Source of the DNA: Cupriavidus basilensis
Lineage (GTDB): Bacteria > Pseudomonadota > Gammaproteobacteria > Burkholderiales > Burkholderiaceae
NCBI RefSeq assembly: GCF_000832305.1
Contig: NZ_CP010537.1
Coordinates: forward strand, 1,550,001-1,614,000
Length of the DNA: 64,000 nucleotides
Direction of reading: 5' to 3'
The position numbers and the translations under genes were made by a program. The notes beneath the pieces were generated by a model. The model saw only the letters and a program-made list of their open reading frames with translations, did no database searches and was not told the origin of the DNA. Each line of letters begins with the position of its first letter. The first letter of the stretch is position 1. Shown here one piece after another: positions 1 to 64,000 of this stretch.

Positions 1-441
1 CAGCACCGTGACGCCAAGGTCGAGCTGGCCGGTGGCCACGCCTTCTTCCAGTGCGCGGCCGCCTTGCTCGCTTAGCCGCAGCTTGACGCCGGGGTACTGG
101 CGGCGATAGGCGCCGATCACCGGGGCGAGATAGCGGCCGGCCATGGGCGGGATGCCGACCTTGAGCTCGCCGCGCGCCATGCCGTCTACCTCGGCGACTT
201 CCTGGCGCAGGCGTGCCACTTCGGCCAGCACGGCCTGGCTGCGGGCGAAGACGACCTCGCCGGCGTCGGTGAGCTGCACCGTGCGGCCTTCGCGCAGCAG
301 CAGTGGGCCGCCGAGTTCGTCTTCCAGGCTCTTGACCATCTTGCTGATGGTCGGCTGGGTCACATGCAGGGTTTCGGCGGCGCGGGTGAATCCGTTCTGG
401 CGGACGACTTCAACGAAATAGCGCAGGGCGCGGATATCCAT
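1..441 (-). CDS. LysR-family regulator, N-terminal part (cut by window edge)
   Basis: The visible 147 residues begin MDIRALRYFVEVVRQNGF and carry the LysR winged helix-turn-helix (about residues 1-60, with the recognition segment TQPTISKMVKSLEDELG), then the start of the effector-binding domain. The C-terminal half lies outside the window. The ATG at 441 is preceded by AGGAG about 5 bases upstream. The gene is divergent from a cidA/cidB-like pair across a 151-bp AT-rich spacer. By analogy with CidR of staphylococci and bacilli, a LysR protein that responds to overflow metabolism, it probably controls that pair; this is inferred from position only. Confidence 0.9.
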   Translation of the reverse strand, partial: MDIRALRYFVEVVRQNGFTRAAETLHVTQPTISKMVKSLEDELGGPLLLREGRTVQLTDAGEVVFARSQAVLAEVARLRQEVAEVDGMARGELKVGIPPMAGRYLAPVIGAYRRQYPGVKLRLSEQGGRALEEGVATGQLDLGVTVL

Positions 442-592
442 GGGGCTCCTCGGATGTGGCGTGCGTGGGTGATCACGGCTTGCCATTCCAATATGGCATC
501 GAACCAATAATTTATATTCATTTTATATATCGAAGTGCGCTTCGTACACTAGCGTCACTGCCACGCCTTGCGTGGCGCCATAGCTTCATCGC
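442..592. promoter_or_regulatory. Divergent promoter region between LysR gene and cidA/lrgA
   Basis: This spacer is far richer in A and T than its surroundings (roughly 505-530). It contains a short dyad, GCCAT-N6-ATGGC, near 482-497, of the size expected for a LysR site, a second dyad CGAAG-N4-CTTCG at 531-544, and a 7-bp hairpin GCCACGC/GCGTGGC at 560-576 just before the downstream start codon. No single promoter can be fixed by eye. The arrangement suits joint autoregulation and activation by the divergent LysR protein. Confidence 0.45.
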
Positions 593-1099
593 TTGAATGT
601 TCCGATGCCACGCGCTGCTACTGTTACTGTCACTGTCACTTCATCCACTTGCACCCCCACCTGCGCGGCCTTGCCGCAGCCGCCCGGTGCGCGCCTGCGC
701 ACCGGCGCCATCGCGCTGACCCAGGTGGTGGCGCTGTCGGCCCTGTGGCTGCTGGCGGACTGGCTGCGCGCGCGGCTGGGGTTGCCATTGCCGGCCGGTT
801 TGCTTGGGCTCCTGGCGCTGGCCGCGCTGCTGTTCAGCGGGGCGGTGCGCGGTGGCTGGGTGCGTCGCGGGGCCAACTGGCTGCTGGGCGAGATGTTGTT
901 GTTCTTCATCCCGGCGGTGCTGGCGGTGGTGCAGTATCCGGAACTGGTCCGGCATCAGGGCTGGCGGATCTGCGCGGTGATTGTCTTGAGCACGCTCGCG
1001 GTGATGGTGGTGACGGCGCTGGTGGTGGAGCAGGTGGTTCGTCTCGAACGCAGGCTGGCGCGCCGTGCCACGCACAACCGGCAGCAGCACCATGCATGA
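593..1099 (+). CDS. CidA/LrgA-family holin-like membrane protein
   Basis: 168 residues from a TTG start; an ATG four codons downstream (605) is an alternative. After about 35 polar residues, longer than usual for the family, come four hydrophobic segments with the order and spacing of LrgA/CidA (for example LPAGLLGLLALAALLFSG and LFFIPAVLAVVQ). CidA/LrgA proteins are small inner-membrane proteins that oligomerise like phage holins and influence murein hydrolase activity, or, in some bacteria, export of metabolites such as pyruvate. The stop codon overlaps the start of the lrgB-like gene (ATGCATGA), so the two are translationally coupled. The N-terminal extension makes the start uncertain. Confidence 0.85.
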   Translation: MNVPMPRAATVTVTVTSSTCTPTCAALPQPPGARLRTGAIALTQVVALSALWLLADWLRARLGLPLPAGLLGLLALAALLFSGAVRGGWVRRGANWLLGEMLLFFIPAVLAVVQYPELVRHQGWRICAVIVLSTLAVMVVTALVVEQVVRLERRLARRATHNRQQHHA

Positions 1100-1784
1100 C
1101 ACCGTGCTGGCGGCGCTGAGCCTGGTGGCTACCGTTGCCCTCTATTACTTCAACAAGCGCCTCTATGCGCGCCGTGCGCGGCTGTGGCTGACGCCGCTGC
1201 TGGCCACGCCGGTGGTGCTGATCGCGTTGGTGCTGGCGGCGCACGTGCCGTATCGCGACTATATCGCCGACACGCGCTGGCTGATGTGGCTGCTTGGCCC
1301 GGCCACCATCGCCTTCGCGTTGCCGATCTACGATCACCGTGCGCTGGTGCGCCAGCATTGGCTGTCGATTTCGGTTGGGGTGCTGGCCGCGGTGGTGACG
1401 TCGGTGTTCACCTCGGTCTGGCTGGCGCGCGGCTTTGGCTTGCCGGTGATGCTGCAAAAGGGGCTGGCGGTGCGCTCGGTGACCACGCCATTTGCTGTGG
1501 ATGCGGTGCGCGCGCTGGGCGGGCCGCCGGATCTTGCCGCGATCTTTGTGGTCATGACCGGGCTGACGGGCATGGCGATTGGCGAGATCGTGCTGGCTTG
1601 CTTGCCCTCGGTGCGCAGCCGGCTGGCGCAAGGCGCGATCTTCGGCGCCGCTGCGCATGGGGCCGGCACGGCCAAGGCGAGGCAACTGGGTGAAGTGCAG
1701 GGTGTAGTGGCATCGCTGGTGATGATGATCGCGGGGCTGGTCAGCGTGCTGGCCGCGCCGCTGATCCGCAGCGTATTCTTTTAA
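1092..1784 (+). CDS. LrgB/CidB-family membrane protein
   Basis: 230 residues, the normal family length. The protein is almost wholly hydrophobic with about seven membrane spans and contains the LrgB signature region QKGLAVRSVTTPFAVD followed by a conserved C-terminal stretch GAAAHGAGTAKARQLGEVQG. LrgB is the partner of the holin-like LrgA; together they act in murein hydrolase control or small-molecule export in the inner membrane. The start ATG at 1092 lies inside the end of the cidA/lrgA gene with an 8-base overlap, the usual arrangement of this two-gene operon. Confidence 0.92.
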   Translation: MHDTVLAALSLVATVALYYFNKRLYARRARLWLTPLLATPVVLIALVLAAHVPYRDYIADTRWLMWLLGPATIAFALPIYDHRALVRQHWLSISVGVLAAVVTSVFTSVWLARGFGLPVMLQKGLAVRSVTTPFAVDAVRALGGPPDLAAIFVVMTGLTGMAIGEIVLACLPSVRSRLAQGAIFGAAAHGAGTAKARQLGEVQGVVASLVMMIAGLVSVLAAPLIRSVFF

Positions 1785-1794
1785 GCGGGCTTGC

Positions 1795-1847
1795 GTAGTA
1801 CTGCGCAATGGCTGCGCGCTTGGGCGCAGGCGCTGAGTAGTACTGCG
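1795..1847. repeat. Direct repeat GTAGTACTGCG in the 312-bp gap after lrgB
   Basis: Two identical copies of GTAGTACTGCG (1795-1805 and 1837-1847) sit 42 bp apart directly downstream of lrgB, with several GCGC-rich short dyads between them. The rest of the gap (1785-2096) is GC-rich, with a C/T-rich stretch just before the MFS gene (about 2058-2085). I see no coding region or clear terminator in it. Confidence 0.5.
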
Positions 1848-2096
1848 TAGCCTATGGCCTTGCGACCGCTCCGGGCGCAGGGTTTTTTGCGCGCCCGCCA
1901 ACGCGCCGCGCGAAATTGGCGCAAAATGCGGCACTTGCGCGATCGTGCCGGTGCGCCGACATGCGCCGCTCATCCTCACGTGGCTAGCCGTTCTTCACGC
2001 CACGGCGCGCGCGTCGTCCCTCTGCGCCGGACGTGCGCACCGCACCCGCAAGCTTCACCGATCTCTCTCTCGCTCTCGTTTTTCAATAACAACATC

Positions 2097-3254
2097 ATGC
2101 GATTACCGCTTCTCGCGCTGGCTGCCGCGGCCTTTGGCATTGGCACCACCGAATTCGTCATCATGGGGCTGTTGCCCGACGTTGCCGCTGATCTTGGCGT
2201 TTCCGCGCCGGCTGCCGGCATGCTGGTCTCGGGCTATGCCATCGGCGTGGCCGCGGGCGCGCCCATCCTGGCCATCCTGACCAACAAGTGGCCGCGCAAG
2301 ACCGCGCTGGTGGGGCTGATGGGCCTGTTCATCCTCGGCAATGCGTTGTGCGCGCTGGCGCCCAACTATGCCTTGCTGATGGCCGCGCGCGTGGTCACGG
2401 CGTTCTGCCACGCGGCGTTTTTCGGCATTGGCGCGGTGGTGGCTGCGGAGCTGGTCCCGCGTGGGCGGCGCGCGCAGGCGGTGGCATTGATGTTTACCGG
2501 GCTGACGGTGGCCAACGTGCTGGGCGTGCCGTTTGGCACTGCCTTTGGGCATCTATTGGGCTGGCGCTCCACGTTCTGGGCCGTCACCGTGATCGGCGTG
2601 GCCGCCGCGGCTGCGTTGGTGGCCTGGTTGCCCAAGGCCATCCCGATGCAGGCCGGCAGCATCCTGCGCGAGTTCCGCGCAATTGGCGCGGCGCAGGTGC
2701 AGCTGGCGCTGCTGATCAGCACGCTGGCATCGGTCAGCATGTTCACCGTGTTTACCTACATCGCCTACATCCTGCGCGACGTCACGGGCTTCACCGCGCA
2801 GCAGGAGAGCATGGTGCTGCTGCTGTTCGGGGCCGGCATCACCGTGGGCGGCCTGGCTGGCGGCAAGCTGGCCGACTGGAAGCTGATGCCCGCGCTGGCC
2901 AGCCTGCTGGCCGCGGTGGCGGTAGTGCAGCTGGTGTTCTCGTGGACCAGCCATTTTCCGGTGCCGACGCTGTTCACGCTGTTTGCGTGGGGCATGGTGA
3001 GCTTTGCCGTGGTGCCCGCCACGCAGGTGCGCGTGCTGGACAAGGCCAAGGGCGCGCCCAACCTGGCGTCCACGCTGAACCAGGGCGCGTTCAACCTGGG
3101 CAACGCCACCGGCGCGTGGCTGGGCGGGCTGATGATCAGCGCCGGACTGCCGCTCACCCAGCTGCCGTGGCTGGGTGCGGCGGTGGCCGCGCTGGCGTTG
3201 CTGGCGGTGGGGGTGTCGGCGTCGCTGGATCGGGGTGGGCGGGTGGCGGCTTAG
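2097..3254 (+). CDS. MFS exporter, DHA1 family, AraJ/YdhP-like
   Basis: 385 residues with twelve hydrophobic segments. The N-terminus FGIGTTEFVIMGLLPDVA is the hallmark of the DHA1 subgroup that contains AraJ, YdhP and related sugar or drug exporters; the loop 2-3 motif appears as LTNKWPRKTALVG. The ATG at 2097 was chosen over an upstream in-frame start at 1854 because the extra 81 residues are basic and unrelated to the family. No substrate can be deduced. The gene stands alone between lrgB and glsA, 85 bp before the latter, with no regulator nearby. Confidence 0.88.
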   Translation: MRLPLLALAAAAFGIGTTEFVIMGLLPDVAADLGVSAPAAGMLVSGYAIGVAAGAPILAILTNKWPRKTALVGLMGLFILGNALCALAPNYALLMAARVVTAFCHAAFFGIGAVVAAELVPRGRRAQAVALMFTGLTVANVLGVPFGTAFGHLLGWRSTFWAVTVIGVAAAAALVAWLPKAIPMQAGSILREFRAIGAAQVQLALLISTLASVSMFTVFTYIAYILRDVTGFTAQQESMVLLLFGAGITVGGLAGGKLADWKLMPALASLLAAVAVVQLVFSWTSHFPVPTLFTLFAWGMVSFAVVPATQVRVLDKAKGAPNLASTLNQGAFNLGNATGAWLGGLMISAGLPLTQLPWLGAAVAALALLAVGVSASLDRGGRVAA

Positions 3255-3339
3255 TACCAGCCGCGCCATGGCACGCGGAGTCCCGGCGGGGCCAGTCGGG
3301 CTGTAGGATGTTGCCAGCAACGTTTTCTTTGGGCCCGGC

Positions 3340-4254
3340 ATGGACTACGCACACATCCTCCAACGCATCCACCGCGACATCGCGCCCTTGCTCACCCAGG
3401 GCCGCGTAGCGGACTACATCCCCGAGCTCGGCAAGGTGCCCGCTACCCATTTCGGCATGGCGCTGGTGTTTGCCGATGGCCGCAGCCATTGCGTGGGCGA
3501 CGCCGCGGTGCCGTTCTCCATCCAGAGCATCTCCAAGCTGTTTGCCTGCACGCTGGCGTTCCAGCTGCTGGGCGAGGACCTGTGGCAGCGGGTCGGGCGC
3601 GAGCCTTCCGGCAATGCCTTCAACTCGCTGGTGCAACTGGAGTACGAGCAAGGCAAGCCGCGCAATCCGTTCATCAACGCGGGCGCGCTGGTGGTGACCG
3701 ACGTGCTGTGCAGCCGTTTTGTGCAGGCGGAGACCGCCATGGTGCAGTTCCTGCGCCGGCTCAGCGGCAACCCGGCGATCGATTACGACCCGCGCGTGGC
3801 GCAGTCCGAGCGCGAGCACGCGGACCGCAATCGCGCCATGGCGTATTTCATGAAGGACTTTGGCCGCCTTGAGATGCCGGTGGACAAGGTCATCGACGCC
3901 TATTGCCGCCAATGCGCCATCACCATGAGCTGCGAGGACCTGGCGCGCGCGGCGCTGTTCCTCGCGCATGGCGGGGTGGTGCCGTGGAGCGGCGAGCGCG
4001 TGCTGGACGCCAGCCCCACCAAGCGCCTGTCGGCCCTGATGCTGACCTGCGGCACTTATGACGCTGCGGGGGATTTTGTCTATCGGGTGGGCTTGCCGGC
4101 CAAGAGCGGCGTGGGCGGCGGCATTGTGGCGGTGCTGCCCGGCAGGTGGGCCGTGTGCGTCTGGTCGCCGGGGCTGGATCACAGCGGCAACTCGCTGGCC
4201 GGGGTGCAGGCGCTGGAATGGCTGACCACGTTGAGCGGGCATTCGATTTTCTGA
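3340..4254 (+). CDS. glsA: Glutaminase
   Basis: 304 residues, close to the 308-310 usual for bacterial glutaminases of the serine beta-lactamase-like fold. Glutaminase hydrolyses glutamine to glutamate and ammonia in the cytoplasm. The catalytic SxxK is seen at Ser63-Lys66 within SIQSISK, and the substrate-binding segment EYEQGKPRNPFINAGA follows at about residues 103-118. The end of the protein (SGVGGGIVAVLPGRWAVCVWSPGLD) carries the second conserved block. It is transcribed alone; no partner antiporter gene (as in acid-resistance loci) is adjacent. Confidence 0.95.
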   Translation: MDYAHILQRIHRDIAPLLTQGRVADYIPELGKVPATHFGMALVFADGRSHCVGDAAVPFSIQSISKLFACTLAFQLLGEDLWQRVGREPSGNAFNSLVQLEYEQGKPRNPFINAGALVVTDVLCSRFVQAETAMVQFLRRLSGNPAIDYDPRVAQSEREHADRNRAMAYFMKDFGRLEMPVDKVIDAYCRQCAITMSCEDLARAALFLAHGGVVPWSGERVLDASPTKRLSALMLTCGTYDAAGDFVYRVGLPAKSGVGGGIVAVLPGRWAVCVWSPGLDHSGNSLAGVQALEWLTTLSGHSIF

Positions 4255-4393
4255 GTGGGCAGCGAGAACAGGACAATATGGCTTCTGCCTTTCGCCTGGC
4301 GCTGCGGTAGGCAGGGCGCGATACCGCTCGGATCGAAGCGGCCCGGAGCCGGAAATCCGTTTGTTCCGGTCAACCCAGCCAGTCAGCCCAGCC

Positions 4394-5197
4394 TCAACCC
4401 AGCATCAGCCCGGCATGCGCCAGCAAGTGGCGAAACACCGCCAGCCGGGCGTCTCCCGTTTGCGCCAGCTTGCGGCAAACGTGCAGGTGCGCCGTCCTGT
4501 CGCTGTGTCCGCGCAGGGCGTCCTTGCACTCGCGGTCGGAGATTTCCAGGTGGATGCCCGTGAGGATGGCGCAGCCCTTGCCCACGGGCGCGCTGACGAT
4601 GGCGGGCGGGGTGCCTTCCAGGCCCGTGTAGACGGCCAGGATCTGCGCAGCGTGGTGTGTTGCCTCGCCGAAGTCGAAGCGGCAGCCGCCGTGGTAGTGC
4701 GCATACAGCGTGATCGGGGCATGGGTCAGGCTATGGGTCGTGCGTATTTCTGCTGCCGCGGTGCTTCGCGGCGTTGCGTCATACGCGACGCCCCGGGTGA
4801 GTTCGGGCAAGCAGCCAACCGCGACGGCATCCACGAAGCTCAGTTCGCGCGGGCCGCAGATGGCGCCTGCGGTGCCGGCATGGAAGGCGAGTTCCCTGCA
4901 GGCGTAGTACGCGCCCGCGCAGATGCCCAGGTAGGCGCCGCCTTCTTCGACAAAGCGCCGGATGCGCGCGTTGGGCGCGCCGTTCAGGGCTGCGCAATAG
5001 GGCAGGTCAGCACCGCCTGGCATGACAAACATCACGGCATCATCGAAGAGCGTCTCGTCTTGCCGGATGTCGTCGGCCATGACCGCGCGGATCTCGTACG
5101 CGCCGGGAAGCAACTGCTGCCCGATCATCCGCATCAGGCGCGCGGTCCCGTCCGAGGTGCCGGCGTCGATATAGGTCAGGATCTGGGGCTTTTGCAT
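4394..5197 (-). CDS. BPL_N-type class I glutamine amidotransferase-like protein
   Basis: 267 residues. The fold is that of the N-terminal domain of biotin-protein ligase (BPL_N), a class I amidotransferase-like domain: MPGGADLPYCAALNG (about 59-73) and the nucleophile elbow YLGICAGAYYAC with Cys93. There is no ligase domain, so it does not biotinylate protein; standalone BPL_N proteins are of unknown function. A much longer reading frame continues upstream through the next gene, but homology starts at the ATG at 5197 (MQKPQILTYIDAGTSDG). It is transcribed with, and 68 bp downstream of, a LysE exporter gene. Confidence 0.8.
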   Translation of the reverse strand: MQKPQILTYIDAGTSDGTARLMRMIGQQLLPGAYEIRAVMADDIRQDETLFDDAVMFVMPGGADLPYCAALNGAPNARIRRFVEEGGAYLGICAGAYYACRELAFHAGTAGAICGPRELSFVDAVAVGCLPELTRGVAYDATPRSTAAAEIRTTHSLTHAPITLYAHYHGGCRFDFGEATHHAAQILAVYTGLEGTPPAIVSAPVGKGCAILTGIHLEISDRECKDALRGHSDRTAHLHVCRKLAQTGDARLAVFRHLLAHAGLMLG

Positions 5198-5265
5198 GAT
5201 GGTCTGGCTCGGTTGGTCCGCTTGGTCCGTTTGAGCGCGCTGGTGCGGCAGCGGTGCTGCGTGCC

Positions 5266-5910
5266 TCAGGCTTGCGCGCGGCGGTAAAACGCCAGCCCGC
5301 CTGCCAGCGCAATCAGCGTGCCGCCCGACAGCCGGTTCAGCCAGCGCATGCCATCGCCACGAAAGGCGTGCACAATGCGCGCGCCCAGTGCCGCGTACAC
5401 CAGCATGACGGCCAGGTTCAGCAGGCATTGGGCCAGCGTCAGGATGGCGTACTGCGGCAGCAACGCCGCGCTCGTATCGATGAACTGGGGCAGGAAGGCC
5501 GAGATGAACAGCAGCGCCTTGGGATTGGTCAGCGCCACCAGGAAGCTGCGCGAGAACAGGACGCGGCCGCGCGCCGCGGCCGTATCCGGTTCGGTCTGCC
5601 GCACCGTCTGCGCCGTCAGCGGCATTTTGCCTGCGCGCAGCATCTTCCACCCCACATAGGCCAGGTAGGCGGCGCCAAACCACTTGATCGCCTCGAAGGC
5701 ATGCTCGGACGCGGCGATCACGGCGCCAAGCCCTGCGGCCACGGTGACGACCAGGATGACGTCGGCGGCCAGCGCCCCGGCCATGCCCCAGCACGCCTTG
5801 CGCACGCCATGCCGGGAGCCGTTGTTCAGGGCCAGCAGCACGGTCGGCCCGGGGGTGGCAATGGTCACGGCCGAGGCAAAGATGAAGAGCAGCAGGGTGG
5901 CGAGTGTCAT
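5266..5910 (-). CDS. LysE/RhtB-family amino-acid exporter
   Basis: 214 residues, the normal length for RhtB/LysE proteins, with six hydrophobic segments. The N-terminal signature ASAVTIATPGPTVLLALNNG is typical, as is the loop NPKALLFISAFLPQFID in the middle. These inner-membrane proteins export amino acids such as threonine, homoserine, leucine or lysine; the substrate cannot be read from the sequence. The ATG at 5910 aligns with the family start; the frame remains open further upstream. It probably forms an operon with the BPL_N gene behind it. Confidence 0.9.
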   Translation of the reverse strand: MTLATLLLFIFASAVTIATPGPTVLLALNNGSRHGVRKACWGMAGALAADVILVVTVAAGLGAVIAASEHAFEAIKWFGAAYLAYVGWKMLRAGKMPLTAQTVRQTEPDTAAARGRVLFSRSFLVALTNPKALLFISAFLPQFIDTSAALLPQYAILTLAQCLLNLAVMLVYAALGARIVHAFRGDGMRWLNRLSGGTLIALAGGLAFYRRAQA

Positions 5911-6198
5911 GGTGCAATCTGGCTGGCGCACGCGTGGGCGGGCGGGAATCATAGGATGATTGCCTGCCGGCAGATTGTCCAGTGCCTGGCATGCCCGGCA
6001 CTGCCGCGCCATGTGTCGCGCAATTGGCAAAAACGCAAGCCGGGATTGCACGAGATGAGCAGGCATGGCGTGTTTTGATACGATGATGGTTAGAACGCAA
6101 CGGTAGCCCGCAACCGCCATGGCGCTTGCGATGCGCGCTTGAACGAGTCGCGTTCGGCCGGCTACGTTGCGGTTCTCCAATCAAGAGCAGAGACAGCC

Positions 6199-6441
6199 AT
6201 GATCAAAGAATACGCGTGGAAGAAGCGGGTCTTCGAGACCCATGAAGTACAGGTGCAGGTGCGGCCGAGAACGCCCACGGTCTGGGAGTACACGGTGCGG
6301 GTCTGCCGCCCCGGCACGAACATCCGGGCCGCCGGGACGTTGCTGGAATCGTCCAAGGTAACGGACCTGTTCCACACGGCGGACGCGGCGGAGACGGCGG
6401 GTTTTGCCCACGGCGCCGAGCTGGCGAAACGGCTGGCCTAG
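6199..6441 (+). CDS. Hypothetical protein, 80 residues
   Basis: A small soluble protein starting MIKEYAWKKRVFETHEVQV. It is rich in beta-forming residues in the first half and ends with a short helix (ADAAETAGFAHGAELAKRLA). No signal peptide, membrane span or cysteine is present. The start is supported by the purine-rich sequence AGAGACAG before the ATG. I do not recognise the family. It lies just before the phage-like leader region but uses host-like codons and may be unrelated to it. Confidence 0.6.
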   Translation: MIKEYAWKKRVFETHEVQVQVRPRTPTVWEYTVRVCRPGTNIRAAGTLLESSKVTDLFHTADAAETAGFAHGAELAKRLA

Positions 6442-6504
6442 GGTGCGGTTGCAGCCCGGAAAGGGTTGGTAAACGTCGATTTGGTGCTTTTTACCGGCGG
6501 ATGG

Positions 6505-6562
6505 TGTAGCAGTGTGACTTTTTGTAGCGGGTGGTTTGTAGCGTACTTGGTGCCGTTATACT
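6505..6562 (+). promoter_or_regulatory. Probable promoter with three TGTAGC repeats
   Basis: A good -10 box, TATACT, lies at 6557-6562, with a weak -35 candidate TTTGTA at 6535-6540. Three direct copies of TGTAGC (6505, 6523, 6537) run through the -35 region and upstream, so they may bind a regulator. The stretch is clearly more AT-rich than its neighbours. It would drive transcription of the c4-like leader and the two small ORFs behind it. Confidence 0.5.
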
Positions 6563-6589
6563 GCGCAGGTCGTTGCAACCACAGCGACC

Positions 6590-6797
6590 GGGTTTAGCAG
6601 CCCGCGGAAAAAGGTGGACAATCCGCCATCAGGCGGCTTTTTTGTCCGTCACGCCTTCGTGCGCCCCTACGGGCGGGCCTGGGCGGGGGAGCCTTCGGGC
6701 TCGCCGGTTCCTTTTTCCCGGTCTGCTAACCTCGCCTTGCGCCCGCCCACCCCGATTAGCAGCGGGGAGCGGAGTCGAATCCGCGTGAAAAAGGAGG
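6590..6797 (+). ncRNA. c4-like structured leader / antisense RNA
   Basis: Two short motifs occur twice in sense and once in antisense. TTAGCAG (6594-6600) and GGAAAAAGG (6606-6614) come first; their complements CCTTTTTCC (6710-6718) and CTGCTAA (6723-6729) lie in the middle; TTAGCAG (6756-6762) and GAAAAAGG (6787-6794) recur at the end. The last copy includes the ribosome binding site AAGGAGG (6791-6797) of the following ORF. This order of a/b sites, complementary a'/b' sites and target sites matches the c4 RNA of phages P1/P7, which blocks translation of icd-ant. Additional stems (GGACAA/TTGTCC with CCGCC/GGCGG at about 6617-6647; GGGCGGG pairing with CCCGCCC) support a folded RNA. The exact ends are unknown. 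Confidence 0.7.
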
Positions 6798-6804
6798 CAC
6801 ACCC

Positions 6805-6909
6805 ATGCCCCAGTCTTCGCTCGCCCGTCCCGGGCAACTCTCACCGCCCAAGCCAGCCATCCTCTGCCAGCGCCTGCGCGCCTCCCAACGGAGGGCGCCC
6901 GATGCATAG
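6805..6909 (+). CDS. 34-residue leader ORF, icd-like position
   Basis: ATG at 6805 with a strong ribosome site AAGGAGG eight bases upstream, encoding MPQSSLARPGQLSPPK and ending RAPDA before TAG at 6907. The peptide is proline- and arginine-rich and resembles nothing I know. Its value is its position: its ribosome site is part of the target sequence complementary to the c4-like RNA, and its end overlaps the start of the next ORF, exactly as icd overlaps ant in phage P1. It may act mainly as a translated coupler rather than as a functional peptide. Confidence 0.55.
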   Translation: MPQSSLARPGQLSPPKPAILCQRLRASQRRAPDA

Positions 6910-7198
6910 GTATCCGCAGTACAACATCACCGCTCAGCGTGCCGGGCGTGACACCTTCCTAACGGCCCACGCCCCTTCCGAAAGCCCGCTCAGCCTTGCC
7001 GCCGAGAAAACCGCGCAACTCAACGCGCTGCTTTCGGTGGCTGTCGAGAATGCTGCCGGCGGCTCCTTTTGCAACATCACCGAAAAGACGCAGAGCCATC
7101 TGCTTTCGCTGGCTGCCGTGCTCGCGCATGAAACGCTCGTGTTGAGCGAGTTGGCCGCCCAGGAGGATGCGGGTGAGGGCGAGGGCGGCGATGGATGA
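6902..7198 (+). CDS. Small phage/plasmid-type hypothetical protein
   Basis: 98 residues starting MHRYPQYNITAQRAGRDTF, with GGAGGG about seven bases before the ATG and an 8-base overlap with the preceding leader ORF, so it is probably translationally coupled to it. The middle is helical and alanine/leucine-rich; the end is acidic (EDAGEGEGGDG). There is no membrane span. I do not know a function. A longer in-frame reading from 6614 runs through the structured RNA and is unlikely to be real protein. By position it is the counterpart of an antirepressor or other c4-controlled gene. Confidence 0.6.
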   Translation: MHRYPQYNITAQRAGRDTFLTAHAPSESPLSLAAEKTAQLNALLSVAVENAAGGSFCNITEKTQSHLLSLAAVLAHETLVLSELAAQEDAGEGEGGDG

Positions 7199-7403
7199 TG
7201 GCTGGCGGCCCGTTTAGCCACAGCGGGCGAAGATGGCCGCGCGGCGCATGACACCGATACGGTACTTCGCGCGCATCTCGGCTTGGCGGCGCCAGACAAA
7301 GTGCACTGCAACACGCGCCGCCAATCGCCCGCTTGCAGCCCCATGCGGCCATCGACTATGTTGAATCTCAAGGCCGATGTGGCCGTGTCGATGGGGAGCC
7401 GTG

Positions 7404-8237
7404 ATGAACAGGGTCATAGGACACCTGGCCGTGCTCGTTGCCCTGGGCCTGCCTGCCTTGCATGGCGCACAGGCCTCCGACATCGACTGTAAGTCAGCAT
7501 CCGGCGCGGGATCGGTCCGCTGTGAAGATCCAAACGGCAACGGGATGCGATGTGGGCTGGTGACCGGCGGGCGCCCGCGTAACAAGCACCTGGTCTGCGA
7601 TAACGCGGAGCTTTCGACGCGCTACGAGCGCATCTATGCCGAACAGCAGAAGCTGCTGCGCAGCGGCATCACCAACGATGCCGACGTTCGCGCCTGGCGC
7701 GGCAAGCGCGATGCCTGCGGCTCCGTGCGCTGTCTTGATAGCCTGTTCCATGAATGGTGGCGGTGGCGCGATGCCGCCCGCATGAGGCCAGCGCGGCCCG
7801 CCGTTGCGCCGAGCACGACCGTTGCGCCAAGCACTGCCGTTGCGGCCCCTGTCCCGCCAAAGCCGGAGCCAGCACCTCCCGCGCAAGACCTGGCGACGCC
7901 GGTTCAACTGGCTGCCGTGCCAGAGAGCGCGAAGCCGAGCGAGCCGACAGCGCCGGCCGCCGCCGACGTTCAGGCCCCGCCGACCTCAATCGGAACCGGG
8001 CAAGTCCCGTCCGAGCCAGCCTCCGGCACCGTGGCGATGTCAGGCTTGATGTCAGGCTTGCTGGCGGGCCTCGCCGCCGTCGGCATTGGTGTGGCCTGGG
8101 TTTGGAAGCGCAAGCGAGACCGGCGCGCCTCGCTAAAACATGAACCGCGCCCGGCCATCTCCGCAGGCATGGCACTTCTTTATGGCTTGCTTATCGTGAA
8201 CGTGCTGCTTCTGGCGTTCACGCTGAGGTCAAGTTGA
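7404..8237 (+). CDS. Secreted/membrane protein with LprI-like domain
   Basis: 277 residues. A signal peptide (MNRVIGHLAVLVALGLPAL) is followed by a cysteine-containing domain (about 26-120) ending WRGKRDACGSVRCLDSLF, which resembles the LprI/DUF1311 lysozyme-inhibitor type domain. A proline/alanine/threonine-rich linker (about 130-215) leads to two hydrophobic segments near the C-terminus (LMSGLLAGLAAVGIGVAWVW and MALLYGLLIVNVLLLAFTL) separated by a basic loop. It would sit in the inner membrane with the domain in the periplasm. Proteins of this build occur near phage or conjugative regions. The function is not established. Confidence 0.7.
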   Translation: MNRVIGHLAVLVALGLPALHGAQASDIDCKSASGAGSVRCEDPNGNGMRCGLVTGGRPRNKHLVCDNAELSTRYERIYAEQQKLLRSGITNDADVRAWRGKRDACGSVRCLDSLFHEWWRWRDAARMRPARPAVAPSTTVAPSTAVAAPVPPKPEPAPPAQDLATPVQLAAVPESAKPSEPTAPAAADVQAPPTSIGTGQVPSEPASGTVAMSGLMSGLLAGLAAVGIGVAWVWKRKRDRRASLKHEPRPAISAGMALLYGLLIVNVLLLAFTLRSS

Positions 8238-8286
8238 CCCCATGCTCCCGACGGTCCAGAAGGGCCAGACGGCACTAGTCACGCGC

Positions 8287-9621
8287 TCACGTTTCCCGGA
8301 TCTCGCTTAGCACCTCGGCCTCGACCTCCGGGTTCTGTTCGCCATCCCTGGTGGCAATCAGTTCTTTCGGCGTCAGCAGGATCAAGGGCAGGATCAGTGC
8401 GTACACCACGGTCGTCGCGATCACGCAGTAGGTGAATCCGTGCGTTGGGCTGCTGCCGTAGATCCATGAGCCCAGCAGATCGCCGGCACGCGCCGAGAGC
8501 GCGAAAACGCCATCCACCAGCATCATCAAGGTGCCTTGCAAGCCTGGCGGACAGGACCGCATCGCGAGATCGAGGTAGGCAGCCGTGGCGACACCGCCCA
8601 TCAGCCCGATCGGCGCCGCCAACACAAGCGCGAGATTGGCTGAGTGAATGAAGGCCAGCGGAATCATCTGCGGCACCGCGACGATCGTTCCCCAGCACAG
8701 CAGCTTGTTCAGCGGTACTTTCTTGCACAGAAAGCCATAGAGCAAAAATGTCGGGATGAACGCGGCGGCAAAGATCCCGTTGTAGTACGAGTAGACGGAA
8801 TCCGATGCGTGCAGCGTATTGGTCAGGTAGAACTGCAGCGCAGTGGCCGCTCCTGGCGCAAAGTTCCACAGAAAGCAGATGAGCACCGCTGGATAGACGG
8901 CCTTATGCTTGGCCAGCCGCCTGACATTGCCAACGAGATCCGCGCCCCTGGCTTGCGGCTGCTCGTAGATCTGGCCGAAGACGGAAGCGGGCTTCCAGAG
9001 CCCCAGCACGGCAATCATTAAAGTGACTGTCGCCACCAGGATGAAGGCTTCTTTCGCGGCAAGATGATCGGAGATGTACCCGGAAGCGAACGCGCCCGCA
9101 ACGACCGGGACGGAACTGACCACGTTGCACAGCGCGCTCAGGCGCCCAGACATGCGCTTTTCCTGGCCGACCAGGGCGATCAGGCCCTGATAGGCTGCGG
9201 CGACAAATCGGGACGACAGCATGGCCAGCAGCATCCCGATGAGCAGTCCCGCATATGAGAAACCGGAAAACGCGATCCAGAGGAATGCCACCGCGGTCAC
9301 CGGGGCGAAAATCAGGAAGAAGCCGCGATCGCGCAATCCCAGCGGGTTCCATTGGTCGCGCGCGAGGCCAAAAGCAAACGCGATGTACACGGGTATGCCC
9401 GTCATCAGCCGGAACGTCGAGATCTGCGTCGCCGTTGCATGCAACTGATTCTTGAGCAGGTATGACGTCTGTATATCAACCAGGAACCCGGCCGGCGTTG
9501 CCAGATAGATGAACAGGGTCAGCCAGCCGAAATACAGCAGGGTTCGGTCGCTGCCCTCGGCAATATGACGAGCGGGCGCGGCCGGCGTTTTCACAGAGGC
9601 GCGTTTGAAGTGCTTGGACAT
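8287..9621 (-). CDS. MFS / folate-biopterin-type transporter
   Basis: 444 residues with about twelve hydrophobic segments. The sequence around FLWNFAPGAATALQFYLTNT and the following YYNGIFAAAFIPTF block resembles the BT1 (folate-biopterin transporter) branch of the major facilitator superfamily rather than drug exporters. The ATG at 9621 gives a short basic N-terminal tail before the first span; its ribosome site is weak. No biosynthetic or regulatory neighbour helps to define a substrate; the gene is flanked by unrelated operons. Confidence 0.75.
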   Translation of the reverse strand: MSKHFKRASVKTPAAPARHIAEGSDRTLLYFGWLTLFIYLATPAGFLVDIQTSYLLKNQLHATATQISTFRLMTGIPVYIAFAFGLARDQWNPLGLRDRGFFLIFAPVTAVAFLWIAFSGFSYAGLLIGMLLAMLSSRFVAAAYQGLIALVGQEKRMSGRLSALCNVVSSVPVVAGAFASGYISDHLAAKEAFILVATVTLMIAVLGLWKPASVFGQIYEQPQARGADLVGNVRRLAKHKAVYPAVLICFLWNFAPGAATALQFYLTNTLHASDSVYSYYNGIFAAAFIPTFLLYGFLCKKVPLNKLLCWGTIVAVPQMIPLAFIHSANLALVLAAPIGLMGGVATAAYLDLAMRSCPPGLQGTLMMLVDGVFALSARAGDLLGSWIYGSSPTHGFTYCVIATTVVYALILPLILLTPKELIATRDGEQNPEVEAEVLSEIRET

Positions 9622-9785
9622 GGGGGACCACGTACACGTCCTCGGAAAACCAATCGAAGGTGCCCCCGTGAATGTGCGGGCTGCGCCACCGGGCATGGTT
9701 TACAGAATAGAGCGCCAGTGCGGAAAACGTGTAGGTAAAAAATGGGGCTTGATGTTCCGGGGCCGACCGCATTCGCGCGGAGAAT

Positions 9786-9824
9786 GCCGCCCGCGAGCGA
9801 TATGCTGCGCTGCTCGCGGGCGGC
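9786..9824 (-). terminator. Hairpin terminator after the epoxide-hydrolase-like gene
   Basis: A perfect 13-bp inverted repeat, GCCGCCCGCGAGC (9786-9798) and GCTCGCGGGCGGC (9812-9824), begins seven bases after the stop codon of the minus-strand hydrolase gene. On the transcript it is followed by only a short weak T stretch, so it may pause polymerase or protect the 3' end rather than terminate alone. Confidence 0.55.
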
Positions 9825-9830
9825 GGCGCG

Positions 9831-10718
9831 TCAGCTTGAGCGGACATGCGCATGCCCTGCCTGCTGCGCTTCCAGGAACGGCAGCAGTTCAGCCATGAAT
9901 GCCTCTGGCGCCTCTTCCATGATGAAGTGGCCGCAGTCCGGTACCACCACGCCGCGCAGGTCGATGGCGTTGTCGCGCAGCGTCACCAGCGGCGCGTCGT
10001 TGGTCGCGTGCTCCGCGCCGATGGCTAGCACCGGCATCGCCAGCTTGCGCTTTGCGCGTTCGCGGTTCTGCCGCACCGTTTCCGGAATTGCGCGGTAGTA
10101 GGCGAAACCGCCGCGCAGGCCGCCCGGCGCCGAATAGGCCGCGATGTAGGTGTCCACGGCCACGCGGTCGCGGCGATGGGACCACTGGTCGAACATGAAA
10201 TTCAGGTAGGCGGCCTCGCGGCCGGCGATCAGCGTCTCGGGCAGATCGGCTACCTGGTTGAACATGAAGTGCCACAGGAACTTGTTTTCAGCAGGCGGCG
10301 CGAAGATGCCCGGAGCAGGCGCAAGTCCGGGGATCACGGCTTCCGTCAGCGCCAGCCGCGTGACGGCGCCGGGATGGTCGCAGGCCAGCGCGTAGGCCAC
10401 CCACATGCCCACATCGTGGCCGACCACCTGATAGCGGTCATGGCCCAGTGCGGCCATGACGCGGTGCAATGTGTGGGCAGTGGCGCCGGTGTCGTAGCCC
10501 GTGGGTGGCCGGTCGGAATGCCCGGTGCCCGGCGGGTCGACCGCGACGGCGAGGAAGCCGCGTTGCGCGAGTGCCGCCATGACATGGCGCCAGGCGAACC
10601 ACGTCTGCGGCCAGCCGGGAATCAGCAGAACCGGCTGGCCGCTGCCTGCGGTGACGCAGTGCACACGGTGGCCGTCAATGCGCACATAAGTGTGCGTGTG
10701 TTGGGCGTTGTCTTGCAT
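9831..10718 (-). CDS. Alpha/beta hydrolase, epoxide hydrolase/haloalkane dehalogenase type
   Basis: 295 residues of a standard alpha/beta-hydrolase. The nucleophile elbow is VVGHDVGMWVAYAL, placing an aspartate (Asp102) where esterases have serine; this is the mark of epoxide hydrolases and haloalkane/haloacetate dehalogenases. The oxyanion segment IPGWPQTWFAWR (33-44) and the catalytic histidine in PDCGHFIMEEAPE near the C-terminus are present. The start ATG has AAGGACA upstream. It lies 47 bp downstream of a TIM-barrel isomerase gene on the same strand and is probably co-transcribed with it under the divergent TetR regulator. Confidence 0.85.
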   Translation of the reverse strand: MQDNAQHTHTYVRIDGHRVHCVTAGSGQPVLLIPGWPQTWFAWRHVMAALAQRGFLAVAVDPPGTGHSDRPPTGYDTGATAHTLHRVMAALGHDRYQVVGHDVGMWVAYALACDHPGAVTRLALTEAVIPGLAPAPGIFAPPAENKFLWHFMFNQVADLPETLIAGREAAYLNFMFDQWSHRRDRVAVDTYIAAYSAPGGLRGGFAYYRAIPETVRQNRERAKRKLAMPVLAIGAEHATNDAPLVTLRDNAIDLRGVVVPDCGHFIMEEAPEAFMAELLPFLEAQQAGHAHVRSS

Positions 10719-10765
10719 GGATGTCCTTGGTGGATGGCGTTGATGGATTGGATGCATTGCCGGTG

Positions 10766-11821
10766 TCAGGCGATGCCGAGCATGCGGCCGATCTGCGCCT
10801 TGTTGACCGTGGCGCCAGCAAAGTCGTCGAAGATGCGCGAGGTCGTGCGGATGATGTGGCGGTTGATGAAATCCACGCCTTCGCGTGCACCGTCTTCCTG
10901 GTTCTTCAGGCAGCACTCCCACTCGAGCGTGGCCCAGCCCTGGTAGTCGTATTGCGCAAGCTTGGAGAAAATCGACTTGAAATCGACCTGGCCATCGCCC
11001 AGCGAGCGGAAGCGTCCGGCGCGCTCGGTCCACGAGGTATATCCGCCGTAGATGCCTTGCCGCCCGCTCGGATTGAACTCGGCATCCTTGACGTGGAACA
11101 TGCGGATGCGGTCGCGGTACAAGTCGATGTAGTCCAGGTAGTTCAGCTGTTGCAGCACGAAGTGGCTGGGATCGAACAAGATGTGGCAGCGTGGATGGTC
11201 GCCAACCAGGCCGAGGAAGCGCTCGAAGGTGGCGCCGTCGTGCAGGTCTTCGCTGGGGTGGATCTCGTAGCAAAGGTTGACGCCTTGCGCATCGCAGGCG
11301 TTCAGCACCGGCAACCAGCGTTTGGCGAGTTCGTCGAAGGCGGCTTCGATCAAGCCCTCCGGGCGCTGCGGGAACGGGAACAGGTAAGGCCACGCGAACG
11401 AGCCGGAGAAGGTGCCCATCTCGGTCAGGCCGAGCCGGCGCGACGCCCTGGCGGCAAGCTCGAGGCGTTCCAGCGCCCACGCGGTGCGCGCCTGCGGATT
11501 GCCGCGCAGCGTGGGCGGCGCGAAGTTGTCGCACATCGCATCGTAGGCGGGATGCACCGCCACCAGCTGCCCGAAGATATGCGTGGTCAGTTCGCTGATG
11601 ACCAGGCCGTGCTCGGCCAGCGTGCCTTTGACTTCGTCGCAGTATGTCTGGCTTTGCGCTGCGGCTTTCACATCGAACAGGCGCTCGTCCCAAGCCGGGA
11701 TCTGCAATGCCTTGAACCCTGTTTCGGCGGCCCATTTGGCGATGGCGGGCAGCGTGTCGAACGGCGCTTGTGTGTCGCTGAACTGGGCGAGGTGGAGGCT
11801 TGGGCCTTTGATCGTTTGCAT
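10766..11821 (-). CDS. Sugar phosphate isomerase/epimerase (xylose-isomerase-like TIM barrel)
   Basis: 351 residues of the AP-endonuclease-2/xylose-isomerase-like barrel. Candidate metal ligands are visible in order: Glu in LCYEIHPSED, Asp in LFDPSHFV, His and Asp in MFHVKDAEFN, and Glu in ATLEWECCL. Such enzymes isomerise or epimerise sugars, inositols or related hydroxy-ketones in the cytoplasm; the substrate is not evident. It is the first gene of a two-gene operon with an alpha/beta hydrolase and is divergent from a TetR gene across a 123-bp spacer with a clear palindromic operator. Confidence 0.85.
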   Translation of the reverse strand: MQTIKGPSLHLAQFSDTQAPFDTLPAIAKWAAETGFKALQIPAWDERLFDVKAAAQSQTYCDEVKGTLAEHGLVISELTTHIFGQLVAVHPAYDAMCDNFAPPTLRGNPQARTAWALERLELAARASRRLGLTEMGTFSGSFAWPYLFPFPQRPEGLIEAAFDELAKRWLPVLNACDAQGVNLCYEIHPSEDLHDGATFERFLGLVGDHPRCHILFDPSHFVLQQLNYLDYIDLYRDRIRMFHVKDAEFNPSGRQGIYGGYTSWTERAGRFRSLGDGQVDFKSIFSKLAQYDYQGWATLEWECCLKNQEDGAREGVDFINRHIIRTTSRIFDDFAGATVNKAQIGRMLGIA

Positions 11822-11833
11822 GGATTGAATCGC

Positions 11834-11861
11834 CTATTATTTGTCGAGCGACAAAGAATAG
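11834..11861. promoter_or_regulatory. TetR operator, 28-bp palindrome
   Basis: CTATT-A-TTTGTCG-AG-CGACAAA-G-AATAG: two 7-bp arms TTTGTCG/CGACAAA around a 2-bp centre, extended by CTATT/AATAG. Only one pair flanking the inner arms is mismatched. It lies 12 bp from the isomerase start codon and 83 bp from the tetR start, so a bound repressor would cover the promoter of the isomerase-hydrolase operon. Confidence 0.8.
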
Positions 11862-11944
11862 ACGGCAAGGATGACGAAGTCAACCGTGTTAGGCGCGGCG
11901 ACGGTAAAATGCACGCCGCAACAGCATTCACTCACGAGCAGAAC

Positions 11945-12544
11945 ATGGCCGGACGCCCCAGAGAATTTGATCGAGACCAAGCCCTGAATACGGCCATGAC
12001 CGTGTTCTGGGAGCGAGGGTATGAAGGCGCGTCGATGTCGACGCTGGTCGAGGCGCTGGGCCTGGCCTCGGCGCGCATCTACGCGGCGTTCGGCAGCAAG
12101 GAAGCGTTGTTCCGGGAAGCGGTGGCGCTATACGAAGCAGGCGAAGGCGGTTTCGCGGATCGCGCCATGCAGGAAGAAGAGTCGGCCAGGCAGGCCATCG
12201 AACGTTTGCTCAACGACGCGGCGCGGACCTACACCAAACGTGGCCGTCCGCATGGCTGCCTGGTGGTGTCCGCCGCCAGCAGCTGCGCCATCGAGAACGA
12301 AGCGGTGGCTGACTGGCTGGCGGAACATCGCCGCCAGCGCACGCAGTCCATCATTGACCGGCTGCATGCGGCGGTGGAAAGTGGTGAACTGCGGCAGGAC
12401 ACCGACATCGCCGCGCTCGGCGATCTGTACGGCGCGCTGCTGCACGGCATCTCCGTGCAGGCCCGAGACGGCGTCAGCCGCGCCCGCTTGCAGGCGATGA
12501 TCGCGCCCGCGATGCTGGCTCTGGATGCCGCCGCGGCCTGCTGA
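11945..12544 (+). CDS. TetR/AcrR-family repressor
   Basis: 199 residues. The N-terminal helix-turn-helix domain (about residues 5-55: FDRDQALNTAMTVFWERGYE, then SMSTLVEALGLASARIYAAF) is followed by a helical ligand-binding domain with a cysteine in RGRPHGCLVVSAA. The ATG at 11945 was chosen because the family begins MAGRPREFD. It is divergent from the isomerase-hydrolase operon and very probably represses it and itself through the 28-bp palindrome between them. The inducer is unknown but is presumably the substrate of those enzymes. Confidence 0.92.
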   Translation: MAGRPREFDRDQALNTAMTVFWERGYEGASMSTLVEALGLASARIYAAFGSKEALFREAVALYEAGEGGFADRAMQEEESARQAIERLLNDAARTYTKRGRPHGCLVVSAASSCAIENEAVADWLAEHRRQRTQSIIDRLHAAVESGELRQDTDIAALGDLYGALLHGISVQARDGVSRARLQAMIAPAMLALDAAAAC

Positions 12545-12671
12545 TCGGGGCAGGATCGACATCCGAATGACCACCATGTCCGGCACCGTACCGACAGCAC
12601 GGCGCGTCCAGGTCACTATACTCAATGGGTCAGGCTGCATCGCGCAGAGACCTTTGCTTGTCTCCTGATGG

Positions 12672-12687
12672 GCCGCTGATCAGCGGC
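12672..12687. repeat. Perfect 16-bp palindrome GCCGCTGATCAGCGGC
   Basis: A palindrome in the 268-bp gap between tetR and the esterase gene. It is not followed by a T run in either direction. It could be a protein site upstream of the esterase (126 bp before its start) or part of a Rho-dependent terminator region after tetR. Nothing else stands out in this gap. Confidence 0.4.
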
Positions 12688-12812
12688 GAGGCGGCAATGT
12701 GCGCTTTGCACTCGTCAGCCTGACAAGGTGCCTGTCGCAACAGCGCACTGCGGGCTGGCGATCAGCCCGCCACGTGGGGGCGGTTGCCCGGCCAACCTGC
12801 GGGGGAGAAACC

Positions 12813-13853
12813 ATGCAAGGAAGCCATGAAGGAAGCAATGACAAGTTGCGTGCCGCAATGCTTGCCGTGGTGATTTCGCTGGTTGCCGCGTGCGGCGGGG
12901 ATGGCGGCGCAGGCGGCTCGGGTAACGGCAGCGGCGCGGGCGCCCCGGCGGGCGGCATTGCTCTGCAAGTTGTCTCGTTTGGCGACAGCCTGTCGGACGT
13001 CGGGACCTTTGCGCCGATCGCTAGCGCGGTCGGCGGGGGGCGATTCACAACCAATCCGGGGCAAGTGTGGACACAGGACGTTGCGCAATACTACGGCGAT
13101 ACGCTAAGCGCCGCGTTTACGATCGACATCACGCATCAGTTACATGCGCAAAGCGGCCTGGGTTATGCGCAGGGCGGCGCTACGGTGGCAACGCCGGCAA
13201 ACCTGAACGATTTTCTTACCGACGTGATCGGCAACGTCGAAATGCCCGTCAACCAGCAGGTTTCGAGCTACTTGTCCGCACACGGGAGCTTCAACGCTAA
13301 TCAGCTGGTGCTGGTCTGGGGCGGCTCGAACGACGTGCTTCGCGCCGGGGCACTGCCGGCCGCGGCGCAGACCGTGCAGGCGGCGGCAGCCACCTTGGCT
13401 CAAATTGTCGGACAGATCATCCAGAACGGCGCCACGCATGTCGTCGTGGTCAATGTCCCGAATGTCGGACTGGCGCCCAAAGGCGTCGCCTCGGCCGACG
13501 GCGGGGCAAACCTGACCCAGCTATCGCAAATCTTCAACAACAGCTTGAACGCTGCCTTGCAGGCCGATGGCCTGCAAGGCAAGGTCATCCAGATCGATTC
13601 TTATGCATGGGAGAACCAGGTCATCGCGAGCTTTCAGGCCAATGGCTTTGTCGTGTCAAACACCGGCGTCGCCTGCGATCCCGCGAAAACGCCTCACGAC
13701 ACGGCCTTGCTGTGCGCGCCGGCTACCTACGTGACGGCCAATGCCGATCAGACCTACATGTTCGCCGACGACCTTCATCCGGCGACGCGCCTGCATGCAT
13801 TGTTCGCCCAGTTCGTGGAGCGGCAGATCGCCGGGAGCGGTCTTGGTCGCTGA
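12813..13853 (+). CDS. GDSL (SGNH) esterase, lipoprotein
   Basis: 346 residues. A lipoprotein signal ends in the lipobox VAAC with Cys27, followed by a flexible glycine/serine stretch, so the protein is exported and lipid-anchored. The GDSL block is FGDSLSDVG with catalytic Ser59; the conserved GGSND block appears as VWGGSNDVL; the Asp/His pair is Asp319-His322 in ADDLHPATR near the end. The enzyme would hydrolyse esters or lipids at the outer membrane or outside the cell. The start at 12813 has GGGGGAGA upstream and gives a proper signal peptide; an upstream in-frame start at 12699 does not. Confidence 0.92.
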   Translation: MQGSHEGSNDKLRAAMLAVVISLVAACGGDGGAGGSGNGSGAGAPAGGIALQVVSFGDSLSDVGTFAPIASAVGGGRFTTNPGQVWTQDVAQYYGDTLSAAFTIDITHQLHAQSGLGYAQGGATVATPANLNDFLTDVIGNVEMPVNQQVSSYLSAHGSFNANQLVLVWGGSNDVLRAGALPAAAQTVQAAAATLAQIVGQIIQNGATHVVVVNVPNVGLAPKGVASADGGANLTQLSQIFNNSLNAALQADGLQGKVIQIDSYAWENQVIASFQANGFVVSNTGVACDPAKTPHDTALLCAPATYVTANADQTYMFADDLHPATRLHALFAQFVERQIAGSGLGR

Positions 13854-13927
13854 GCCTGGTGACGGATAGACTCACCTGCAGAATCGTCGGGTTCCAGCGC
13901 GTTCGCTCTTTTCAGGCATGGCCCCAC

Positions 13928-13943
13928 AGCACGCGGGCGTGCT
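13928..13943. repeat. Hairpin AGCACGC-GG-GCGTGCT between convergent genes
   Basis: A perfect 7-bp stem with a 2-bp centre, 75 bp after the esterase stop and directly after the stop of a possible minus-strand small ORF. There is no T run, so it is at best a weak bidirectional terminator. Confidence 0.4.
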
Positions 13944-13948
13944 TGCGC

Positions 13949-14077
13949 TCAGGCCAGCCGCTCGAGCTGCCGGCTGGCTTCGTCGAGCCAGGCCTGCTGG
14001 CGTGCGGCAATCTGCGCAAACTCTGAACTGGCCGGCGGCTGAGTGGGCAGTGTGAACGCGGGCAGGCTGTCGCGCAT
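13949..14077 (-). CDS. Possible 42-residue protein, or tail of a broken gene
   Basis: The reading MRDSLPAFTLPTQPPASSEF followed by a helix AQIAARQQAWLDEASRQLER has the composition of real protein: an amphipathic C-terminal helix with regular charge. The reading frame is open for about 30 more codons upstream but without a good start or ribosome site. It could be a small protein or the 3' remnant of a larger gene. I do not recognise the family. The remainder of the 454-bp gap (13854-14307) contains only an adjacent dehydrogenase remnant and no other gene. Confidence 0.3.
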   Translation of the reverse strand: MRDSLPAFTLPTQPPASSEFAQIAARQQAWLDEASRQLERLA

Positions 14078-14260
14078 TGTGCCGCTGCGCTTGGGGGCCA
14101 GAGTCCTCTCGATAGAAGCTGATCGATAGTGGGGGAGAGCGTGTGCGGCGTAGGAGGTTTGTCCGTGTCCGTGCTACGCGGACAAGCGGAAAAGGTCGCA
14201 CAAAGCGGCGTTTGGTACGCAGAAAGCCGGTGGTCTTAGGAAAGGCGCTCTGCCGCCGCT

Positions 14261-14341
14261 CTAGTTCAGGTGCGGCGCGCCAACGATGACTTCGGCCCCT
14301 TCGGCTGCTAAACGTAGCGCGGCGGCACGGCCGATGCCGGA
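14261..14341 (-). pseudogene. Remnant of a short-chain dehydrogenase (SDR) gene
   Basis: In the minus strand 26 codons, SGIGRAAALRLAAEGAEVIV then GAPHLN and a stop, reproduce the first beta-alpha-beta unit of an SDR: the end of the TGxxxGIG cofactor motif, the helix, and the second strand. The rest of the enzyme is absent on both sides. The fragment overlaps the 3' end of the DUF3562 gene in another frame, so it looks like the scar of a deletion or rearrangement. Confidence 0.6.
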
Positions 14342-14553
14342 ACAGGCGGGGGTGGCAGCGCTGCGGATTGGCGCTGTCTGCGAAACGCCTCCGTCACGCG
14401 CCTGGCGGCAAACAGTGGCAGGTAGTCGTGAATCTTGGCGTCGGCCTGAAGCTCGTGCCAGGCGGCGAGATACGCGCGCTCCACCTCCTCCACCGGGACT
14501 TTCAGGGCTTCGGATATCCTGGCGATCATTGAGGATTGTGATTCGGTTCTCAT
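14308..14553 (-). CDS. DUF3562-family protein
   Basis: 81 residues, MRTESQSSMIARISEALKVP then VEEVERAYLAAWHELQADAK and the family core IHDYLPLFAARRVTEAFRRQ. DUF3562 proteins are small, largely helical and of unknown function, common in Burkholderiales. The ATG at 14553 has AGGG/AGG about 10 bases upstream; a longer frame to 14772 passes through the tandem repeat and is not credible. The C-terminal proline-rich tail (SAALPPPPVPASAVPPRYV) overlaps the fossil SDR sequence and may have been acquired by the same rearrangement. Confidence 0.75.
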   Translation of the reverse strand: MRTESQSSMIARISEALKVPVEEVERAYLAAWHELQADAKIHDYLPLFAARRVTEAFRRQRQSAALPPPPVPASAVPPRYV

Positions 14554-14621
14554 ATTGCCTGCCACCCTGCAGGAAGCGGCGGTGCGTGATGCGGTGCTGT
14601 GCTGTCGCCTGTCGCTTGAGG

Positions 14622-14669
14622 GCGAAAGGGCGAAAGAGCGAAAGGGCGAAAGAGCGAAAGGGCGAAAGG
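14622..14669. repeat. Tandem repeat, six 8-bp units GCGAAAGG/GCGAAAGA
   Basis: Six perfect-length units, alternating GCGAAAGG and GCGAAAGA for the first five and then GCGAAAGG again. It lies about 70 bp upstream of the DUF3562 start (minus strand), within a 404-bp gap (14554-14957) that otherwise holds no recognisable gene. Such arrays change copy number easily. Confidence 0.85.
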
Positions 14670-14957
14670 GCTTGGTCAGGCACTCGCCTGACAATCGGTG
14701 GCGCGCATTGTTGAGTATAGGAATGCAGCGTCGCCAAACACGCCATCGTGTTGCCATGTTTGTCCTGCACAATGCACGCTATGCCGACTCAGGTGGATAA
14801 GTTCTGCATGCCAATACCCACGACTGCCCCAGGCCTGGATCGTCGTAGCGAGTCGGTTGGCCACTTTCTCGCCTTGTTGTCTCGCCGTGCGTCCAGGAAT
14901 GCCGGGGATGGGGTGTGCTTTGCTTGTTTGTTCGCGGGGTGTGGAGCCGTCAGGTTG

Positions 14958-15776
14958 ATGGCTCTTTTTGTTTTTGGTGCCACGGCGCGGCGATTGGCCA
15001 TGCTGCTGGTGCTATGCATGGCGCCGAGCGCCTGGGCCGATGCGGACGTCGGGTTGCTTGCGATGTTTGCCAAGGACGGGCTGTGGCGTAACGTGCAGGC
15101 GCGCTGCCTGGTGCCCGGCGCGCCGCAGCACCCCGATTGCGTGGTGGTGGACCGTGACAAAGGCTTTGTGCTCTACAAGGATGCAATCGGCCGCTCGCAC
15201 TTTCTCGTCATTCCGGATCATCGGGTGACTGGCGTGGAGGATCGCGGCGTGTGGGAGGACGGCGCGGCGAACCCGTGGGCATTCGGCTGGGACGTGAGAC
15301 GGTTTGTCGGGCGGGCACGCGCACGGCCGTTGCCCGATGGCATCCTGGGGCTGGCGATCAATGCAAAGGCGGCGCGCAGCCAGGAGCAGATGCATATCCA
15401 TCTGGACTGCATCAGCCGGGATGCCAGGGACTTTGTCGCTGGTGCGCGCGCGCGTATCGGCACCACCTGGACGGCGTTGCGGTTCATGGGCAAGCCGGTA
15501 CAGGCGGTTTTCGTGCCTTCGCCGCAGGGAGCGATGTCCATCAATCCATTCCTGCTCATCAAGCATCGTCTTGGCGAGGCGGCGTCAGCCGTGCCGGACC
15601 GGGGCGTGTTTGTCACCTATGTGGCGGATGCCGCGGACAGGGGCGGCTTTGTCATCGTGGACCAGCCGGTCGATCGTGCGGCTGGCAGCAACGGCCACGC
15701 CAGCGATTTCCTGGATCGCCAGTGCAAACTGGCGCAGGAGGACGTGCAAGAAGACGCGCCAGCGGCGCTTGAGTAA
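14958..15776 (+). CDS. cdh: CDP-diacylglycerol diphosphatase
   Basis: 272 residues. The enzyme splits CDP-diacylglycerol into phosphatidate and CMP at the membrane/periplasm interface. The N-terminus has a basic start and a hydrophobic stretch (MLLVLCMAPSAWA) acting as signal peptide or anchor. Family motifs visible are CVVVDRDKGFVLYKD, the loop around WAFGWDVRRF, and the HxHxD-like active-site segment MHIHLDCISRDARDF. Length matches the E. coli enzyme (about 250). The ATG at 14958 is the most likely start; an internal ATG at 15000 would also keep the signal peptide. Confidence 0.88.
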   Translation: MALFVFGATARRLAMLLVLCMAPSAWADADVGLLAMFAKDGLWRNVQARCLVPGAPQHPDCVVVDRDKGFVLYKDAIGRSHFLVIPDHRVTGVEDRGVWEDGAANPWAFGWDVRRFVGRARARPLPDGILGLAINAKAARSQEQMHIHLDCISRDARDFVAGARARIGTTWTALRFMGKPVQAVFVPSPQGAMSINPFLLIKHRLGEAASAVPDRGVFVTYVADAADRGGFVIVDQPVDRAAGSNGHASDFLDRQCKLAQEDVQEDAPAALE

Positions 15777-15865
15777 CCTCGGCTTCGAGGCTGCCAGAAC
15801 GGGGTTGCGCTCGCGCAAGCCGTTGCTAGAATGAATGTCCCCGATCAGCATGCAGGAGTGCAGTC

Positions 15866-16120
15866 ATGGCAACGTATCAGCGCGGCGATCTGTTCCTCGT
15901 CACTTCTGTTGAGGAATTGCCCTGGGGGCGTTACAGAGGGTTTGTGACCATGACCGAGGGCACGCAGACGCAAGCGTCATCACGCCACACTTGCCCCATG
16001 TGCAGGGACAATCCGCTCCAGGCCCATGAGGACGCCGATGCCGATGTCGAGTACGCCTACAGGCACTATCTCTCGGACCATATCGACTGGAGCGCCCACG
16101 CCGGCGATACGGAGCACTGA
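15866..16120 (+). CDS. Hypothetical protein with a CxxC motif, 84 residues
   Basis: A small acidic protein beginning MATYQRGDLFLVTSVEELPW, with a possible metal or redox motif HTCPMCRDNP in the middle and an acidic tail (HEDADADVEYAYRHY). CAGGAG precedes the ATG by eight bases. I do not recognise the family. It stands alone between cdh and the convergent pstS-like gene. The 75 bp after it contain two short direct duplications (GGGAACCC twice; GCTACCCGAACTC-type repeats). Confidence 0.6.
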   Translation: MATYQRGDLFLVTSVEELPWGRYRGFVTMTEGTQTQASSRHTCPMCRDNPLQAHEDADADVEYAYRHYLSDHIDWSAHAGDTEH

Positions 16121-16195
16121 GCGGAAACCGGGAACCCGGGAACCCGCTGCAGCGCAGGGCTACCCGAACTCGCTACCCGAACTCACCGCTCGCAC

Positions 16196-17239
16196 TCACT
16201 TCAGGTTCTCTCCCCAGTAGGCTTCGATCTGCTTGACCAGCGCGGGTGGCAGCGCCACGTAGTGCTCTGCCGCGGCGTCGGCCTGCCCGTCATTCAGTGC
16301 CCAGCGGAAGAACGCGAGCGCGGCTCTGGCGCCGGCGGGATCCTTCGGGGACTTTGGCATGATCACGAACACGGCGCCGGTAATTGGCCATGCCTGCATG
16401 CCGGGCGCGTCCGTGATGACCTGATAGAAGTCGGGGTGCTGGCTCCAGTCCGCGGACGCCACCGCTGCGCTGAAGCTCTCCCGCGCGGGCTCGATAAACG
16501 CACCGTCCCGGTTTCGCACGGCCGTGTAGGGCAGCTTGCGTTGCAGTGCGTAAGTTAGCTCGACATAGCCGATCGCCCCTTTGACATTCTTGATGTAGGT
16601 GGCCACGCCCTCGTTGCCGTTGGCGCCGACGCCTGCCGGCCATTTGACGGTGGTGCCCGAGCCCACGCTGCCTTTCCATTCGTCGCTGACCTTGGACAGG
16701 TAGTCGGCCCAGTTGAAGGTTGTGCCGGAGCTGTCGCTGCGATGCACGACCAGGATCTTTTGATTGGGGAAGTGGATGCCGGGGTTGATCGCGCCGATGG
16801 CCGGGTCAGCCCAGTTGGCGATCTTGCCCAGGTAGATATCCGCCAGCAGTTGGCCGGTAAAGCGGATCTGGCCCGCGGCTACGCCATCCAGGTTGACGAT
16901 CGGCACCACGCCACCGACAACCAGCGGAAACTGGACCAGCCCGGCTGCGCGTAATTCATCGGGCTTGAGCGGCATGTCGGAGGCGCCGAACGTGACATTG
17001 GCTGCCTTGATCTGCCGGATGCCGTTGCCCGAGCCGGTGGGCTGGTAGTTCACCTCCTGGCCGGTCTTGGTGTAGTAGGTGGCCGCCCATTTCACCAGCA
17101 ACGGATAGACGAAGGTGGAGCCCGCGCCGGTGATATCGCCCGCGTGCGCGCAAGGCGCACAGCTGGCGAACAGGCTGATGAGCAGACTGGTGAGCGTGGC
17201 GCTGCGTTTCACGTTTTGCCAAGAGAGGGTCGGAGTCAT
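16196..17239 (-). CDS. pstS: Phosphate ABC transporter substrate-binding protein (PstS-type), orphan
   Basis: 347 residues with a signal peptide (MTPTLSWQNVKRSATLTSLL and onward to CAHA). The mature start DITGAGSTFVYPLLVKWAA is the PstS signature; phosphate-contact segments GSGNGIRQI, FGASDMPL and HRSDSSGTTFNW are all present. It would bind inorganic phosphate in the periplasm. No pstC, pstA, pstB or phoU gene is nearby, so it is either a second receptor for a transporter elsewhere or a secreted PstS-like protein. The start has GGGAGG upstream. A Pho-box-like array lies about 180 bp upstream, but in the opposite orientation. Confidence 0.92.
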   Translation of the reverse strand: MTPTLSWQNVKRSATLTSLLISLFASCAPCAHAGDITGAGSTFVYPLLVKWAATYYTKTGQEVNYQPTGSGNGIRQIKAANVTFGASDMPLKPDELRAAGLVQFPLVVGGVVPIVNLDGVAAGQIRFTGQLLADIYLGKIANWADPAIGAINPGIHFPNQKILVVHRSDSSGTTFNWADYLSKVSDEWKGSVGSGTTVKWPAGVGANGNEGVATYIKNVKGAIGYVELTYALQRKLPYTAVRNRDGAFIEPARESFSAAVASADWSQHPDFYQVITDAPGMQAWPITGAVFVIMPKSPKDPAGARAALAFFRWALNDGQADAAAEHYVALPPALVKQIEAYWGENLK

Positions 17240-17419
17240 TTTGGAACCTCCCGGGCATGTCAGTGAACGGCGCACTTGGCGCACGTACGCCCGTATTGGA
17301 CGTACTGCATGTAACGCTGCAACGGCGTGGGCCGCCGCAGAGGTCACAGGCTTATCCTAGCACTCGCTGCCTTGTTACCGGCAAGGCGTTTTGCACGTGC
17401 GACGGGGCGGCGCAACGGT

Positions 17420-17463
17420 GCGTCATCGCGTTGTCATGATGCTGTTGCCGGACTGTCATGATG
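17420..17463 (+). promoter_or_regulatory. Pho-box-like array of four 11-bp units
   Basis: Reading the plus strand in 11-bp steps gives GCGTCATcgcg, TTGTCATgatg, CTGTTGCcgga and CTGTCATgatg; the PhoB half-site consensus is CTGTCAT plus four bases. The last unit matches 7 of 7, the second 6 of 7. It lies between pstS and the next gene, but points away from pstS, which weakens the case. Confidence 0.35.
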
Positions 17464-17476
17464 GCTTGCCGAGTCT

Positions 17477-18295
17477 TTATTTTTCCGCCATCCATCCCGC
17501 CACCGCTTTCACCACTTGCGGCTCGATCCCGTTGAACCCGTGGTAGGACATGGCCTCGCACGGGTCTCCAACGCTTTTGCCGCCGGCGAAATGGATCAAT
17601 CCGGCCTTGGGGGCTTTGGCCAGTTTGTCCATCAGACCTTGCACCTCGTCGTACGGGCACTGCTTGCAGCCATCTTGTTCGTGATGAACCACGAGCACGG
17701 GAATCTTGAGCTTGTCGAGGGCCATCGCCGGCACCTGTTGGCCGCGATCGTCGCGCAGGATGGTGGCGGTCAGCACGATGCCATCGGGGCCGCCATCGTC
17801 CGCTAGCCGGATCGCGGTGGACGCCACCGACTGGGTGCCGCGGCTGGTGCCGACCAGCCAGACGGGCAGGTTGGTGTGGCTGCGCATCCAGGCGATCACA
17901 GCCTTGGTGTCTTCGGCATGCTCGGCGGACAGGCGGAAGCCGCTCAGGTAGGGCCAGGACAGCCGGTCGCTCGGCGCATCAATGACGGCAACCGCGAAGC
18001 CGTTGTCGACGAAGAGTTGGCGCGAGCGCACCAGGAAATTGCCGGCACCCCAGGCAATGCCCCCGTTGGGGTAGATGTTCAGGCCACCATGCCCGCCCGC
18101 GTAAAGGATCACCGCGGCCGTGGGCTGTGCGGGCGCCAGATACAGGAAGCGCTGCGTCACGCCCGGGCGGGTCGGGATGTCAACGACTTGTGGCGCGGTC
18201 TGCGCGCGCGCAGCCAGGGTGCAGAGCAGCAGCGTGAGGCTGAGCGTGGCCTGGCGCAGCCATCGCGCCGGCGTGTTTGCTTGGTGGCAAGGCAT
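17477..18295 (-). CDS. Exported alpha/beta hydrolase (dienelactone-hydrolase-like)
   Basis: 272 residues with an N-terminal signal peptide (LRQATLSLTLLLCTLAARAQ). The nucleophile elbow is LVGTSRGTQSVAS with Ser151; the oxyanion region YAGGHGGLNIYPNG (65-78) and a C-terminal His252 in SYHGFNG complete a plausible triad. Four cysteines (for example DGCKQCPYDE) could form disulfides, which fits export. The substrate is unknown. Its start is well separated from the neighbouring regulator gene; transcription is toward pstS, 237 bp away. Confidence 0.82.
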   Translation of the reverse strand: MPCHQANTPARWLRQATLSLTLLLCTLAARAQTAPQVVDIPTRPGVTQRFLYLAPAQPTAAVILYAGGHGGLNIYPNGGIAWGAGNFLVRSRQLFVDNGFAVAVIDAPSDRLSWPYLSGFRLSAEHAEDTKAVIAWMRSHTNLPVWLVGTSRGTQSVASTAIRLADDGGPDGIVLTATILRDDRGQQVPAMALDKLKIPVLVVHHEQDGCKQCPYDEVQGLMDKLAKAPKAGLIHFAGGKSVGDPCEAMSYHGFNGIEPQVVKAVAGWMAEK

Positions 18296-18416
18296 GGGAT
18301 GTCTTCAGCGGGGTTAGAACTTCGAATTGGCTGGCGGGGTACGGCGGCTGTGGCTGCGCAGCAAGATAGCACCGGTGGCGGGGATGACCAATCCACGCAA
18401 ACACCAGCTTTGCCGG

Positions 18417-19085
18417 CTATGCCGCCTGCGCTGCGGCGCTGACCCGATACACGCAGCGCCGCGCGTTGCTCAGCAGATGTTCTTCGCGGGTGACGGTGGC
18501 TTGCGCGCCGACGACCTCCTGGAAGATCCGCAGCTCTGCCCGGCAGAACCCCTGGCAGGTCTGCGCAGCGGCGCAGATCGGGCAATGGTCTTCGATCAGC
18601 AGCCAGTCGTTGCCGTCTTGCTCAAGGCGCGCCATGTAGCCTTCGGCGCAGCGCAGCGCGGCGAGCGTGGCCAGCCGCTGCGGCAACTCGCCCTGGCCGG
18701 CGACGGCCGCCAGATATTGGGCGCGGGTTTCGGACTCGCGCTGGCCGATGAGCTTGTCCATGCCTTGCTCGCCGAACAACTGCCGCACCGATCCGATCAG
18801 CTGGATGGTGAGTTGCGCGTGGGTATCGGGAAAGCGGCCGTGCCCGCTGGCGGTGAGGGTCCAGTCCTGGCGCGGCCGGCCTGCGCCGCTGGCGCCTTGC
18901 TGGCGGCCCTCGATCAGCCCGGCGGCGAGCAGCTTCTGCACCTGCTGGCGCGCGGCCTCGACGGTGCCGCCCAGCGCCTGGGCGATTTGCGTGGTCGATG
19001 CCGCGCCCTTGGTCTTCAGCAGGAACAGGATGCGATCACCCGGAGACCCTGTAGGGTTATCCAAGTTATTGTTTGCATAATTCAT
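18417..19085 (-). CDS. HTH regulator with cysteine cluster (SufR-like, probable Fe-S sensor)
   Basis: 222 residues. The N-terminal winged helix (about 14-75, ILFLLKTKGAASTTQIAQAL) is of the ArsR/DeoR type. The C-terminal part contains Cys168, Cys171, Cys177 and Cys181 in CPICAAAQTCQGFC plus Cys211, a layout like that of the SufR family, which binds a 4Fe-4S cluster and represses genes when the cluster is intact. The gene is divergent from a RidA-family gene, with a 36-bp near-perfect operator-like element between them 7 bp upstream of its own start codon, implying strong autorepression. It is not next to suf or isc genes, so its targets may differ from those of SufR. Confidence 0.8.
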   Translation of the reverse strand: MNYANNNLDNPTGSPGDRILFLLKTKGAASTTQIAQALGGTVEAARQQVQKLLAAGLIEGRQQGASGAGRPRQDWTLTASGHGRFPDTHAQLTIQLIGSVRQLFGEQGMDKLIGQRESETRAQYLAAVAGQGELPQRLATLAALRCAEGYMARLEQDGNDWLLIEDHCPICAAAQTCQGFCRAELRIFQEVVGAQATVTREEHLLSNARRCVYRVSAAAQAA

Positions 19086-19091
19086 GGGTGC

Positions 19092-19127
19092 GCCCTAATA
19101 TCCAAAAACTGTCTTGGATATTAGGGC
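19092..19127. promoter_or_regulatory. Operator: perfect 14-bp inverted repeat with 8-bp spacer
   Basis: GCCCTAATATCCAA (19092-19105) and its exact complement TTGGATATTAGGGC (19114-19127) flank AAACTGTC. It sits immediately before the start codon of the SufR-like regulator and 130 bp before the RidA start. A related half-like sequence, TAGGGTTATCCAA, lies inside the first codons of the regulator gene (about 19051-19063). Confidence 0.8.
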
Positions 19128-19177
19128 AGGCGGGCGGTGATGTCGAGCCTGTCCTGCATCCGGCCAAGCCGATGATT

Positions 19178-19242
19178 GCTGTCTCAACGCTGTCTCAACG
19201 CTGTCTCAGTGCTGACTCAGTGCTGTCCCAGTGCTGTCTACC
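19178..19242 (+). repeat. Tandem repeat of about six 11-bp units upstream of RidA gene
   Basis: Units read GCTGTCTCAAC, GCTGTCTCAAC, GCTGTCTCAGT, GCTGACTCAGT, GCTGTCCCAGT and a partial GCTGTCTACC. The period equals one helical turn. The array lies between the operator and the ribosome site of the RidA gene, so it is in the promoter or 5' untranslated region. Confidence 0.85.
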
Positions 19243-19256
19243 AAGGAAATCGTCCC

Positions 19257-19721
19257 ATGCAAGCCGCTCGTACCCAACACGCATCGCGTCAGCTCGCCAT
19301 GCTCAATCCGCTTGGCCTCTATGATCCCAGCGCCAACGGTTATTCCCATGTGGCGATGGTCGCGCCCGGCGCGGGCCTGGTCTGCGTGGCCGGGCAGGGT
19401 GGGGAGCGCGTGGATGGCAGCCTGCCGGACAGCTTCGAGGCGCAGGTGCGCCAGGCGTTCGACAACCTGGGCGTGGCGCTGGCCGCCGCGGGCGCGCAAC
19501 TGCGCCATGTGGCCAAGCTGACCGTGCTGGTGGTGGATCACGATGAGGCGCGCCTGGCCGTGCTGGCGGCGGCGGTGGAGCGGGCCTGGGGGGACGCGCC
19601 CAAGCCGGCGTGCACCTTGATTCCGGTGCCGCGGCTGGCGCTTGACGGGATGTTGTTCGAGGTGGAGGCGCTGGCCGTGGCGGAGGGCTCGACGTCTTCC
19701 GCGTCCTCCGGCGCGGTGTAG
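19257..19721 (+). CDS. RidA/YjgF/YER057c/UK114-family protein
   Basis: 154 residues; the RidA core (about residues 14-140) includes NPLGLYDPSANGYSHVAMV, the strand GLVCVAGQGG, and the helix QVRQAFDNLGVALAAAGAQL. RidA proteins hydrolyse reactive enamine/imine intermediates from amino-acid enzymes, but the canonical arginine of true RidA (in a motif like RxxxEIEA) is replaced here by LDGMLFEVEALAV, so it may belong to an Rid subgroup of other function. The ATG at 19257 has AAGGAAAT upstream. It faces the SufR-like regulator. Confidence 0.85.
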   Translation: MQAARTQHASRQLAMLNPLGLYDPSANGYSHVAMVAPGAGLVCVAGQGGERVDGSLPDSFEAQVRQAFDNLGVALAAAGAQLRHVAKLTVLVVDHDEARLAVLAAAVERAWGDAPKPACTLIPVPRLALDGMLFEVEALAVAEGSTSSASSGAV

Positions 19722-19754
19722 CCGGTGCCAGTGCGCAGTACGCCGGTGTTGTGC

Positions 19755-20711
19755 TCAGGCTGCCAGTTTGGGTTGCCGGGATGGCTGAGGCTGTCCTGCC
19801 TGGGTCTCGCCAAACTGCGGATGTTGCGCGAACAGTTCGGCCACCCAGTTGACGAACACGCGGACCTTGGCCGACAGGTGGCGGTTCTGCGGGTACATCG
19901 CGGCGATCGGCAACGAGTCCGTAGGCCAGTCGGGCAGGACTTCGACCAGCCGGCCGCTTTCCACATAGGGCAGGGCCATGGCGCGCGCGATGCGGGCGAT
20001 GCCGTGGCTTTCCAGCGCGCAGCTCAGGTAGACGTCGCCATCGTTGGTGGAAATGGACGAGGGCAGCAGCATTTCCGTGCGCTGCTCGCCTTGCCCGAGC
20101 GGCCACGGTACTTCGCGGCCGGTGCGGTTGGACAGGTAGTTCACGGCCCGGTGCTGCATCAGTTCGCTGGGCTGGGCGGGCGTGCCGTTGCGCTTGAGAT
20201 AGACCGGCGAGGCGTAGAGCCCCAGCCGCAGCTGGCCGATGCGGCGCGCCACCATGGTGTCGTCCACCGGGTCGCCCACGCGCAGCACCACGTCCACGCC
20301 TTCCTTGAGCAGGTCGATGGGCTTGCCGTTGATGGTGAGTTCCATCTTGAGTTCGGGGTAGGCGGCAAAAAACTCGTGCAGCTTGGGGATCAGCACCAGT
20401 TGCGCCAGCCCGGCGGTGGTGTCCACGCACAGCGTGCCGCGCGGCGTGTTGTTCTGGTGGGTGAGGGATTGCTCGGCCTCTTCCACGTCCGCCAGGATCC
20501 GCACGCAGCGCTCGTAATAAGCGGCGCCGTCGGTGGTCACGCTGATGCGCCGGGTGGTCCGGTGCAGCAGCTTCACGCCGAGATGGGTTTCCAGGTTCTG
20601 GATCAGCCGGGTGAGCGTGGCCTTGGGCAGGTCCATGGCCTCGGCTGCGCGCGCAAAGCTGCCGACATCCACCACGCGGGTGAAGGCCTGCATTGATACG
20701 AGACGATCCAT
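19755..20711 (-). CDS. LysR regulator of RND efflux operon (BpeT/CeoR-like)
   Basis: 318 residues. The HTH occupies about residues 1-60 (SFARAAEAMDLPKATLTRLI); the effector domain follows, including IDLLKEGVDVVLRVGDPVDD. This is the subgroup typified by CrgA/AaeR-like regulators. It is divergent from an esterase-like gene followed by MexEF-OprN-type efflux genes, the same order as bpeT-llpE-bpeE-bpeF-oprC in Burkholderia, where the LysR protein activates efflux. The ATG at 20711 has AGGGGAG upstream; a GTG two codons earlier is possible. An imperfect dyad with GCATC/GATGC arms lies at 20957-20979, near the target start. Confidence 0.9.
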   Translation of the reverse strand: MDRLVSMQAFTRVVDVGSFARAAEAMDLPKATLTRLIQNLETHLGVKLLHRTTRRISVTTDGAAYYERCVRILADVEEAEQSLTHQNNTPRGTLCVDTTAGLAQLVLIPKLHEFFAAYPELKMELTINGKPIDLLKEGVDVVLRVGDPVDDTMVARRIGQLRLGLYASPVYLKRNGTPAQPSELMQHRAVNYLSNRTGREVPWPLGQGEQRTEMLLPSSISTNDGDVYLSCALESHGIARIARAMALPYVESGRLVEVLPDWPTDSLPIAAMYPQNRHLSAKVRVFVNWVAELFAQHPQFGETQAGQPQPSRQPKLAA

Positions 20712-21006
20712 GTTCACTCCCCTGGGTATGGAAACAAGCAGGTCTGGCTGGCGGGGCAGGTACCCGGGTGGGGTGCGGCCCAGCGTGGCTCATGACGGCT
20801 TGCGCGGATGCGCAGGTGCGGGAGTGGAGCACAAAATGGATGACCTTGCACAGCAAAGGGTTTCCCTGGCGCCACATGCCCGATTATTTCACCGGAGAAA
20901 CAGTGCATTGGTAAAGCCTCGCTTTATCCCACCTTCATCAACCACCATAATTCGCTGCATCGCAATATGCAATGGATGCGTCGCCCTCGCGCCGCACGTG
21001 ACCGAC

Positions 21007-21930
21007 ATGTCGCCCTCGCAATCGAAAGCCGCAGCAGCAGCCTTAGCAGCCGAACTGGCCGAGGGGCGCGTGACCGAGCATGAGGTGGAGAGCTGCGGGC
21101 GCACCATCACGGTGCGCTTGAATTACCCGCCGGGCTATCCGGAGGGTAAGGCGGCGCCGTTGCTGCCGTGGCTGATCTACCTGCATGCGGGCGGTTTTGT
21201 GGACGGCAGCCTGGAGAAATCCCAGCGCCTGGCGCGCTCGCTGGCGGTTACCGTGCCAGCGGTGGTGGTCACTCCGGCGTATTCGCTGGCCCCCGATTTT
21301 CCGTTCCCGGCGGCGCCGGAGGACGTGTTTCATACCGCCGAATGGGTGCTGCGCCATGCGCGCCGCCTGAAGGTGGACAAGCTGCGCTTTGCCCTGGTGG
21401 GTGAAGAGGCGGGCGGCAACCTGGCGATCGCGCTGTCGCAGATGCTGCGTGACCGCGGCTTGCCCGAGCCGCGCGCGCAGTGGCTGATCCGCCCGGTGAC
21501 CGATCCGTGCCTGCAGCACGCCTCGTGCTCGGTCGGGCAGGGCGGGCGCAGCGTGCCGCTGGAAATGCTCCAGCGCCTGGCGGGCTACTACCGCGATTAC
21601 CTGCCGACCCCGGCCGCCAGCGTGCATCCCTACGCGGCCCCGGCGCTGGCGTCGCGGCTGGCCGGCCTGCCGCCCACCTTTGTGCAGGTGGCGGAAGAAG
21701 ATGCCTTGCGCGCCGAAGGCGAAGCCTTTGTCAGCCGCCTGTGCACGGCGAGTGTGCCCGCGCAGGTCCAGATCATGCCCGGTGCCTGTGGCGCCGGCGT
21801 GGAAGTGTCCCACGACCGATGTCAGGTGTGGATAAACGAAGGCGCGCGTTACCTGCAAGGCCATCTTGCCGGCGACGACGACGCCTCACCCAAGGCCGAA
21901 CGCCAGACAGGAGCCAGCCCGCCCGGCTGA
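21007..21930 (+). CDS. LlpE-like alpha/beta hydrolase fold, probably catalytically inactive
   Basis: 307 residues of the hormone-sensitive-lipase type. The oxyanion motif survives as HAGGFVDG (60-67), but the nucleophile elbow, normally GDSAGGN, reads GEEAGGN (132-138), with Glu134 in the position of the catalytic serine. The C-terminal histidine motif is also missing (PGACGAGVEVS). It is therefore probably a pseudoenzyme. It is the first gene of the efflux operon, matching llpE, the lipase-like gene ahead of bpeEF-oprC and ceoAB-opcM in Burkholderia. The start at 21007 was chosen by homology; the frame is open further upstream. It has no signal peptide. Confidence 0.85.
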   Translation: MSPSQSKAAAAALAAELAEGRVTEHEVESCGRTITVRLNYPPGYPEGKAAPLLPWLIYLHAGGFVDGSLEKSQRLARSLAVTVPAVVVTPAYSLAPDFPFPAAPEDVFHTAEWVLRHARRLKVDKLRFALVGEEAGGNLAIALSQMLRDRGLPEPRAQWLIRPVTDPCLQHASCSVGQGGRSVPLEMLQRLAGYYRDYLPTPAASVHPYAAPALASRLAGLPPTFVQVAEEDALRAEGEAFVSRLCTASVPAQVQIMPGACGAGVEVSHDRCQVWINEGARYLQGHLAGDDDASPKAERQTGASPPG

Positions 21931-22073
21931 TCCCGCGTTACCAACAAGCCAAGCCGGCCTGCGAGCAGCAGGCGTACCGGGCGCGCCTCCTTGGCGCGCT
22001 CCGGCGGGGGCGTTCGTCCTATTTTTGCTTTCCAGTTGAAGAAAACCCGCAGACGGAATACGGAGTCAAGAAA

Positions 22074-23345
22074 ATGAATCAGCAAACTCGACGCACCATG
22101 ATTGCCCTGGCCATCGTCGCAGTGCTCGGCGCTGGCCTGGCCACCTCGATCTTCAAGCCCTGGCACGCTGGCGAGGCGCAGGCCGTGCCTGGCCCGGCAG
22201 CACCCGCCACCGTGGACGTGGCAGCGGCCCTTGGCAAGACCATCACCGAATGGGATGAGTTCTCCGGCCGTCTGGAAGCGGTGGACCGGGTCGAGATTCG
22301 CGCCCGCGTTGGCGGCACCATCGACGCCGTGCACTTCCGTGAAGGCGCGCTGGTGAAGAAGGGCGATCCGCTGTTTACCATCGACCCGCGTCCTTATGCC
22401 GCAGAGGTGGCGCGCGCCGAAGCCGCGCTGGCCGCCGCGCAAGTGCGTGCCGGCCACGCGCAGACGGAGCTGGCCCGCGCGCAGCGCCTGGTGCAGGACA
22501 ACGCGGTATCGCGCCGCGAGTTCGATGAGCGCGACAACGGTTCGCGCGAAGCCATCGCCAATGTGCGTGCCGCGCAGGCCTCGCTGGATGTGGCTCGCCT
22601 CAACCTGACCTATACGCGCATCACCGCGCCGGTCAGCGGGCGCGTATCGCGCGCCGAGATCACGGTGGGTAACCTGGTGGCGGCCGGTGCCGGCACGCCG
22701 GTGCTGACCACCGTGGTATCGGTCTCGCCGGTGTATGCCAGCTTCGAGCTCGATGAGCAGACCTACCTGCGCTATACGGCGGACAAAGCGTCCGGAGCGT
22801 CCGGTGGCGAAGGTGGCCAGTCAAAGCTCCCGGTGTTCCTGGGCCTGGCCAACGACGAGGACTATCCGCGCGAGGGCCATATCCAGTCGCTGGACAACCG
22901 GCTCGACACCAAGAGCGGCACCATCCGTGTGCGCGCCGTGTTCGACAACCCGGACGGCCGCCTGCTGCCGGGGTTGTATGCGCGCATCAAGCTCGGCGGT
23001 GGCTCGCCGCACCCGGTGGTGCTGATCAACGACCGCGCGATCGGCACCGACCAGGGCAAGAAGTTTGTGCTGGTGCTCGATGGCGCCAACAAGCTGGCCT
23101 ATCGAGAAGTCACGCTTGGGCCGTCGTATGAAGGGCTGCGCGTGATCCGCCAGGGTTTGAAGGCCGACGAGAAGATCGTGGTCAACGGGCTGCAGCGTGT
23201 GCGCCCCGGCATCACGGTCGCACCCAAGCCGGTCGATATGGCGTTCAAGCGCGAACTGGATCAACGCGGCGAATCGGCTGACCGCAAGCAAGCGGCCACG
23301 GAGAAAGCCACGGATAAGGCGGCCGACGCAAAGCCGGTGACCTGA
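22074..23345 (+). CDS. RND efflux periplasmic adaptor (MexE/BpeE-like)
   Basis: 423 residues. After a short cytoplasmic start and a membrane anchor (MIALAIVAVLGAGLATSIF), the barrel-sandwich half-motifs flank a long alpha-hairpin (about 95-165), ending in LNLTYTRITAPVSGRVSRAE, the lipoyl-type signature of membrane-fusion proteins. The C-terminal tail is charged. It links the RND pump to the outer-membrane channel. GGAG lies about nine bases before the ATG. It is the second gene of the efflux operon; a REP-like palindrome follows it before the pump gene. Confidence 0.93.
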   Translation: MNQQTRRTMIALAIVAVLGAGLATSIFKPWHAGEAQAVPGPAAPATVDVAAALGKTITEWDEFSGRLEAVDRVEIRARVGGTIDAVHFREGALVKKGDPLFTIDPRPYAAEVARAEAALAAAQVRAGHAQTELARAQRLVQDNAVSRREFDERDNGSREAIANVRAAQASLDVARLNLTYTRITAPVSGRVSRAEITVGNLVAAGAGTPVLTTVVSVSPVYASFELDEQTYLRYTADKASGASGGEGGQSKLPVFLGLANDEDYPREGHIQSLDNRLDTKSGTIRVRAVFDNPDGRLLPGLYARIKLGGGSPHPVVLINDRAIGTDQGKKFVLVLDGANKLAYREVTLGPSYEGLRVIRQGLKADEKIVVNGLQRVRPGITVAPKPVDMAFKRELDQRGESADRKQAATEKATDKAADAKPVT

Positions 23346-23393
23346 GCCGATCCGGCATGAGCCGCATGCGCTGAATCCGTCAAGGGTTTGCTC

Positions 23394-23438
23394 CCCTCTC
23401 CCGCATGGCGGGAGAGGGACGGGGGAGAGGGCGGGCGC
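23394..23438. repeat. REP-like palindrome, copy 1
   Basis: A perfect 11-bp stem CCCTCTCCCGC/GCGGGAGAGGG with a 3-base loop (23394-23418) is followed by ACGGGGGAGAGGGCGGGCGC (23419-23438). The same stem and exactly the same 20-base tail occur at 54413-54458, so this is a dispersed element. It lies in the 223-bp gap between the adaptor and pump genes, inside the operon. Confidence 0.85.
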
Positions 23439-23568
23439 ATCCACAGTGCGCCGGCTTTGAACGTACCTCTGCCCCGAGGCCAGACCATTTTTAGCTTCCC
23501 CGCTCCACATGGCGCCTGCCATTCAGGCCGCCAGGGGGAGCCCTTTCGCCAAGACTGCCGAGACTGAG

Positions 23569-26500
23569 ATGAATCTCTCGAAATTCTTTATCGACCGGCC
23601 TATCTTTGCCGGCGTGCTATCGGTGCTGATCTTCCTGATCGGCGCCATCTCGATGTTCAAGCTACCCATCTCGGAGTATCCCGAGGTGGTGCCGCCGTCC
23701 GTGGTGGTGCGCGCGCAGTATCCGGGCGCCAACCCCAAGGTGATTGCCGCGACCGTGGCGTCTCCGCTGGAGGAGCAGATCAACGGCGTCGAGGACATGC
23801 TCTACATGTCGTCGCAAGCCAATAGCGATGGCCTGCTGACGCTGACCGTCACCTTCAAGCTCGGCACGGATCCGGACAAGGCCCAGCAGCTCGTGCAGAA
23901 CCGCGTGGCGCAGGCCGAGCCGCGCCTGCCGGAGGACGTGCGGCGCCTGGGCATCACCACGGTGAAAAGCTCGCCCGACCTGACCATGGTGGTCCACCTG
24001 GTCTCGCCGAACGACCGCTACGACATGACCTACCTGCGCAACTACGCGGTGATCAACGTCAAGGACCGCCTGGCGCGGATCCAGGGCGTGGGCCAGGTGC
24101 AGCTGTTCGGCTCGGGTGACTATTCCATGCGCGTGTGGCTGAACCCCGAGAAGATGGCCGAGCGCAAGCTGGTGGCCGCCGACGTGGTCAAGGCCATCCG
24201 CGAGCAGAACGTGCAGGTGGCCGCTGGTGTGATTGGCGCCTCGCCCGCGCTGCCGGGCGCTGACCTGCAGCTCTCCGTGAACGCGCAGGGCCGCCTGGAA
24301 ACCGTGGAGGCCTTCGGCGACATCATCGTGGCGACCTCGCCCGATGGTGGCGTGACCTACCTGAAGGATGTGTCCCGCATCGAGCTGGGCGCGTCGGAGT
24401 ACGCACTGCGCTCGCTGCTGGACAACAAGTCCGCGGTGGCCATTCCGATCTTCCAGGCCCCGGGCTCCAACGCCATCCAGATCTCGGACGACGTGCGCAA
24501 GACGATGGAAGAGCTCAAGCAGAACTTCCCCGATGGCGTGGACTACAGCATCGTCTATGACCCGACGCAGTTCGTGCGCCATAGCATCGAAGCCGTGACC
24601 CATACGTTGTTCGAAGCCATCGCCCTGGTGGTGCTGGTGGTGATCCTGTTCCTGCAGACGTGGCGCGCCTCGGTGATTCCGCTGCTGGCCGTGCCGGTGT
24701 CGATCGTGGGGACGTTCGGGCTGATGCATGCCTTTGGCTTCTCGATCAATGCGTTGTCACTGTTCGGGCTGGTGCTCGCCATCGGGATCGTGGTGGACGA
24801 TGCGATCGTGGTGGTGGAGAACGTCGAGCGCAATATCGCCGAGGGGTTATCTCCGAAAGAGGCCACCTACAAGGCCATGCGTGAGGTGAGCGGCCCGATC
24901 ATCGCGATCGCGCTGACGCTGATCGCCGTGTTCGTGCCGCTGGCCTTCATGACGGGCCTGACCGGTCAGTTCTACAAGCAGTTCGCGCTGACCATCGCCA
25001 TCTCGACCATCATCTCGGCCTTCAATTCGCTGACGCTGTCGCCGGCTTTGTCCGCGCTGCTGCTGCGCGGCCACGATGCGCCGAAGGACTGGCTCTCGCG
25101 CGGCATGGATCGCGTGCTGGGTGGCTTCTTTGGCCGCTTCAACCGTTTCTTTGGCGCCAGCGCCGATCGTTACGGCAAGGGTGTGAAGGGCGTGATCTCG
25201 CGCAAGACGGCGGTGTTCGGCGTCTACGCCGTGATGCTGGCGCTGACCTGGGGTGTGTTCCAGCTGGTGCCCAAGGGCTTTGTGCCGGCGCAGGACAAGC
25301 AGTACCTGGTGAGCTTTGCCAAGCTGCCTGACGGCGCCACGCTGGACCGCACCGAAGACGTGATCCGCCAGATGTCCGACATCGCGCTCAAGCAGCCGGG
25401 CGTGGAATCGGCGATTGCCTTCCCGGGCCTGTCGATCAATGGCTTCACCAACAGCCCGAGCGCCGGCATCGTCTTTGTCTCGCTCAAGCCGTTTGAAGAA
25501 CGCAAGACCAAGGAACTGTCGGGCAACGCCATCGCGGCGCAGCTCAACGGCAAGTACGCCGCGATCCAGGACGCCTTTATCGCCGTGTTCCCGCCGCCGC
25601 CGGTTCAGGGCCTGGGTACCATCGGCGGCTTCAAGATGATGATCGAGGACCGTGCCGCGCTGGGTTACGACGCGCTGTTCGACGCGACCAACGCCTTTAC
25701 CACCAAGGCGCGTGCCACGCCTGAGCTGGCCGGTATCTTCACCAACTACCAGGTCAACGTGCCACAGCTGGATGTGAAGCTGGATCGGGTGAAAGCCAAG
25801 CAGCTGGGCGTGCCGGTGACGGATGTGTTCGACACGCTGCAGACTTACCTCGGCTCGGCCTATGTCAACGACTTCAACAAGTTTGGCCGGACCTACCAGG
25901 TCAAGGTCCAGGCGGATGCGCAGTTCCGCGCCCACGCCGAGGACATCCTGCAACTGAAGACGCGCAACAGCGCGGGCGACATGGTGCCGCTGTCGTCGCT
26001 GCTCACCGTCAACCAGGGCTTTGGCCCGGACAGCGTGATCCGCTACAACGGCTTCACCGCGGCCGACATGAACGGCGGCCCGGCCCCGGGCTTCTCCTCT
26101 GGCCAGGCGCAAGCCGCGGCCGAGCGCATTGCGGCCGAGACGCTGCCCAAGGGCATCAAGTTCGAGTGGACCGACCTGACCTACCAGGACATCCTGGCCG
26201 GCAACGCGGGGGTATGGATCTTCCCGCTGTGCGTGCTGCTGGTGTTCCTGGTGCTGGCCGCGCAGTACGAAAGCCTGACCTTGCCGCTGGCCGTGATCCT
26301 GATCGTGCCCCTGAGCCTGCTGGCCGCCATGACTGGCGTATGGCTGACCAAGGGCGACAACAACATCTTCACGCAGATTGGTTTCATCGTGCTGGTGGGG
26401 CTGTCAGCGAAGAACGCGATCCTGATCGTGGAGTTTGCGCGGGAGCTGGAGCATGAAGGCCGCTCCATCGTGGCCGCCGCCATTGAAGCCAGCCGCCTGC

Positions 26501-26760
26501 GCCTGCGCCCGATCTTGATGACGTCGTTCGCGTTCATCATGGGTGTGGTGCCGCTGGTGGTGTCCACTGGCGCGGGTGCCGAGATGCGCCATGCGATGGG
26601 CGTGGCGGTGTTCGCCGGGATGCTGGGCGTGACCTTCTTCGGGCTGTTCCTGACGCCGGTGTTCTACGTGGCGCTGCGCCTGCTGGCGACCCGTGGCGAG
26701 CGCCGCACGGTGTCGGACGCGCCGTCGGCGAGCCACAAGGCTATCGCCTCTGCTGAGTAA
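23569..26760 (+). CDS. RND multidrug efflux pump (MexF/BpeF-like)
   Basis: 1063 residues, the normal size of an HAE1 pump. The N-terminus MNLSKFFIDRPIFAGVLSVL, the second-half membrane region and the proton-relay motif LAIGIVVDDAIVVVENVERN are typical. The protein is a trimeric inner-membrane proton antiporter that passes drugs to the adaptor and outer-membrane channel. The closest type by motif is MexF/BpeF/CeoB, which exports chloramphenicol, trimethoprim, quinolones and related compounds. The ATG at 23569 begins the conserved N-terminus; the upstream in-frame start at 23509 adds a non-conserved tail. Confidence 0.95.
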   Translation: MNLSKFFIDRPIFAGVLSVLIFLIGAISMFKLPISEYPEVVPPSVVVRAQYPGANPKVIAATVASPLEEQINGVEDMLYMSSQANSDGLLTLTVTFKLGTDPDKAQQLVQNRVAQAEPRLPEDVRRLGITTVKSSPDLTMVVHLVSPNDRYDMTYLRNYAVINVKDRLARIQGVGQVQLFGSGDYSMRVWLNPEKMAERKLVAADVVKAIREQNVQVAAGVIGASPALPGADLQLSVNAQGRLETVEAFGDIIVATSPDGGVTYLKDVSRIELGASEYALRSLLDNKSAVAIPIFQAPGSNAIQISDDVRKTMEELKQNFPDGVDYSIVYDPTQFVRHSIEAVTHTLFEAIALVVLVVILFLQTWRASVIPLLAVPVSIVGTFGLMHAFGFSINALSLFGLVLAIGIVVDDAIVVVENVERNIAEGLSPKEATYKAMREVSGPIIAIALTLIAVFVPLAFMTGLTGQFYKQFALTIAISTIISAFNSLTLSPALSALLLRGHDAPKDWLSRGMDRVLGGFFGRFNRFFGASADRYGKGVKGVISRKTAVFGVYAVMLALTWGVFQLVPKGFVPAQDKQYLVSFAKLPDGATLDRTEDVIRQMSDIALKQPGVESAIAFPGLSINGFTNSPSAGIVFVSLKPFEERKTKELSGNAIAAQLNGKYAAIQDAFIAVFPPPPVQGLGTIGGFKMMIEDRAALGYDALFDATNAFTTKARATPELAGIFTNYQVNVPQLDVKLDRVKAKQLGVPVTDVFDTLQTYLGSAYVNDFNKFGRTYQVKVQADAQFRAHAEDILQLKTRNSAGDMVPLSSLLTVNQGFGPDSVIRYNGFTAADMNGGPAPGFSSGQAQAAAERIAAETLPKGIKFEWTDLTYQDILAGNAGVWIFPLCVLLVFLVLAAQYESLTLPLAVILIVPLSLLAAMTGVWLTKGDNNIFTQIGFIVLVGLSAKNAILIVEFARELEHEGRSIVAAAIEASRLRLRPILMTSFAFIMGVVPLVVSTGAGAEMRHAMGVAVFAGMLGVTFFGLFLTPVFYVALRLLATRGERRTVSDAPSASHKAIASAE

Positions 26761-26771
26761 GGGTGATCGAC

Positions 26772-28319
26772 ATGAACGCAACATTGACATCCAAGATGAC
26801 ATCGATACTCCCCGCGGCGCTGCCGCGCCTGGCCACGCTGGCCGTGGCCCTGATCCTGGCTGGCTGCTCGCTGGCGCCGACCTACCAGGTGCCGCAAAGC
26901 GCAACCGCCGCCACGCCGGCCTACAAGGAAGCGATGGCCGCGCAAGCCGAAGGCTCGCAATGGAAGGTGGCCACGCCCGCCGAAGGCGCGCAGCGCGGCG
27001 AATGGTGGAAGATCTTCGGTGACGCCGATCTCGACCGCCTGATTGCCACGGCCACCGAGTCCAACCAGGATCTCGCGATCGCCGCGGCGCGCCTCAAGCA
27101 GGCCCGCGCCTTCACCGGCGTGGCCGAGGCGGACCAGTACCCGCAGTTGAGCGTGGGCCTGGACCCGACCCGCACCCAGTCCTCGGCCGCCTCGCAGGGG
27201 TTGCCCGACGGCACGCCGGTAAAGCCGCAGACGGTGCTCAAGGCGCGCGCCATCGCCAGCTATGAGCTGGACCTGTTCGGCCGCGTGGCGGACAACGTCA
27301 AGGCGGCGCGGGCGGAGGGCGACGCCGCTGAAGACCTGTACCGCTCGGTGCTGCTGGCGCTGCAGGCGGACGTGGCGCAAGCCTACTTCGCGCTGCGCAC
27401 GCTGGACAGCGAGCGCGACCTGCTCAACGCCACCATCACCTTGCGTGAGGACGCGCTCAAGCTGCTCAAGCGCCGGTTCGACGAAGGCGAGACCACGGAT
27501 CTGGACCCCGCGCGCGCCGAAGCCGAGCTGGGTACGGCCCGCGCGGATCTCGCCGGCATCGAGCGCCGCCGCGCCAACCAGGAGCACGCGCTGGCGGTGC
27601 TGACGGGCGCGCCGCCGGCCGCCTTCACAATGGCCGCGCGCCCGCTGGACGCTGCGCAGATCGCTGTGCCGGCGGGGCTGCCCTCCGACCTGCTGGAGCG
27701 CCGCCCCGACATCGCCCAGGCCGAGCGCCTGATGGCGGCGGCCAACGCGCGCATCGGCGTGGCGAAGGCGGCGTTCTATCCGCGCATCACGCTCACCGGC
27801 TTGTTCGGCTTTGAGTCGAACGACCTGTCGAACCTGTTCAAGTGGTCGTCACGCGCGTGGATGCTGGGGCCGCTGGTGGGCAGCACGATCGCCGCGCCGA
27901 TCCTCGACGGGGGCCGCAACAAGGCCAACCTGGCGGCGGCGCGCGCGCAGCACGAGGAGGCGGTGGCGAGCTACCGCCAGAGCGTGCTGACCGCGATGCG
28001 CGAGGTGGAAGACAGCCTGGCGGACGTACGCTGGCTGAGCCAGCAGGCCGGCGCATTGGACGGCGCACTGGGCGGCGCCCGCCGCGCGGCCAAGATCTCG
28101 CGCAGCCGCTACGAGGCGGGCGCGGTGGACTACCTGACGGTGATCGACGCGGATCGTACGGTGCTGCAGTCGCAGCGCGATGCCAACCAGGTGGCCGGGC
28201 TGCGTGCTTCCGCCACGGTGGCGCTGGTACGCCGGCTGGGCGGTGGGTGGGGGCCGTTGCCGGATGCCGCACCCAGTGTGGCGCAGGCGGGCCCCGGCCC
28301 GCTGGCCGTGAACCACTGA
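26772..28319 (+). CDS. RND outer-membrane channel lipoprotein (OprN/OprC/OpcM, NodT family)
   Basis: 515 residues. The lipoprotein signal ends in LAGC (about residue 31), then the mature start SLAPTYQVP. Two homologous halves, each with coiled-coil helices, contain the family blocks YELDLFGRVADNVKAARAE, LPSDLLERRPDIAQAERLM and the closing YEAGAVDYLTVIDADRTVLQ. It forms the trimeric outer-membrane exit duct. The start chosen (26772) follows AAGGGTG by six bases; a GTG at 26763 is possible. It ends the efflux operon and is followed by a strong hairpin terminator. Confidence 0.94.
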   Translation: MNATLTSKMTSILPAALPRLATLAVALILAGCSLAPTYQVPQSATAATPAYKEAMAAQAEGSQWKVATPAEGAQRGEWWKIFGDADLDRLIATATESNQDLAIAAARLKQARAFTGVAEADQYPQLSVGLDPTRTQSSAASQGLPDGTPVKPQTVLKARAIASYELDLFGRVADNVKAARAEGDAAEDLYRSVLLALQADVAQAYFALRTLDSERDLLNATITLREDALKLLKRRFDEGETTDLDPARAEAELGTARADLAGIERRRANQEHALAVLTGAPPAAFTMAARPLDAAQIAVPAGLPSDLLERRPDIAQAERLMAAANARIGVAKAAFYPRITLTGLFGFESNDLSNLFKWSSRAWMLGPLVGSTIAAPILDGGRNKANLAAARAQHEEAVASYRQSVLTAMREVEDSLADVRWLSQQAGALDGALGGARRAAKISRSRYEAGAVDYLTVIDADRTVLQSQRDANQVAGLRASATVALVRRLGGGWGPLPDAAPSVAQAGPGPLAVNH

Positions 28320-28337
28320 GCGCAGGCGCCAGGCCTC

Positions 28338-28377
28338 CAAAACGCGGCAGCCGCCCTCGCGCGGTTGCCGCGTTTTG
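28338..28377 (+). terminator. Terminator of the efflux operon
   Basis: CAAAACGCGGCA (28338-28349) pairs exactly with TGCCGCGTTTTG (28366-28377); an inner CCGC/GCGG pair extends the stem. The TTTT lies at the base of the stem on the transcript. It is 18 bp after the stop of the channel gene. Because the ends are AAAA and TTTT it may work in both directions. Confidence 0.8.
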
Positions 28378-28506
28378 TCGTTGCCGCGCCAACGCGGCGA
28401 AAAAATCTGACTACACTAAAAGCATCGCGGCCACCTCAGCCGGAAAGGCCGCAGGCCGCAGCCCGCACCGCAGCCCGCCGGCGCATTGATTGTCCAGGCT
28501 CCCAAC

Positions 28507-29103
28507 ATGAGCAGGCGGCGAATCCACAGAAGGCGGACCCATGGACGGCGGCGGACCCTGTTCGTCGCGCTACTGATCCTTCTGTGCGCGGCGACTGTCC
28601 TGTTGCTCCCCTTGCCGCGGCCGTGGCGCCCCGTCACGCATATCGTCAACGAGGTGACGATCGCGCAGCCCGATGCCGTGGTGTTCGACTACGTTTCCAC
28701 GCCCGCCAACTGGCCCGACTGGCATCCATCGTCGCTCGCCGTGACCGGCGCATCGGCCGGGCATTCGCTCCTGCCCGGCGAGCAGGTCACCGAAACCTTC
28801 TTGGTGGCCGGGCGGCGCGGCCAGGTGGTGTGGACCGCGGCCGAGCGCAGCCCATCCTCGGCCTGGATGATCCAGGGCACTATGGATGGGCGCGAAGCGG
28901 GCGCGGTCCGCTACACGCTCGCCCAGACGCCGGAGGGCACGCACTTCCGGCGCGAATTCAGCTACCCCGCGCCGAACCTGCTGTTTGCGCTGACCAACTG
29001 GCTGGTGCTGCGCAAGCGCATCGAGGCCGAGTCAGCCGAGGCGGTGACGCGGTTGCGGGCGGTGTTGGAGGCCCGCAAGCCCTCGTCCGGTACGGGCGGC
29101 TGA
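28507..29103 (+). CDS. SRPBCC (START-like) family protein with N-terminal membrane anchor
   Basis: 198 residues. A very basic start (MSRRRIHRRRTHGRRR) precedes one membrane span (TLFVALLILLCAATVLLL); the rest is a polyketide-cyclase/SRPBCC domain starting HIVNEVTIAQPDAVVFDYVS with the usual ANWPDWHPSSL turn. Such domains bind hydrophobic ligands in a deep cavity; with the anchor it would face the periplasm. The function is unknown. A TTG at 28486 could extend it by seven residues. It stands alone after the efflux operon. Confidence 0.75.
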   Translation: MSRRRIHRRRTHGRRRTLFVALLILLCAATVLLLPLPRPWRPVTHIVNEVTIAQPDAVVFDYVSTPANWPDWHPSSLAVTGASAGHSLLPGEQVTETFLVAGRRGQVVWTAAERSPSSAWMIQGTMDGREAGAVRYTLAQTPEGTHFRREFSYPAPNLLFALTNWLVLRKRIEAESAEAVTRLRAVLEARKPSSGTGG

Positions 29104-29322
29104 TCTGCCGTGTTGCCTGCCTGTGTGCGCAACCTGCGCTGGGATGTGCTGGCGCGTGCGCGCCGGGCCATCGCAATACGCTGCGCATGATCTTTCCGGA
29201 CCCGGCCGTGCACGAGCGCTTTGCCGGCTGGGAGGCGCAGGCGCCACAGATGCTGGCGACCTTTCGCCGCGACCTGGTCCGCGCGCCGGCAGTATACTGA
29301 CCGCGCAATTCAATTGGAGTCG

Positions 29323-29586
29323 ATGGTGTCGGTAGAAAACCTGGCGTCCGCCACAGGACGCACCCCAGATACGGCGGCTACGCCGGAGCCGGCAGCGCAG
29401 GCATTGCCGCCCAAGCCCGTGGCGCCGCCCACGCCGGATATCAATGATTGCTGCGGCAATGGCTGTGATCCCTGCATCTTTGACCTGCATGCCGCGGCCA
29501 TGGAGCAGTACCGTGCCGAGCTCAAGGCCTGGCTGGCGCTCGCCGGCCAGACGGCCGAAGCCGGCGCGGGCGGTCCCAGCTTCTGA
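29323..29586 (+). CDS. Oxidoreductase-like domain protein
   Basis: 87 residues. A proline/alanine-rich start is followed by the domain core INDCCGNGCDPCIFDLHAAA, matching the 'oxidoreductase-like, N-terminal' family with its CCxxxCxxC cysteine cluster. Eukaryotic relatives and standalone bacterial versions are known; the role is not established, though the cysteines suggest metal binding or electron transfer. TTGGAG precedes the ATG. It is directly upstream (73 bp) of the sirtuin gene on the same strand. A TATACT -10-like box lies at about 29293-29298. Confidence 0.78.
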   Translation: MVSVENLASATGRTPDTAATPEPAAQALPPKPVAPPTPDINDCCGNGCDPCIFDLHAAAMEQYRAELKAWLALAGQTAEAGAGGPSF

Positions 29587-29659
29587 CCTGGCTGGCACGC
29601 CACGCGTACCAGACACGTACCACGCAAGCACCAAGCAAGTACCACACAAGGAGCCTGCC

Positions 29660-30520
29660 TTGAGCGTCACCGACCGGAACATGCTGGCCGACCTGCACGC
29701 GTTCGTGCGGGACCATCCGCGCCTGCTGGTGCTGACGGGGGCCGGCATCAGCACCGATTCCGGCATTCCCGGCTACCGTGACGCGCAGGGCAACTGGCAG
29801 CGCACGCCGCCCGTGCAGGCGCAGGATTTCTTTCGCTCGCATGCGGTGCGCCAGCGCTACTGGGCGCGCAGCATGCTGGGCTGGCCGGTGCTAGCCAATG
29901 CGCAGCCTAACGCCGCGCACTTCGCGCTGGCTCAGCTGCAAGCGGCTGGCTACGTGCGCCAGCTTGTCACCCAGAACGTGGACGGCCTGCACCAGCGCGC
30001 CGGCAGCACCGGCGTGATCGAGCTGCATGGCCATGTGGGCAGCGTGATCTGCCTGCAATGCGGCACGCGCCGCCCGCGCGCCTCGCTGCAGGCGCAGCTC
30101 GAGGCGGACAACCCGGCGCTAGCCGAACTGCGCGCGCTGCCGGCTTCCGATGGCGATGCGCATCTGGAGCTGGCCAGCTTCGAGGCCGTGCGTATTCCCG
30201 CGTGCGGGCACTGCGGCGGCGTGCTCAAGCCCGATGTGGTGTTCTTCGGGGAGTCGGTGCCGCGCGAGCGCGTGGATGTGTCCCTGCAGGCGCTGGATGA
30301 GTCGGATGCCTTGCTGGTGATCGGCTCGTCGCTCACGGTGTTTTCCGGTTACCGTTTCTGCCTGGCGGCGCAAAAGCTGGGCAAGCCGGTGGCGGCCATC
30401 AATCTTGGCCAGACCCGTGCCGATGCGCTGCTGGCGTTGAAGGTGGATGCCTCGTGCGCGGCGACGCTGACGGACCTGGCCGGGCGGCTGGACTTGCCCG
30501 CGGGTGCCGTGGCTCAATAG
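29660..30520 (+). CDS. NAD-dependent protein deacylase (sirtuin, Sir2)
   Basis: 286 residues from a TTG start, chosen because AAGGAG lies six bases before it and the protein family begins near here. The Rossmann NAD site GAGISTDSGIPGYRDAQG, the TQNVDGLH segment and the catalytic His123 (ELHGHV) are present; the zinc is held by Cys131, Cys134, Cys182 and Cys185. The GAGISTDSGIPGYR form is that of class II sirtuins (SIRT4-like). It would remove acyl groups from lysines of cytoplasmic proteins, using NAD. It may be co-transcribed with the small oxidoreductase-like gene before it. Confidence 0.93.
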   Translation: MSVTDRNMLADLHAFVRDHPRLLVLTGAGISTDSGIPGYRDAQGNWQRTPPVQAQDFFRSHAVRQRYWARSMLGWPVLANAQPNAAHFALAQLQAAGYVRQLVTQNVDGLHQRAGSTGVIELHGHVGSVICLQCGTRRPRASLQAQLEADNPALAELRALPASDGDAHLELASFEAVRIPACGHCGGVLKPDVVFFGESVPRERVDVSLQALDESDALLVIGSSLTVFSGYRFCLAAQKLGKPVAAINLGQTRADALLALKVDASCAATLTDLAGRLDLPAGAVAQ

Positions 30521-30644
30521 GCCCGCTCAGCGACCGCCACCCGTCGTCAGAGGGGGCTTGCCGCAGCCGGACGGCATGAAAGCAAGCTAGGGAATCCCAC
30601 TACAGCACTGGCGCGGATATTGCATAAAAATCCGCTGTTAATAC

Positions 30645-30658
30645 TGTGAAATTTCACA
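30645..30658. promoter_or_regulatory. Perfect 14-bp palindrome TGTGAAATTTCACA upstream of lysR
   Basis: A palindrome 135 bp before the following LysR gene, in an AT-rich stretch that also contains a dyad GCGGA/TCCGC (about 30613-30635). It may be an autoregulatory site. It resembles a CRP site but with four rather than six central bases. Confidence 0.5.
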
Positions 30659-30793
30659 AGGCGGACAAAATGGAAGTAGCGAGGCTGGCCAGCCCTGGCC
30701 GGGAGCCGAATTGACGAGCAGGGTGCACCGCGGCGGGGCACGGGTGAGGTGCTGCGGGCGCTGCGGGTGCGGTGCCAGTGCAGGCCCGGCGCC

Positions 30794-31705
30794 ATGAACA
30801 CGCGCTTTGTCGAAGCCTTCATGTGGGTAGCGAGGCTAGGCAGCTTTCGCGCGGCGGCCGAGAAGCTGCACATCACGCAGGCGGCCATGTCCAATCGCAT
30901 TGCCTCGCTGGAGCAGGAGATTGGCGCGCGCGTGTTCGAGCGCGAGGCGCGGGACCTGCGGCTCACGCCGGTGGGCCTGCGCCTGCTCGGCTACGGCGAG
31001 CGGCTGCTGGAGTTGCAGCGGGAGATCATGGTGCTGGGGCGCTCCGGCCACGAGTTGCTGGGGCTGGTGCGCATCGGCGCCATCGAGAGCGTGGTGCATA
31101 CCTGGCTGGTCGACTTCCTGCGGCACCTGCAATCGTCCTATCCGGGCATCGAGGTGCAGATCACTTCCGAGACCACCGAGGGCCTGCACAAGACCCTGCG
31201 CGCCGGCGGCATCGATATCGCCTTGCAGACGGACCCCGCGGTGGGCGAGGGCATCACCAGCACGCCGTGCCTGCCGATGGCGATCGGGTGGGTCGGGCCG
31301 CCCGGCGCGGCGCAGCCCGATGAAGGGAAACTGGCCACGTTGCTGCAGTACCCGACCATCACCATGAGCCCGGGATCGCAGCCGCACGTGGCGCTCAAGG
31401 AGCTGTACCGCAAGGCCGGGCTGCCCGTTGGCAAGGTGCACTGCGTGAGCTCCATCGCGGCCATCGTGCGGCTGGTGAAGGCGGGCTTTGGCAATGCGCT
31501 GATGCCGCTGGCGCCGGTGCGTGAAGAGGTGGAGCGCGGCGAACTGCGCGTGATCTGTTGCGATGTGCCGCTGCCGCATCAACGGCTGGTAGTGAGCCAT
31601 CTCGACCATGCGGCGTCGGAGGCGATTCGCCTGGTGGCGGATCTGGCCTGCCGCGAATCGGATCGCTTCGTGCGTTCGCTGCCTGCACCGTTTGCGCCGG
31701 AGTGA
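30794..31705 (+). CDS. LysR-family regulator
   Basis: 303 residues. HTH at about 1-60 (SFRAAAEKLHITQAAMSNRI), effector domain with IGAIESVVHTWLVDFLRHLQ at the beginning. The gene is followed, on the same strand, by a DUF4286 gene and an MHS transporter gene, so it may control that cluster, although LysR genes usually act on divergent targets. The ATG at 30794 fits the family start (MNTRFVEAFMWVA). The effector is unknown. Confidence 0.9.
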   Translation: MNTRFVEAFMWVARLGSFRAAAEKLHITQAAMSNRIASLEQEIGARVFEREARDLRLTPVGLRLLGYGERLLELQREIMVLGRSGHELLGLVRIGAIESVVHTWLVDFLRHLQSSYPGIEVQITSETTEGLHKTLRAGGIDIALQTDPAVGEGITSTPCLPMAIGWVGPPGAAQPDEGKLATLLQYPTITMSPGSQPHVALKELYRKAGLPVGKVHCVSSIAAIVRLVKAGFGNALMPLAPVREEVERGELRVICCDVPLPHQRLVVSHLDHAASEAIRLVADLACRESDRFVRSLPAPFAPE

Positions 31706-31857
31706 AGCATGGTCGCGCGCCAGGCTGGTGCGCGAACGCAGCCGGATCGAACAGAAAAACTGATCGGAAACGCGAAGAAAAACCCGTTTGTCGCGCGCGG
31801 CGATCGCGCCGATCATCAGCTCACCGCTTTGTATTGGCGTGGCAACCGGAGAGTTTG

Positions 31858-32556
31858 ATGAGCGAGATGTTTGCGACCGAAAGTTTGGCGACAGAGAGCG
31901 CGGCAGGCATGGCCCCGCAGGGCATGCTGTTTGTCGCGTCGAATGTGGATGCGGCCGACGAGGCCGATTTCAATCAATGGTACGACCGCGAGCACGTGGA
32001 AGAGCGCGCCCGCATCGAAGGCTTCATCTCTGCCGCGCGCTATGAAGCCGTGCAGGGCGGCCCCAAGTATCTCGGCCTGTATCGCACCGAGTCGCTCGGT
32101 GCATTCACCAGCGCGGCCTACAAGGCGGCCTTTCGCCGCCAGACGCCGTGGTCGGTGGCCAACCTGGACCGCATGCGCCAGCCGATGCGCCGCGTGAGCG
32201 AAGTCACTGCCACGGTCGGGCAGGGCAGCGGCAGCTGGCTTGCCGTGCTGCCGCTGGCGCAGCCGGAGGATCCGCTGGCGCTGGTCGACCTGGCGGGCGA
32301 GGTTGGCGGGCAACTGTCCGCGCAGCCCGGCTTTGTCCAGTCCTACCTGCTGATGCCCGATGCCGAGCTAAGCCAGCCGTTGCCCAAGGAGAGCCTGACC
32401 GACCGGCAATTGCTGCCCATCCTGGTGATCGAGAGCAGCGCCGAAGCCGCGAGCGAGCAGGCACTGCAGGAAGCGGCAAAGCGCCTGGGCGCATCGACGC
32501 AGCAGGCCGCACGCTATGCATTGAAATGGAAGCTCTTCTCCGGGGAGGTGGCGTGA
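31858..32556 (+). CDS. DUF4286-family protein
   Basis: 232 residues, probably two ferredoxin-like (EthD/dimeric alpha-beta barrel type) repeats: MLFVASNVDAADEADFNQWY then the second half from about residue 125. DUF4286 proteins occur in aromatic and hydroxy-acid catabolic clusters; a catalytic role has not been shown. The gene overlaps the following MHS transporter by one base (TGATG), so the two are translationally coupled and presumably act on the same compound. Confidence 0.75.
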   Translation: MSEMFATESLATESAAGMAPQGMLFVASNVDAADEADFNQWYDREHVEERARIEGFISAARYEAVQGGPKYLGLYRTESLGAFTSAAYKAAFRRQTPWSVANLDRMRQPMRRVSEVTATVGQGSGSWLAVLPLAQPEDPLALVDLAGEVGGQLSAQPGFVQSYLLMPDAELSQPLPKESLTDRQLLPILVIESSAEAASEQALQEAAKRLGASTQQAARYALKWKLFSGEVA

Positions 32557-33896
32557 TGACCAACGCAAGCACGATATCCACCGCGCGCAGCGCAGCCGGC
32601 ACGCTCGATGCGGCCACCCATGCCGCCAAGCCCGGCATGGGCCGGCTGGCCGCGGCCAGCACCATCGGCACCACGCTGGAGTGGTACGACTTCACGGTCT
32701 ATAACCTGATGGCCGCGCTGGTGTTCAACGCGGTTTTCTTCCCCTCGTTCGATCCGCTCACGGGCACGATCCTGGCGTTTTCCACCTATGCGGTGGGCTA
32801 TGTCTCGCGCCCGCTTGGCGGCGTGCTGTTCGGGCATCTGGGCGACAAGCTCGGCCGGCGCTTCGTGCTGGTCGCCACGCTGATCCTGATGGGCGTGGCC
32901 ACCGGGCTGATGGGCGTGCTGCCCACTTACATGTCGTGGGGCATCTGGAGTCCGATCCTGCTGGTGGCGCTGCGCTTCCTGCAAGGCGCGGCGATCGGCG
33001 GCGAATGGGCTGGCGCGGTGTTGCTGTCGATGGAGCATGGCGAGCAGCACCAGCGCGGGCGCAACGCATCGTTTACGCAGGTGGGGCCGTCGTGCGGCAC
33101 GCTGCTGGGCACCGGCTTTATCGCCGTGGTGTCGCTGTGGCTGAGCCCGGAAGATTTCCAGGCGTGGGGCTGGCGCGTTCCGTTCCTGTCGAGCGTGCTG
33201 CTGGTGCTGTTCGGGCTGTGGCTGCGCAAGGGCGTTGAGGAAACCCCGCTGTTCAAGGAAATGGAAGCGCGCAAGAGCACGGCCAAGACGCCGATCAAGG
33301 AAGTGTTCGTGGATCACTGGCGGCGGCTGCTGGTGGCCGGCGGTGTGCGCATCGGCTCCGACGTGCTCTACGCGCTGGTGGTGGTCTTCACGCTGACTTA
33401 CGTGACCAGCGTGCTGCACCTGTCCCGGCCGCTGGCGCTGAGCGCGACCATGATCGGCGCGGCGTGCAACGCCATCGCGGTGCCCTTGTTCGGCAGCCTG
33501 TCGGACAAGCTCGGCCGCCGCCCGGTATACATCGCCGGGGCCGTGCTGGCCGTGGTGTGGGCCTTTGTGTTCTTCCGCCTGATGGACAGCGCGCAGCCGC
33601 TGCAGATCTGCGCCGCGGTGGTGGTCGGGCTGATCATCCACGCCATGATGTACGGCCCGCAGGCGGCCTTCGTGACCGAGCAGTTCCCCACGCGGGTGCG
33701 CTACGCCGGGTCATCGCTGGCCTATACGCTGGCGGGCATCGTGGGCGGCGGCTTTGCGCCGCTGATCATCGCCAGCCTGTACAAGTCGTACGGCTCGACA
33801 CTGGCGATCTCGCTGTATGTCAGCGCCGCCGTGGCGCTGACGCTGGTGGCGCTGCTGGTGGCGCGGGAAACCGCGAACAAGCCGCTCGAAAGCTGA
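32556..33896 (+). CDS. MFS transporter, metabolite:H+ symporter (MHS) family
   Basis: 446 residues, twelve membrane spans. The start of the membrane domain STIGTTLEWYDFTVYNLMAA and the loop GHLGDKLGRRFVLVATLILM are diagnostic for MHS proteins such as ShiA, KgtP and ProP-like importers of organic acids and osmolytes. The ribosome site GGGGAGG lies in the end of the previous gene. Together with the DUF4286 gene it suggests uptake and use of an organic acid; the substrate is not evident. It converges on a GntR gene five bases away. Confidence 0.9.
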   Translation: MTNASTISTARSAAGTLDAATHAAKPGMGRLAAASTIGTTLEWYDFTVYNLMAALVFNAVFFPSFDPLTGTILAFSTYAVGYVSRPLGGVLFGHLGDKLGRRFVLVATLILMGVATGLMGVLPTYMSWGIWSPILLVALRFLQGAAIGGEWAGAVLLSMEHGEQHQRGRNASFTQVGPSCGTLLGTGFIAVVSLWLSPEDFQAWGWRVPFLSSVLLVLFGLWLRKGVEETPLFKEMEARKSTAKTPIKEVFVDHWRRLLVAGGVRIGSDVLYALVVVFTLTYVTSVLHLSRPLALSATMIGAACNAIAVPLFGSLSDKLGRRPVYIAGAVLAVVWAFVFFRLMDSAQPLQICAAVVVGLIIHAMMYGPQAAFVTEQFPTRVRYAGSSLAYTLAGIVGGGFAPLIIASLYKSYGSTLAISLYVSAAVALTLVALLVARETANKPLES

Positions 33897-33901
33897 TCCG
33901 G

Positions 33902-34621
33902 CTAGCCCTCGAGCGCCGTCGCGAAGACCGTTTCGCGGCGGCCCTGCAGCAGCGCCTGGCGAAAGGAAAGCACATGGGCCGTGACCGCGCTGGCCGCTGC
34001 CGCGCCGTCGCCGTCGCGCAGCGCCTTCAGGATGGCGCGGTGCTCGGCGCCGACCTCGGCCAGGTGCCCTTCGGATGACAGCGAAATGGCCCAGAAGCGC
34101 TGCGAGCGCGCGTGCAGCACCTTGAGGATTTCGATCAGGATCGGGTTGCCCGAGACCTGCGCGATTTCCTCGTGGAACAGGCGGTCCAGGTTGGTCACCT
34201 CGGGCAGGTTGCGCTGCGCCACAGCGTCTTCCACCTGGCTCAGCAGGCGTTCGAGCGTGTGAAGGCCGGCGGCGGTGATGCGCTCGGCAGCTAGCCTGGC
34301 GCACAGCGTTTCGTTGGCCAGGCGCACGTCGATCAGGTGCAGCGCATCGTCGATGGACAGTGGCGAGACCACCACGCCCTTGCGCGGCAGGATCTGCACC
34401 AGTCCTTCGTTGGCCAGCCGGTGCAGGGCCTGGTTGATGGGCGTGCGGCCAAGGTCAAGATCGTCGACCAGGGTGGAGATGTTGAGATGCTCGCCGGGGC
34501 GGTAGACCAGCGTGGTCAGCCGCTCCCGCAGGCCGGTATAGGCCAGCTCATTCTGCGATGGTTCTTCGGTCCTGGCCCGGGCGCGCGATGTGCCGGCGCT
34601 ACGGCGATCCACTGATGGCAA
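33902..34621 (-). CDS. GntR-family regulator, FCD (FadR-type) domain
   Basis: 239 residues from a TTG start at 34621 chosen for the GGGAGAGAG just upstream; longer TTG-started versions to 34654 are possible. The N-terminal winged helix (about 25-90, YRPGEHLNISTLVDDLDLGR) is followed by an all-helical FCD domain with metal-type ligands (Asp in TNLDRLFHEEIA, histidines in GAEHRAILKAL and VTAHVLSFRQ). FCD regulators respond to organic acids. It converges with the MHS transporter gene and is upstream of, on the same strand as, no other gene. Confidence 0.88.
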   Translation of the reverse strand: MPSVDRRSAGTSRARARTEEPSQNELAYTGLRERLTTLVYRPGEHLNISTLVDDLDLGRTPINQALHRLANEGLVQILPRKGVVVSPLSIDDALHLIDVRLANETLCARLAAERITAAGLHTLERLLSQVEDAVAQRNLPEVTNLDRLFHEEIAQVSGNPILIEILKVLHARSQRFWAISLSSEGHLAEVGAEHRAILKALRDGDGAAAASAVTAHVLSFRQALLQGRRETVFATALEG

Positions 34622-34714
34622 AACTCTCTCCCGACAACACGGCAACGCGTGCAAGGGCGATATCGTACTACCAAAAGCAGGCGCGGCCCGAGGCGCTGGG
34701 CCAATGCTGCACGC

Positions 34715-35686
34715 CTAATCCAGCTTGATGTCCGCTGCGGTGATCACGGTCTTCCACTTGGCCACTTCGGCCGCGGTGTGCTGGTTTAGCGCGGCGGGTT
34801 TGTAGGCGGCATCCGGTAGCAACTGGATGCCCTGGTCGGCCAGCTTCTTTGCAAACTCCGTGTCGGCGATGGCCTTGGCGAACGCGGCGTAGTTGCGGGC
34901 GATGACGTCCTTGGGCGTGCCCTTCGGCGCATATAGGCCGTACCAGGTGGATGCCTCGAAGTTGGGCACCACGGTTTCCGCCACGGTGGGCACGTTGGGA
35001 AACTGCGGCACGTGTTGCTTGGCGGTCTGCGCGATGGCGATGACCTTGCCGCCCTTGACCTGCGGCAGGGCGGTGTTGGTTTGGTCGAACATGCCATCCA
35101 CCTGCCCGCCCATGACATCGGTCAAGGCCGGGCCGGCGCCTTTGTACGACACCGGGGTCACCTTGATCCTGGCCTGCTGGGCGAACATGGCGGCGACCAG
35201 ATGCGAGGTGGAACCCACGCCCGCGTTGCCGAAGTTGAGCTTGCCCGGATTGGCACTGGCAAAGGCGACCAGGTCCTGCACGGTCTTGAACTTCGAGTTC
35301 GCGCCGACCAGCAGCACCAGCGGCGTATCGGGGAAGCGGAACACGCCCTCGAAGTCCTTGACCGGGTCATACGACAGCTTCTTGTACAGCGACGGCGCCG
35401 CGGCCATATAGCCCATATGCCCGACCAGGAAGGTATAGCCATCGGGCGCGGCCTTTGCCGCCTTGCCCGCGCCGATGGTGCCGCCGGCGCCGGCCTGGTT
35501 CTCGATCAGTACCGGCTGGCCCAGATCGCGCCCGACGCGATCCGCGATATTGCGGGCAAGCGCATCGGTGGGGCCGCCGGCCGCGAAGGGCACGATCCAC
35601 GTGATCGGGCGGGTGGGGTAGTTTTGCGCCAGCGCGGCGGTGGACAGGGCTAGCAGGGCCAGGGTGGCGCCCAGTTTCTTGGTCAT
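34715..35686 (-). CDS. Bug-family (TctC) tripartite tricarboxylate transporter receptor
   Basis: 323 residues with a signal peptide (KKLGATLALLALSTAALAQ). The mature start NYPTRPITWIVPFAAGGPTD and later blocks FGNAGVGSTSHL and VSYKGAGPALTDVMGGQVDG are typical of Bug receptors, which capture carboxylates or other small molecules in the periplasm. No tctA/tctB membrane genes are here; most Bug genes in these genera are orphans. The ATG at 35686 has GGAG six bases upstream. It is divergent from a GntR gene and close to a class I fumarase, suggesting a dicarboxylate ligand. Confidence 0.93.
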   Translation of the reverse strand: MTKKLGATLALLALSTAALAQNYPTRPITWIVPFAAGGPTDALARNIADRVGRDLGQPVLIENQAGAGGTIGAGKAAKAAPDGYTFLVGHMGYMAAAPSLYKKLSYDPVKDFEGVFRFPDTPLVLLVGANSKFKTVQDLVAFASANPGKLNFGNAGVGSTSHLVAAMFAQQARIKVTPVSYKGAGPALTDVMGGQVDGMFDQTNTALPQVKGGKVIAIAQTAKQHVPQFPNVPTVAETVVPNFEASTWYGLYAPKGTPKDVIARNYAAFAKAIADTEFAKKLADQGIQLLPDAAYKPAALNQHTAAEVAKWKTVITAADIKLD

Positions 35687-35757
35687 TGTTGTCTCCATCA
35701 TCAAGGTGGTTTCGGTTGTTTTGAGATGATCGGTGCTGCTTATATGTGCATTTAATA

Positions 35758-35775
35758 AATATGTTTAAACATATT
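35758..35775. promoter_or_regulatory. GntR operator candidate, 18-bp perfect palindrome
   Basis: AATATGTTTAAACATATT lies midway between the Bug receptor and the divergent GntR/UTRA gene. On the Bug side it overlaps a likely -35 box (TTAAAC, with TATAAG 18 bases downstream). The ATGTTTAAACAT core has the form of UTRA-type GntR sites. Confidence 0.7.
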
Positions 35776-35903
35776 CTAGGAATGTGGCACTCGACCGTCA
35801 AGCCGGAACCGCACCTCGTTTACCCTTTGCGCTTGGCTTACGGGCCGCCAGGCGCTAGCATTTGCTACGCCTCAGGCACATCGATCGATCATTCAGGGAA
35901 CCC

Positions 35904-36632
35904 ATGGAGCCACGCCACGCCGAGTTGACCAAGGCACTTATTCACGACATCACGAGCGGGGTCTATCCGGTCGGGTCAAGCCTGCCGGGCGAACTGGAGC
36001 TGGCCGAGAAGCACGGCGTCAGCCGGGGCACCGTGCGGGTGGCGCTGATGCGCATCCAGGAGCTAGGCTTGGTCTCGCGTAAAAAGCGCGCAGGCACCCG
36101 GGTGGAAGCCTCCGCGCCGCGCAGCAGCGAGTACACGCCCAAGCTCTCCACCATCGACGAACTGGTGCAATATGGCGCCGCCACGCAGCGCAAGATCCAC
36201 GGTGCGCGCGAAATCGTGATGGATATAGAGCTGGCCACCCGGCTGGGCTGTCAGCCGGGCTCGCGCTGGCTGCATATCGAGACCTCGCGCACCAACCCCG
36301 AGGCGCCATCGCATCCGTTGTCATGGTCCGACGTCTACGTGATGGCGGCTGACGGCGCCAAGATCCGCAAGCTGCTCAAGACAGATCCCAGCCTGATCAG
36401 CGAACTGGTCGGCAAAACCACCGGACGCCTGGTCAAGGAAGTACGCCAGACCGTGCGGGCGGTGGGCGTGCCCGCCGCGCTAGCGGACGTGCTGGGCACC
36501 GCGCCCGATGCGCATGCGCTGGAATTCGTGCGGCGGTATTTCGACCAGTCGGACCGGTTGTTCGAAGTGGTGGTGAGCTTGCATCCGGCCGATCGCTTCA
36601 CGTATTCGACGGTGCTGCAGCGTCAGGCTTGA
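35904..36632 (+). CDS. GntR-family regulator, UTRA (HutC-type) domain
   Basis: 242 residues. Winged helix at about 10-75 (LTKALIHDITSGVYPVGSSL, then GVSRGTVRVALMRIQELGL) and a UTRA ligand-binding domain ending ALEFVRRYFDQSDRLFEVVV. These repressors release DNA on binding a small metabolite. The gene is divergent from a Bug receptor with a perfect palindrome between them, and precedes a class I fumarase gene that has its own palindrome, so it may regulate both. CAGGGAA precedes the ATG at 35904. Confidence 0.9.
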   Translation: MEPRHAELTKALIHDITSGVYPVGSSLPGELELAEKHGVSRGTVRVALMRIQELGLVSRKKRAGTRVEASAPRSSEYTPKLSTIDELVQYGAATQRKIHGAREIVMDIELATRLGCQPGSRWLHIETSRTNPEAPSHPLSWSDVYVMAADGAKIRKLLKTDPSLISELVGKTTGRLVKEVRQTVRAVGVPAALADVLGTAPDAHALEFVRRYFDQSDRLFEVVVSLHPADRFTYSTVLQRQA

Positions 36633-36709
36633 GCCGTCGCTAGCCGTCGCTAGCCCGAAGATCGTCTGGGGACGGCGGCCAATGGGTTGCTTTCCGGTGG
36701 CGGAACGTG

Positions 36710-36731
36710 TCATTATGTATAGACATAATGA
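36710..36731. promoter_or_regulatory. Operator candidate upstream of fumarase, TCATTATGT-ATAG-ACATAATGA
   Basis: A 9-bp perfect inverted repeat with a 4-bp centre, 41 bp before the fumarase start codon. It contains TATGTATAGACATA, similar in style to the palindrome at 35758-35775, so the same GntR protein may bind both. No promoter boxes are obvious at either side. Confidence 0.65.
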
Positions 36732-36772
36732 CTGGCAGCAGCCGTTGTCCCGCCTGCTGCGCCCACCCCGCC

Positions 36773-38266
36773 ATGATCGTGATCTTCCAGGAAGACGTCG
36801 TCGACAGCATTGCCGACGCGCTACAGTACGTCAGCTACTACCATCCCGTTGATTTCGTGCAGGCGCTCAAGCGCGCCTTTGCCGCCGAACCCGCTGGCGC
36901 GGCGCGCGATGCCATCGAGCAGTTGCTGGTCAACAGCCGCATGAGCGCCGAGGCGCACAGGCCGATCTGCCAGGACACCGGCGTGGCGCAGGTTTTCATG
37001 ACCGTGGGCATGGACGTGCGCTTTGCGGCGCGCGATGGAGCCGCGTTGCTGTCCGTGCAGCAGATGGTGGACGCCGCCGTGCGCCGGGGCTACACGCACA
37101 GCGCCAATCCGCTGCGCGCCACCATGGTTGGCTCGGCCCTGGGCGAGCGGCGTAACACCGGCGACAACACGCCGGGATTCCTGCAACTGGAACTGGTGCC
37201 CGGCAACACCATCAAGATGACGGTGGTGGCCAAGGGCGGCGGCGGCGATGTCAAGGCGAAGTTCGCCACGCTCAACCCAAGCGATTCGCTGGTCGACTGG
37301 ATCCTCGCCGCCATCCCGCAGATGGGCGCCGGCTGGTGCCCACCCGGCGTGCTTGGCGTCGGGGTGGGCGGCACGCCGGAGCAGGCCATGCTGGCGGCCA
37401 AGCGCGCGTTGTTCAGCCCCATCGATATTCATGCGTTGCGCGACAAGGGGCCAGCGAACGACACCGAGCGGCTGCGGCTGGCACTGTTCGAGCGCATCAA
37501 CGCGCTCGGCATCGGCGCGCAGGGGCTGGGCGGGCTGGCCACCGTGCTGGATGTCAAGGTAGCTGCGCTGCCGTGTCACGCCGCGACGCTGCCGGTGGCG
37601 CTGATTCCCAATTGCGCGGCCACGCGTTTTGTCACGGTGGAGCTTGATGGCTCAGGGCCCGCGCGGCTGGAGCCACCTCCTGCTGACACCTGGGATGGCA
37701 TTCCCGGCGCGTTGACCGCCAAGCCGGGGCGCGTGGTCGACCTGGACAATCTGGATGCCGCGCAGGTGGCGCAGTGGCAGGTTGGCGAGACCTTGCGGCT
37801 GCGCGGCCGCTTGCTGACGGCGCGCGATGCCGCGCATAAACGGCTGGTAGCCATGCTGGATGCGGGCGAGCCGCTGCCGGTGCCGCTGCGCAATCGCGCG
37901 ATCTACTACGTGGGCCCGGTCGATGCCGTTGGCGACGAAGCGGTGGGGCCGGCAGGGCCTACCACGGCCACGCGCATGGACAAGTTCGTGCCGCAGTTGC
38001 TGGAGCAGACGGGCTTGCTGCTGATGATCGGCAAGGCCGAGCGCGGGCCAGTGGCCATCGAGGCCATCCGCCGCCACGGCGCGGCCTACCTGATCGCGGT
38101 GGGTGGCGCGGCCTACCTGATCTCCCGGGCGATCCGCAAGGCACGCGTGCTGGCCTTTGCGGAACTGGGGATGGAGGCCATCTATGAGTTTGAGGTGGAG
38201 GATATGCCAGCCACGGTGGCGGTGGATGCCACAGGGCGGTCGATACATCGGATCGTTGCGGGCTAA
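36773..38266 (+). CDS. Class I (iron-sulfur) fumarate hydratase-type enzyme
   Basis: 497 residues carrying both the alpha part and the beta part of class I fumarases. The 4Fe-4S cysteines are Cys66 (HRPICQDTGVA), Cys189 (GAGWCPPGVLG) and Cys281 (IPNCAATRFV); the substrate region GGGGDVKAKF and the beta-part signature TTATRMDKFVPQLLEQTG are present. The family hydrates fumarate to malate but also includes mesaconase and tartrate dehydratase. Its position beside a Bug receptor and GntR regulators, rather than in a citrate-cycle context, makes a catabolic dicarboxylate role plausible. The ATG at 36773 fits family starts better than an upstream ATG inside the operator region. Confidence 0.9.
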   Translation: MIVIFQEDVVDSIADALQYVSYYHPVDFVQALKRAFAAEPAGAARDAIEQLLVNSRMSAEAHRPICQDTGVAQVFMTVGMDVRFAARDGAALLSVQQMVDAAVRRGYTHSANPLRATMVGSALGERRNTGDNTPGFLQLELVPGNTIKMTVVAKGGGGDVKAKFATLNPSDSLVDWILAAIPQMGAGWCPPGVLGVGVGGTPEQAMLAAKRALFSPIDIHALRDKGPANDTERLRLALFERINALGIGAQGLGGLATVLDVKVAALPCHAATLPVALIPNCAATRFVTVELDGSGPARLEPPPADTWDGIPGALTAKPGRVVDLDNLDAAQVAQWQVGETLRLRGRLLTARDAAHKRLVAMLDAGEPLPVPLRNRAIYYVGPVDAVGDEAVGPAGPTTATRMDKFVPQLLEQTGLLLMIGKAERGPVAIEAIRRHGAAYLIAVGGAAYLISRAIRKARVLAFAELGMEAIYEFEVEDMPATVAVDATGRSIHRIVAG

Positions 38267-38287
38267 GTCCCACAGTGCTCCCAGGTG

Positions 38288-38515
38288 CTACGCCTGGGGC
38301 CGATAGCGCCCGCGCAGCGGATCCAGCAGGCTGGTCAGGCCGTTGTGGTCGAGTTCATGCATCAGGGCCAGCAACTGGCCGATCTCGCCCGGCGGAAAGC
38401 CTTCGCGCGCGAACCAGTTCAGGTAGGTGCCCGGCAGGCTGGCGATGACGCGGCCCTTGTACTTGCCGTAGGGCATGGTGCGGGTGAGCAGGAGTGGCAG
38501 GTGTTCGGGATTCAT
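38288..38515 (-). CDS. DUF3820-family protein
   Basis: 75 residues with the family core TMPYGKYKGRVIASLPGTYL then NWFAREGFPPGEIGQLLALM and HELDHNGLTSLLDPLR. DUF3820 proteins are small and widespread in proteobacteria; some are annotated as quorum-regulated factors without a known biochemical function. It converges on the fumarase gene 21 bp away and appears to be a single-gene unit. Confidence 0.85.
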   Translation of the reverse strand: MNPEHLPLLLTRTMPYGKYKGRVIASLPGTYLNWFAREGFPPGEIGQLLALMHELDHNGLTSLLDPLRGRYRPQA

Positions 38516-38642
38516 GGAGCAACCTCAGGCGGGCCTCGGATGGCGCCGGCAGGGGGATGTTACCAGCGTGCCGCGCCCGGTTTGCCGCCGCCGGCCGCGC
38601 CGGGGTACGATCCTGGCCTTACCGCTGACGAGGACAAGCAAG

Positions 38643-39107
38643 ATGGCAAAGCAAGGCACAGGCGCTGGCCTGAAAAGCATCGCCCTGTTCGAGGCCGCCA
38701 AGGGTCTGCTGGTGATCCTGGCGGGGCTGGGCCTGGTGGCGCTGCTGCACCGGGACGCACAGGCGCTGGCCGAGGCCATTGTCGCCCGCCTGCACCTGAA
38801 CCCGGGGAGCCGCTACCCGACCATTTTCCTGTCGCTGATGGCCCATCCGAGCGACGCGCGCCTGTGGGCCATTGGCGGATCTGCCGCGATGTACGCAGCC
38901 ATGCGTCTCACGGAGGCCTACGGCCTGTGGCGTCAGCGCGTGTGGGCGAAATGGCTGGGCGTATGGTCGGGCGCGGTCTACATTCCGGTGGAACTGTACG
39001 AGGCGGTGGTGCGTCCCAGCGCAATTCACGTCGGGCTGGCCATTGCCAATGTACTGATCGTGGCCTACCTGGCCAACAGCATCAGGCGCAATCCGGCCGG
39101 CGCCTAG
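38643..39107 (+). CDS. DUF2127-family membrane protein
   Basis: 154 residues with four hydrophobic segments: AAKGLLVILAGLGLVALL, a second around LWAIGGSAAMYAAMRLTEAY, a third WLGVWSGAVYIPVELYEAVV and a fourth HVGLAIANVLIVAYLANSI. The GLKSIALFEAAKG start and the aromatic-rich WAKWLGVWSGAVYIP segment are those of DUF2127, inner-membrane proteins of unknown function. GAGGACAAGCAAG precedes the ATG. Its 3' end overlaps the convergent rhombosortase gene by 26 bases. Confidence 0.8.
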   Translation: MAKQGTGAGLKSIALFEAAKGLLVILAGLGLVALLHRDAQALAEAIVARLHLNPGSRYPTIFLSLMAHPSDARLWAIGGSAAMYAAMRLTEAYGLWRQRVWAKWLGVWSGAVYIPVELYEAVVRPSAIHVGLAIANVLIVAYLANSIRRNPAGA

Positions 39108-39663
39108 CGGTCGCGGGCGCCTCCCGGCGTGGCCAGGCCAGCAATGCGCCAGCCGCCAGGCCGTACAGGTGGGCGCTGGCCACGACCGGGCCGCCCAGCC
39201 ACGCGCCTGCGTCCTCGGCGGGCCCCGCCAGGATCTGCCAGCCCGCGCGCGCCGTCAGCGCGACCAGCAGCATCGCCGCGAGGCCATCGCGGCGGGCCCG
39301 GGGCAGCAGGGCGACCATGGCAAGCCCGTAGTTGATGCCGGAGAAGCCCGCATAGCGGAGCAGCTCCGGCTCGCCGGCTAGCAGCAGCAATCCTGTCATG
39401 GCCGCCAATGGCGGCACCACCCGCCATGCGCGCATGCGCGCCGGCAGGATCGCCGCCAGCATCAGCAGGCCCGCCACGTTGAGCAGGCAATGCGCCCAGC
39501 CGAGATGCACGAAATGGCAGCTCAGCAAGCGCCAGGTCTGGCCGGCGAGCATGGCCTCGCGGTCAAAGCGCAGGGCCTGCGTTAGCGCAGGCCCTGCCGC
39601 CTGGAGCGCGACCAGCGCCAGCGCCAGCAGCAGCCACCCGCCAGCGGCGCGCCGCGGCGTCAT
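39082..39663 (-). CDS. rrtA: Rhombosortase (rhomboid-family intramembrane protease)
   Basis: 193 residues with about six membrane spans. The rhomboid features are the HFVHLGWAHCLLNVAGLL segment, the catalytic serine in GFSGINYGLA and the catalytic histidine in SAHLYGLAAG. Size and motifs fit rhombosortases, which cut the C-terminal GlyGly-CTERM tail of secreted enzymes. The adjacent upstream gene encodes a nuclease with just such a tail, which supports the call. The start at 39663 lies within a duplicated fragment of that nuclease gene, so the real start could be one of the next in-frame codons. Confidence 0.82.
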   Translation of the reverse strand: MTPRRAAGGWLLLALALVALQAAGPALTQALRFDREAMLAGQTWRLLSCHFVHLGWAHCLLNVAGLLMLAAILPARMRAWRVVPPLAAMTGLLLLAGEPELLRYAGFSGINYGLAMVALLPRARRDGLAAMLLVALTARAGWQILAGPAEDAGAWLGGPVVASAHLYGLAAGALLAWPRREAPATARRRPDCA

Positions 39664-39706
39664 TGGCCAGCGCGTGGTCGATGTAGCCGGCCGCCCAGGA
39701 GAAGCT
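39661..39706 (-). pseudogene. Duplicated fragment of the neighbouring nuclease gene
   Basis: The minus strand between the nuclease stop and the rhombosortase reads SFSWAAGYIDHALANDAA, closely matching YVFGGEAGYIDHALADAGAA in the nuclease. The 24 bases at 39669-39692 are identical to 40152-40175. It is the relic of a second, mostly deleted nuclease gene copy. Confidence 0.6.
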
Positions 39707-39712
39707 CGCGGC

Positions 39713-41839
39713 TCACGCCAGCCAGCGCGGCAGGACGCGGCGCACAAACCAGTGCCACGCGGTGAGCGCCGTGGCGCCCGCCAACGCCCAGAGCAGCCAG
39801 GGATCCGTGGCGCCAGCGCCGGCTTGCGCTTTCTCGATGGATTCCTTGCTGGCATTCGCGCCGGTGCCACCGCCGGCGCCATTGTGCGTGCTGGTACTTT
39901 CCGCGCTGCCGTCTGTGCCTGCTGTGCCCGCTGAGCCCGCTGAGCCGCCCGTGGCCACGCCATCGCCGCGCATGGCAAGGTCGACCACCAGCGGGTCGTG
40001 GTCGGACGAGCGATAGGCGTCGGGTGCATAGAAGGATTGCTGCTGTGCCTCGCTCTTGTGGGCCAGCGCATAGGCCAGGGAGATCGGCTCGTCGGCGTTG
40101 ATGTGCCAATGGCGCGCCGCGAGGGTGCGGCTCGCCGCCCCCGCATCGGCGAGCGCGTGGTCGATGTAGCCGGCCTCGCCGCCAAAGACATAGCTGTAGG
40201 AGGGGGTGCCGGCTTCGGCGAAGCGCGCGATCATATCCGCATAGCCGCGCTCCGCCAGCAGGCGGATCGGGTCTTCCTGTGCGTAACTGTTGAGGTCGCC
40301 AATCACGAGCTTGCCATCGTCCTGCACGCCGGTGGGCGAGGTGGCCAGCCAATCGGCAATGCGGCTGGCCGCCGCCACGCGCGTGGGATTCCAGCAGCTC
40401 TGGCCATCGCGCTGGTCCGCATTGACGCCGCGCGCGTCCTTGCAGCGCTTGGACTTGAAATGGTTCACCACCACCGTGAGCTTGGCGGGCTGGCCCGGCA
40501 GGCGGAAGGTGGCGGCCAGCGGCTGGCGGGTTCTCGCGCCCAGCGCCAGGGTGGCCGGCGTGCCGACGGGTTCCACCTTGCTGGCGTTGTAGACCAGTGC
40601 GACCTTGATGACGTCGCCGCCCAGTTGCTCCCGGCCGGGATGGATGAAGCGCCAGTCCGGCCCGAGCTTGCCCGCGAGCCGGTGGATGGCGCTCAACTCG
40701 CCATGGCCATTGTTTTCGATTTCCATCAGGCCGATCACGTCGGCGTTCAGGCCTTGCAATGCGCTCAGGATCTTGGCTTCCTGGCGGGCGAACTCAGCGG
40801 CCGTCTTTGCGCCGCGATTGCCGGGGTCATCGAAGCCCGCGCCGCGGCCGTCGCCGTTGAAGTAGTTCTCGACATTGAACGCCGCCACGCGCAGATCGGT
40901 GTGGGCGGCGCGTGCCGGGGCGCCGGTGCGCGGGTTGGCAGGCTGGAACGCCGGTAGCGGCGCGCCGGGGAGCGGCTGGATGCGCCAGGCGTTTGCGCGC
41001 CATTCCAGCACGCCCTGCACATTGGCGACGGTGTCCCCGCTGCGCAGTGTGTTCGATGCGCTCAGGCCCGGTGCGGGATGGATGACGCGCGGCGGGTTTT
41101 GCCGGCTGTAGCCGTCGTCCAGCACCAGGCGATTGAGCGCATTGGCGGCAGCCTGTGCGGCGGCGGCTTCCCCGGGCAAGGCCACGTTGGTGGGCAGCGG
41201 CGGGCGGCCGAGGCTGAGCACCACGCTGCCGTAGCGGCCGAGTTCGAAGGTCTCGCTGACGGTGAGGGTCTGCGGCAGCCGCACCAGCATGCCCTCATAG
41301 GCCGCCAGCGAACCCGTGTGCGGCGTGGGCAGCGTGATGGTTTCCGGGGTGACCGCCTGGCCCCCCGCGCACACCGTGGCCGGGCCGGACAGCCTCAGCC
41401 GCATCTGGCCCGCGCGCTCCTCCACCGTGCCGAGCACGCGCACCAGATCGCCTGCCCGCGCGGCCGCGCGCGGCGCATGGACGAACATGCCCTCCGACAC
41501 GCCTGGACGACGCTGGCGCTGGGCGTCGGCCTGCTGCACGAAGAAGCCGCTGAGGCCGTCGGCGCCCGAGTAGTCGGCCGTGACCACCGCCTCCAGCGCG
41601 ACCCTTCGCCCGATCGACGGCGTGCCCTCGCTTTCGTCCCGCAGGTTCGCGATCGGCGTGGCTGGCGCGCCGCATTGCGCGGTGGGCGGGGGCAGCAGCG
41701 CCCGCGCCTGATCGCGATAGCCCGCGTCGGCATGGGCGGGCAAGGTAAAGCAGAGCAAGGCCAGCCAGGGTGGCAGGCAGCGCGGCAGAATGCGCGGCAG
41801 GCAGCCGTGGAGGAAAGGCTTTGGCAAGAACAGGCGCAT
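39713..41839 (-). CDS. ExeM/NucH-type extracellular endonuclease with GlyGly-CTERM-like tail
   Basis: 708 residues. A signal peptide (PPWLALLCFTLPAHA) is followed by an OB-fold-type region (about 60-300) and an endonuclease/exonuclease/phosphatase domain from about 330: AAFNVENYFNGDG, LMEIENNGHG, VVNHFKSKRC, VIGDLNSYAQEDP, AGYIDHALAD and SSDHDPLVVDL. The C-terminus has a low-complexity Gly/Ser/Thr linker, one hydrophobic segment (DPWLLWALAGATALTAW) and a basic end (RRVLPRWLA), the layout of a GlyGly-CTERM sorting tail. It would degrade extracellular DNA after type II secretion and processing by the adjacent rhombosortase. GGAGA precedes the ATG at 41839. Confidence 0.9.
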   Translation of the reverse strand: MRLFLPKPFLHGCLPRILPRCLPPWLALLCFTLPAHADAGYRDQARALLPPPTAQCGAPATPIANLRDESEGTPSIGRRVALEAVVTADYSGADGLSGFFVQQADAQRQRRPGVSEGMFVHAPRAAARAGDLVRVLGTVEERAGQMRLRLSGPATVCAGGQAVTPETITLPTPHTGSLAAYEGMLVRLPQTLTVSETFELGRYGSVVLSLGRPPLPTNVALPGEAAAAQAAANALNRLVLDDGYSRQNPPRVIHPAPGLSASNTLRSGDTVANVQGVLEWRANAWRIQPLPGAPLPAFQPANPRTGAPARAAHTDLRVAAFNVENYFNGDGRGAGFDDPGNRGAKTAAEFARQEAKILSALQGLNADVIGLMEIENNGHGELSAIHRLAGKLGPDWRFIHPGREQLGGDVIKVALVYNASKVEPVGTPATLALGARTRQPLAATFRLPGQPAKLTVVVNHFKSKRCKDARGVNADQRDGQSCWNPTRVAAASRIADWLATSPTGVQDDGKLVIGDLNSYAQEDPIRLLAERGYADMIARFAEAGTPSYSYVFGGEAGYIDHALADAGAASRTLAARHWHINADEPISLAYALAHKSEAQQQSFYAPDAYRSSDHDPLVVDLAMRGDGVATGGSAGSAGTAGTDGSAESTSTHNGAGGGTGANASKESIEKAQAGAGATDPWLLWALAGATALTAWHWFVRRVLPRWLA
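39914..39949. repeat. Four 9-bp units encoding the linker of the nuclease
   Basis: TGTGCCTGC, TGTGCCCGC, TGAGCCCGC and TGAGCCGCC follow one another in frame; on the coding strand they give a Gly-Ser-Ala-Gly-type linker before the sorting tail. Linker length can therefore vary by slippage without a frameshift. Confidence 0.7.
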
Positions 41840-42001
41840 GGATGGGTCTCCAGGGTATCGGCGCAATGTGGGTCCGGATGGACTGCCGATGCCAAGCGTA
41901 GGACCCATGGCCGGCTCGCGGATTGAGCCAATTCTCATATTGGCCGCGGCGCAGAGTCTGCGAGAATGCAGCCTTGTCCTCAACGCAGCTGACGAGATAC
42001 C

Positions 42002-42625
42002 GTGACTGTCCGTGCCGTAGTGTTCGATTTTGGTGGTGTGCTGTTCGACTGGAACCCGGAATACCTGTATCGCGAATTGATTCCGGATCCGCAGGAGCGC
42101 GCCCGGTTCTTGTCGGAGGTGTGCTCGCCGGCATGGAATATCCGCCAGGATGCCGGCAGGCCGCTGCACGAGGCCACCGAGTCCCTGGTGGCCGAGCATC
42201 CCGCGCAGGCCGGCCTGATCCGCGCGTTCTATGGCCGCTGGCCGCAGATGCTGCGCGGCACGCTGGCCGATGGCGTGGCGCTGCTGCAGCGCTTGCACGA
42301 TGCGCAGGTGCCGCTGTTCGGGCTGACCAACTGGTCCAGCGAAACCTATCCGCATGCCGTGCGCATCGGTGATTTCCTGTCATGGTTCCGCGATATCCTG
42401 GTGTCCGGCGAGGTTGGCGTGGCCAAGCCCGACCCGGCCATCTACCGGCTCATGCAGGCGCGCATCGATGCCAGCCTGCCGGGCGTCGCGCCAGGAGAGC
42501 TGCTGTTCATCGATGACAACGCGGCCAATGTGGCTGCGGCAACCGCGCTGGGCTGGCAGGCCGTGCAACACGCCAGTGCCGCGCGGACCGCAAGCGCGCT
42601 GCGCGCGGCAGGGTTGCATTTCTAG
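42002..42625 (+). CDS. HAD-superfamily hydrolase
   Basis: 207 residues from a GTG start. The first HAD motif is VVFDFGGVLFDW, where the usual second aspartate is glycine, as in YihX-like and related HAD proteins; motif II is LFGLTNWSSE, the lysine motif GVAKPDPAIY, and motif IV LLFIDDNAANV. It is probably a phosphatase or dehalogenase acting on a small molecule; the cap is of the C1 helical type. It is divergent from the nuclease gene and precedes pssA by 114 bp. Confidence 0.85.
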   Translation: MTVRAVVFDFGGVLFDWNPEYLYRELIPDPQERARFLSEVCSPAWNIRQDAGRPLHEATESLVAEHPAQAGLIRAFYGRWPQMLRGTLADGVALLQRLHDAQVPLFGLTNWSSETYPHAVRIGDFLSWFRDILVSGEVGVAKPDPAIYRLMQARIDASLPGVAPGELLFIDDNAANVAAATALGWQAVQHASAARTASALRAAGLHF

Positions 42626-42739
42626 CCAGAACAGCCAGATCGATTGCCTGGTTTGCTTCTTGCGGGCAGACCTTGTTTTCCGACCGTCATTCCGACAGTC
42701 TTGCGTCTTACGCGCCAGAGGATTCAGGAGCACGCCGCC

Positions 42740-43372
42740 ATGGCATCCCCACCCGAACGTCCCAAGCATTTCTCCATGATCCGCGAGTTGCATCTTGCCG
42801 ATCTGTTCACACTGGGCAACGCCGCCTGCGGCATGGCATCGGTGTTTTTCGCCATGTTCTACATCGCTTCGGGCTCGTCAGCGCATTTCATGGCGGCGGC
42901 AGCGCTGGCGCCTGCGGCCTTCATTTTCGACGTGCTGGACGGGCGCATCGCGCGCTGGCGCCACCAGCATTCCGCGCTGGGCCGCGAGCTGGACTCGCTC
43001 GCCGACATCATTTCCTTCGGAGTCGGCCCGGCCACGCTGGCGTTCGCCGCGGGCATGCGCGGCGGCTGGGACATGGCGGCGCTGATCTACTTCGTCTGCT
43101 GCGGCGTGAGCCGGCTGGCACGCTTCAACGTCACCGCCGAGACCTTGTCCGAGGGCAGCGACAAGGTGGCGTATTTCGAGGGCACGCCGATTCCCACCAG
43201 CGTGCTGCTGACCGCCGTGCTGGCCTTTTGCGCGTGGCAGGGCCGGGTGGGCGACGCGCTCTACGGCGGCGTGTGGTCGATCGGCCCTGCGGACCTGCAT
43301 CCGCTCGCGCTGCTGTTCGTGCTCTCCGGCTCGCTGATGATCAGCAAGACCCTGCGCATCCCGAAGATGTAG
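42740..43372 (+). CDS. pssA: CDP-diacylglycerol-serine O-phosphatidyltransferase (or phosphatidylcholine synthase-like)
   Basis: 210 residues with about six membrane spans. The CDP-alcohol phosphotransferase motif DGx2ARx8Gx3Dx3D is complete: DGRIARWRHQHSALGREL followed by DSLAD. Together with FTLGNAACGM at the start this matches the membrane-bound PssA type that transfers phosphatidyl groups from CDP-diacylglycerol to serine. Inositol or choline as acceptor cannot be excluded from sequence alone. CAGGAG precedes the ATG. It converges on a phospholipase C gene 29 bp away. Confidence 0.85.
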   Translation: MASPPERPKHFSMIRELHLADLFTLGNAACGMASVFFAMFYIASGSSAHFMAAAALAPAAFIFDVLDGRIARWRHQHSALGRELDSLADIISFGVGPATLAFAAGMRGGWDMAALIYFVCCGVSRLARFNVTAETLSEGSDKVAYFEGTPIPTSVLLTAVLAFCAWQGRVGDALYGGVWSIGPADLHPLALLFVLSGSLMISKTLRIPKM

Positions 43373-43401
43373 CGCCGCGCGAGCATTGCTGCGCAGGTGC
43401 T

Positions 43402-45606
43402 TCACGCATGCTGGCTGGAGGATTCCGGCGGCCGCCACTGCTCCCCGATGGCACGGCCGCCCATGGCGGGATCGCTGACCGATGGCGCACCCGTTTCCAT
43501 GCGCCCGGCGCAGCGCCGCGCGTAGCCGGGCAGGGCGGCCACCGTCACGGTGAAGTCGTACCAGCCGCCCGACGCATGCACCGGCCACGCCAGCGTGTGC
43601 CTGGCGCGGGCCGGCACGGTGACGTTGCTGGCCGCGCCATCCACGTACGCGTTGGCGGCAAGCACGAACTCGCAGGCCTGGTCCGCGTCATTGCGCAGGC
43701 CAATGCGCAGGCTTCGCGCGGGGACGTCGTAGCCGATCTCGATCTCGGGGGCCGGGCCCGTACTGATACTGGCGCCACCTGCCGATCCGATGAAATGCCG
43801 GTGCCAGCCATTGGGGCCGAGCACCCAAAGGTCATAGCGCCCCCCGTCGGCACGCGTGTCCCAAGTGCCAGTCAGGCGCTTGCCGGCTTCGACGGTATAG
43901 CGGCGCGGCACACGGTCCAGGTGCAGCCTGTCGTAGACGTGGAATACCGCCCCTGCCTGGCCGCTGCTGGCCAAGCTCAGGTGTACTGCCGCATGGCCGG
44001 CATCGGCCAGGGCCTGCGCGTGCAGCGCGTATGGCAGGGCTCGCGACGGGCGCGTGCCGCTGGCCTGGCTGGGCAATTCGGCAAGCGCCGGGATGGCAGG
44101 CGTACGCGTGCCGGGCAGCGCGCCCGCCCGGGAGGCAAGCGCGGCGGTGGCCGGCAGCGAGGCCACGACGCTGGCGTGGTTTGGCGTGGCGAAATCGAAT
44201 AGCGACGTGAGATCGCCGCAGACCGCGCGGCGCCACGGCGTGATGTTGGGCTCGGGCACACCGAAGCGGGCCTCGATGAAGCGGATCACCGACGTATGGT
44301 CGAACACTTCGGAGTTGACCCAGCCGCCCTTGCTCCAGGGCGAGATCGCCACCATTGGCACGCGCATGCCCAGGCCGTAGGGCCGGTGGAGGTAGCGCGG
44401 ATGGTCGTCGGCTTCCACCCCGGTGATCAGGCCGTGGTACTCGCCACGGGTGTCGACCGTGGAGGCCCCGGCAAGCACAGCTTGCGCCGGGTCTGCATGC
44501 CACGAGAGGTAAGACGGCGCTGCCGGCGGCGGCACATGGTCGAAGAAGCCGTCGTTCTCATCGAACATCAGCAGCAGCACGGTCTTGCTCCACACGGCCG
44601 GGTCGGCAATAAGCGCGTCGAGCACGGCGCTGACGTAGGCGGCGCCCTGGGCCGGGCTGGACGGCCCGGGATGCTCCGATCCCTGGCGGGTGGGGCAGAT
44701 CCACGACACCTGTGGCAGGCGGCCATCGAGCACGTCCTGGCGCAACAGGCCCAGGCTGCGCGTGGAGAGCGCCTTGTCCTTGAGCGTGGCCTGCGCGCCA
44801 GGCGCGCCGCGAAAGGCGTCACGATAGCGCTTGAAACCGGCGGTGGCATTGAGCGCGAAGTTGTTCGCCATGTCCTGGTAGATCTGCCAGGACACGCCGG
44901 CGGCTTCCAGCCGCTCGGGATAGGTGGTCCAGGCATAGCCGCCGTCGGGCTTGCCGCCGCCCAGCTTGTTGTAGGTGTTGCCGATGGCCGGGCCGTTGCC
45001 CTTGCCCAGCGGGTCGTTGGTGCCGCTCCACAGGAAGCAGCGGTTGGTATTGGTGCCCCCGAGAAACGAGGCATGATAGGCGTCTGCCACGGTAAAGGCC
45101 TCGGCGAGCGCGTACTGGAAGGGCACGTCGGCCTGGCTGAAGTAGCCCATGGCGTGGCCATTCTTGAAGGTGGGCCAGTGCTGCATGCAGCCTTCGCCCC
45201 AGGCGTCCTGGGTGTTCGACCAGGTGTGGGGCGTGCCGGTGATGCGCATCAGCTCGAACAGGCGCCCGGTGTCCAGGTGGAACGGCGCCAGCGTGGCAGG
45301 CGCGCCAGGCTGGCTTTCGTCGCGCTGGTACCAAACCGTCTTGCCGGTAAGGCCCGGGGCATCGGCCACCGGCACCGGGAAGCGGTCGGCAAAGCCGCGC
45401 ACGCCCCGCATTGCGCCAAAATAATGGTCGAAGGCGCGGTTTTCCTGCATCAGCACCACGATATGCTCAACGTCGCGCAGGGTGCCGGCGCGATGGTTGG
45501 CGGGAATGGCCAGTGCCTTGCGGATGGCTGGCGGCAGCAGGCCAAGCGTGCTGGCGGCGGCGACGGTGCCAGCCGCCGAACGCAGGAATCTACGTCTGTC
45601 GGGCAT
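43402..45606 (-). CDS. Phosphocholine-specific phospholipase C (acid-phosphatase superfamily, Tat-exported)
   Basis: 734 residues. A Tat signal MPDRRRFLRSAAGTVAAAST begins the protein. The catalytic domain has the phosphoesterase blocks HIVVLMQENRAFDHYFGAMR, GTPHTWSNTQDAW, LLLMFDENDGFFDHVPPP and VPMVAISPWSKGGWV; two C-terminal DUF756 domains (about 530-690) complete the usual layout of non-hemolytic phospholipases PlcN. It would release phosphocholine from lipids outside the cytoplasm, a source of phosphate and choline. The start at 45606 is fixed by the Tat motif; the frame is open far upstream. Confidence 0.92.
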   Translation of the reverse strand: MPDRRRFLRSAAGTVAAASTLGLLPPAIRKALAIPANHRAGTLRDVEHIVVLMQENRAFDHYFGAMRGVRGFADRFPVPVADAPGLTGKTVWYQRDESQPGAPATLAPFHLDTGRLFELMRITGTPHTWSNTQDAWGEGCMQHWPTFKNGHAMGYFSQADVPFQYALAEAFTVADAYHASFLGGTNTNRCFLWSGTNDPLGKGNGPAIGNTYNKLGGGKPDGGYAWTTYPERLEAAGVSWQIYQDMANNFALNATAGFKRYRDAFRGAPGAQATLKDKALSTRSLGLLRQDVLDGRLPQVSWICPTRQGSEHPGPSSPAQGAAYVSAVLDALIADPAVWSKTVLLLMFDENDGFFDHVPPPAAPSYLSWHADPAQAVLAGASTVDTRGEYHGLITGVEADDHPRYLHRPYGLGMRVPMVAISPWSKGGWVNSEVFDHTSVIRFIEARFGVPEPNITPWRRAVCGDLTSLFDFATPNHASVVASLPATAALASRAGALPGTRTPAIPALAELPSQASGTRPSRALPYALHAQALADAGHAAVHLSLASSGQAGAVFHVYDRLHLDRVPRRYTVEAGKRLTGTWDTRADGGRYDLWVLGPNGWHRHFIGSAGGASISTGPAPEIEIGYDVPARSLRIGLRNDADQACEFVLAANAYVDGAASNVTVPARARHTLAWPVHASGGWYDFTVTVAALPGYARRCAGRMETGAPSVSDPAMGGRAIGEQWRPPESSSQHA

Positions 45607-45739
45607 GAAAGGGCGTGGCGCGGATTGGGTGCGGATCGGATGCGGATCGGACGCGCTGCGGGACGGCTTGTTATCGCATGCCCGCCATCTTAACGCGGCG
45701 CGGGCGCGCCGGCTGCGCGCCCGCGCCGCAGGTTGGCCA

Positions 45740-47191
45740 CTATTGCCGCAGCGACAGCCAGATCGCCTTGGGCTCGGTGAAGTTGTCGATGGCAGCGTCG
45801 CCATGCTCCCGGCCCAGCCCCGAGTCGCCGGCCCCGCCCCAGGGCAGGCGTACGTCGGTATGGCCATAGGTGTTGATCCACACGGTGCCGGCCTTGAGCT
45901 CGGCGGCCACCTGGTGCACGCGGCCGATGTCGGCGCTCCACACGCCCGCGGCCAGGCTGAAGGCGGTGCCGTTGGCGATGCGCACGGCGTCGGCTTCGTC
46001 CTCGAAGCGGATCACGCTGGCGACCGGCCCGAAGATTTCCTCCTGCGAGACCCGCATCTCGTGCCCGACGTTGGCGAACACGGTGGGCTGCACGTAGTAG
46101 CCCTTGCCGCCCACGCGCTCGCCGCCGGTCACGGCAATGGCGCCTTCGCGCTTGCCGATTTCCACATAGTCCAGCACGGTCTTCATCTGCGTGGACGACA
46201 CCAGCGGCCCCATGGTGGTGTCCGGCGCGGCGGGGTCTCCCACGCGGATCGAGGCGGCGCGCGCCGCCAGCTTTTCCACCACTTCGTCATAGACCTCGCG
46301 CTGCGCCAGGATGCGCGAGCCGGCCGAGCAGACTTGCCCGGCATTGAAGAAGATGCCGGAGGCGGCGGCGCGCACCGCGGCATCCACATTGGCGTCGGCG
46401 AAGATCAGGTTGGCGGACTTGCCGCCTAGCTCCAGCGTGATGCGCTTGAAGTTGGCGGCGGCGCCTTGCATGATGCCGCGCCCCACGCCGGGCGAGCCGG
46501 TGAACGTCACCTTGTCGATGCCGGGGTGGGCTACCAGCGCATTGCCCACGACGCTGCCTTTGCCGGTGACGATATTGAGCACGCCGGGCGGCAAGCCGGC
46601 CTGCAGTGCCAGCTCGCCCACGCGCAGCGCGGTCAGCGGCGTGATCTCGGCGGGTTTGACGATGAGGGTGCAGCCGCAGGCCAGCGCGGGGGCGATCTTC
46701 CACATGCCAATCATCAGCGGGAAATTCCACGGCACGATGGCGGCGACCACGCCCACCGGCTCGCGCACGGTGTAGGTCAGCGCGCCGGGGCGGGTTGGCA
46801 CCACCTGGCCGTTGATCTTGTCGGCCCAGCCTGCGTAATAGCGCACGGTGTCGATCACCGCCGGCATGTCCTGGCGCCGCACGGCGGCCAGCGGCTTGCC
46901 GGCATCCAGGCTTTCCAGCGCGGTCAGCTCTTCCTGGTTCGCTTCCAGCAGGTCGGCAAAGCGGTACAGGATGCGGCCACGCTCGGCCGCGCGCAGGCCG
47001 CACCAGACCTTGAGCGCGGCGCGCGCGGCGCTCACGGCCAGGTCGACGTCGGCCGCGCTGCCTTGCGCGACCAGGGCGATCGGGAGCTCCGTGGCCGGAT
47101 TGATGTCGGTGGAATACTCACCGGTGCCGGGTGGCAGGCGCTTGCCGTCGATCAGCAGGTCGTGTCTTGGCAGTTGGGGCTGCGTGCTCAT
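45740..47191 (-). CDS. NAD(P)-dependent aldehyde dehydrogenase
   Basis: 483 residues of the ALDH superfamily. The cofactor region VVAAIVPWNFPLMIGMWKIA, the general base in TLELGGKSANLIF and the nucleophile in FNAGQVCSAGSR are present. Closest in style to betaine-aldehyde or gamma-glutamyl-aminobutyraldehyde dehydrogenases, but the substrate is not determined. GAGGAG precedes the ATG at 47191. It is located upstream of the phospholipase C gene on the same strand (133 bp apart); if the product of the lipase, choline, is oxidised here, the pairing would make sense, but this is speculative. Confidence 0.9.
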   Translation of the reverse strand: MSTQPQLPRHDLLIDGKRLPPGTGEYSTDINPATELPIALVAQGSAADVDLAVSAARAALKVWCGLRAAERGRILYRFADLLEANQEELTALESLDAGKPLAAVRRQDMPAVIDTVRYYAGWADKINGQVVPTRPGALTYTVREPVGVVAAIVPWNFPLMIGMWKIAPALACGCTLIVKPAEITPLTALRVGELALQAGLPPGVLNIVTGKGSVVGNALVAHPGIDKVTFTGSPGVGRGIMQGAAANFKRITLELGGKSANLIFADANVDAAVRAAASGIFFNAGQVCSAGSRILAQREVYDEVVEKLAARAASIRVGDPAAPDTTMGPLVSSTQMKTVLDYVEIGKREGAIAVTGGERVGGKGYYVQPTVFANVGHEMRVSQEEIFGPVASVIRFEDEADAVRIANGTAFSLAAGVWSADIGRVHQVAAELKAGTVWINTYGHTDVRLPWGGAGDSGLGREHGDAAIDNFTEPKAIWLSLRQ

Positions 47192-47401
47192 GGTTGCTCC
47201 TCGCTTGGGGTCGGTGACTTGGGGGCGGTGAACCTCGCGGCACGTTAGCGCAAGCAATACGGCTTGCCGGTGACGCCCGTGCCTGCTGTCACGAAGCAGT
47301 GTGGGTGGGCGTTGGCACTAAGTCCAATTAATAGGACGGATTGATTAATACGAAAAAAGCATGAATACAGATGGGATAAAAGCGTGGGGCAGACGCATCC
47401 G

Positions 47402-49213
47402 TCAGCCTTCGGCGCATGTTGTCCGGTCCGCGGCGCCCCGGGGAATGTCCGGTCGCCAGCCGGCATCGCGCAGCAGCGCCGTCATGGCCGTGTGCAACTG
47501 ATGCGCCACAACTGGCTTGTGCAACAGCGCGGCGCCCCCGGCATGGACACTGCGTAGCCGGTCCGGGGCGGTGTCGCCGGTGATGATGACGGTGGGAATG
47601 GCTTGTCCCAGCCGCTCGCGGATCGCCATCATGGCTTGCTGGCCGGTGCGTTCGCCGCGCAGGCGATAGTCGGCCAGCAGCAGGTCGGGCTGGAAGGTGC
47701 CAAGCGCGGCCAGCGCGTCTTCCTCGGACTCCACGGCCAGGCACACCGATTGCCAGCTCTCCAGCAGCGCCGCCATGGCGACCCGGATTTCCTGGTCGTC
47801 GTCGATCACCAGCACGCGCAGCCCCTTCAGGCTTGGCTTGTGATGCAGGCCGGCGCTCTGGGTTTCGCCGCGGTCCTCGGTCAGGGGCAGGGCAAAGCGG
47901 AAGACCGAGCCGCGGCCAGGCCGGGAGTTCAGCAGGATGCGGGTGGAAATGGTGCGCGCCAGCCCTTCCACGATGGCAAGGCCCAGCCCGAGGCCCTTGC
48001 GCTGGTCCCGCTCCGGATTGCCCAGCTGGTGGAACTCCTTGAAGATCGCGCGATGCTGGGTCATGGGAATGCCGACCCCGGTATCCCAGACCTCGATCAT
48101 GGTGCGCTCGCCGCGGCGGCGGCACGCCACCAGCACGCCGCCATGGGTGGTGTAGCGGATGGCATTGGCGATCAGGTTGCGCAGGATCAGCTCGACCAGC
48201 GTCGGGTCGGCGAACACCGTGGCGGTGGTATCCCGGGTCCGGTAGAACAGGCCGCGGCCATCGGCCTGCGGCGCAAACTCGTTCTCCAGCTTGTAGAGCA
48301 AGGGCTGCAGGCGGAAGGCGCGCGGCCGGGCGGTGATCACGCCCGCGTCCACCTTGGAGAAGTCCAGCAGCGTGTTGAGCATTTCGCGCGCGGCCCCGGA
48401 GGCAGCCTCGATGTGCGTGAGCAGCTGGCGCTGCTTGTCGGTGAGGTCGGAGCGGCTTAGCGTGACCACGAACAAGCCGAGCGCATGCAGGGGTTGGCGC
48501 AGGTCGTGGCTGGCCGAGGCGAGGAACACCGATTTGGCGCGGTTGGCTTCCTCGGCCTCGCGTTGGGCATATTCCGCGCGGGCCGTCTGCTCGCGCAACT
48601 GCGAGATCAGTTCCACGTTGGCAAAGCGCAGCGCAATGCCGTGCCGTGCCACGCGCGCATAGTTGCGCGCAAAGATCATCAGCACGATGAGATAAAGCGG
48701 CGCGCCGAGGAACATGGGCAGGTAAGCGACGTCGCCGGTGACGATGAAGACTGCCCAGACCGGCACGATGGCCGGGATGAAGAAGCCCACGGCAACCGGC
48801 AGGCAGGCGGAGAATACCGCCAGCGCGGCCGCGCTCATGCCCGCGATCAGCGACAGGATGCAGATCACCGTCGCGGGTGTCTTCACATCCATGTAAAGCC
48901 ATGCCGCCAGCCCCCAGAGCGCGCCGATCAGCGTCAGCAGCAATGTCATGCCGCGCGCGTAGCGCCCGGCATGGGCTTCGGCCGTGCGTTCGGGTATCAG
49001 GCGCCGCCCGAAATGCCCGGCGGCGCAGGCCAGCCCCATTGTCAGCGCCCAGGGCAGCGCACCCGGATGCCCGCCGCCGAGGACCAGCCCAAGGGCCAGG
49101 ATGAACGCCGCCAGCGCGCAGCCCAGCATGGCGATGCCGAAGCTCTGGTCGATCAGCTCCATTTGCGCGGCCAGCAGCCGCGGTTCGTCAAAGCGGGGGA
49201 GGAGAAGCGCCAT
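47402..49213 (-). CDS. Hybrid sensor histidine kinase/response regulator
   Basis: 603 residues. About six membrane spans (residues 25-180), a short coiled coil (200-225), a HisKA domain with phospho-acceptor His236 in SASHDLRQPLHALGLF, an ATPase domain (N-box ILRNLIANAIRYTT, G-boxes DTGVGIP and KGLGLGLAIV) and a C-terminal receiver (about 465-580) with phospho-acceptor Asp515 in LLLADYRL. It lacks PAS domains, so the signal is probably sensed in the membrane. It starts three bases after the stop of the LuxR-type response regulator gene, forming a two-gene operon. Confidence 0.92.
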   Translation of the reverse strand: MALLLPRFDEPRLLAAQMELIDQSFGIAMLGCALAAFILALGLVLGGGHPGALPWALTMGLACAAGHFGRRLIPERTAEAHAGRYARGMTLLLTLIGALWGLAAWLYMDVKTPATVICILSLIAGMSAAALAVFSACLPVAVGFFIPAIVPVWAVFIVTGDVAYLPMFLGAPLYLIVLMIFARNYARVARHGIALRFANVELISQLREQTARAEYAQREAEEANRAKSVFLASASHDLRQPLHALGLFVVTLSRSDLTDKQRQLLTHIEAASGAAREMLNTLLDFSKVDAGVITARPRAFRLQPLLYKLENEFAPQADGRGLFYRTRDTTATVFADPTLVELILRNLIANAIRYTTHGGVLVACRRRGERTMIEVWDTGVGIPMTQHRAIFKEFHQLGNPERDQRKGLGLGLAIVEGLARTISTRILLNSRPGRGSVFRFALPLTEDRGETQSAGLHHKPSLKGLRVLVIDDDQEIRVAMAALLESWQSVCLAVESEEDALAALGTFQPDLLLADYRLRGERTGQQAMMAIRERLGQAIPTVIITGDTAPDRLRSVHAGGAALLHKPVVAHQLHTAMTALLRDAGWRPDIPRGAADRTTCAEG

Positions 49214-49216
49214 GGC

Positions 49217-49879
49217 TTACCTGCCCGTCTGCACCAGGCCGCGGCGCTGGGCTTCCAGCACCGCCTCGACCCGGCTGACCACGCCCAGGTAATCGAGAAT
49301 GGCCGCCACGTGCACGCGCACCGTGTTTTCGGAAAGTCCCAGATGGTGGGCAATGATCTTGTTGGAGCGGCCCTGGCTGAGCTGGTCCAGCACTTCGAGC
49401 TGGCGCGGCGTGAGCGAGCTGGCCTGGTAGCCCTGGCAGGGATTGCCGCAGGCATGGCCATCCGGGTTGCCGCAGCCGGCGCCGGCAGGGACGGCGTTGA
49501 AGTAGGTGTCACCGCGAAGGCAAGAGGCGATGGCGTCTTCGATCTCGACGCTGCTCGCGGATTTTGGCAGGAAGCCGGCAATTTCCTTGCGCGCGGCGGC
49601 GGGAATGGTTTCCAGTCCGGAGGTGCCCGACACGATCAGGATGCGTGCTGCGCAGAAGTGGCGGCGCAAGACCTTGATGCCCTCGATCCCGTTGAGGCCG
49701 GGCATCTGGATGTCCAGCAGGATGATATCCACGCTGGCGGCACGGTGTGCCTCCACCGCGCCCATGACGGAGCCCGCCTCGATGATGCTCGCCACGCTTG
49801 GGCTGTCCGCCAGCACCAGGCGCAGGCCGGTGCGGAACAGGGTGTGGTCGTCGATGAGCAGCAGGTGGGCGTTGAGCAT
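49217..49879 (-). CDS. LuxR-family response regulator with a cysteine-rich linker
   Basis: 220 residues. A receiver domain (1-120; Asp10-Asp11, phospho-acceptor Asp56, Lys106) and a LuxR helix-turn-helix (about 154-215, SLTPRQLEVLDQLSQGRSNK). Between them lies an unusual linker, CGNPDGHACGNPC, with Cys136, Cys144 and Cys148, which could bind a metal or sense redox state. It is the partner of the hybrid kinase just downstream. A longer version starting at 49939 (TTG) is possible, but ATG at 49879 gives the normal receiver start MLNAHLLLIDDHTLFRTGL. Confidence 0.9.
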   Translation of the reverse strand: MLNAHLLLIDDHTLFRTGLRLVLADSPSVASIIEAGSVMGAVEAHRAASVDIILLDIQMPGLNGIEGIKVLRRHFCAARILIVSGTSGLETIPAAARKEIAGFLPKSASSVEIEDAIASCLRGDTYFNAVPAGAGCGNPDGHACGNPCQGYQASSLTPRQLEVLDQLSQGRSNKIIAHHLGLSENTVRVHVAAILDYLGVVSRVEAVLEAQRRGLVQTGR

Positions 49880-50245
49880 GGATTGGGGGGTGGCCGGCGC
49901 ACGGCGCGCAGGCTGCGGCCGATGGAACAAGTGGATCAAAATGTGACGCGCTGTGCTCCGGTCTACGCGAGCGCCAGGGCAAATTGGACTCGATTATGGT
50001 GGGCTTGTCCATTTCCCCACTAAAGAGGGGAAAGGATGGGTGGGGCGCAGTGGCATCTGGCAGGGTACCGCCCCGCAGATGGCCTGTGCGCTGGCGCTCG
50101 GGGGAGATGGCCCTGCCGCATGCAGGCGCCGGAGGCTTGGCGCGGGGATGGTCACTAGTCCGGAAGGATTATTTTGTTTGCGGGCGTCTGGTGTCACCAT
50201 GCAGGCATGGGTGATTTCCGCGACTCGCCCATACCACTTTTGTTA

Positions 50246-50275
50246 CCCACTACCACCCGGCAGTGGGTTTTTTTT
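50246..50275 (+). terminator. Strong plus-strand terminator in a gap with no plus-strand gene
   Basis: CCCACT (50246-50251) pairs with AGTGGG (50262-50267), followed by eight T (50268-50275). The genes on both sides run on the minus strand. The 490-bp gap (49880-50369) has no credible ORF; it also has a 7-bp hairpin TTTCCCC/GGGGAAA at 50012-50033. An unannotated plus-strand small RNA ending here is a reasonable explanation, with no certain promoter visible. Confidence 0.7.
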
Positions 50276-50369
50276 CGGCCACGGTTTCGTGTTGCCGGAT
50301 GGGCTGGCCGCTGGGGGATGCAACCTGTTGCTGGCCGACGTGCCGCTGCCTTCTTGGTCGACCGGCCGG

Positions 50370-51233
50370 TCAGTCGATCAGCTTGCCTGCGGCATCGAAG
50401 AAAGGATGGTCTGCGCCAAAGTCACCGATCACCGCCGCGTGGCTGACCAGGCCATGGGCGGGATCCCACTGATGCAGCAGGTAGCCGGGCGGCTCCATGC
50501 GAAACCGCGAGGCCGCCTGCGGATCGAGATCGAGCGTGACCTGATGCGCGGGACCCGGCGCCGTCATGGCGATGGTGCCGCCAAAGCGGTGCGTGATGTG
50601 CCGGTGCAGGTGGCCGCACAGCACGCGCTCGACCGTCGGGTGCCTGCGCACCACCGCCTCCAGCAGCGCGGCATCCGCCAGGCCCTGCCGGTCCATGTGG
50701 CCGATGCCGGTGTGAAAGGGCGGGTGGTGGAGCATCAGCAGCGTGGGCCTGCCAGGCTCGGCCGCGAGCGTGGCCTCTAGCCACGGCAGCGCGGCGGGAT
50801 CGACCTGGCCGCCCGGCTTTCCCGGCACCGTGCAGTCGAAGGCCACCAGGCGTAGTGGCCCGGCCTCCACACTGTAGTGAACCGGCGCGTCGCCGTCGCC
50901 GTTGGCGAACAGGTAATCGTGATCGGCAAACACGCGGCGCAGCGTGGCGCGGTGATCATGGTTGCCGGGCAAGAGCCGCACCGGCATCGGCAGCGTTTGC
51001 AGGATGCCGCGCAGGAAGCGGTATTCCTCCTCGGTGCCGAAGTCCACCAGGTCGCCGGTGATGACGACGGAGTCGGGCTGCTGCGGCGCCGCCAGCAGCG
51101 ACGCGATGCAGCGCCGCAGCGCGCCTGCGGTGTCTACCATGCGGTAGGACAGCTTGCCGCCGGCCTTGATGTGCAGGTCGGTGATGTGGGCCAGCAGGTA
51201 GGTGCCGGCCGGGTTGTCGTTGGTGGTGTTCAT
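50370..51233 (-). CDS. Metallophosphoesterase, class III cyclic-nucleotide/glycerophosphodiesterase type (CpdA/GpdQ-like)
   Basis: 287 residues. All metallophosphoesterase motifs are present in order: ITDLHIKAGG (DxH), VVITGDLVDFG, LLPGNHDHRAT, LMLHHPPFHTGIG and CGHLHRHITH. The family hydrolyses cyclic nucleotides or phosphodiesters such as glycerophosphoethanolamine with a dinuclear metal centre. Its start overlaps the stop of an ABC transporter ATPase gene by four bases, so it is the last gene of that operon. This association suggests the importer brings in a phosphodiester which this enzyme then hydrolyses in the cytoplasm. Confidence 0.88.
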   Translation of the reverse strand: MNTTNDNPAGTYLLAHITDLHIKAGGKLSYRMVDTAGALRRCIASLLAAPQQPDSVVITGDLVDFGTEEEYRFLRGILQTLPMPVRLLPGNHDHRATLRRVFADHDYLFANGDGDAPVHYSVEAGPLRLVAFDCTVPGKPGGQVDPAALPWLEATLAAEPGRPTLLMLHHPPFHTGIGHMDRQGLADAALLEAVVRRHPTVERVLCGHLHRHITHRFGGTIAMTAPGPAHQVTLDLDPQAASRFRMEPPGYLLHQWDPAHGLVSHAAVIGDFGADHPFFDAAGKLID

Positions 51234-52303
51234 GCGGCGAGCGCTTCGGGGAGCGTGATCAGGTGGCCGGTATCGAGGCGCAGGCCCACGCGGTCGCCCG
51301 CGAGCCAGCCATCGCGCCGGGTGGTGTCGACGACAAGCGGCGCCGGCGCGCCCACGTCGACCAGCAAGCGTGTGTAGTTGCCCAGGAACAGCGCGGTGAC
51401 GACTGAGCCGCCCAGGTGGGCATCCTCGGCCTGTGCCAGCGCCACGTCTTCGGGGCGGAACAGCAGTTCGGCGCGCGGCGAGGGCGCGGCGGCGAGGCTT
51501 GCGGCGGTGCCATGGCGTGGCACCAGGCCGCCCGGCACGCGCCAGGCATCGGCCTCCAGCACGGCCGGCAGGCGGTTCATGGTGCCGATGAAATCCGCCA
51601 CGAAGGCATTGGCCGGCGCGCGGTAGATCTGCTGCGGCGTGCCGGTCTGCGCGATGCGGCCACGGTCCATCACGATGATGCGGTCGCCCAGCGCCATCGC
51701 CTCGGCCTGGTCGTGGGTGACGTAGACGGCGGTGATATGCAGGCTGCGCAGCAACTGGTTGATGTCGGCGCGCAAGGCGTCGCGCAGCTTTGCGTCCAGC
51801 GCGGTCAGCGGCTCATCGAGCAGCAGCACGCGCGGCTGCACGGCAATGGCGCGGGCCAGCGCCACGCGCTGGCGCTGGCCGCCGGAGAGCTGGTCGATGC
51901 GCCGCTCGGCAAACGGCCCCAGGTGCATCATGGCGAGCATCTCGTCCACCCGGCGGCGGCGCGCGGCCGCGTCGATGCGGCGCACGCGCAGGCCGTAGGC
52001 GATGTTCTCCGCCACGGTCATGTTGGGGAACAGTGCGTAGCTCTGGAACACCATGCCCACGCCGCGCTGCTCGATCGGCAGCGGCGTCACATCGTTATCG
52101 CCAAACATGACTACGCCGCCGGCGTCGGGGAACTCCAGCCCGGCGATGATGCGCAGTGTGGTGGTCTTGCCGCAGCCCGAGGGGCCGAGCAGCACCACGG
52201 TTTCGCCTGCGCCGATGTCGAGGTCGAGCGGTTGCAGCGCCAGCGTGCCGTCGGCGAAGGTCTTGCCGCAGTGGCGCAGCGTGATGGTGGTCGGTTCATG
52301 CAT
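51230..52303 (-). CDS. ABC transporter ATPase (PotA/FbpC/UgpC-type)
   Basis: 357 residues. Walker A GPSGCGKTTT, signature QLSGGQRQRVALARAIA, Walker B VLLLDEPLTALDAK, and the H-loop YVTHDQAEAMALGD are intact; the C-terminal third is a TOBE regulatory domain (about 270-355). It powers the importer whose two permeases and binding protein precede it. The ATG at 52303 lies inside the end of the permease gene (8-base overlap); a longer frame to 52369 exists in the permease sequence. Confidence 0.93.
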   Translation of the reverse strand: MHEPTTITLRHCGKTFADGTLALQPLDLDIGAGETVVLLGPSGCGKTTTLRIIAGLEFPDAGGVVMFGDNDVTPLPIEQRGVGMVFQSYALFPNMTVAENIAYGLRVRRIDAAARRRRVDEMLAMMHLGPFAERRIDQLSGGQRQRVALARAIAVQPRVLLLDEPLTALDAKLRDALRADINQLLRSLHITAVYVTHDQAEAMALGDRIIVMDRGRIAQTGTPQQIYRAPANAFVADFIGTMNRLPAVLEADAWRVPGGLVPRHGTAASLAAAPSPRAELLFRPEDVALAQAEDAHLGGSVVTALFLGNYTRLLVDVGAPAPLVVDTTRRDGWLAGDRVGLRLDTGHLITLPEALAA

Positions 52304-53180
52304 GGCGGGCCTCGGAAGTGGAGAGCGGATCGGTGCCGGGGATCGTACTGGCGTCGGCGCCGTCGGCAAGCGGCTGGTGCTTGCGGGCGCGCGCGCCCAG
52401 CGCGGACAAGCCCTGCATCAGCACCAGCAGCGGGATGATCATGAAGAAAAACACGATGGTGTAGGCCGAGCCGATCTCCAGGCGCATCGAGGCGTAGCTG
52501 TCGGCCAGCCCCACGGGCAGCGTCTGCGTGGTGGGTGTATGCAGCATCCAGGTCAGGTTGAACTCCCCCACCGACAGCGTTACCACCATCAGCGCCCCGG
52601 CCAGGATGCCCTGGCGGCAGTTCGGCAGCACCACGGTAAAGAAGCGCTGCATGCGGTTTGCGCCCAGGCTGGCGGCAGCGTCCTCCAGCGTGCGGATATC
52701 GATGGCCGACATGATGGCCAGTACCGAGCGCACCATGAACGGCAACGTAAACAGCACGTGGCCCACGAGGATAAACAGCCAGCTCGTGCGAAATGCCTGC
52801 CAGCCGCCATAGAGCAGGATCAGCCCAAGCGCGGTGGCCAGCCCGGGCACCGCCACCGGCAGCATCAGCAGCTCCTCGATCAGGCGCGTCACGCGCCCGC
52901 GCCGCAGCGCCATGTAGTAGGCCGCGGGCACGCCCAGCACCAGGGTGCAAGCCAGGCACGCCAGGGCAATGCCCAGCGACAGGAAGATGGTGTTGCGGTA
53001 GAGCGCCCACACCTCTACCAGCCAGCGCGTGGTGAGGCCGCTGGACACGCCGACAAAGATGTTGTTGGTGAGGCCGGCGAGCACAGACAGCACCACCGGC
53101 ACCACCATGAACAGGCACACCAGAAGGGTAAGCGCGAGCTGCAGCCAGTAGGCATTGCCGCGGCGGGAAGACGTCATCAT
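52296..53180 (-). CDS. ABC transporter permease 2 (PotC/PhnV-type)
   Basis: 294 residues with six spans. The cytoplasmic coupling loop AAASLGANRMQRFFTVVLPN is the EAA motif of binding-protein-dependent importers. The end of the gene overlaps the ATPase start. A neighbouring permease gene ends eight bases upstream. The start is one of two consecutive ATGs (53180 or 53177). Type: spermidine/putrescine, iron, thiamine or 2-aminoethylphosphonate importers; see the phosphodiesterase for substrate inference. Confidence 0.9.
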   Translation of the reverse strand: MMTSSRRGNAYWLQLALTLLVCLFMVVPVVLSVLAGLTNNIFVGVSSGLTTRWLVEVWALYRNTIFLSLGIALACLACTLVLGVPAAYYMALRRGRVTRLIEELLMLPVAVPGLATALGLILLYGGWQAFRTSWLFILVGHVLFTLPFMVRSVLAIMSAIDIRTLEDAAASLGANRMQRFFTVVLPNCRQGILAGALMVVTLSVGEFNLTWMLHTPTTQTLPVGLADSYASMRLEIGSAYTIVFFFMIIPLLVLMQGLSALGARARKHQPLADGADASTIPGTDPLSTSEARHA

Positions 53181-53188
53181 GGGTAGCC

Positions 53189-54007
53189 TCAGGCAGTAGC
53201 GGCGACGGCGTCGCCCGAGAACCAGCGCGCCACCGCCAGCAGGGCCCAGGTGACCGTGCCGAGCAGCACGGACAGCGCGGCGGCCATGCCGAAGTTGGCG
53301 TAGTTGGTGAACTCGTTGTAGATGGTCAGCGGCAAGACATCGAGCTGCGTGGCCAGCGTGAAGGCGGTGCCGAAGGCGCCCATGCTGGTGGCGAAGCAGA
53401 TCGCGCCGCTGGAAATCATGGCCGGCATCAGCGCGGGCAACATCACGTCGCGCACCACGCGCCAGCGGCCCGCGCCGAGCGAGCGGGCGGCTTCTTCCAG
53501 CGACGTGTCGAGCTTGGCAACGGCTGCCATCACCGTCAGGATCACGCGCGGGATGGAGAAGTACAGGTAGCCGACGAACAGGCCGGCCAGGCCGTAGGCA
53601 AAGGTCCAGCGGTCTCCCACCAGCCAGTCGCTCACCATGGCGAGCAGGCCGTTGCGCCCGCCCAGCATGATGACCATGAAGCCGATGACGACGCCGGGGA
53701 AGGCGAGCGGGAACGTCAGCATGGCGACCAGCAGCGCCTTTCCGGGCACCGCGTTGCGCTCCAGGAAGGTGCCGGTGATGCCGGCGATGATCAGGGTGGC
53801 CAGCGTGACCGTTGCCGATAGCAGCACGGTGACCATCAGGCTGTGCAGATAGCGCTCGCTTGAGATGACGGTCCAGTAGACGCTCGCGCCTTTTTCACCC
53901 GTGACGCTGATCGTCAGCAGCTTCGCCATGGGCAGACAGAAGAAGGCAAAGAAGACGATCAGGGCCGGGAGGGCGAAGAGGAGGAGTGGGGGGCTTCGTT
54001 TAGGCAT
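53189..54007 (-). CDS. ABC transporter permease 1 (PotB/PhnU-type)
   Basis: 272 residues with six spans. The EAA loop AARSLGAGRWRVVRDVMLPA and the motif FPLAFPGVVIGFMVIM are present. It pairs with the second permease in the inner membrane. Its start codon is separated from the binding-protein gene, which lies upstream on the same strand, by a 495-bp gap packed with palindromes and repeats. Confidence 0.9.
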   Translation of the reverse strand: MPKRSPPLLLFALPALIVFFAFFCLPMAKLLTISVTGEKGASVYWTVISSERYLHSLMVTVLLSATVTLATLIIAGITGTFLERNAVPGKALLVAMLTFPLAFPGVVIGFMVIMLGGRNGLLAMVSDWLVGDRWTFAYGLAGLFVGYLYFSIPRVILTVMAAVAKLDTSLEEAARSLGAGRWRVVRDVMLPALMPAMISSGAICFATSMGAFGTAFTLATQLDVLPLTIYNEFTNYANFGMAAALSVLLGTVTWALLAVARWFSGDAVAATA

Positions 54008-54073
54008 GATGGGTTTGTTTTTTCCCGGGGTGGGTGGGGATCAGCTTCAACGTTGATTGTTTGGGGTCAAGGG

Positions 54074-54096
54074 CAACTTCAACTTCAACTTCAACT
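54074..54096. repeat. CAACTT hexamer repeat
   Basis: Three perfect CAACTT units and a partial fourth (CAACT), close to the permease start (67 bp upstream on its mRNA, in reverse complement AAGTTG). A simple-sequence tract of this type can slip; it is not in a reading frame. Confidence 0.75.
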
Positions 54097-54125
54097 GCTG
54101 TTTCACCACGCCTGCGGCGCGGCGA

Positions 54126-54155
54126 CCTACTTTTTTGTCTTGCCAAAAAAGTAGG
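54126..54155. terminator. Hairpin with 12-bp perfect stem CCTACTTTTTTG/CAAAAAAGTAGG
   Basis: The stem has six A-T pairs in a row and a 6-base loop (TCTTGC). Without a separate T tract after it, but with runs of T in the stem arms, it could act in either direction as an attenuating terminator between the binding-protein gene and the permease genes. Confidence 0.6.
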
Positions 54156-54172
54156 CAAAAAAGGCGCGCCGG

Positions 54173-54300
54173 ATGGGGCGACTACCCCTCGGGCTTCGGC
54201 GAAAAGAGCGGCCGGGACCCAAACTCGCATCGCCTTAAGGCGATACTCAGACATGGGTCCCTCTTTTCCGCTCTTTTCGCCGAATCCCGAGGCGCCCCAT
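54173..54300. repeat. 128-bp near-perfect palindrome
   Basis: Outer arms ATGGGGCG and CGCCCCAT are exact; so are TTCGGCGAAAAGAGCGG and its complement CCGCTCTTTTCGCCGAA, GGGACCCA and TGGGTCCC, and the centre CGCCTTAAGGCG (54231-54242). Two short insertions (one per arm) balance each other, so the centre lies exactly midway. Any transcript through it will form a long hairpin. No coding potential is apparent. Confidence 0.85.
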
Positions 54301-54344
54301 ACGGCCTGGGTAAACCTTGACGGCTCGCTTCGCATCGCGCTGGG

Positions 54345-54374
54345 GTGTTTCCCGCCCCTTCGGGCGGGAAACAC
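54345..54374. repeat. 30-bp perfect hairpin GTGTTTCCCGCCC-CTTC-GGGCGGGAAACAC
   Basis: A 13-bp perfect stem with a CTTC tetraloop, in the same intra-operon gap. There is no T tract on either side. It is of the type that protects the 3' end of an upstream message from exonucleases. Confidence 0.75.
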
Positions 54375-54412
54375 GGCTACACCGAATCGTTCGCTATGTC
54401 CGCTGGTTGGCG

Positions 54413-54458
54413 CCCCTCTCCCGCTTGCGGGAGAGGGGACGGGGGAGAGGGCGGGCGC
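54413..54458. repeat. REP-like palindrome, copy 2
   Basis: CCCCTCTCCCGC (54413-54424), TT, GCGGGAGAGGGG (54427-54438), then ACGGGGGAGAGGGCGGGCGC (54439-54458), identical in its tail to the copy at 23394-23438. It lies 45 bp after the stop of the binding-protein gene. Confidence 0.85.
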
Positions 54459-54502
54459 TCGCCAGGCGCGCGATGCCGCACTCATCCACTAGCGCTCGCC
54501 AT

Positions 54503-55534
54503 TCAACGGACTTCCTTCAGATACTGTTCGCTGAAGCCTTTCTGCGCATCCGCCATCTTTCCGAAATCCACCGGTTTGGCCCGTGCGTAATCCGCTGCCG
54601 GCAGGAACCGCGCCTGCACTTCCTTGGGTATGGCGGCGCTGCGCACGGGGCGCAGGTAGGCATTGGCCCACAGGGCTTGCCCTTCATCGGACAGCACAAA
54701 GTCCAGCACCTTCTTGCCTTGCGCATCGTGCGGCGCCTTGTTCACCAGGCTCATCACGTACGGCACCACCACCGTGCCTTCCTTGGGAATCACGAAGGCC
54801 ACGTTGGACTTGTCCTTGTAGCGGGCGCGGTAGGCGTTGAAGTCGTAGTCCAGCAGGATCGGGATCTCGCCGGAGAGCACGCGGGCGTAGGCGGTTTGCT
54901 TGGGGACGATGGGCTGGTTCTTCTGCAGGTCGCGGAAGTACTTGAAGGCCGGGCCGAAGTTGTCCATCGAGCCGCCCATCGCCTGGTTGACGGCAACCGC
55001 GCCGACGTAGCCGACAAAGGCGCTGGCCGGGTCAAGGTAGCCGATCAGGCCCTTGTACTCGGGTTTGAGCAGGTCGGCCCAGGACTGCGGCACGGGCTTG
55101 CCGCGCAGCGCGTCGACGTTGACCATGAAGCCGAGCGTGCCGGAGTGGATGGCGAACCAGTTGCCTTGCGGGTCCTTGAGGCCGTCGGGGATGTCGTTCC
55201 AGTGGGCCGGCTTGTAGGGGGCGGTGACGCCGTCCTTCTTGGCCTGGATGCCGAAGGTCACGCCGTAGTACACCACGTCCGCTACCGGGCTGCCCTTTTC
55301 GGCGACCAGCTGCGCGAGCGACTGGCCGGAGTTCTTGTTGTCGTGCGGCACGGTGACGCCGGTTTTTTCCTTGATGGCGCGGATCTGCGAGGCCCAGTCT
55401 GCCCATTCGGGCGGGCAGTTGTAGCAGATCGCGGTTTGCGCTGCAGCGCCCTGGCTGAATGCGCAGACGGCGGCGGCGCCGAGCGCGCTGGCGATCCGGC
55501 GCAGCGGTTTGTGCCAGGAACGGGTTGCTTGCAT
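54503..55534 (-). CDS. ABC transporter periplasmic binding protein (PotD/AfuA-like)
   Basis: 343 residues with a signal peptide (LRRIASALGAAAVCAFSQGA AAQ region, residues 12-33). The mature protein starts ICYNCPPEWADWASQIRAIK and contains TLGFMVNVDALRGKPVPQSW and PILLDYDFNAYRAR; the fold is that of type II binding proteins for polyamines, iron, thiamine and phosphonates. AAGGAG lies six bases before the ATG at 55534. It is the first structural gene behind the LacI regulator; the permeases follow after the palindrome-rich gap. Confidence 0.9.
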   Translation of the reverse strand: MQATRSWHKPLRRIASALGAAAVCAFSQGAAAQTAICYNCPPEWADWASQIRAIKEKTGVTVPHDNKNSGQSLAQLVAEKGSPVADVVYYGVTFGIQAKKDGVTAPYKPAHWNDIPDGLKDPQGNWFAIHSGTLGFMVNVDALRGKPVPQSWADLLKPEYKGLIGYLDPASAFVGYVGAVAVNQAMGGSMDNFGPAFKYFRDLQKNQPIVPKQTAYARVLSGEIPILLDYDFNAYRARYKDKSNVAFVIPKEGTVVVPYVMSLVNKAPHDAQGKKVLDFVLSDEGQALWANAYLRPVRSAAIPKEVQARFLPAADYARAKPVDFGKMADAQKGFSEQYLKEVR

Positions 55535-55593
55535 GGTGAACTCCTTGGGTTGCATACGACGGCTGGGGCTGGGGGAAAGCGGTGGGTGAAGGG

Positions 55594-56703
55594 TCATGCC
55601 GGTGCGGCTACCGTGCCGCCCAGGCGCAGGCCGTGGGGCAGCAGGGTAATGCGCCCGGGTCTGGCGCCGGATACGCGGGATACGTCGGGTATGCCGGATA
55701 CGTTGGAAACGCCGGCAGCCGCGAGGCCGAAGCGCGCAAGCAACTGCGCAACGGCGCGCGCGCCGATTTCGGGGTTGGGCTGCACCACCGATGCTAGTGG
55801 CGGCTCCACCAGCGCGCCTAGCGCGATGCCGTCGTAGCCCAGCACTGAGATGTCGCGCGGCACGCGCAGGCCGAGCCGTTTCAGGTCAGAGATCACGCCG
55901 ATCGCCAGCAGGTCGTTGGTGCAGAAAAAGGCAGTGGGCGCATCGGGCCCCGCGGCCAGCGCGCCGATCTGGTCGGCGTTGCTGGCGGTGTGAGTGGGCA
56001 GGCAAAGCGGCGGCGCGGCTTCCAGGCCGTGCGCGTGCATGGCGTCGCGGTAGCCCTCGAAGCGCTGGCGCGCGCGGTCGGAGGCGATGAAGGCGCCGGA
56101 GACCACGCGGATGCGGCGGTGCCCGGCCGCGATCAGGGCTTGCACGCCTTCGCGAGCGCTGCCGCGGTTGTCTACCGAGACGGAGTGGCGCTGGCCGCGC
56201 GCGGCTGCCTGGTTGTACGCCAGCACATAGGGCACGCCTTCGGCATCGAGCTGGTCGAGCACGGCGCTGCGGGCGGCGTCGGCCACGGTGAGCACCATGC
56301 CGTCGACCCGGTGGCGCAGCAGGTATTCGATGCGCTCGCGCTCGCGCGCGGGGTCGTAGGCGCTGGTCACCAGCATCAGCGAGTAGCCGGCGGCCAGCGC
56401 GGCATCCTCGATGCCGCGCCAGCATTCGGCGAACACGGCGTTTTCCAGCGTGGGCAGCATCACGCCGATCATCCGGCTTTGCTGCGCGCGCAGCTTGCTG
56501 CCGAGCAGGTTGGGGCGGAAGCTCAGTTGCCGTGCGGCGTCCAGCACGCGCTGCACGGTGCCTTCGCGCACCAGCGCCGGGCTGTTGAATGCGCGCGATG
56601 CGGTGGCTAGCGATACGCCCGCCGCTTGCGCAACGTCCACCAGCGTGGCGTTGCCGGCGGCGTCCGGGGCGGTGCTGCTGGAACGGTCCTGGGTGCGCTT
56701 CAC
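55594..56703 (-). CDS. LacI-family repressor
   Basis: 369 residues from a GTG start with GGAAG upstream. The DNA-binding domain is residues about 18-75 (TLVDVAQAAGVSLATASRAF), with hinge helix VLDAARQLSFRPNLLGSKLR; a periplasmic-binding-protein-like sensor domain follows. Near the C-terminus, GVSNVSGIPDVSRVSGARPG is an insert encoded by five 9-bp tandem repeats. The gene is upstream of the ABC importer operon on the same strand and has a perfect 18-bp LacI-type operator 71 bp before its start, implying autoregulation and probably control of the importer genes behind it. Confidence 0.92.
   Translation of the reverse strand: MKRTQDRSSSTAPDAAGNATLVDVAQAAGVSLATASRAFNSPALVREGTVQRVLDAARQLSFRPNLLGSKLRAQQSRMIGVMLPTLENAVFAECWRGIEDAALAAGYSLMLVTSAYDPARERERIEYLLRHRVDGMVLTVADAARSAVLDQLDAEGVPYVLAYNQAAARGQRHSVSVDNRGSAREGVQALIAAGHRRIRVVSGAFIASDRARQRFEGYRDAMHAHGLEAAPPLCLPTHTASNADQIGALAAGPDAPTAFFCTNDLLAIGVISDLKRLGLRVPRDISVLGYDGIALGALVEPPLASVVQPNPEIGARAVAQLLARFGLAAAGVSNVSGIPDVSRVSGARPGRITLLPHGLRLGGTVAAPA
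55669..55713. repeat. Five 9-bp tandem units inside the lacI-family gene
   Basis: GGATACGCG, GGATACGTC, GGGTATGCC, GGATACGTT and GGAAACGCC follow in frame, encoding the VSxVSG-type insert of the repressor. Because units are nine bases long, changes in copy number alter the protein without breaking it. Confidence 0.8.
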
Positions 56704-56774
56704 GTCAGAGCTTCCGGTCTTGGTTTCGGGGTCACATTGCGCGCATGGCGAACCGGGCGCGCAACTGCGGTAAA

Positions 56775-56792
56775 AATGAAAACGTTTTCATT
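56775..56792. promoter_or_regulatory. LacI-type operator AATGAAAACGTTTTCATT
   Basis: A perfect 18-bp palindrome with the central CpG characteristic of LacI/PurR-family sites, 71 bp before the repressor's start codon. On the minus strand it overlaps a plausible -10 (TTGAAT), with TTGCGA 17 bases upstream. The rest of the 407-bp gap up to the hpa operon holds no gene apart from the hpa promoter region. Confidence 0.85.
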
Positions 56793-56980
56793 CAAGCCGC
56801 AAAAAAATCGGGTCGCAAGCCTTTTTGCTGCTGCGGTGCATTAGCTCAATCACGCTGCGGCAAGGCAAAACCCGGTACAGAGCGAATTCTGGGGATGCTG
56901 CATGACAGCACGATGACAGGCGCAGACGAGGGCGCGAAGGGCCGGGCGGCCAGATCGCCGCGCCGCGGATCACAATGGGG

Positions 56981-57015
56981 TTGAAACTACCCTGCAATAT
57001 CATTAACATGTTAAT
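56981..57015 (+). promoter_or_regulatory. hpa operon promoter with overlapping operator
   Basis: TTGAAA (56981-56986, one mismatch to the consensus) and TAACAT (57004-57009) are separated by exactly 17 bases. The perfect palindrome ATTAACATGTTAAT (57002-57015) covers the -10 box, where a bound repressor would block transcription. In enterobacteria the hpa meta-operon is repressed by the MarR-type HpaR; no such gene is in this window. Confidence 0.7.
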
Positions 57016-57110
57016 AACAGGCGGAGCCAACGGGCGATCCGCCGTCGACGATCCGCCGGCCCGGCAGCGCAAGCGCCCGGCCAGCGCGGGCGCAACCAGA
57101 GAGGAGCACG

Positions 57111-57887
57111 ATGCGACAAGCCAGAATCGCCGCCGGCGGCCGGCCAGTGCGGGCAGTGCCGGTGGACGGTGCCACCTTGCTGCCGCTGGACGGTGGGCGC
57201 GCCCTGCGCGAGGATGAATTCATGTGGCAGCCCGCCATCACCGGCACGGTGTACGGCACGCTGCTGAACTTCAAGGGCGCGCTCGCGGCCCTTGGCGACA
57301 GCGTCAATGCGGCCCCTTACCAGGCGCCGCCTGCTGGCCCGATCCTCTACATCAAGCCTGCCAATACCCTGGCTGCCCATGGCAGCCTTGTCGAGCTGCC
57401 GCCGGGCCAGGAAACCCTGGAAATCGGCGCCGCGCTCGGCATCGTGATCGGCCGGCGCGCAACCCGCATCGACCCGGCGCAGGCCGGGGACTATATCGCC
57501 GGGTACACGGTTGTGTCGGATGTGAGCGTGCCACATGCCAGCTATTACCGCCCGGCGGTGCGCCACAAGTGCCGTGACGGCTATTGCCCGATCGGCCCGT
57601 GGGTGATGACGCGTGAGCAGGTCGGCAACGCCGATGCGCTCAGCATGGTGGTGCGCATCAATGGCGAGGAGCGCCAGCGCAACCACACCGGCAACCTGCT
57701 GCGCCCCGTGGCGCAATTGCTGGCTGATGTGACCGCCTTCATGTCGCTCGAAGCCGGCGATGTGCTGCTGGCGGGCGTGCCCGAAGGCGCGCCGCTGGTG
57801 CGTGCCGGCGACATGGTGGAGATCGAAATCGAACAAGTAGGGCGCCTGCGGCACGGCATCAAGGCAGCACCCGGGGAGGCAGCATGA
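57111..57887 (+). CDS. hpaG1: HpaG1: homoprotocatechuate pathway isomerase/decarboxylase, first subunit
   Basis: 258 residues of the fumarylacetoacetate-hydrolase (FAH) fold. In enterobacteria HpaG is one bifunctional protein with two FAH halves (decarboxylation of 5-oxo-pent-3-ene-1,2,5-tricarboxylate and isomerisation of its product); here the halves are separate genes. This one matches the N-terminal half: FMWQPAITGTVYGTLLNFKG, ILYIKPANTLAAHG, LEIGAALGIVIGRRA. The metal triad is partly altered (EIG in place of ExE), as in N-terminal halves. GAGGAG precedes the ATG. The stop overlaps the hpaG2 start (ATGA). Confidence 0.9.
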   Translation: MRQARIAAGGRPVRAVPVDGATLLPLDGGRALREDEFMWQPAITGTVYGTLLNFKGALAALGDSVNAAPYQAPPAGPILYIKPANTLAAHGSLVELPPGQETLEIGAALGIVIGRRATRIDPAQAGDYIAGYTVVSDVSVPHASYYRPAVRHKCRDGYCPIGPWVMTREQVGNADALSMVVRINGEERQRNHTGNLLRPVAQLLADVTAFMSLEAGDVLLAGVPEGAPLVRAGDMVEIEIEQVGRLRHGIKAAPGEAA

Positions 57888-58648
57888 GAACCGCACGCGT
57901 AGCCTTCGATGGCTTGGTCCACACCGCACAGCCGGCCGGCGAAGGCGTATTGCGCCTGGACGACGGCCGTGTGGTCAGCGAGGACGGCGTGACGTGGCTG
58001 CCGCCCGTGGTGCCGCGCACCACCTTCGCGCTTGGCCTGAACTATGCTGACCACGCGCGCGAACTGGCCTTCAAGGCGCCGGAAGAACCACTCGTCTTCC
58101 TCAAGGGGCCGGGCGCGTTCATCGGCCACCGGGCGCATACCATCCGGCCGGAGGGCGTGAAGTACATGCATTACGAGTGCGAGCTGGCGGTGGTGATCGG
58201 CAGCACGGCGCGCGGCGTCAAGGCGGCGCAAGCCTATGACTACGTGCGCGGCTATACGGTCGCCAACGACTACGCCATCCGCGACTACCTGGAAAACTAC
58301 TATCGCCCCAACCTGCGGGTGAAAAACCGCGATACCTGCACGCCGCTGGGGCCGTGGCTGGTGGACCGCGACGACGTGCCGGATCCGATGAACCTCGCGC
58401 TCACCACGACGGTCAACGGCAAGCTGACGCAGCAGGGCAGCACCCGCGACATGATCTTCGCCATCCCGTGGCTGATCGAGTACCTGAGCAGCTTCATGAC
58501 GCTGGAGGCGGGCGATGTGATCCTGACCGGCACGCCGGAAGGGCTGGCCGACACGCAGCCGGGCGACGAGATCGTCACGGAGATCGAAGGGGTGGGGCGG
58601 CTGGTGAACACCATCGCCTCGGCTACCGAATACGGCAGTGGGCGCTGA
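57884..58648 (+). CDS. hpaG2: HpaG2: homoprotocatechuate pathway decarboxylase/isomerase, second subunit
   Basis: 254 residues, matching the C-terminal half of enterobacterial HpaG. The FAH metal ligands are in YECELAVVIGS (Glu, Glu) and VANDYAIRDY (Asp); LGLNYADHARELAFKAPEEP and LEAGDVILTGTPEGLADTQP are typical FAH blocks. It acts after the dehydrogenase HpaE and isomerase HpaF to form 2-oxo-hept-4-ene-1,7-dioate in the cytoplasm. It overlaps hpaG1 by four bases and is translationally coupled. Confidence 0.92.
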   Translation: MRTARVAFDGLVHTAQPAGEGVLRLDDGRVVSEDGVTWLPPVVPRTTFALGLNYADHARELAFKAPEEPLVFLKGPGAFIGHRAHTIRPEGVKYMHYECELAVVIGSTARGVKAAQAYDYVRGYTVANDYAIRDYLENYYRPNLRVKNRDTCTPLGPWLVDRDDVPDPMNLALTTTVNGKLTQQGSTRDMIFAIPWLIEYLSSFMTLEAGDVILTGTPEGLADTQPGDEIVTEIEGVGRLVNTIASATEYGSGR

Positions 58649-58707
58649 AGGGCGCTGAAGCGAACCCGGGCGCACCGGGGCGCACCAAATGCCAACAGGA
58701 GACAACC

Positions 58708-60168
58708 ATGATCAAGCATTGGATCAACGGCAAGCAGGTCGACAGCAAGGACACGTTCACCACCTGGAACCCGGCCACCGGTGAAGAGATCGCCACGGTG
58801 GCCGCGGGCGGGGAGGCCGAGGTCAACGCCGCGGTGGCGGCCGCCAAGGCTGCATTCCCCAAGTGGGCCAATACGCCGGCCAAGGAGCGCGCCCGCATCA
58901 TGCGCCGCCTGGCCGACCTGATCACCGAGCACGTGCCGCACCTTGCCGCGCTGGAGACGCAGGACACCGGCCTGCCGATCGCGCAGACCGGCAAGCAGCT
59001 GATCCCGCGCGCCGCCGAGAACTTCAATTTCTTCGCCGAAGTGTGCGTGCAGATGAACGGCCGCACCTATCCCGTCGATGACCAGATGCTCAACTACACG
59101 CTCTACCAGCCGGTGGGCGTGTGCGCGCTGATCTCGCCGTGGAACGTGCCATTCATGACCGCCACCTGGAAGGTCGCGCCATGCCTGGCGCTGGGCAATA
59201 CCGCCGTGCTGAAGATGTCGGAGCTGTCGCCACTCACGGCGGACCAGCTCGGCATGCTGGCGCTGGAAGCGGGGGTGCCGGCCGGTGTGCTCAACGTGGT
59301 GCAGGGCTACGGCGCCAGCGCGGGGGACGCGCTGGTGCGCCATCCGGACGTGCGGGCCGTATCGTTTACGGGCGGCACTGCCACCGGCAAGCGCATCATC
59401 GAGCGCGCGGGCCTGAAGAAATTCTCGATGGAACTGGGGGGCAAGTCGCCGGTGCTGGTGTTCGACGACGCCGACCTGGAGCGCGCGCTGGACGCCGCGC
59501 TGTTCACCATTTTCTCGATCAACGGCGAGCGCTGCACCGCGGGTTCGCGCATCTTCGTGCAGGACACGGTCTACGACGACTTCGCCGGCAAGTTCGCCGA
59601 ACGCGCCAGGCGCTTGCGCGTGGGCGACCCGACCAGCGAGCAGACACATGTGGGCGCCATGATTACCCAGCAGCACTGGGAGAAGGTCACGGGCTATATC
59701 CGCCTGGGCGAGCAGGAGGGTGCCACCATCCTGGCCGGCGGCGCCGAGCGGCCGTCCGACCTGCCGGCGCACCTGCGCAACGGAAACTTCGTGCAGCCCA
59801 CGGTGCTGGCCAATGTGGAAAACCACATGCGCGTGGCGCAGGAAGAGATCTTTGGCCCGGTGGCCTGCCTGATCCCGTTCAAGGGCGAAGACGATGGCCT
59901 GGCCATGGCCAACGACACTGCCTACGGCCTGGCCTCGTACATCTGGACGCAGGACGTGGGCAAGGTGCACCGGCTGGCGCGCGGCATCGAAGCCGGCATG
60001 GTGTTCGTCAACAGCCAGAACGTGCGCGACCTGCGCCAGCCGTTTGGCGGCACCAAGGCATCCGGCACGGGTCGCGAGGGCGGCGAGTTCAGCTTCGAGG
60101 TGTTTGCGGAGGTGAAGAACGTTTGCATCTCGATGGGCGGGCATCATATTCCGCGCTGGGGCGTTTGA
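58708..60168 (+). CDS. hpaE: 5-carboxymethyl-2-hydroxymuconate-semialdehyde dehydrogenase
   Basis: 486 residues of the ALDH superfamily: cofactor region VCALISPWNVPFMTATWKVA, base in FSMELGGKSPVLVF, nucleophile in SINGERCTAGSR. HpaE oxidises the ring-cleavage semialdehyde to the tricarboxylic/dicarboxylic acid, with NAD. The ATG at 58708 has AGGAG about 11 bases upstream. It is the third gene of the hpa operon and its sequence (HWINGKQVDSKDTF, NVRDLRQPFGGTKASGTGRE) fits HpaE rather than general ALDHs. Confidence 0.93.
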   Translation: MIKHWINGKQVDSKDTFTTWNPATGEEIATVAAGGEAEVNAAVAAAKAAFPKWANTPAKERARIMRRLADLITEHVPHLAALETQDTGLPIAQTGKQLIPRAAENFNFFAEVCVQMNGRTYPVDDQMLNYTLYQPVGVCALISPWNVPFMTATWKVAPCLALGNTAVLKMSELSPLTADQLGMLALEAGVPAGVLNVVQGYGASAGDALVRHPDVRAVSFTGGTATGKRIIERAGLKKFSMELGGKSPVLVFDDADLERALDAALFTIFSINGERCTAGSRIFVQDTVYDDFAGKFAERARRLRVGDPTSEQTHVGAMITQQHWEKVTGYIRLGEQEGATILAGGAERPSDLPAHLRNGNFVQPTVLANVENHMRVAQEEIFGPVACLIPFKGEDDGLAMANDTAYGLASYIWTQDVGKVHRLARGIEAGMVFVNSQNVRDLRQPFGGTKASGTGREGGEFSFEVFAEVKNVCISMGGHHIPRWGV

Positions 60169-60205
60169 GCGCAGCCCGCACCAAAACAAAACAGGAGACA
60201 CCGCC

Positions 60206-61054
60206 ATGGGCAAGCTATCCCTCGCCGCCAAGGTCACGCACGTGCCGTCGATGTACCTGTCCGAGCTGCCGGGCAAGCACCACGGCTGCCGCGAGGCGGC
60301 GATTGCCGGGCACCGCGAGATCGGCCGGCGCTGCCGGGAGCTGGGCGTCGATACCATCGTGGTGGCCGATGTGCACTGGCTGGTCAACGCCGGCTACCAC
60401 GTCAACTGCAACGCGCACTTCGAGGGCATCTACACCAGCAACGAGCTGCCGCATTTCATCAAGGACATGGCCTACGCCTACGACGGCAATCCCGAACTGG
60501 GCCGGCGGATCGCCAGCACCGCGTGCGAGCAGGGCGTGATGACCCGCGCTCACGAGATCGCCAGCCTGGAGCTGGAATACGGCACGCTGGTGCCGATGCG
60601 CTACATGAATGCCGACCGCCATTTCAAGGTGGTCTCCATCGCGGCCTGGTGCGCCTGGCACCAGCTCGATGAAAGCCGCCGCTTTGGCGAGGCGCTGCGT
60701 GCGTCCATCGAGGCCAGCGATGCCAATGTGGCGTTTCTCGCCAGCGGCTCGCTGTCGCACCGGTTCAACGACAACAACAGCCCCGAGGAAAGCATCCACC
60801 AGATCAGCCGCGAGTTCTTCAAGCAGGTGGACCTGCGCGTGGTGGAGCTCTGGAAGCAGGGCGACTGGGCCACCTTCTGCCGCATGTTGCCGGAGTACAA
60901 CGAGCATTGCATCGGCGAAGGCGGCATGCATGACACCGCCATGCTGCTGGGCCTGCTGGGCTGGGACAAGTACGACCGCCCGGTGGAGATCGTCACCGAC
61001 TACTTCACCAGCTCGGGCACCGGCCAGATCAATGCGATCTTCCCGGTGCGCTGA
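60206..61054 (+). CDS. hpaD: 3,4-dihydroxyphenylacetate 2,3-dioxygenase
   Basis: 282 residues of the type III (LigB-like) extradiol dioxygenases, the enterobacterial HpaD type. Active-site regions include SMYLSELPGKHHGCREAAI, VVADVHWLVNAGYHVN and the conserved SGSLSHRFNDNNSPE. It opens the ring of homoprotocatechuate between carbons 2 and 3, using non-heme iron, to give the yellow semialdehyde used by HpaE. AGGAGA precedes the ATG by eight bases. Fourth gene of the operon. Confidence 0.95.
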   Translation: MGKLSLAAKVTHVPSMYLSELPGKHHGCREAAIAGHREIGRRCRELGVDTIVVADVHWLVNAGYHVNCNAHFEGIYTSNELPHFIKDMAYAYDGNPELGRRIASTACEQGVMTRAHEIASLELEYGTLVPMRYMNADRHFKVVSIAAWCAWHQLDESRRFGEALRASIEASDANVAFLASGSLSHRFNDNNSPEESIHQISREFFKQVDLRVVELWKQGDWATFCRMLPEYNEHCIGEGGMHDTAMLLGLLGWDKYDRPVEIVTDYFTSSGTGQINAIFPVR

Positions 61055-61119
61055 GGGATCACCGATCACCGAACGCCGATCACGGACAACGATTCACGCT
61101 TCATCGGAGAGGCCTGCCA

Positions 61120-61509
61120 ATGCCCCACATCATCGTCGAGTACACGGACAACATCCGCGCCGACGCGCGCGTGCCCGCCCTGCTCAAGACCATCAACGAC
61201 GTGCTGATCGCGCAGGACGGCGTGTTTCCCATCGGCGGCATCCGCTCGCGTGCGCTGGCGCTGACCGACTACCGCATGGCCGACGGTGAGGAGGACTACG
61301 CCTTCGTCCACATCACGCTGAAGATCGGCGCAGGGCGTCCCGAGGCGGCCAGGAAGGCGGCCTGCGATGCGCTCTTCGAGGCGGTCAAGGCGCACTTTGC
61401 CGAGCTATATGCACGGCGCTACCTGGCGCTGTCGATGGAGCTGGTCGAGTTCAACGAGGGTGGCAGCTACAAGCACAACAACGTGCACGCCCGCTTCAAG
61501 AAGGCCTGA
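61120..61509 (+). CDS. hpaF: 5-carboxymethyl-2-hydroxymuconate delta-isomerase
   Basis: 129 residues, the normal size for this member of the tautomerase superfamily. Pro2, the catalytic N-terminal proline after Met removal, is present (MPHIIVEYTDNIR). The segment FPIGGIRSRALALTDYRMAD and the C-terminal YKHNNVHARFKK are typical of HpaF/CHMI. It moves the double bond of the dehydrogenase product before decarboxylation. Ribosome site GGAGAGG lies ahead of the ATG. Confidence 0.95.
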   Translation: MPHIIVEYTDNIRADARVPALLKTINDVLIAQDGVFPIGGIRSRALALTDYRMADGEEDYAFVHITLKIGAGRPEAARKAACDALFEAVKAHFAELYARRYLALSMELVEFNEGGSYKHNNVHARFKKA

Positions 61510-61572
61510 CCGGTTCCATCGTCAACCAACAGGCCCCTGCGCACAACGCACAACGCTTCCCACGGAGACCCC

Positions 61573-62376
<804 letters not shown>

Positions 62377-62397
62377 ACGCCTGACCCGGACGCCATC

Positions 62398-63201
62398 ATG
62401 GAAATCCCCCTCAATACCTTCAAGCGCGCGCTTGCCGCCAACGAGCAGCAGATCGGCCTGTGGCTCGGCCTGGCCAGTCCCTACACCGCCGAAGTGCTGG
62501 CCGGCGCCGGCTTTGACTGGCTGCTGATCGATGGCGAGCACGCACCCAACACCGTGCCGACCATCCTGGCGCAACTGCAGGCGCTGGCCGCCTATCCCGT
62601 GCGGCCGGTGGTGCGTGCGTCGTGGAACGACACCGTGCAGATCAAGCAGTTGCTTGACCTGGGCGTGCAGACCCTGCTCGTGCCGATGGTGCAGGACGCC
62701 ACCGAGGCGGCCGCCGCGGTGGCCGCCACCCGTTACCCGCCGCAAGGTGTGCGCGGCGTGGGCAGCGCAATGGCGCGTGCCTCGCGCTGGAACCGTGTCG
62801 GCGGCTACCTGGCCCAGGCCAACGGCGAGATGTGCGTGCTGGTACAGGTGGAGACGCGCGCGGGGTTAGCGCACCTCGATGCCATCGCCGCCACCGAAGG
62901 CGTGGATGGCGTGTTTATCGGCCCAGCGGATCTTGCCGCCGACATGGGCCATCTTGGTAACCCGGGCCACCCGGAGGTGCGCAGCGCCATTGCCGACGCC
63001 ATCGTGCGCATCCGCCGCGCCGGCAAGGGCGCGGGTATCCTCAGTGCGGACGTGGCGCAGTCGCGCCAGTACGTGGCGCTGGGCACCACGTTCACCGCCG
63101 TTGGCGTGGATGCCACGATGCTGGCCCGGGCGGCAGAGAGTCTTGCCGCGCAGTTCAAGGGCCACGGCAGTGCGGGGACTAGCCCGGATAAAACTTACTA
63201 G
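62398..63201 (+). CDS. hpaI: 4-hydroxy-2-oxo-heptane-1,7-dioate aldolase
   Basis: 267 residues, class II (metal) aldolase of the HpcH/HpaI family. Visible are [18 protein letters not shown], the catalytic-region arginine in [18 protein letters not shown], and metal ligands Glu in VQVETRAGL and Asp in [12 protein letters not shown]. It cleaves the pathway end product to pyruvate and succinate semialdehyde. The start lies 21 bases after hpaH. With this gene the lower pathway is complete. The region ends 74 bp before the Bug receptor gene. Confidence 0.95.
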
Positions 63202-63275
63202 ACAGTGTCCCGTCGCGCTTCAGGGCGCATTGCACAAAGAACAGACAGAACAGAAAAATCGGAGGAGACCCAATC

Positions 63276-64000
63276 ATGCAAGCAAACGCCTGCGCCCGGC
63301 GCACGCGCTTCCATGCCATGGCGCAGCATGCTTCGCGCGTTGTCACGGGGCTGGCGATCGCGCTGGGCGGCACCAGCGCCGCCCATGCCGCCGACCCCGC
63401 CGCACGCTGGGTGGTGCCCTACACCGCTGGCGGCGGCAGCGACCTCGCCACGCGCATCGTCGCGCAGAAGATCGCGCCGGCCATGCACCAGAACTTCGTG
63501 GTCGACAACAAGCCGGGCGGCGCCACCATCCTCGCCGCGCAGGACGTGGCCAAGGCGCGTGCCGACGGCGCTACGGTGCTGACTGCCGGGCAGGGTACGC
63601 TGGTACTTAACCCAGCGCTGTATCGCAAGCTGCCCTATGACGCCGCCAAGGATTTCACGCTGGTGAGCTCGCTGGTGAAGCTGCCCGTGATACTGGTCGC
63701 CAACCCGGCCTTGCCGGTAAAGACCTTGCCCGAGTTCATCACGTGGCTGAAAGCGGGGCAGGGCAAGGCGACCTATGCCTCTGTGGGCACCGGCAGCCCC
63801 CACCACCTGAGCGCCGAGCTGCTGCTCGACCGCGTGCAGGCCAGCGCCGTCCACGCGCCGTACAAAGGCACGCCACCCGCGTTGCAGGACGTGGCGGGCG
63901 GGCAGGTCGATTTCATGATGGCCGATCTCGCGGCCGCGGTGCCGTTGATCCGCGCCGGCCGCCTGCGCGCCATCGCGCTGCCCGCGCAGCAGCGCTCGGC
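63276..64000 (+). CDS. Bug-family (TctC) receptor, cut by window end
   Basis: 241 residues visible. A signal peptide (VVTGLAIALGGTSAAHAAD) precedes the mature domain WVVPYTAGGGSDLATRIVAQ; SVGTGSPHHLSAELLLD and YKGTPPALQDVAGGQVDFMM are the usual Bug blocks. GGAGGAG lies about nine bases before the ATG. It follows hpaI on the same strand and probably belongs to the operon, capturing 4-hydroxyphenylacetate or a related aromatic acid; this takes the place of the HpaX permease of enterobacteria. The C-terminus is outside the window. Confidence 0.92.
   Translation, partial: MQANACARRTRFHAMAQHASRVVTGLAIALGGTSAAHAADPAARWVVPYTAGGGSDLATRIVAQKIAPAMHQNFVVDNKPGGATILAAQDVAKARADGATVLTAGQGTLVLNPALYRKLPYDAAKDFTLVSSLVKLPVILVANPALPVKTLPEFITWLKAGQGKATYASVGTGSPHHLSAELLLDRVQASAVHAPYKGTPPALQDVAGGQVDFMMADLAAAVPLIRAGRLRAIALPAQQRS

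Follow-up and report, generated by a model that had tools for sequence, protein, structure and literature searches.

The C4 RNA is an immunity element of phages. In P1 and P7 it is a processed RNA of about 77 nt, released by an RNase P cut, according to the excerpted account in PMC5320573. The c4-icd-ant system of these phages (immI; represented here by a P1-like Punavirus, record ON470617.2) is ordered as a1b1, C4, a2b2 at a ribosome site, a small ORF and a second ORF overlapping the first, and the locus described here has the same order. The isrK-orf45-anrP locus of Salmonella Gifsy-1, as excerpts of PMC4825925 present it, also shares with our locus an isrK-like 5' element, a terminator-like hairpin and a small ORF overlapping the next one; mutations showed that orf45 and anrP are coupled. 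It differs in that its output is a prophage antirepressor, and in that activation in trans by short IsrK has been demonstrated there. For B. cenocepacia, the excerpt of PMC4603805 lists a single transcription unit comprising isrK and C4.

C4-type RNAs are also numerous in the chromosome of Acinetobacter baumannii, as its Group 1 sRNAs, which seem to be released from longer transcripts by processing (PMC5320573, in excerpt). The excerpted description places their variability in the a' loop and mentions no target gene linked in cis, unlike the RNAs of the type found at our locus, which vary mainly in loop b and have an adjacent target. Because of these multi-copy Acinetobacter RNAs (PMC5320573) and of the listing of C4 and c4-a1b1 in the excerpted part of PMC2864571, a chromosomal C4 is not new as such. 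In the open-access literature, as represented by excerpts, we found no description of C4 modules controlling either of the two small-protein families met here, that of the locus itself and DUF1484.

We analysed a 64,000-nucleotide stretch of Cupriavidus basilensis DNA (the window), in which an earlier note had proposed a c4-type antisense module controlling two coupled small ORFs away from any phage.

Layout of the cassette

The cassette, at about 6501..7200, is on the forward strand, as are all its features. It was delimited by blastn as the unit common to paralogues elsewhere in the same genome: in a search with window positions 5001-9800, 6501-7200 matched locus L001 at 81.6% and 6476-7200 matched L002 at 80.6%, and nothing else matched either locus beyond the cassette.

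The Rfam C4 model (RF01695) matched 6665..6754 with 60.6 bits (E 3.1e-9, cut-off 45), bearing out the RNA family named in the earlier note, and this was the only gathering-level Rfam match across the 64 kb. Loop b of this RNA (CCTTTTTCC, 6710..6718) is complementary to an upstream target b1 (GGAAAAAGG, 6606..6614) and to a downstream target b2 (GAAAAAGGA, 6787-6795, extended GAAAAAGGAGG, 6787..6797), which overlaps the Shine-Dalgarno of the first ORF. Segment a (CTGCTAA, 6723..6729) is complementary to a1 and a2, both TTAGCAG, at 6594..6600 and 6756..6762. Both C4 segments can thus pair with two sites, one upstream and one at the ribosome site, over 7 nt for a1, 9 nt for b1, 7 nt for a2 and 9 nt for b2. 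The motifs and complements are all where the earlier note had placed them, and so are the ORFs: ORF1 (6805..6909, 34 codons), a leader ORF in icd-like position, overlaps by 8 nt ORF2 (6902..7198), which encodes 98 residues.

The upstream half contains a c4-a1b1 element (RF03163, 6556..6608, 45.6 bits, E 3.6e-10) and an isrK-like RNA (RF01394, 6569..6643, 45.5 bits), both found at a looser threshold directly upstream of C4; the first is only slightly below its cut-off of 46.7, the second is below a cut-off of 50. Elsewhere in the same genome the cut-off was passed at three sites for c4-a1b1 (54.8, 52.1 and 49.3 bits) and at two for isrK (52.4 and 51.5). A terminator scan placed at 6623-6636 a terminator-like hairpin which, with a T tract, ends the isrK-like RNA. 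A putative -10 element of the leader promoter, TATACT (6557..6562), is the same in 8/8 aligned sequences; a scan with the sigma-70 consensus found no full promoter, a point against the module reading that follows.

The locus is probably a chromosomal C4-type antisense module, in which C4 blocks the ribosome site of ORF1 and ORF2 is read by coupling. A single leader transcript would carry the a1b1/isrK-like element, then C4, then a2b2 at the ribosome site of the 34-codon ORF. C4 would be freed from it by processing, and its loop b and segment a would pair with a2b2 and repress ORF1. The upstream a1b1 would be a second partner of C4, a decoy or an attenuator. The upstream half is thus possibly a second control step, which adds to the interpretation of the earlier note, supported in the main. 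A different weighting, unlikely but deserving attention, makes that step the main one: in an IsrK/attenuator-type switch, the decisive pairing would be that of C4 with a1b1, either because a short terminated a1b1 RNA titrates C4 or because C4 promotes termination of the leader, and the direct block at ORF1 would be secondary. The isrK-like signal with its hairpin and T tract fits such a switch, as does the trans activation by short IsrK in Gifsy-1 (PMC4825925, excerpted).

Proposed coupling of the two ORFs

The start codon of ORF2 overlaps the stop codon of ORF1 as ATGcaTAG. In a set of 24 window-type C4 loci (at least nine further such loci were left out), a Shine-Dalgarno followed by ATGnnTRA, the same 8-base overlap, was present in 23/24, and the first ORF was found in 19/24, always with 33-36 codons. 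Several DUF1484-type modules, made of ORFs of 58 and 112 codons, have this overlap too.

The Shine-Dalgarno of ORF2 lies in an inverted repeat inside ORF1 (GCGCCTCC-CAAC-GGAGGGCGC, 6878..6898), and its predicted pairing probability is 0.98 in the window. The mean over 23 loci is 0.90 versus 0.77 (sd 0.17) for shuffles, a modest excess, to be set against the module reading. On that reading, ORF2 would be translated when ribosomes read ORF1. Upstream, the frame of ORF2 continues without a stop as far back as 6614 (194 codons). In line with the earlier note, which held long frames through the RNA to be probably not protein, this extension was not treated as protein; stops interrupt the equivalent frame of L001.

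Comparison with phage C4 loci

The best of eight phage records was that of the P1-like Punavirus ON470617.2, matching at 68% over 202 nt, where an overlapping CDS is annotated Icd and is followed by Ant1. There, C4 scores 71.9 bits and a1b1 56.2. The a code, TTAGCAG/CTGCTAA, is identical to that of the window, and in the two sequences a2 is at +1/+2 and b2 at +30/+33 after C4, distances that agree within 3 nt. Loop b differs, and on the upstream side the phage a1 and b1 are separated from C4 by 10-12 nt more. Three Bordetella phages match too, and the one inspected has an antirepressor directly downstream. A Bordetella phage also carries a Burkholderiales-2 RNA (L212:243-316, 94.1 bits) about 2 kb from its C4.

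The c4-icd-ant logic advanced in the earlier note thus stands as to RNA family, layout and overlap, and does not extend to the proteins, as ORF1 and ORF2 are not recognisably Icd and Ant. The module further differs from that of P1/P7 in having no phage found around it and several copies per chromosome.

Predicted pairing between C4 and its targets

In 5000 base shuffles of the sequence flanking the window's C4, a 9-nt match to b arose 2 times upstream and 5 times downstream, and a 7-nt match to a, taken singly, 200 times upstream and 125 times downstream. With such numbers the a matches are weak and unconvincing by themselves, and the case for the observation comes from the Rfam match and from conservation.

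We compared 143 C4 loci, a subset of the C4 matches listed in the genome samples of the genus and the family. Matches of at least 7 nt were counted between each C4 and its own flanks, and after swapping. Upstream, they were found for b in 105/143 loci (swapped, 244/4290) and for a in 129/143 (432/4290). Downstream, the counts were 80/143 for b (245/4290) and 89/143 for a (354/4290); 63 of the 143 loci have no 7-nt b match on the ribosome side. A permutation test, which ignores kinship between loci, was run with one locus per distinct b loop (n=98, 2000 permutations). The mean longest match of b was 6.58 at the own ribosome site versus 4.20 permuted, and 7.24 versus 4.97 upstream; that of a was 7.00 versus 5.09 upstream and 5.95 versus 4.18 downstream. 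In each of the four comparisons 0/2000 permutations reached the observed value. By their sequences, C4 loops are more complementary to their own targets than to those of other loci, which points to covariation of target and antisense. Paralogues and orthologues conserve the paired segments, which change in concert. Two of the outcomes that would have refuted the earlier note, no covariance-model match and no conservation of these segments, thus did not occur.

Covariation counts against the switch centred on a1b1. The window and its close relatives have kept a2b2 able to pair in full, the partners changing together, a pattern suggestive of selection on the ribosome site. On the other hand, a terminator-like hairpin precedes C4 in 82/143 loci versus 23/143 shuffled (by a lenient rule), in favour of attenuation.

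A syntenic group of loci from 11 species, of C. necator type and with the same protein family (for example G015:C2:95622, G008:C2:945906 and G024:C2:257399), pairs unevenly. Upstream, a matches by 7 nt in 11/11 and b by 4-12 nt; on the downstream side, the lengths are 4-6 nt for a in 10/11 and 4-5 nt for b in 11/11. Since the upstream pairing is kept and the ribosome-site pairing has mostly decayed, the upstream one may be what matters there, as the attenuator-type switch would have it. Even in this group, however, the T tract is weak by eye, and some members have short b matches upstream (G028, 4 nt; G024, 5 nt), which argues against that switch. The 11 loci separate, by nature, the upstream from the ribosome-site pairing.

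Copies in the genome and in relatives

Where the earlier note had seen a module standing alone, the 8.4-Mb genome, in two contigs, has five C4 matches, and the cassette belongs to a family of modules. Three are of window type, with a common segment a and different b segments, TTCCTTTTTC, TTCCTTCTTA and GTTCTCTGTC, which pair with their own ribosome sites by 9, 9 and 7 nt; upstream, the b1 of L001 matches over 5 nt only, which counts against the module reading. Eight distinct a1b1/isrK sites (E up to 0.001) occur in this genome, all directly upstream of genes of the window family (six, which is every copy found there) or DUF1484 genes (two of four). C4 lies between element and gene at four of these eight sites, and at the other four it does not.

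Of 60 genomes sampled from the genus, at least 40 have C4; of 200 from the family, at least 86 do (over the cut-off in 84), representing at least 16 of 25 genera, and the richest genome has at least 20 C4. The 24 window-type loci have 17 distinct b loops, and a is CTGCTAA in 21 of them. Grouped by upstream flank, they form sets of 11, 3 (including the window) and 2, and eight singles.

The window locus is syntenic in G047, at 86% over 5001-7201, and by its upstream flank in G056. In G056, a different species, a1, the a segment of C4 and a2 have all switched, from TTAGCAG/CTGCTAA to TTGACAG/CTGTCAA, and b1, b and b2 have changed as well. No other single observation speaks as strongly for function as this coordinated change, which was seen at one locus.

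At least 62 places of the window family were found in 26 of the 60 genomes of the genus, 28 of them without C4 among the matches listed. Twenty of the 28 were looked at: 19 have an a1b1/isrK signal (E up to 1) and two a C4 signal, of 51 and 44.3 bits, the second 0.7 bits under the cut-off. The one place without a1b1/isrK signal, L164, is cut by a contig end. C4 therefore seems dispensable for some copies, most of which keep a1b1/isrK, and this retention in 19/20 again favours the pairing or termination at a1b1 as the decisive step. Together with the 11-species group, the copies without C4 count against one uniform mechanism.

Sixteen copies (L154, L155, L156, L158, L159, L161, L162, L165-L173) have the 98-residue gene with a1b1/isrK upstream and no Rfam C4 match. 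L154, L156, L158 and L159 retain a repeat of the b motif ACGTAG at the ribosome site; a fitting C4 loop was present, among the loops compared, in the genome of L154 only. Control of such copies in trans by a distant C4 was not supported, as a pattern search in four genomes found nothing. The loops compared were 5/5 of G000, 4/4 of G047, 2/2 of G038 and only 2/6 of G049, where the negative accordingly holds less firmly. Among seven copies set against the C4 loops of their own genomes, L154 matched G047:C368 by 9 nt, in loop b only, and the other six matched by at most 5 nt.

Some copies are damaged. L142 in G038, orthologous to window 5635-8235, has deletions corresponding to 6632-6777 (C4 and a2) and 7065-7199 (the 3' part of ORF2). 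Another G038 copy has a stop in ORF2 and a C4-like stretch by eye, with no Rfam C4 match. In G039 and G046, ORF2 has stops although C4 is still there. L005, in G000, is an orphan C4 without small-protein genes, a deletion remnant beside a sequence that by eye resembles tRNA-Ser; it is syntenic with a full module surviving in G056 (loci L005, L115, L067).

The leader-ORF overlap and the cis-encoded antisense RNA also recall hok-mok-sok, a system to which the coupling can be likened. It is improbable, though, that the cassette is an addiction module of the type I toxin-antitoxin kind, with a harmful ORF2 and C4 as its RNA antidote. The G038 orthologue that has lost both C4 and the 3' part of ORF2 would agree with an addiction module, and so, less clearly in view of its C4-like stretch, would the other G038 copy. 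Yet the matched ORF2 is free of stops in 19 of the 20 copies without listed C4, stops occur in G039 and G046 where C4 is present, and the orphan C4 of L005 persists although its small-protein genes are gone. The modelled ORF2 product, a beta hairpin and two helices (see below), is not a small hydrophobic peptide either.

The ORF2 product and other outputs

A search with the window family gave 83 proteins (E up to 0.001). The organisms named among the matches listed are Cupriavidus, plus one compost metagenome, with many entries bearing no name, and the 25 named genome loci of the family belong to Cupriavidus or 'Burkholderiaceae bacterium 16'. The AlphaFold2 model of ORF2 (pLDDT 84.6, pTM 0.69) combines a beta hairpin with two long helices, and Foldseek found no match for it among PDB and viral models (E up to 0.001). 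Against Pfam and PHROG, no family was below E 0.08, antirepressor types (Ant/KilA-N/Bro-N) included.

No relative of ORF2 was found by tblastn in 50,697 phage records, nor in 72,556 plasmids, and none of 19 pattern matches in an IMG/VR scan was confirmed; to this extent the lack of a phage seen in the earlier note holds. The label DUF3077, borne by the UniRef source names of some relatives, was not retained, since no such Pfam match occurred among 61 members (E up to 1). Kinship with DUF1484-type families was likewise not detected (hhalign probability below 1%), while these families are related among themselves by hhalign.

Behind the 143 C4 loci, we found the window family, DUF1484-type proteins, a third family with the text LTKNR, five Bro-N-like proteins, one KilA-N and many unsorted products. 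Since sorting was by short text motifs, leaving 48 'other', several of them DUF1484-like by eye, these class counts are rough; of the five Bro-N-like proteins, all assigned by text motif, two were checked, and confirmed by Pfam. In genus g24 of the family (for example G123, G157, G100; genomes mostly of 4-6.5 Mb), where the richest genome has at least 20 C4, many C4 loci looked at precede genes for proteins about 120 residues long that share the text LTKNRTYLNGA; no Pfam match was obtained for the single member tested.

DUF1484 genes likewise sit behind C4 modules, in 6 of 12 Pfam places from this genus and another family. A gathering-level C4 is upstream of L174, L176, L177, L181, L182 and L183, including two genomes of family f28; L184 and L185 have an isrK or a1b1 signal only, and L175 and L178-L180 have none. 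VioS is annotated with DUF1484 at 8.35e-3 in the excerpted PMC5339254, and excerpts of PMC11019928 and PMC13043044 report its direct interaction with the LuxR-type regulator CviR. By analogy, VioS-CviR may be a lead to what C4-controlled proteins do.

Surroundings of the cassette

Between 1 and 18.3 kb, the neighbours are ordinary: LrgB, MFS, glutaminase, LysE, an AP_endonuc_2-type barrel, a GDSL lipase, CDH, a PBP-type binding protein and one ORF without Pfam match. PHROG matches occurred in 4/10 neighbour ORFs of this region, two MFS proteins and LysE falling in families of unknown function and the binding protein matching a phosphate transporter subunit; no integrase, replication or structural family was found among the ten. 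The nearest PF00589 integrase domain of the genome is 378 kb off. As far as the PF00589 scan and PHROG on ten ORFs reach, the earlier note was right to see no integrase, replication or structural genes nearby.

An 80-residue ORF just upstream of the cassette (6199-6438) has no Pfam match and a best PHROG E of 0.16. Downstream, 7404-8234 encodes a predicted 277-residue protein with matches, many of them partial, in 50/60 genomes of the genus; it has no Pfam family over the cut-off, and its relatives L143-L145 are without cassette.

A decaying remnant of prophage immunity, with no present function, could be suspected from the orphan and truncated copies, and from the C4 RNAs that precede phage-type antirepressors (the five Bro-N-like and one KilA-N of 143). 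We consider this very improbable: no PF00589 integrase lies within 378 kb, no phage relative of ORF2 was found, and the coordinated change of pairing sites at a syntenic locus suggests selection, as does the maintained ORF overlap.

Discussion

The reading of the locus as an antisense module, with C4 blocking ORF1 and ORF2 translated by coupling, is sequence-based: it draws on membership in an RNA family, conserved order and spacing, three-way covariation and the conserved overlap. The output would be a regulatory small protein. At this locus the phage C4 logic, including the ribosome-site spacing and a P1-like a code, stands before a small protein that is not of phage type, and the chromosome has several copies whose pairing codes differ.

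More tentatively, and with somewhat less than an even chance of being right, we propose that in Burkholderiales chromosomes C4 modules serve as exchangeable antisense cassettes, beyond their part in phage immunity. They would have been recruited to at least two small-protein families without recognisable kinship, the window family and the DUF1484-type one, and multiplied within genomes, their loop b diverging into largely private codes. The outputs may bind host regulators and so neutralise them, as Ant does a phage repressor and as VioS is reported to do with CviR.

Such modules would be natural sets of putatively orthogonal antisense switches. The relatives with ribosome-site pairing and the clade that keeps mainly the upstream pairing offer a contrast for testing, and the cassettes would give an entry point to two uncharacterised small-protein families.
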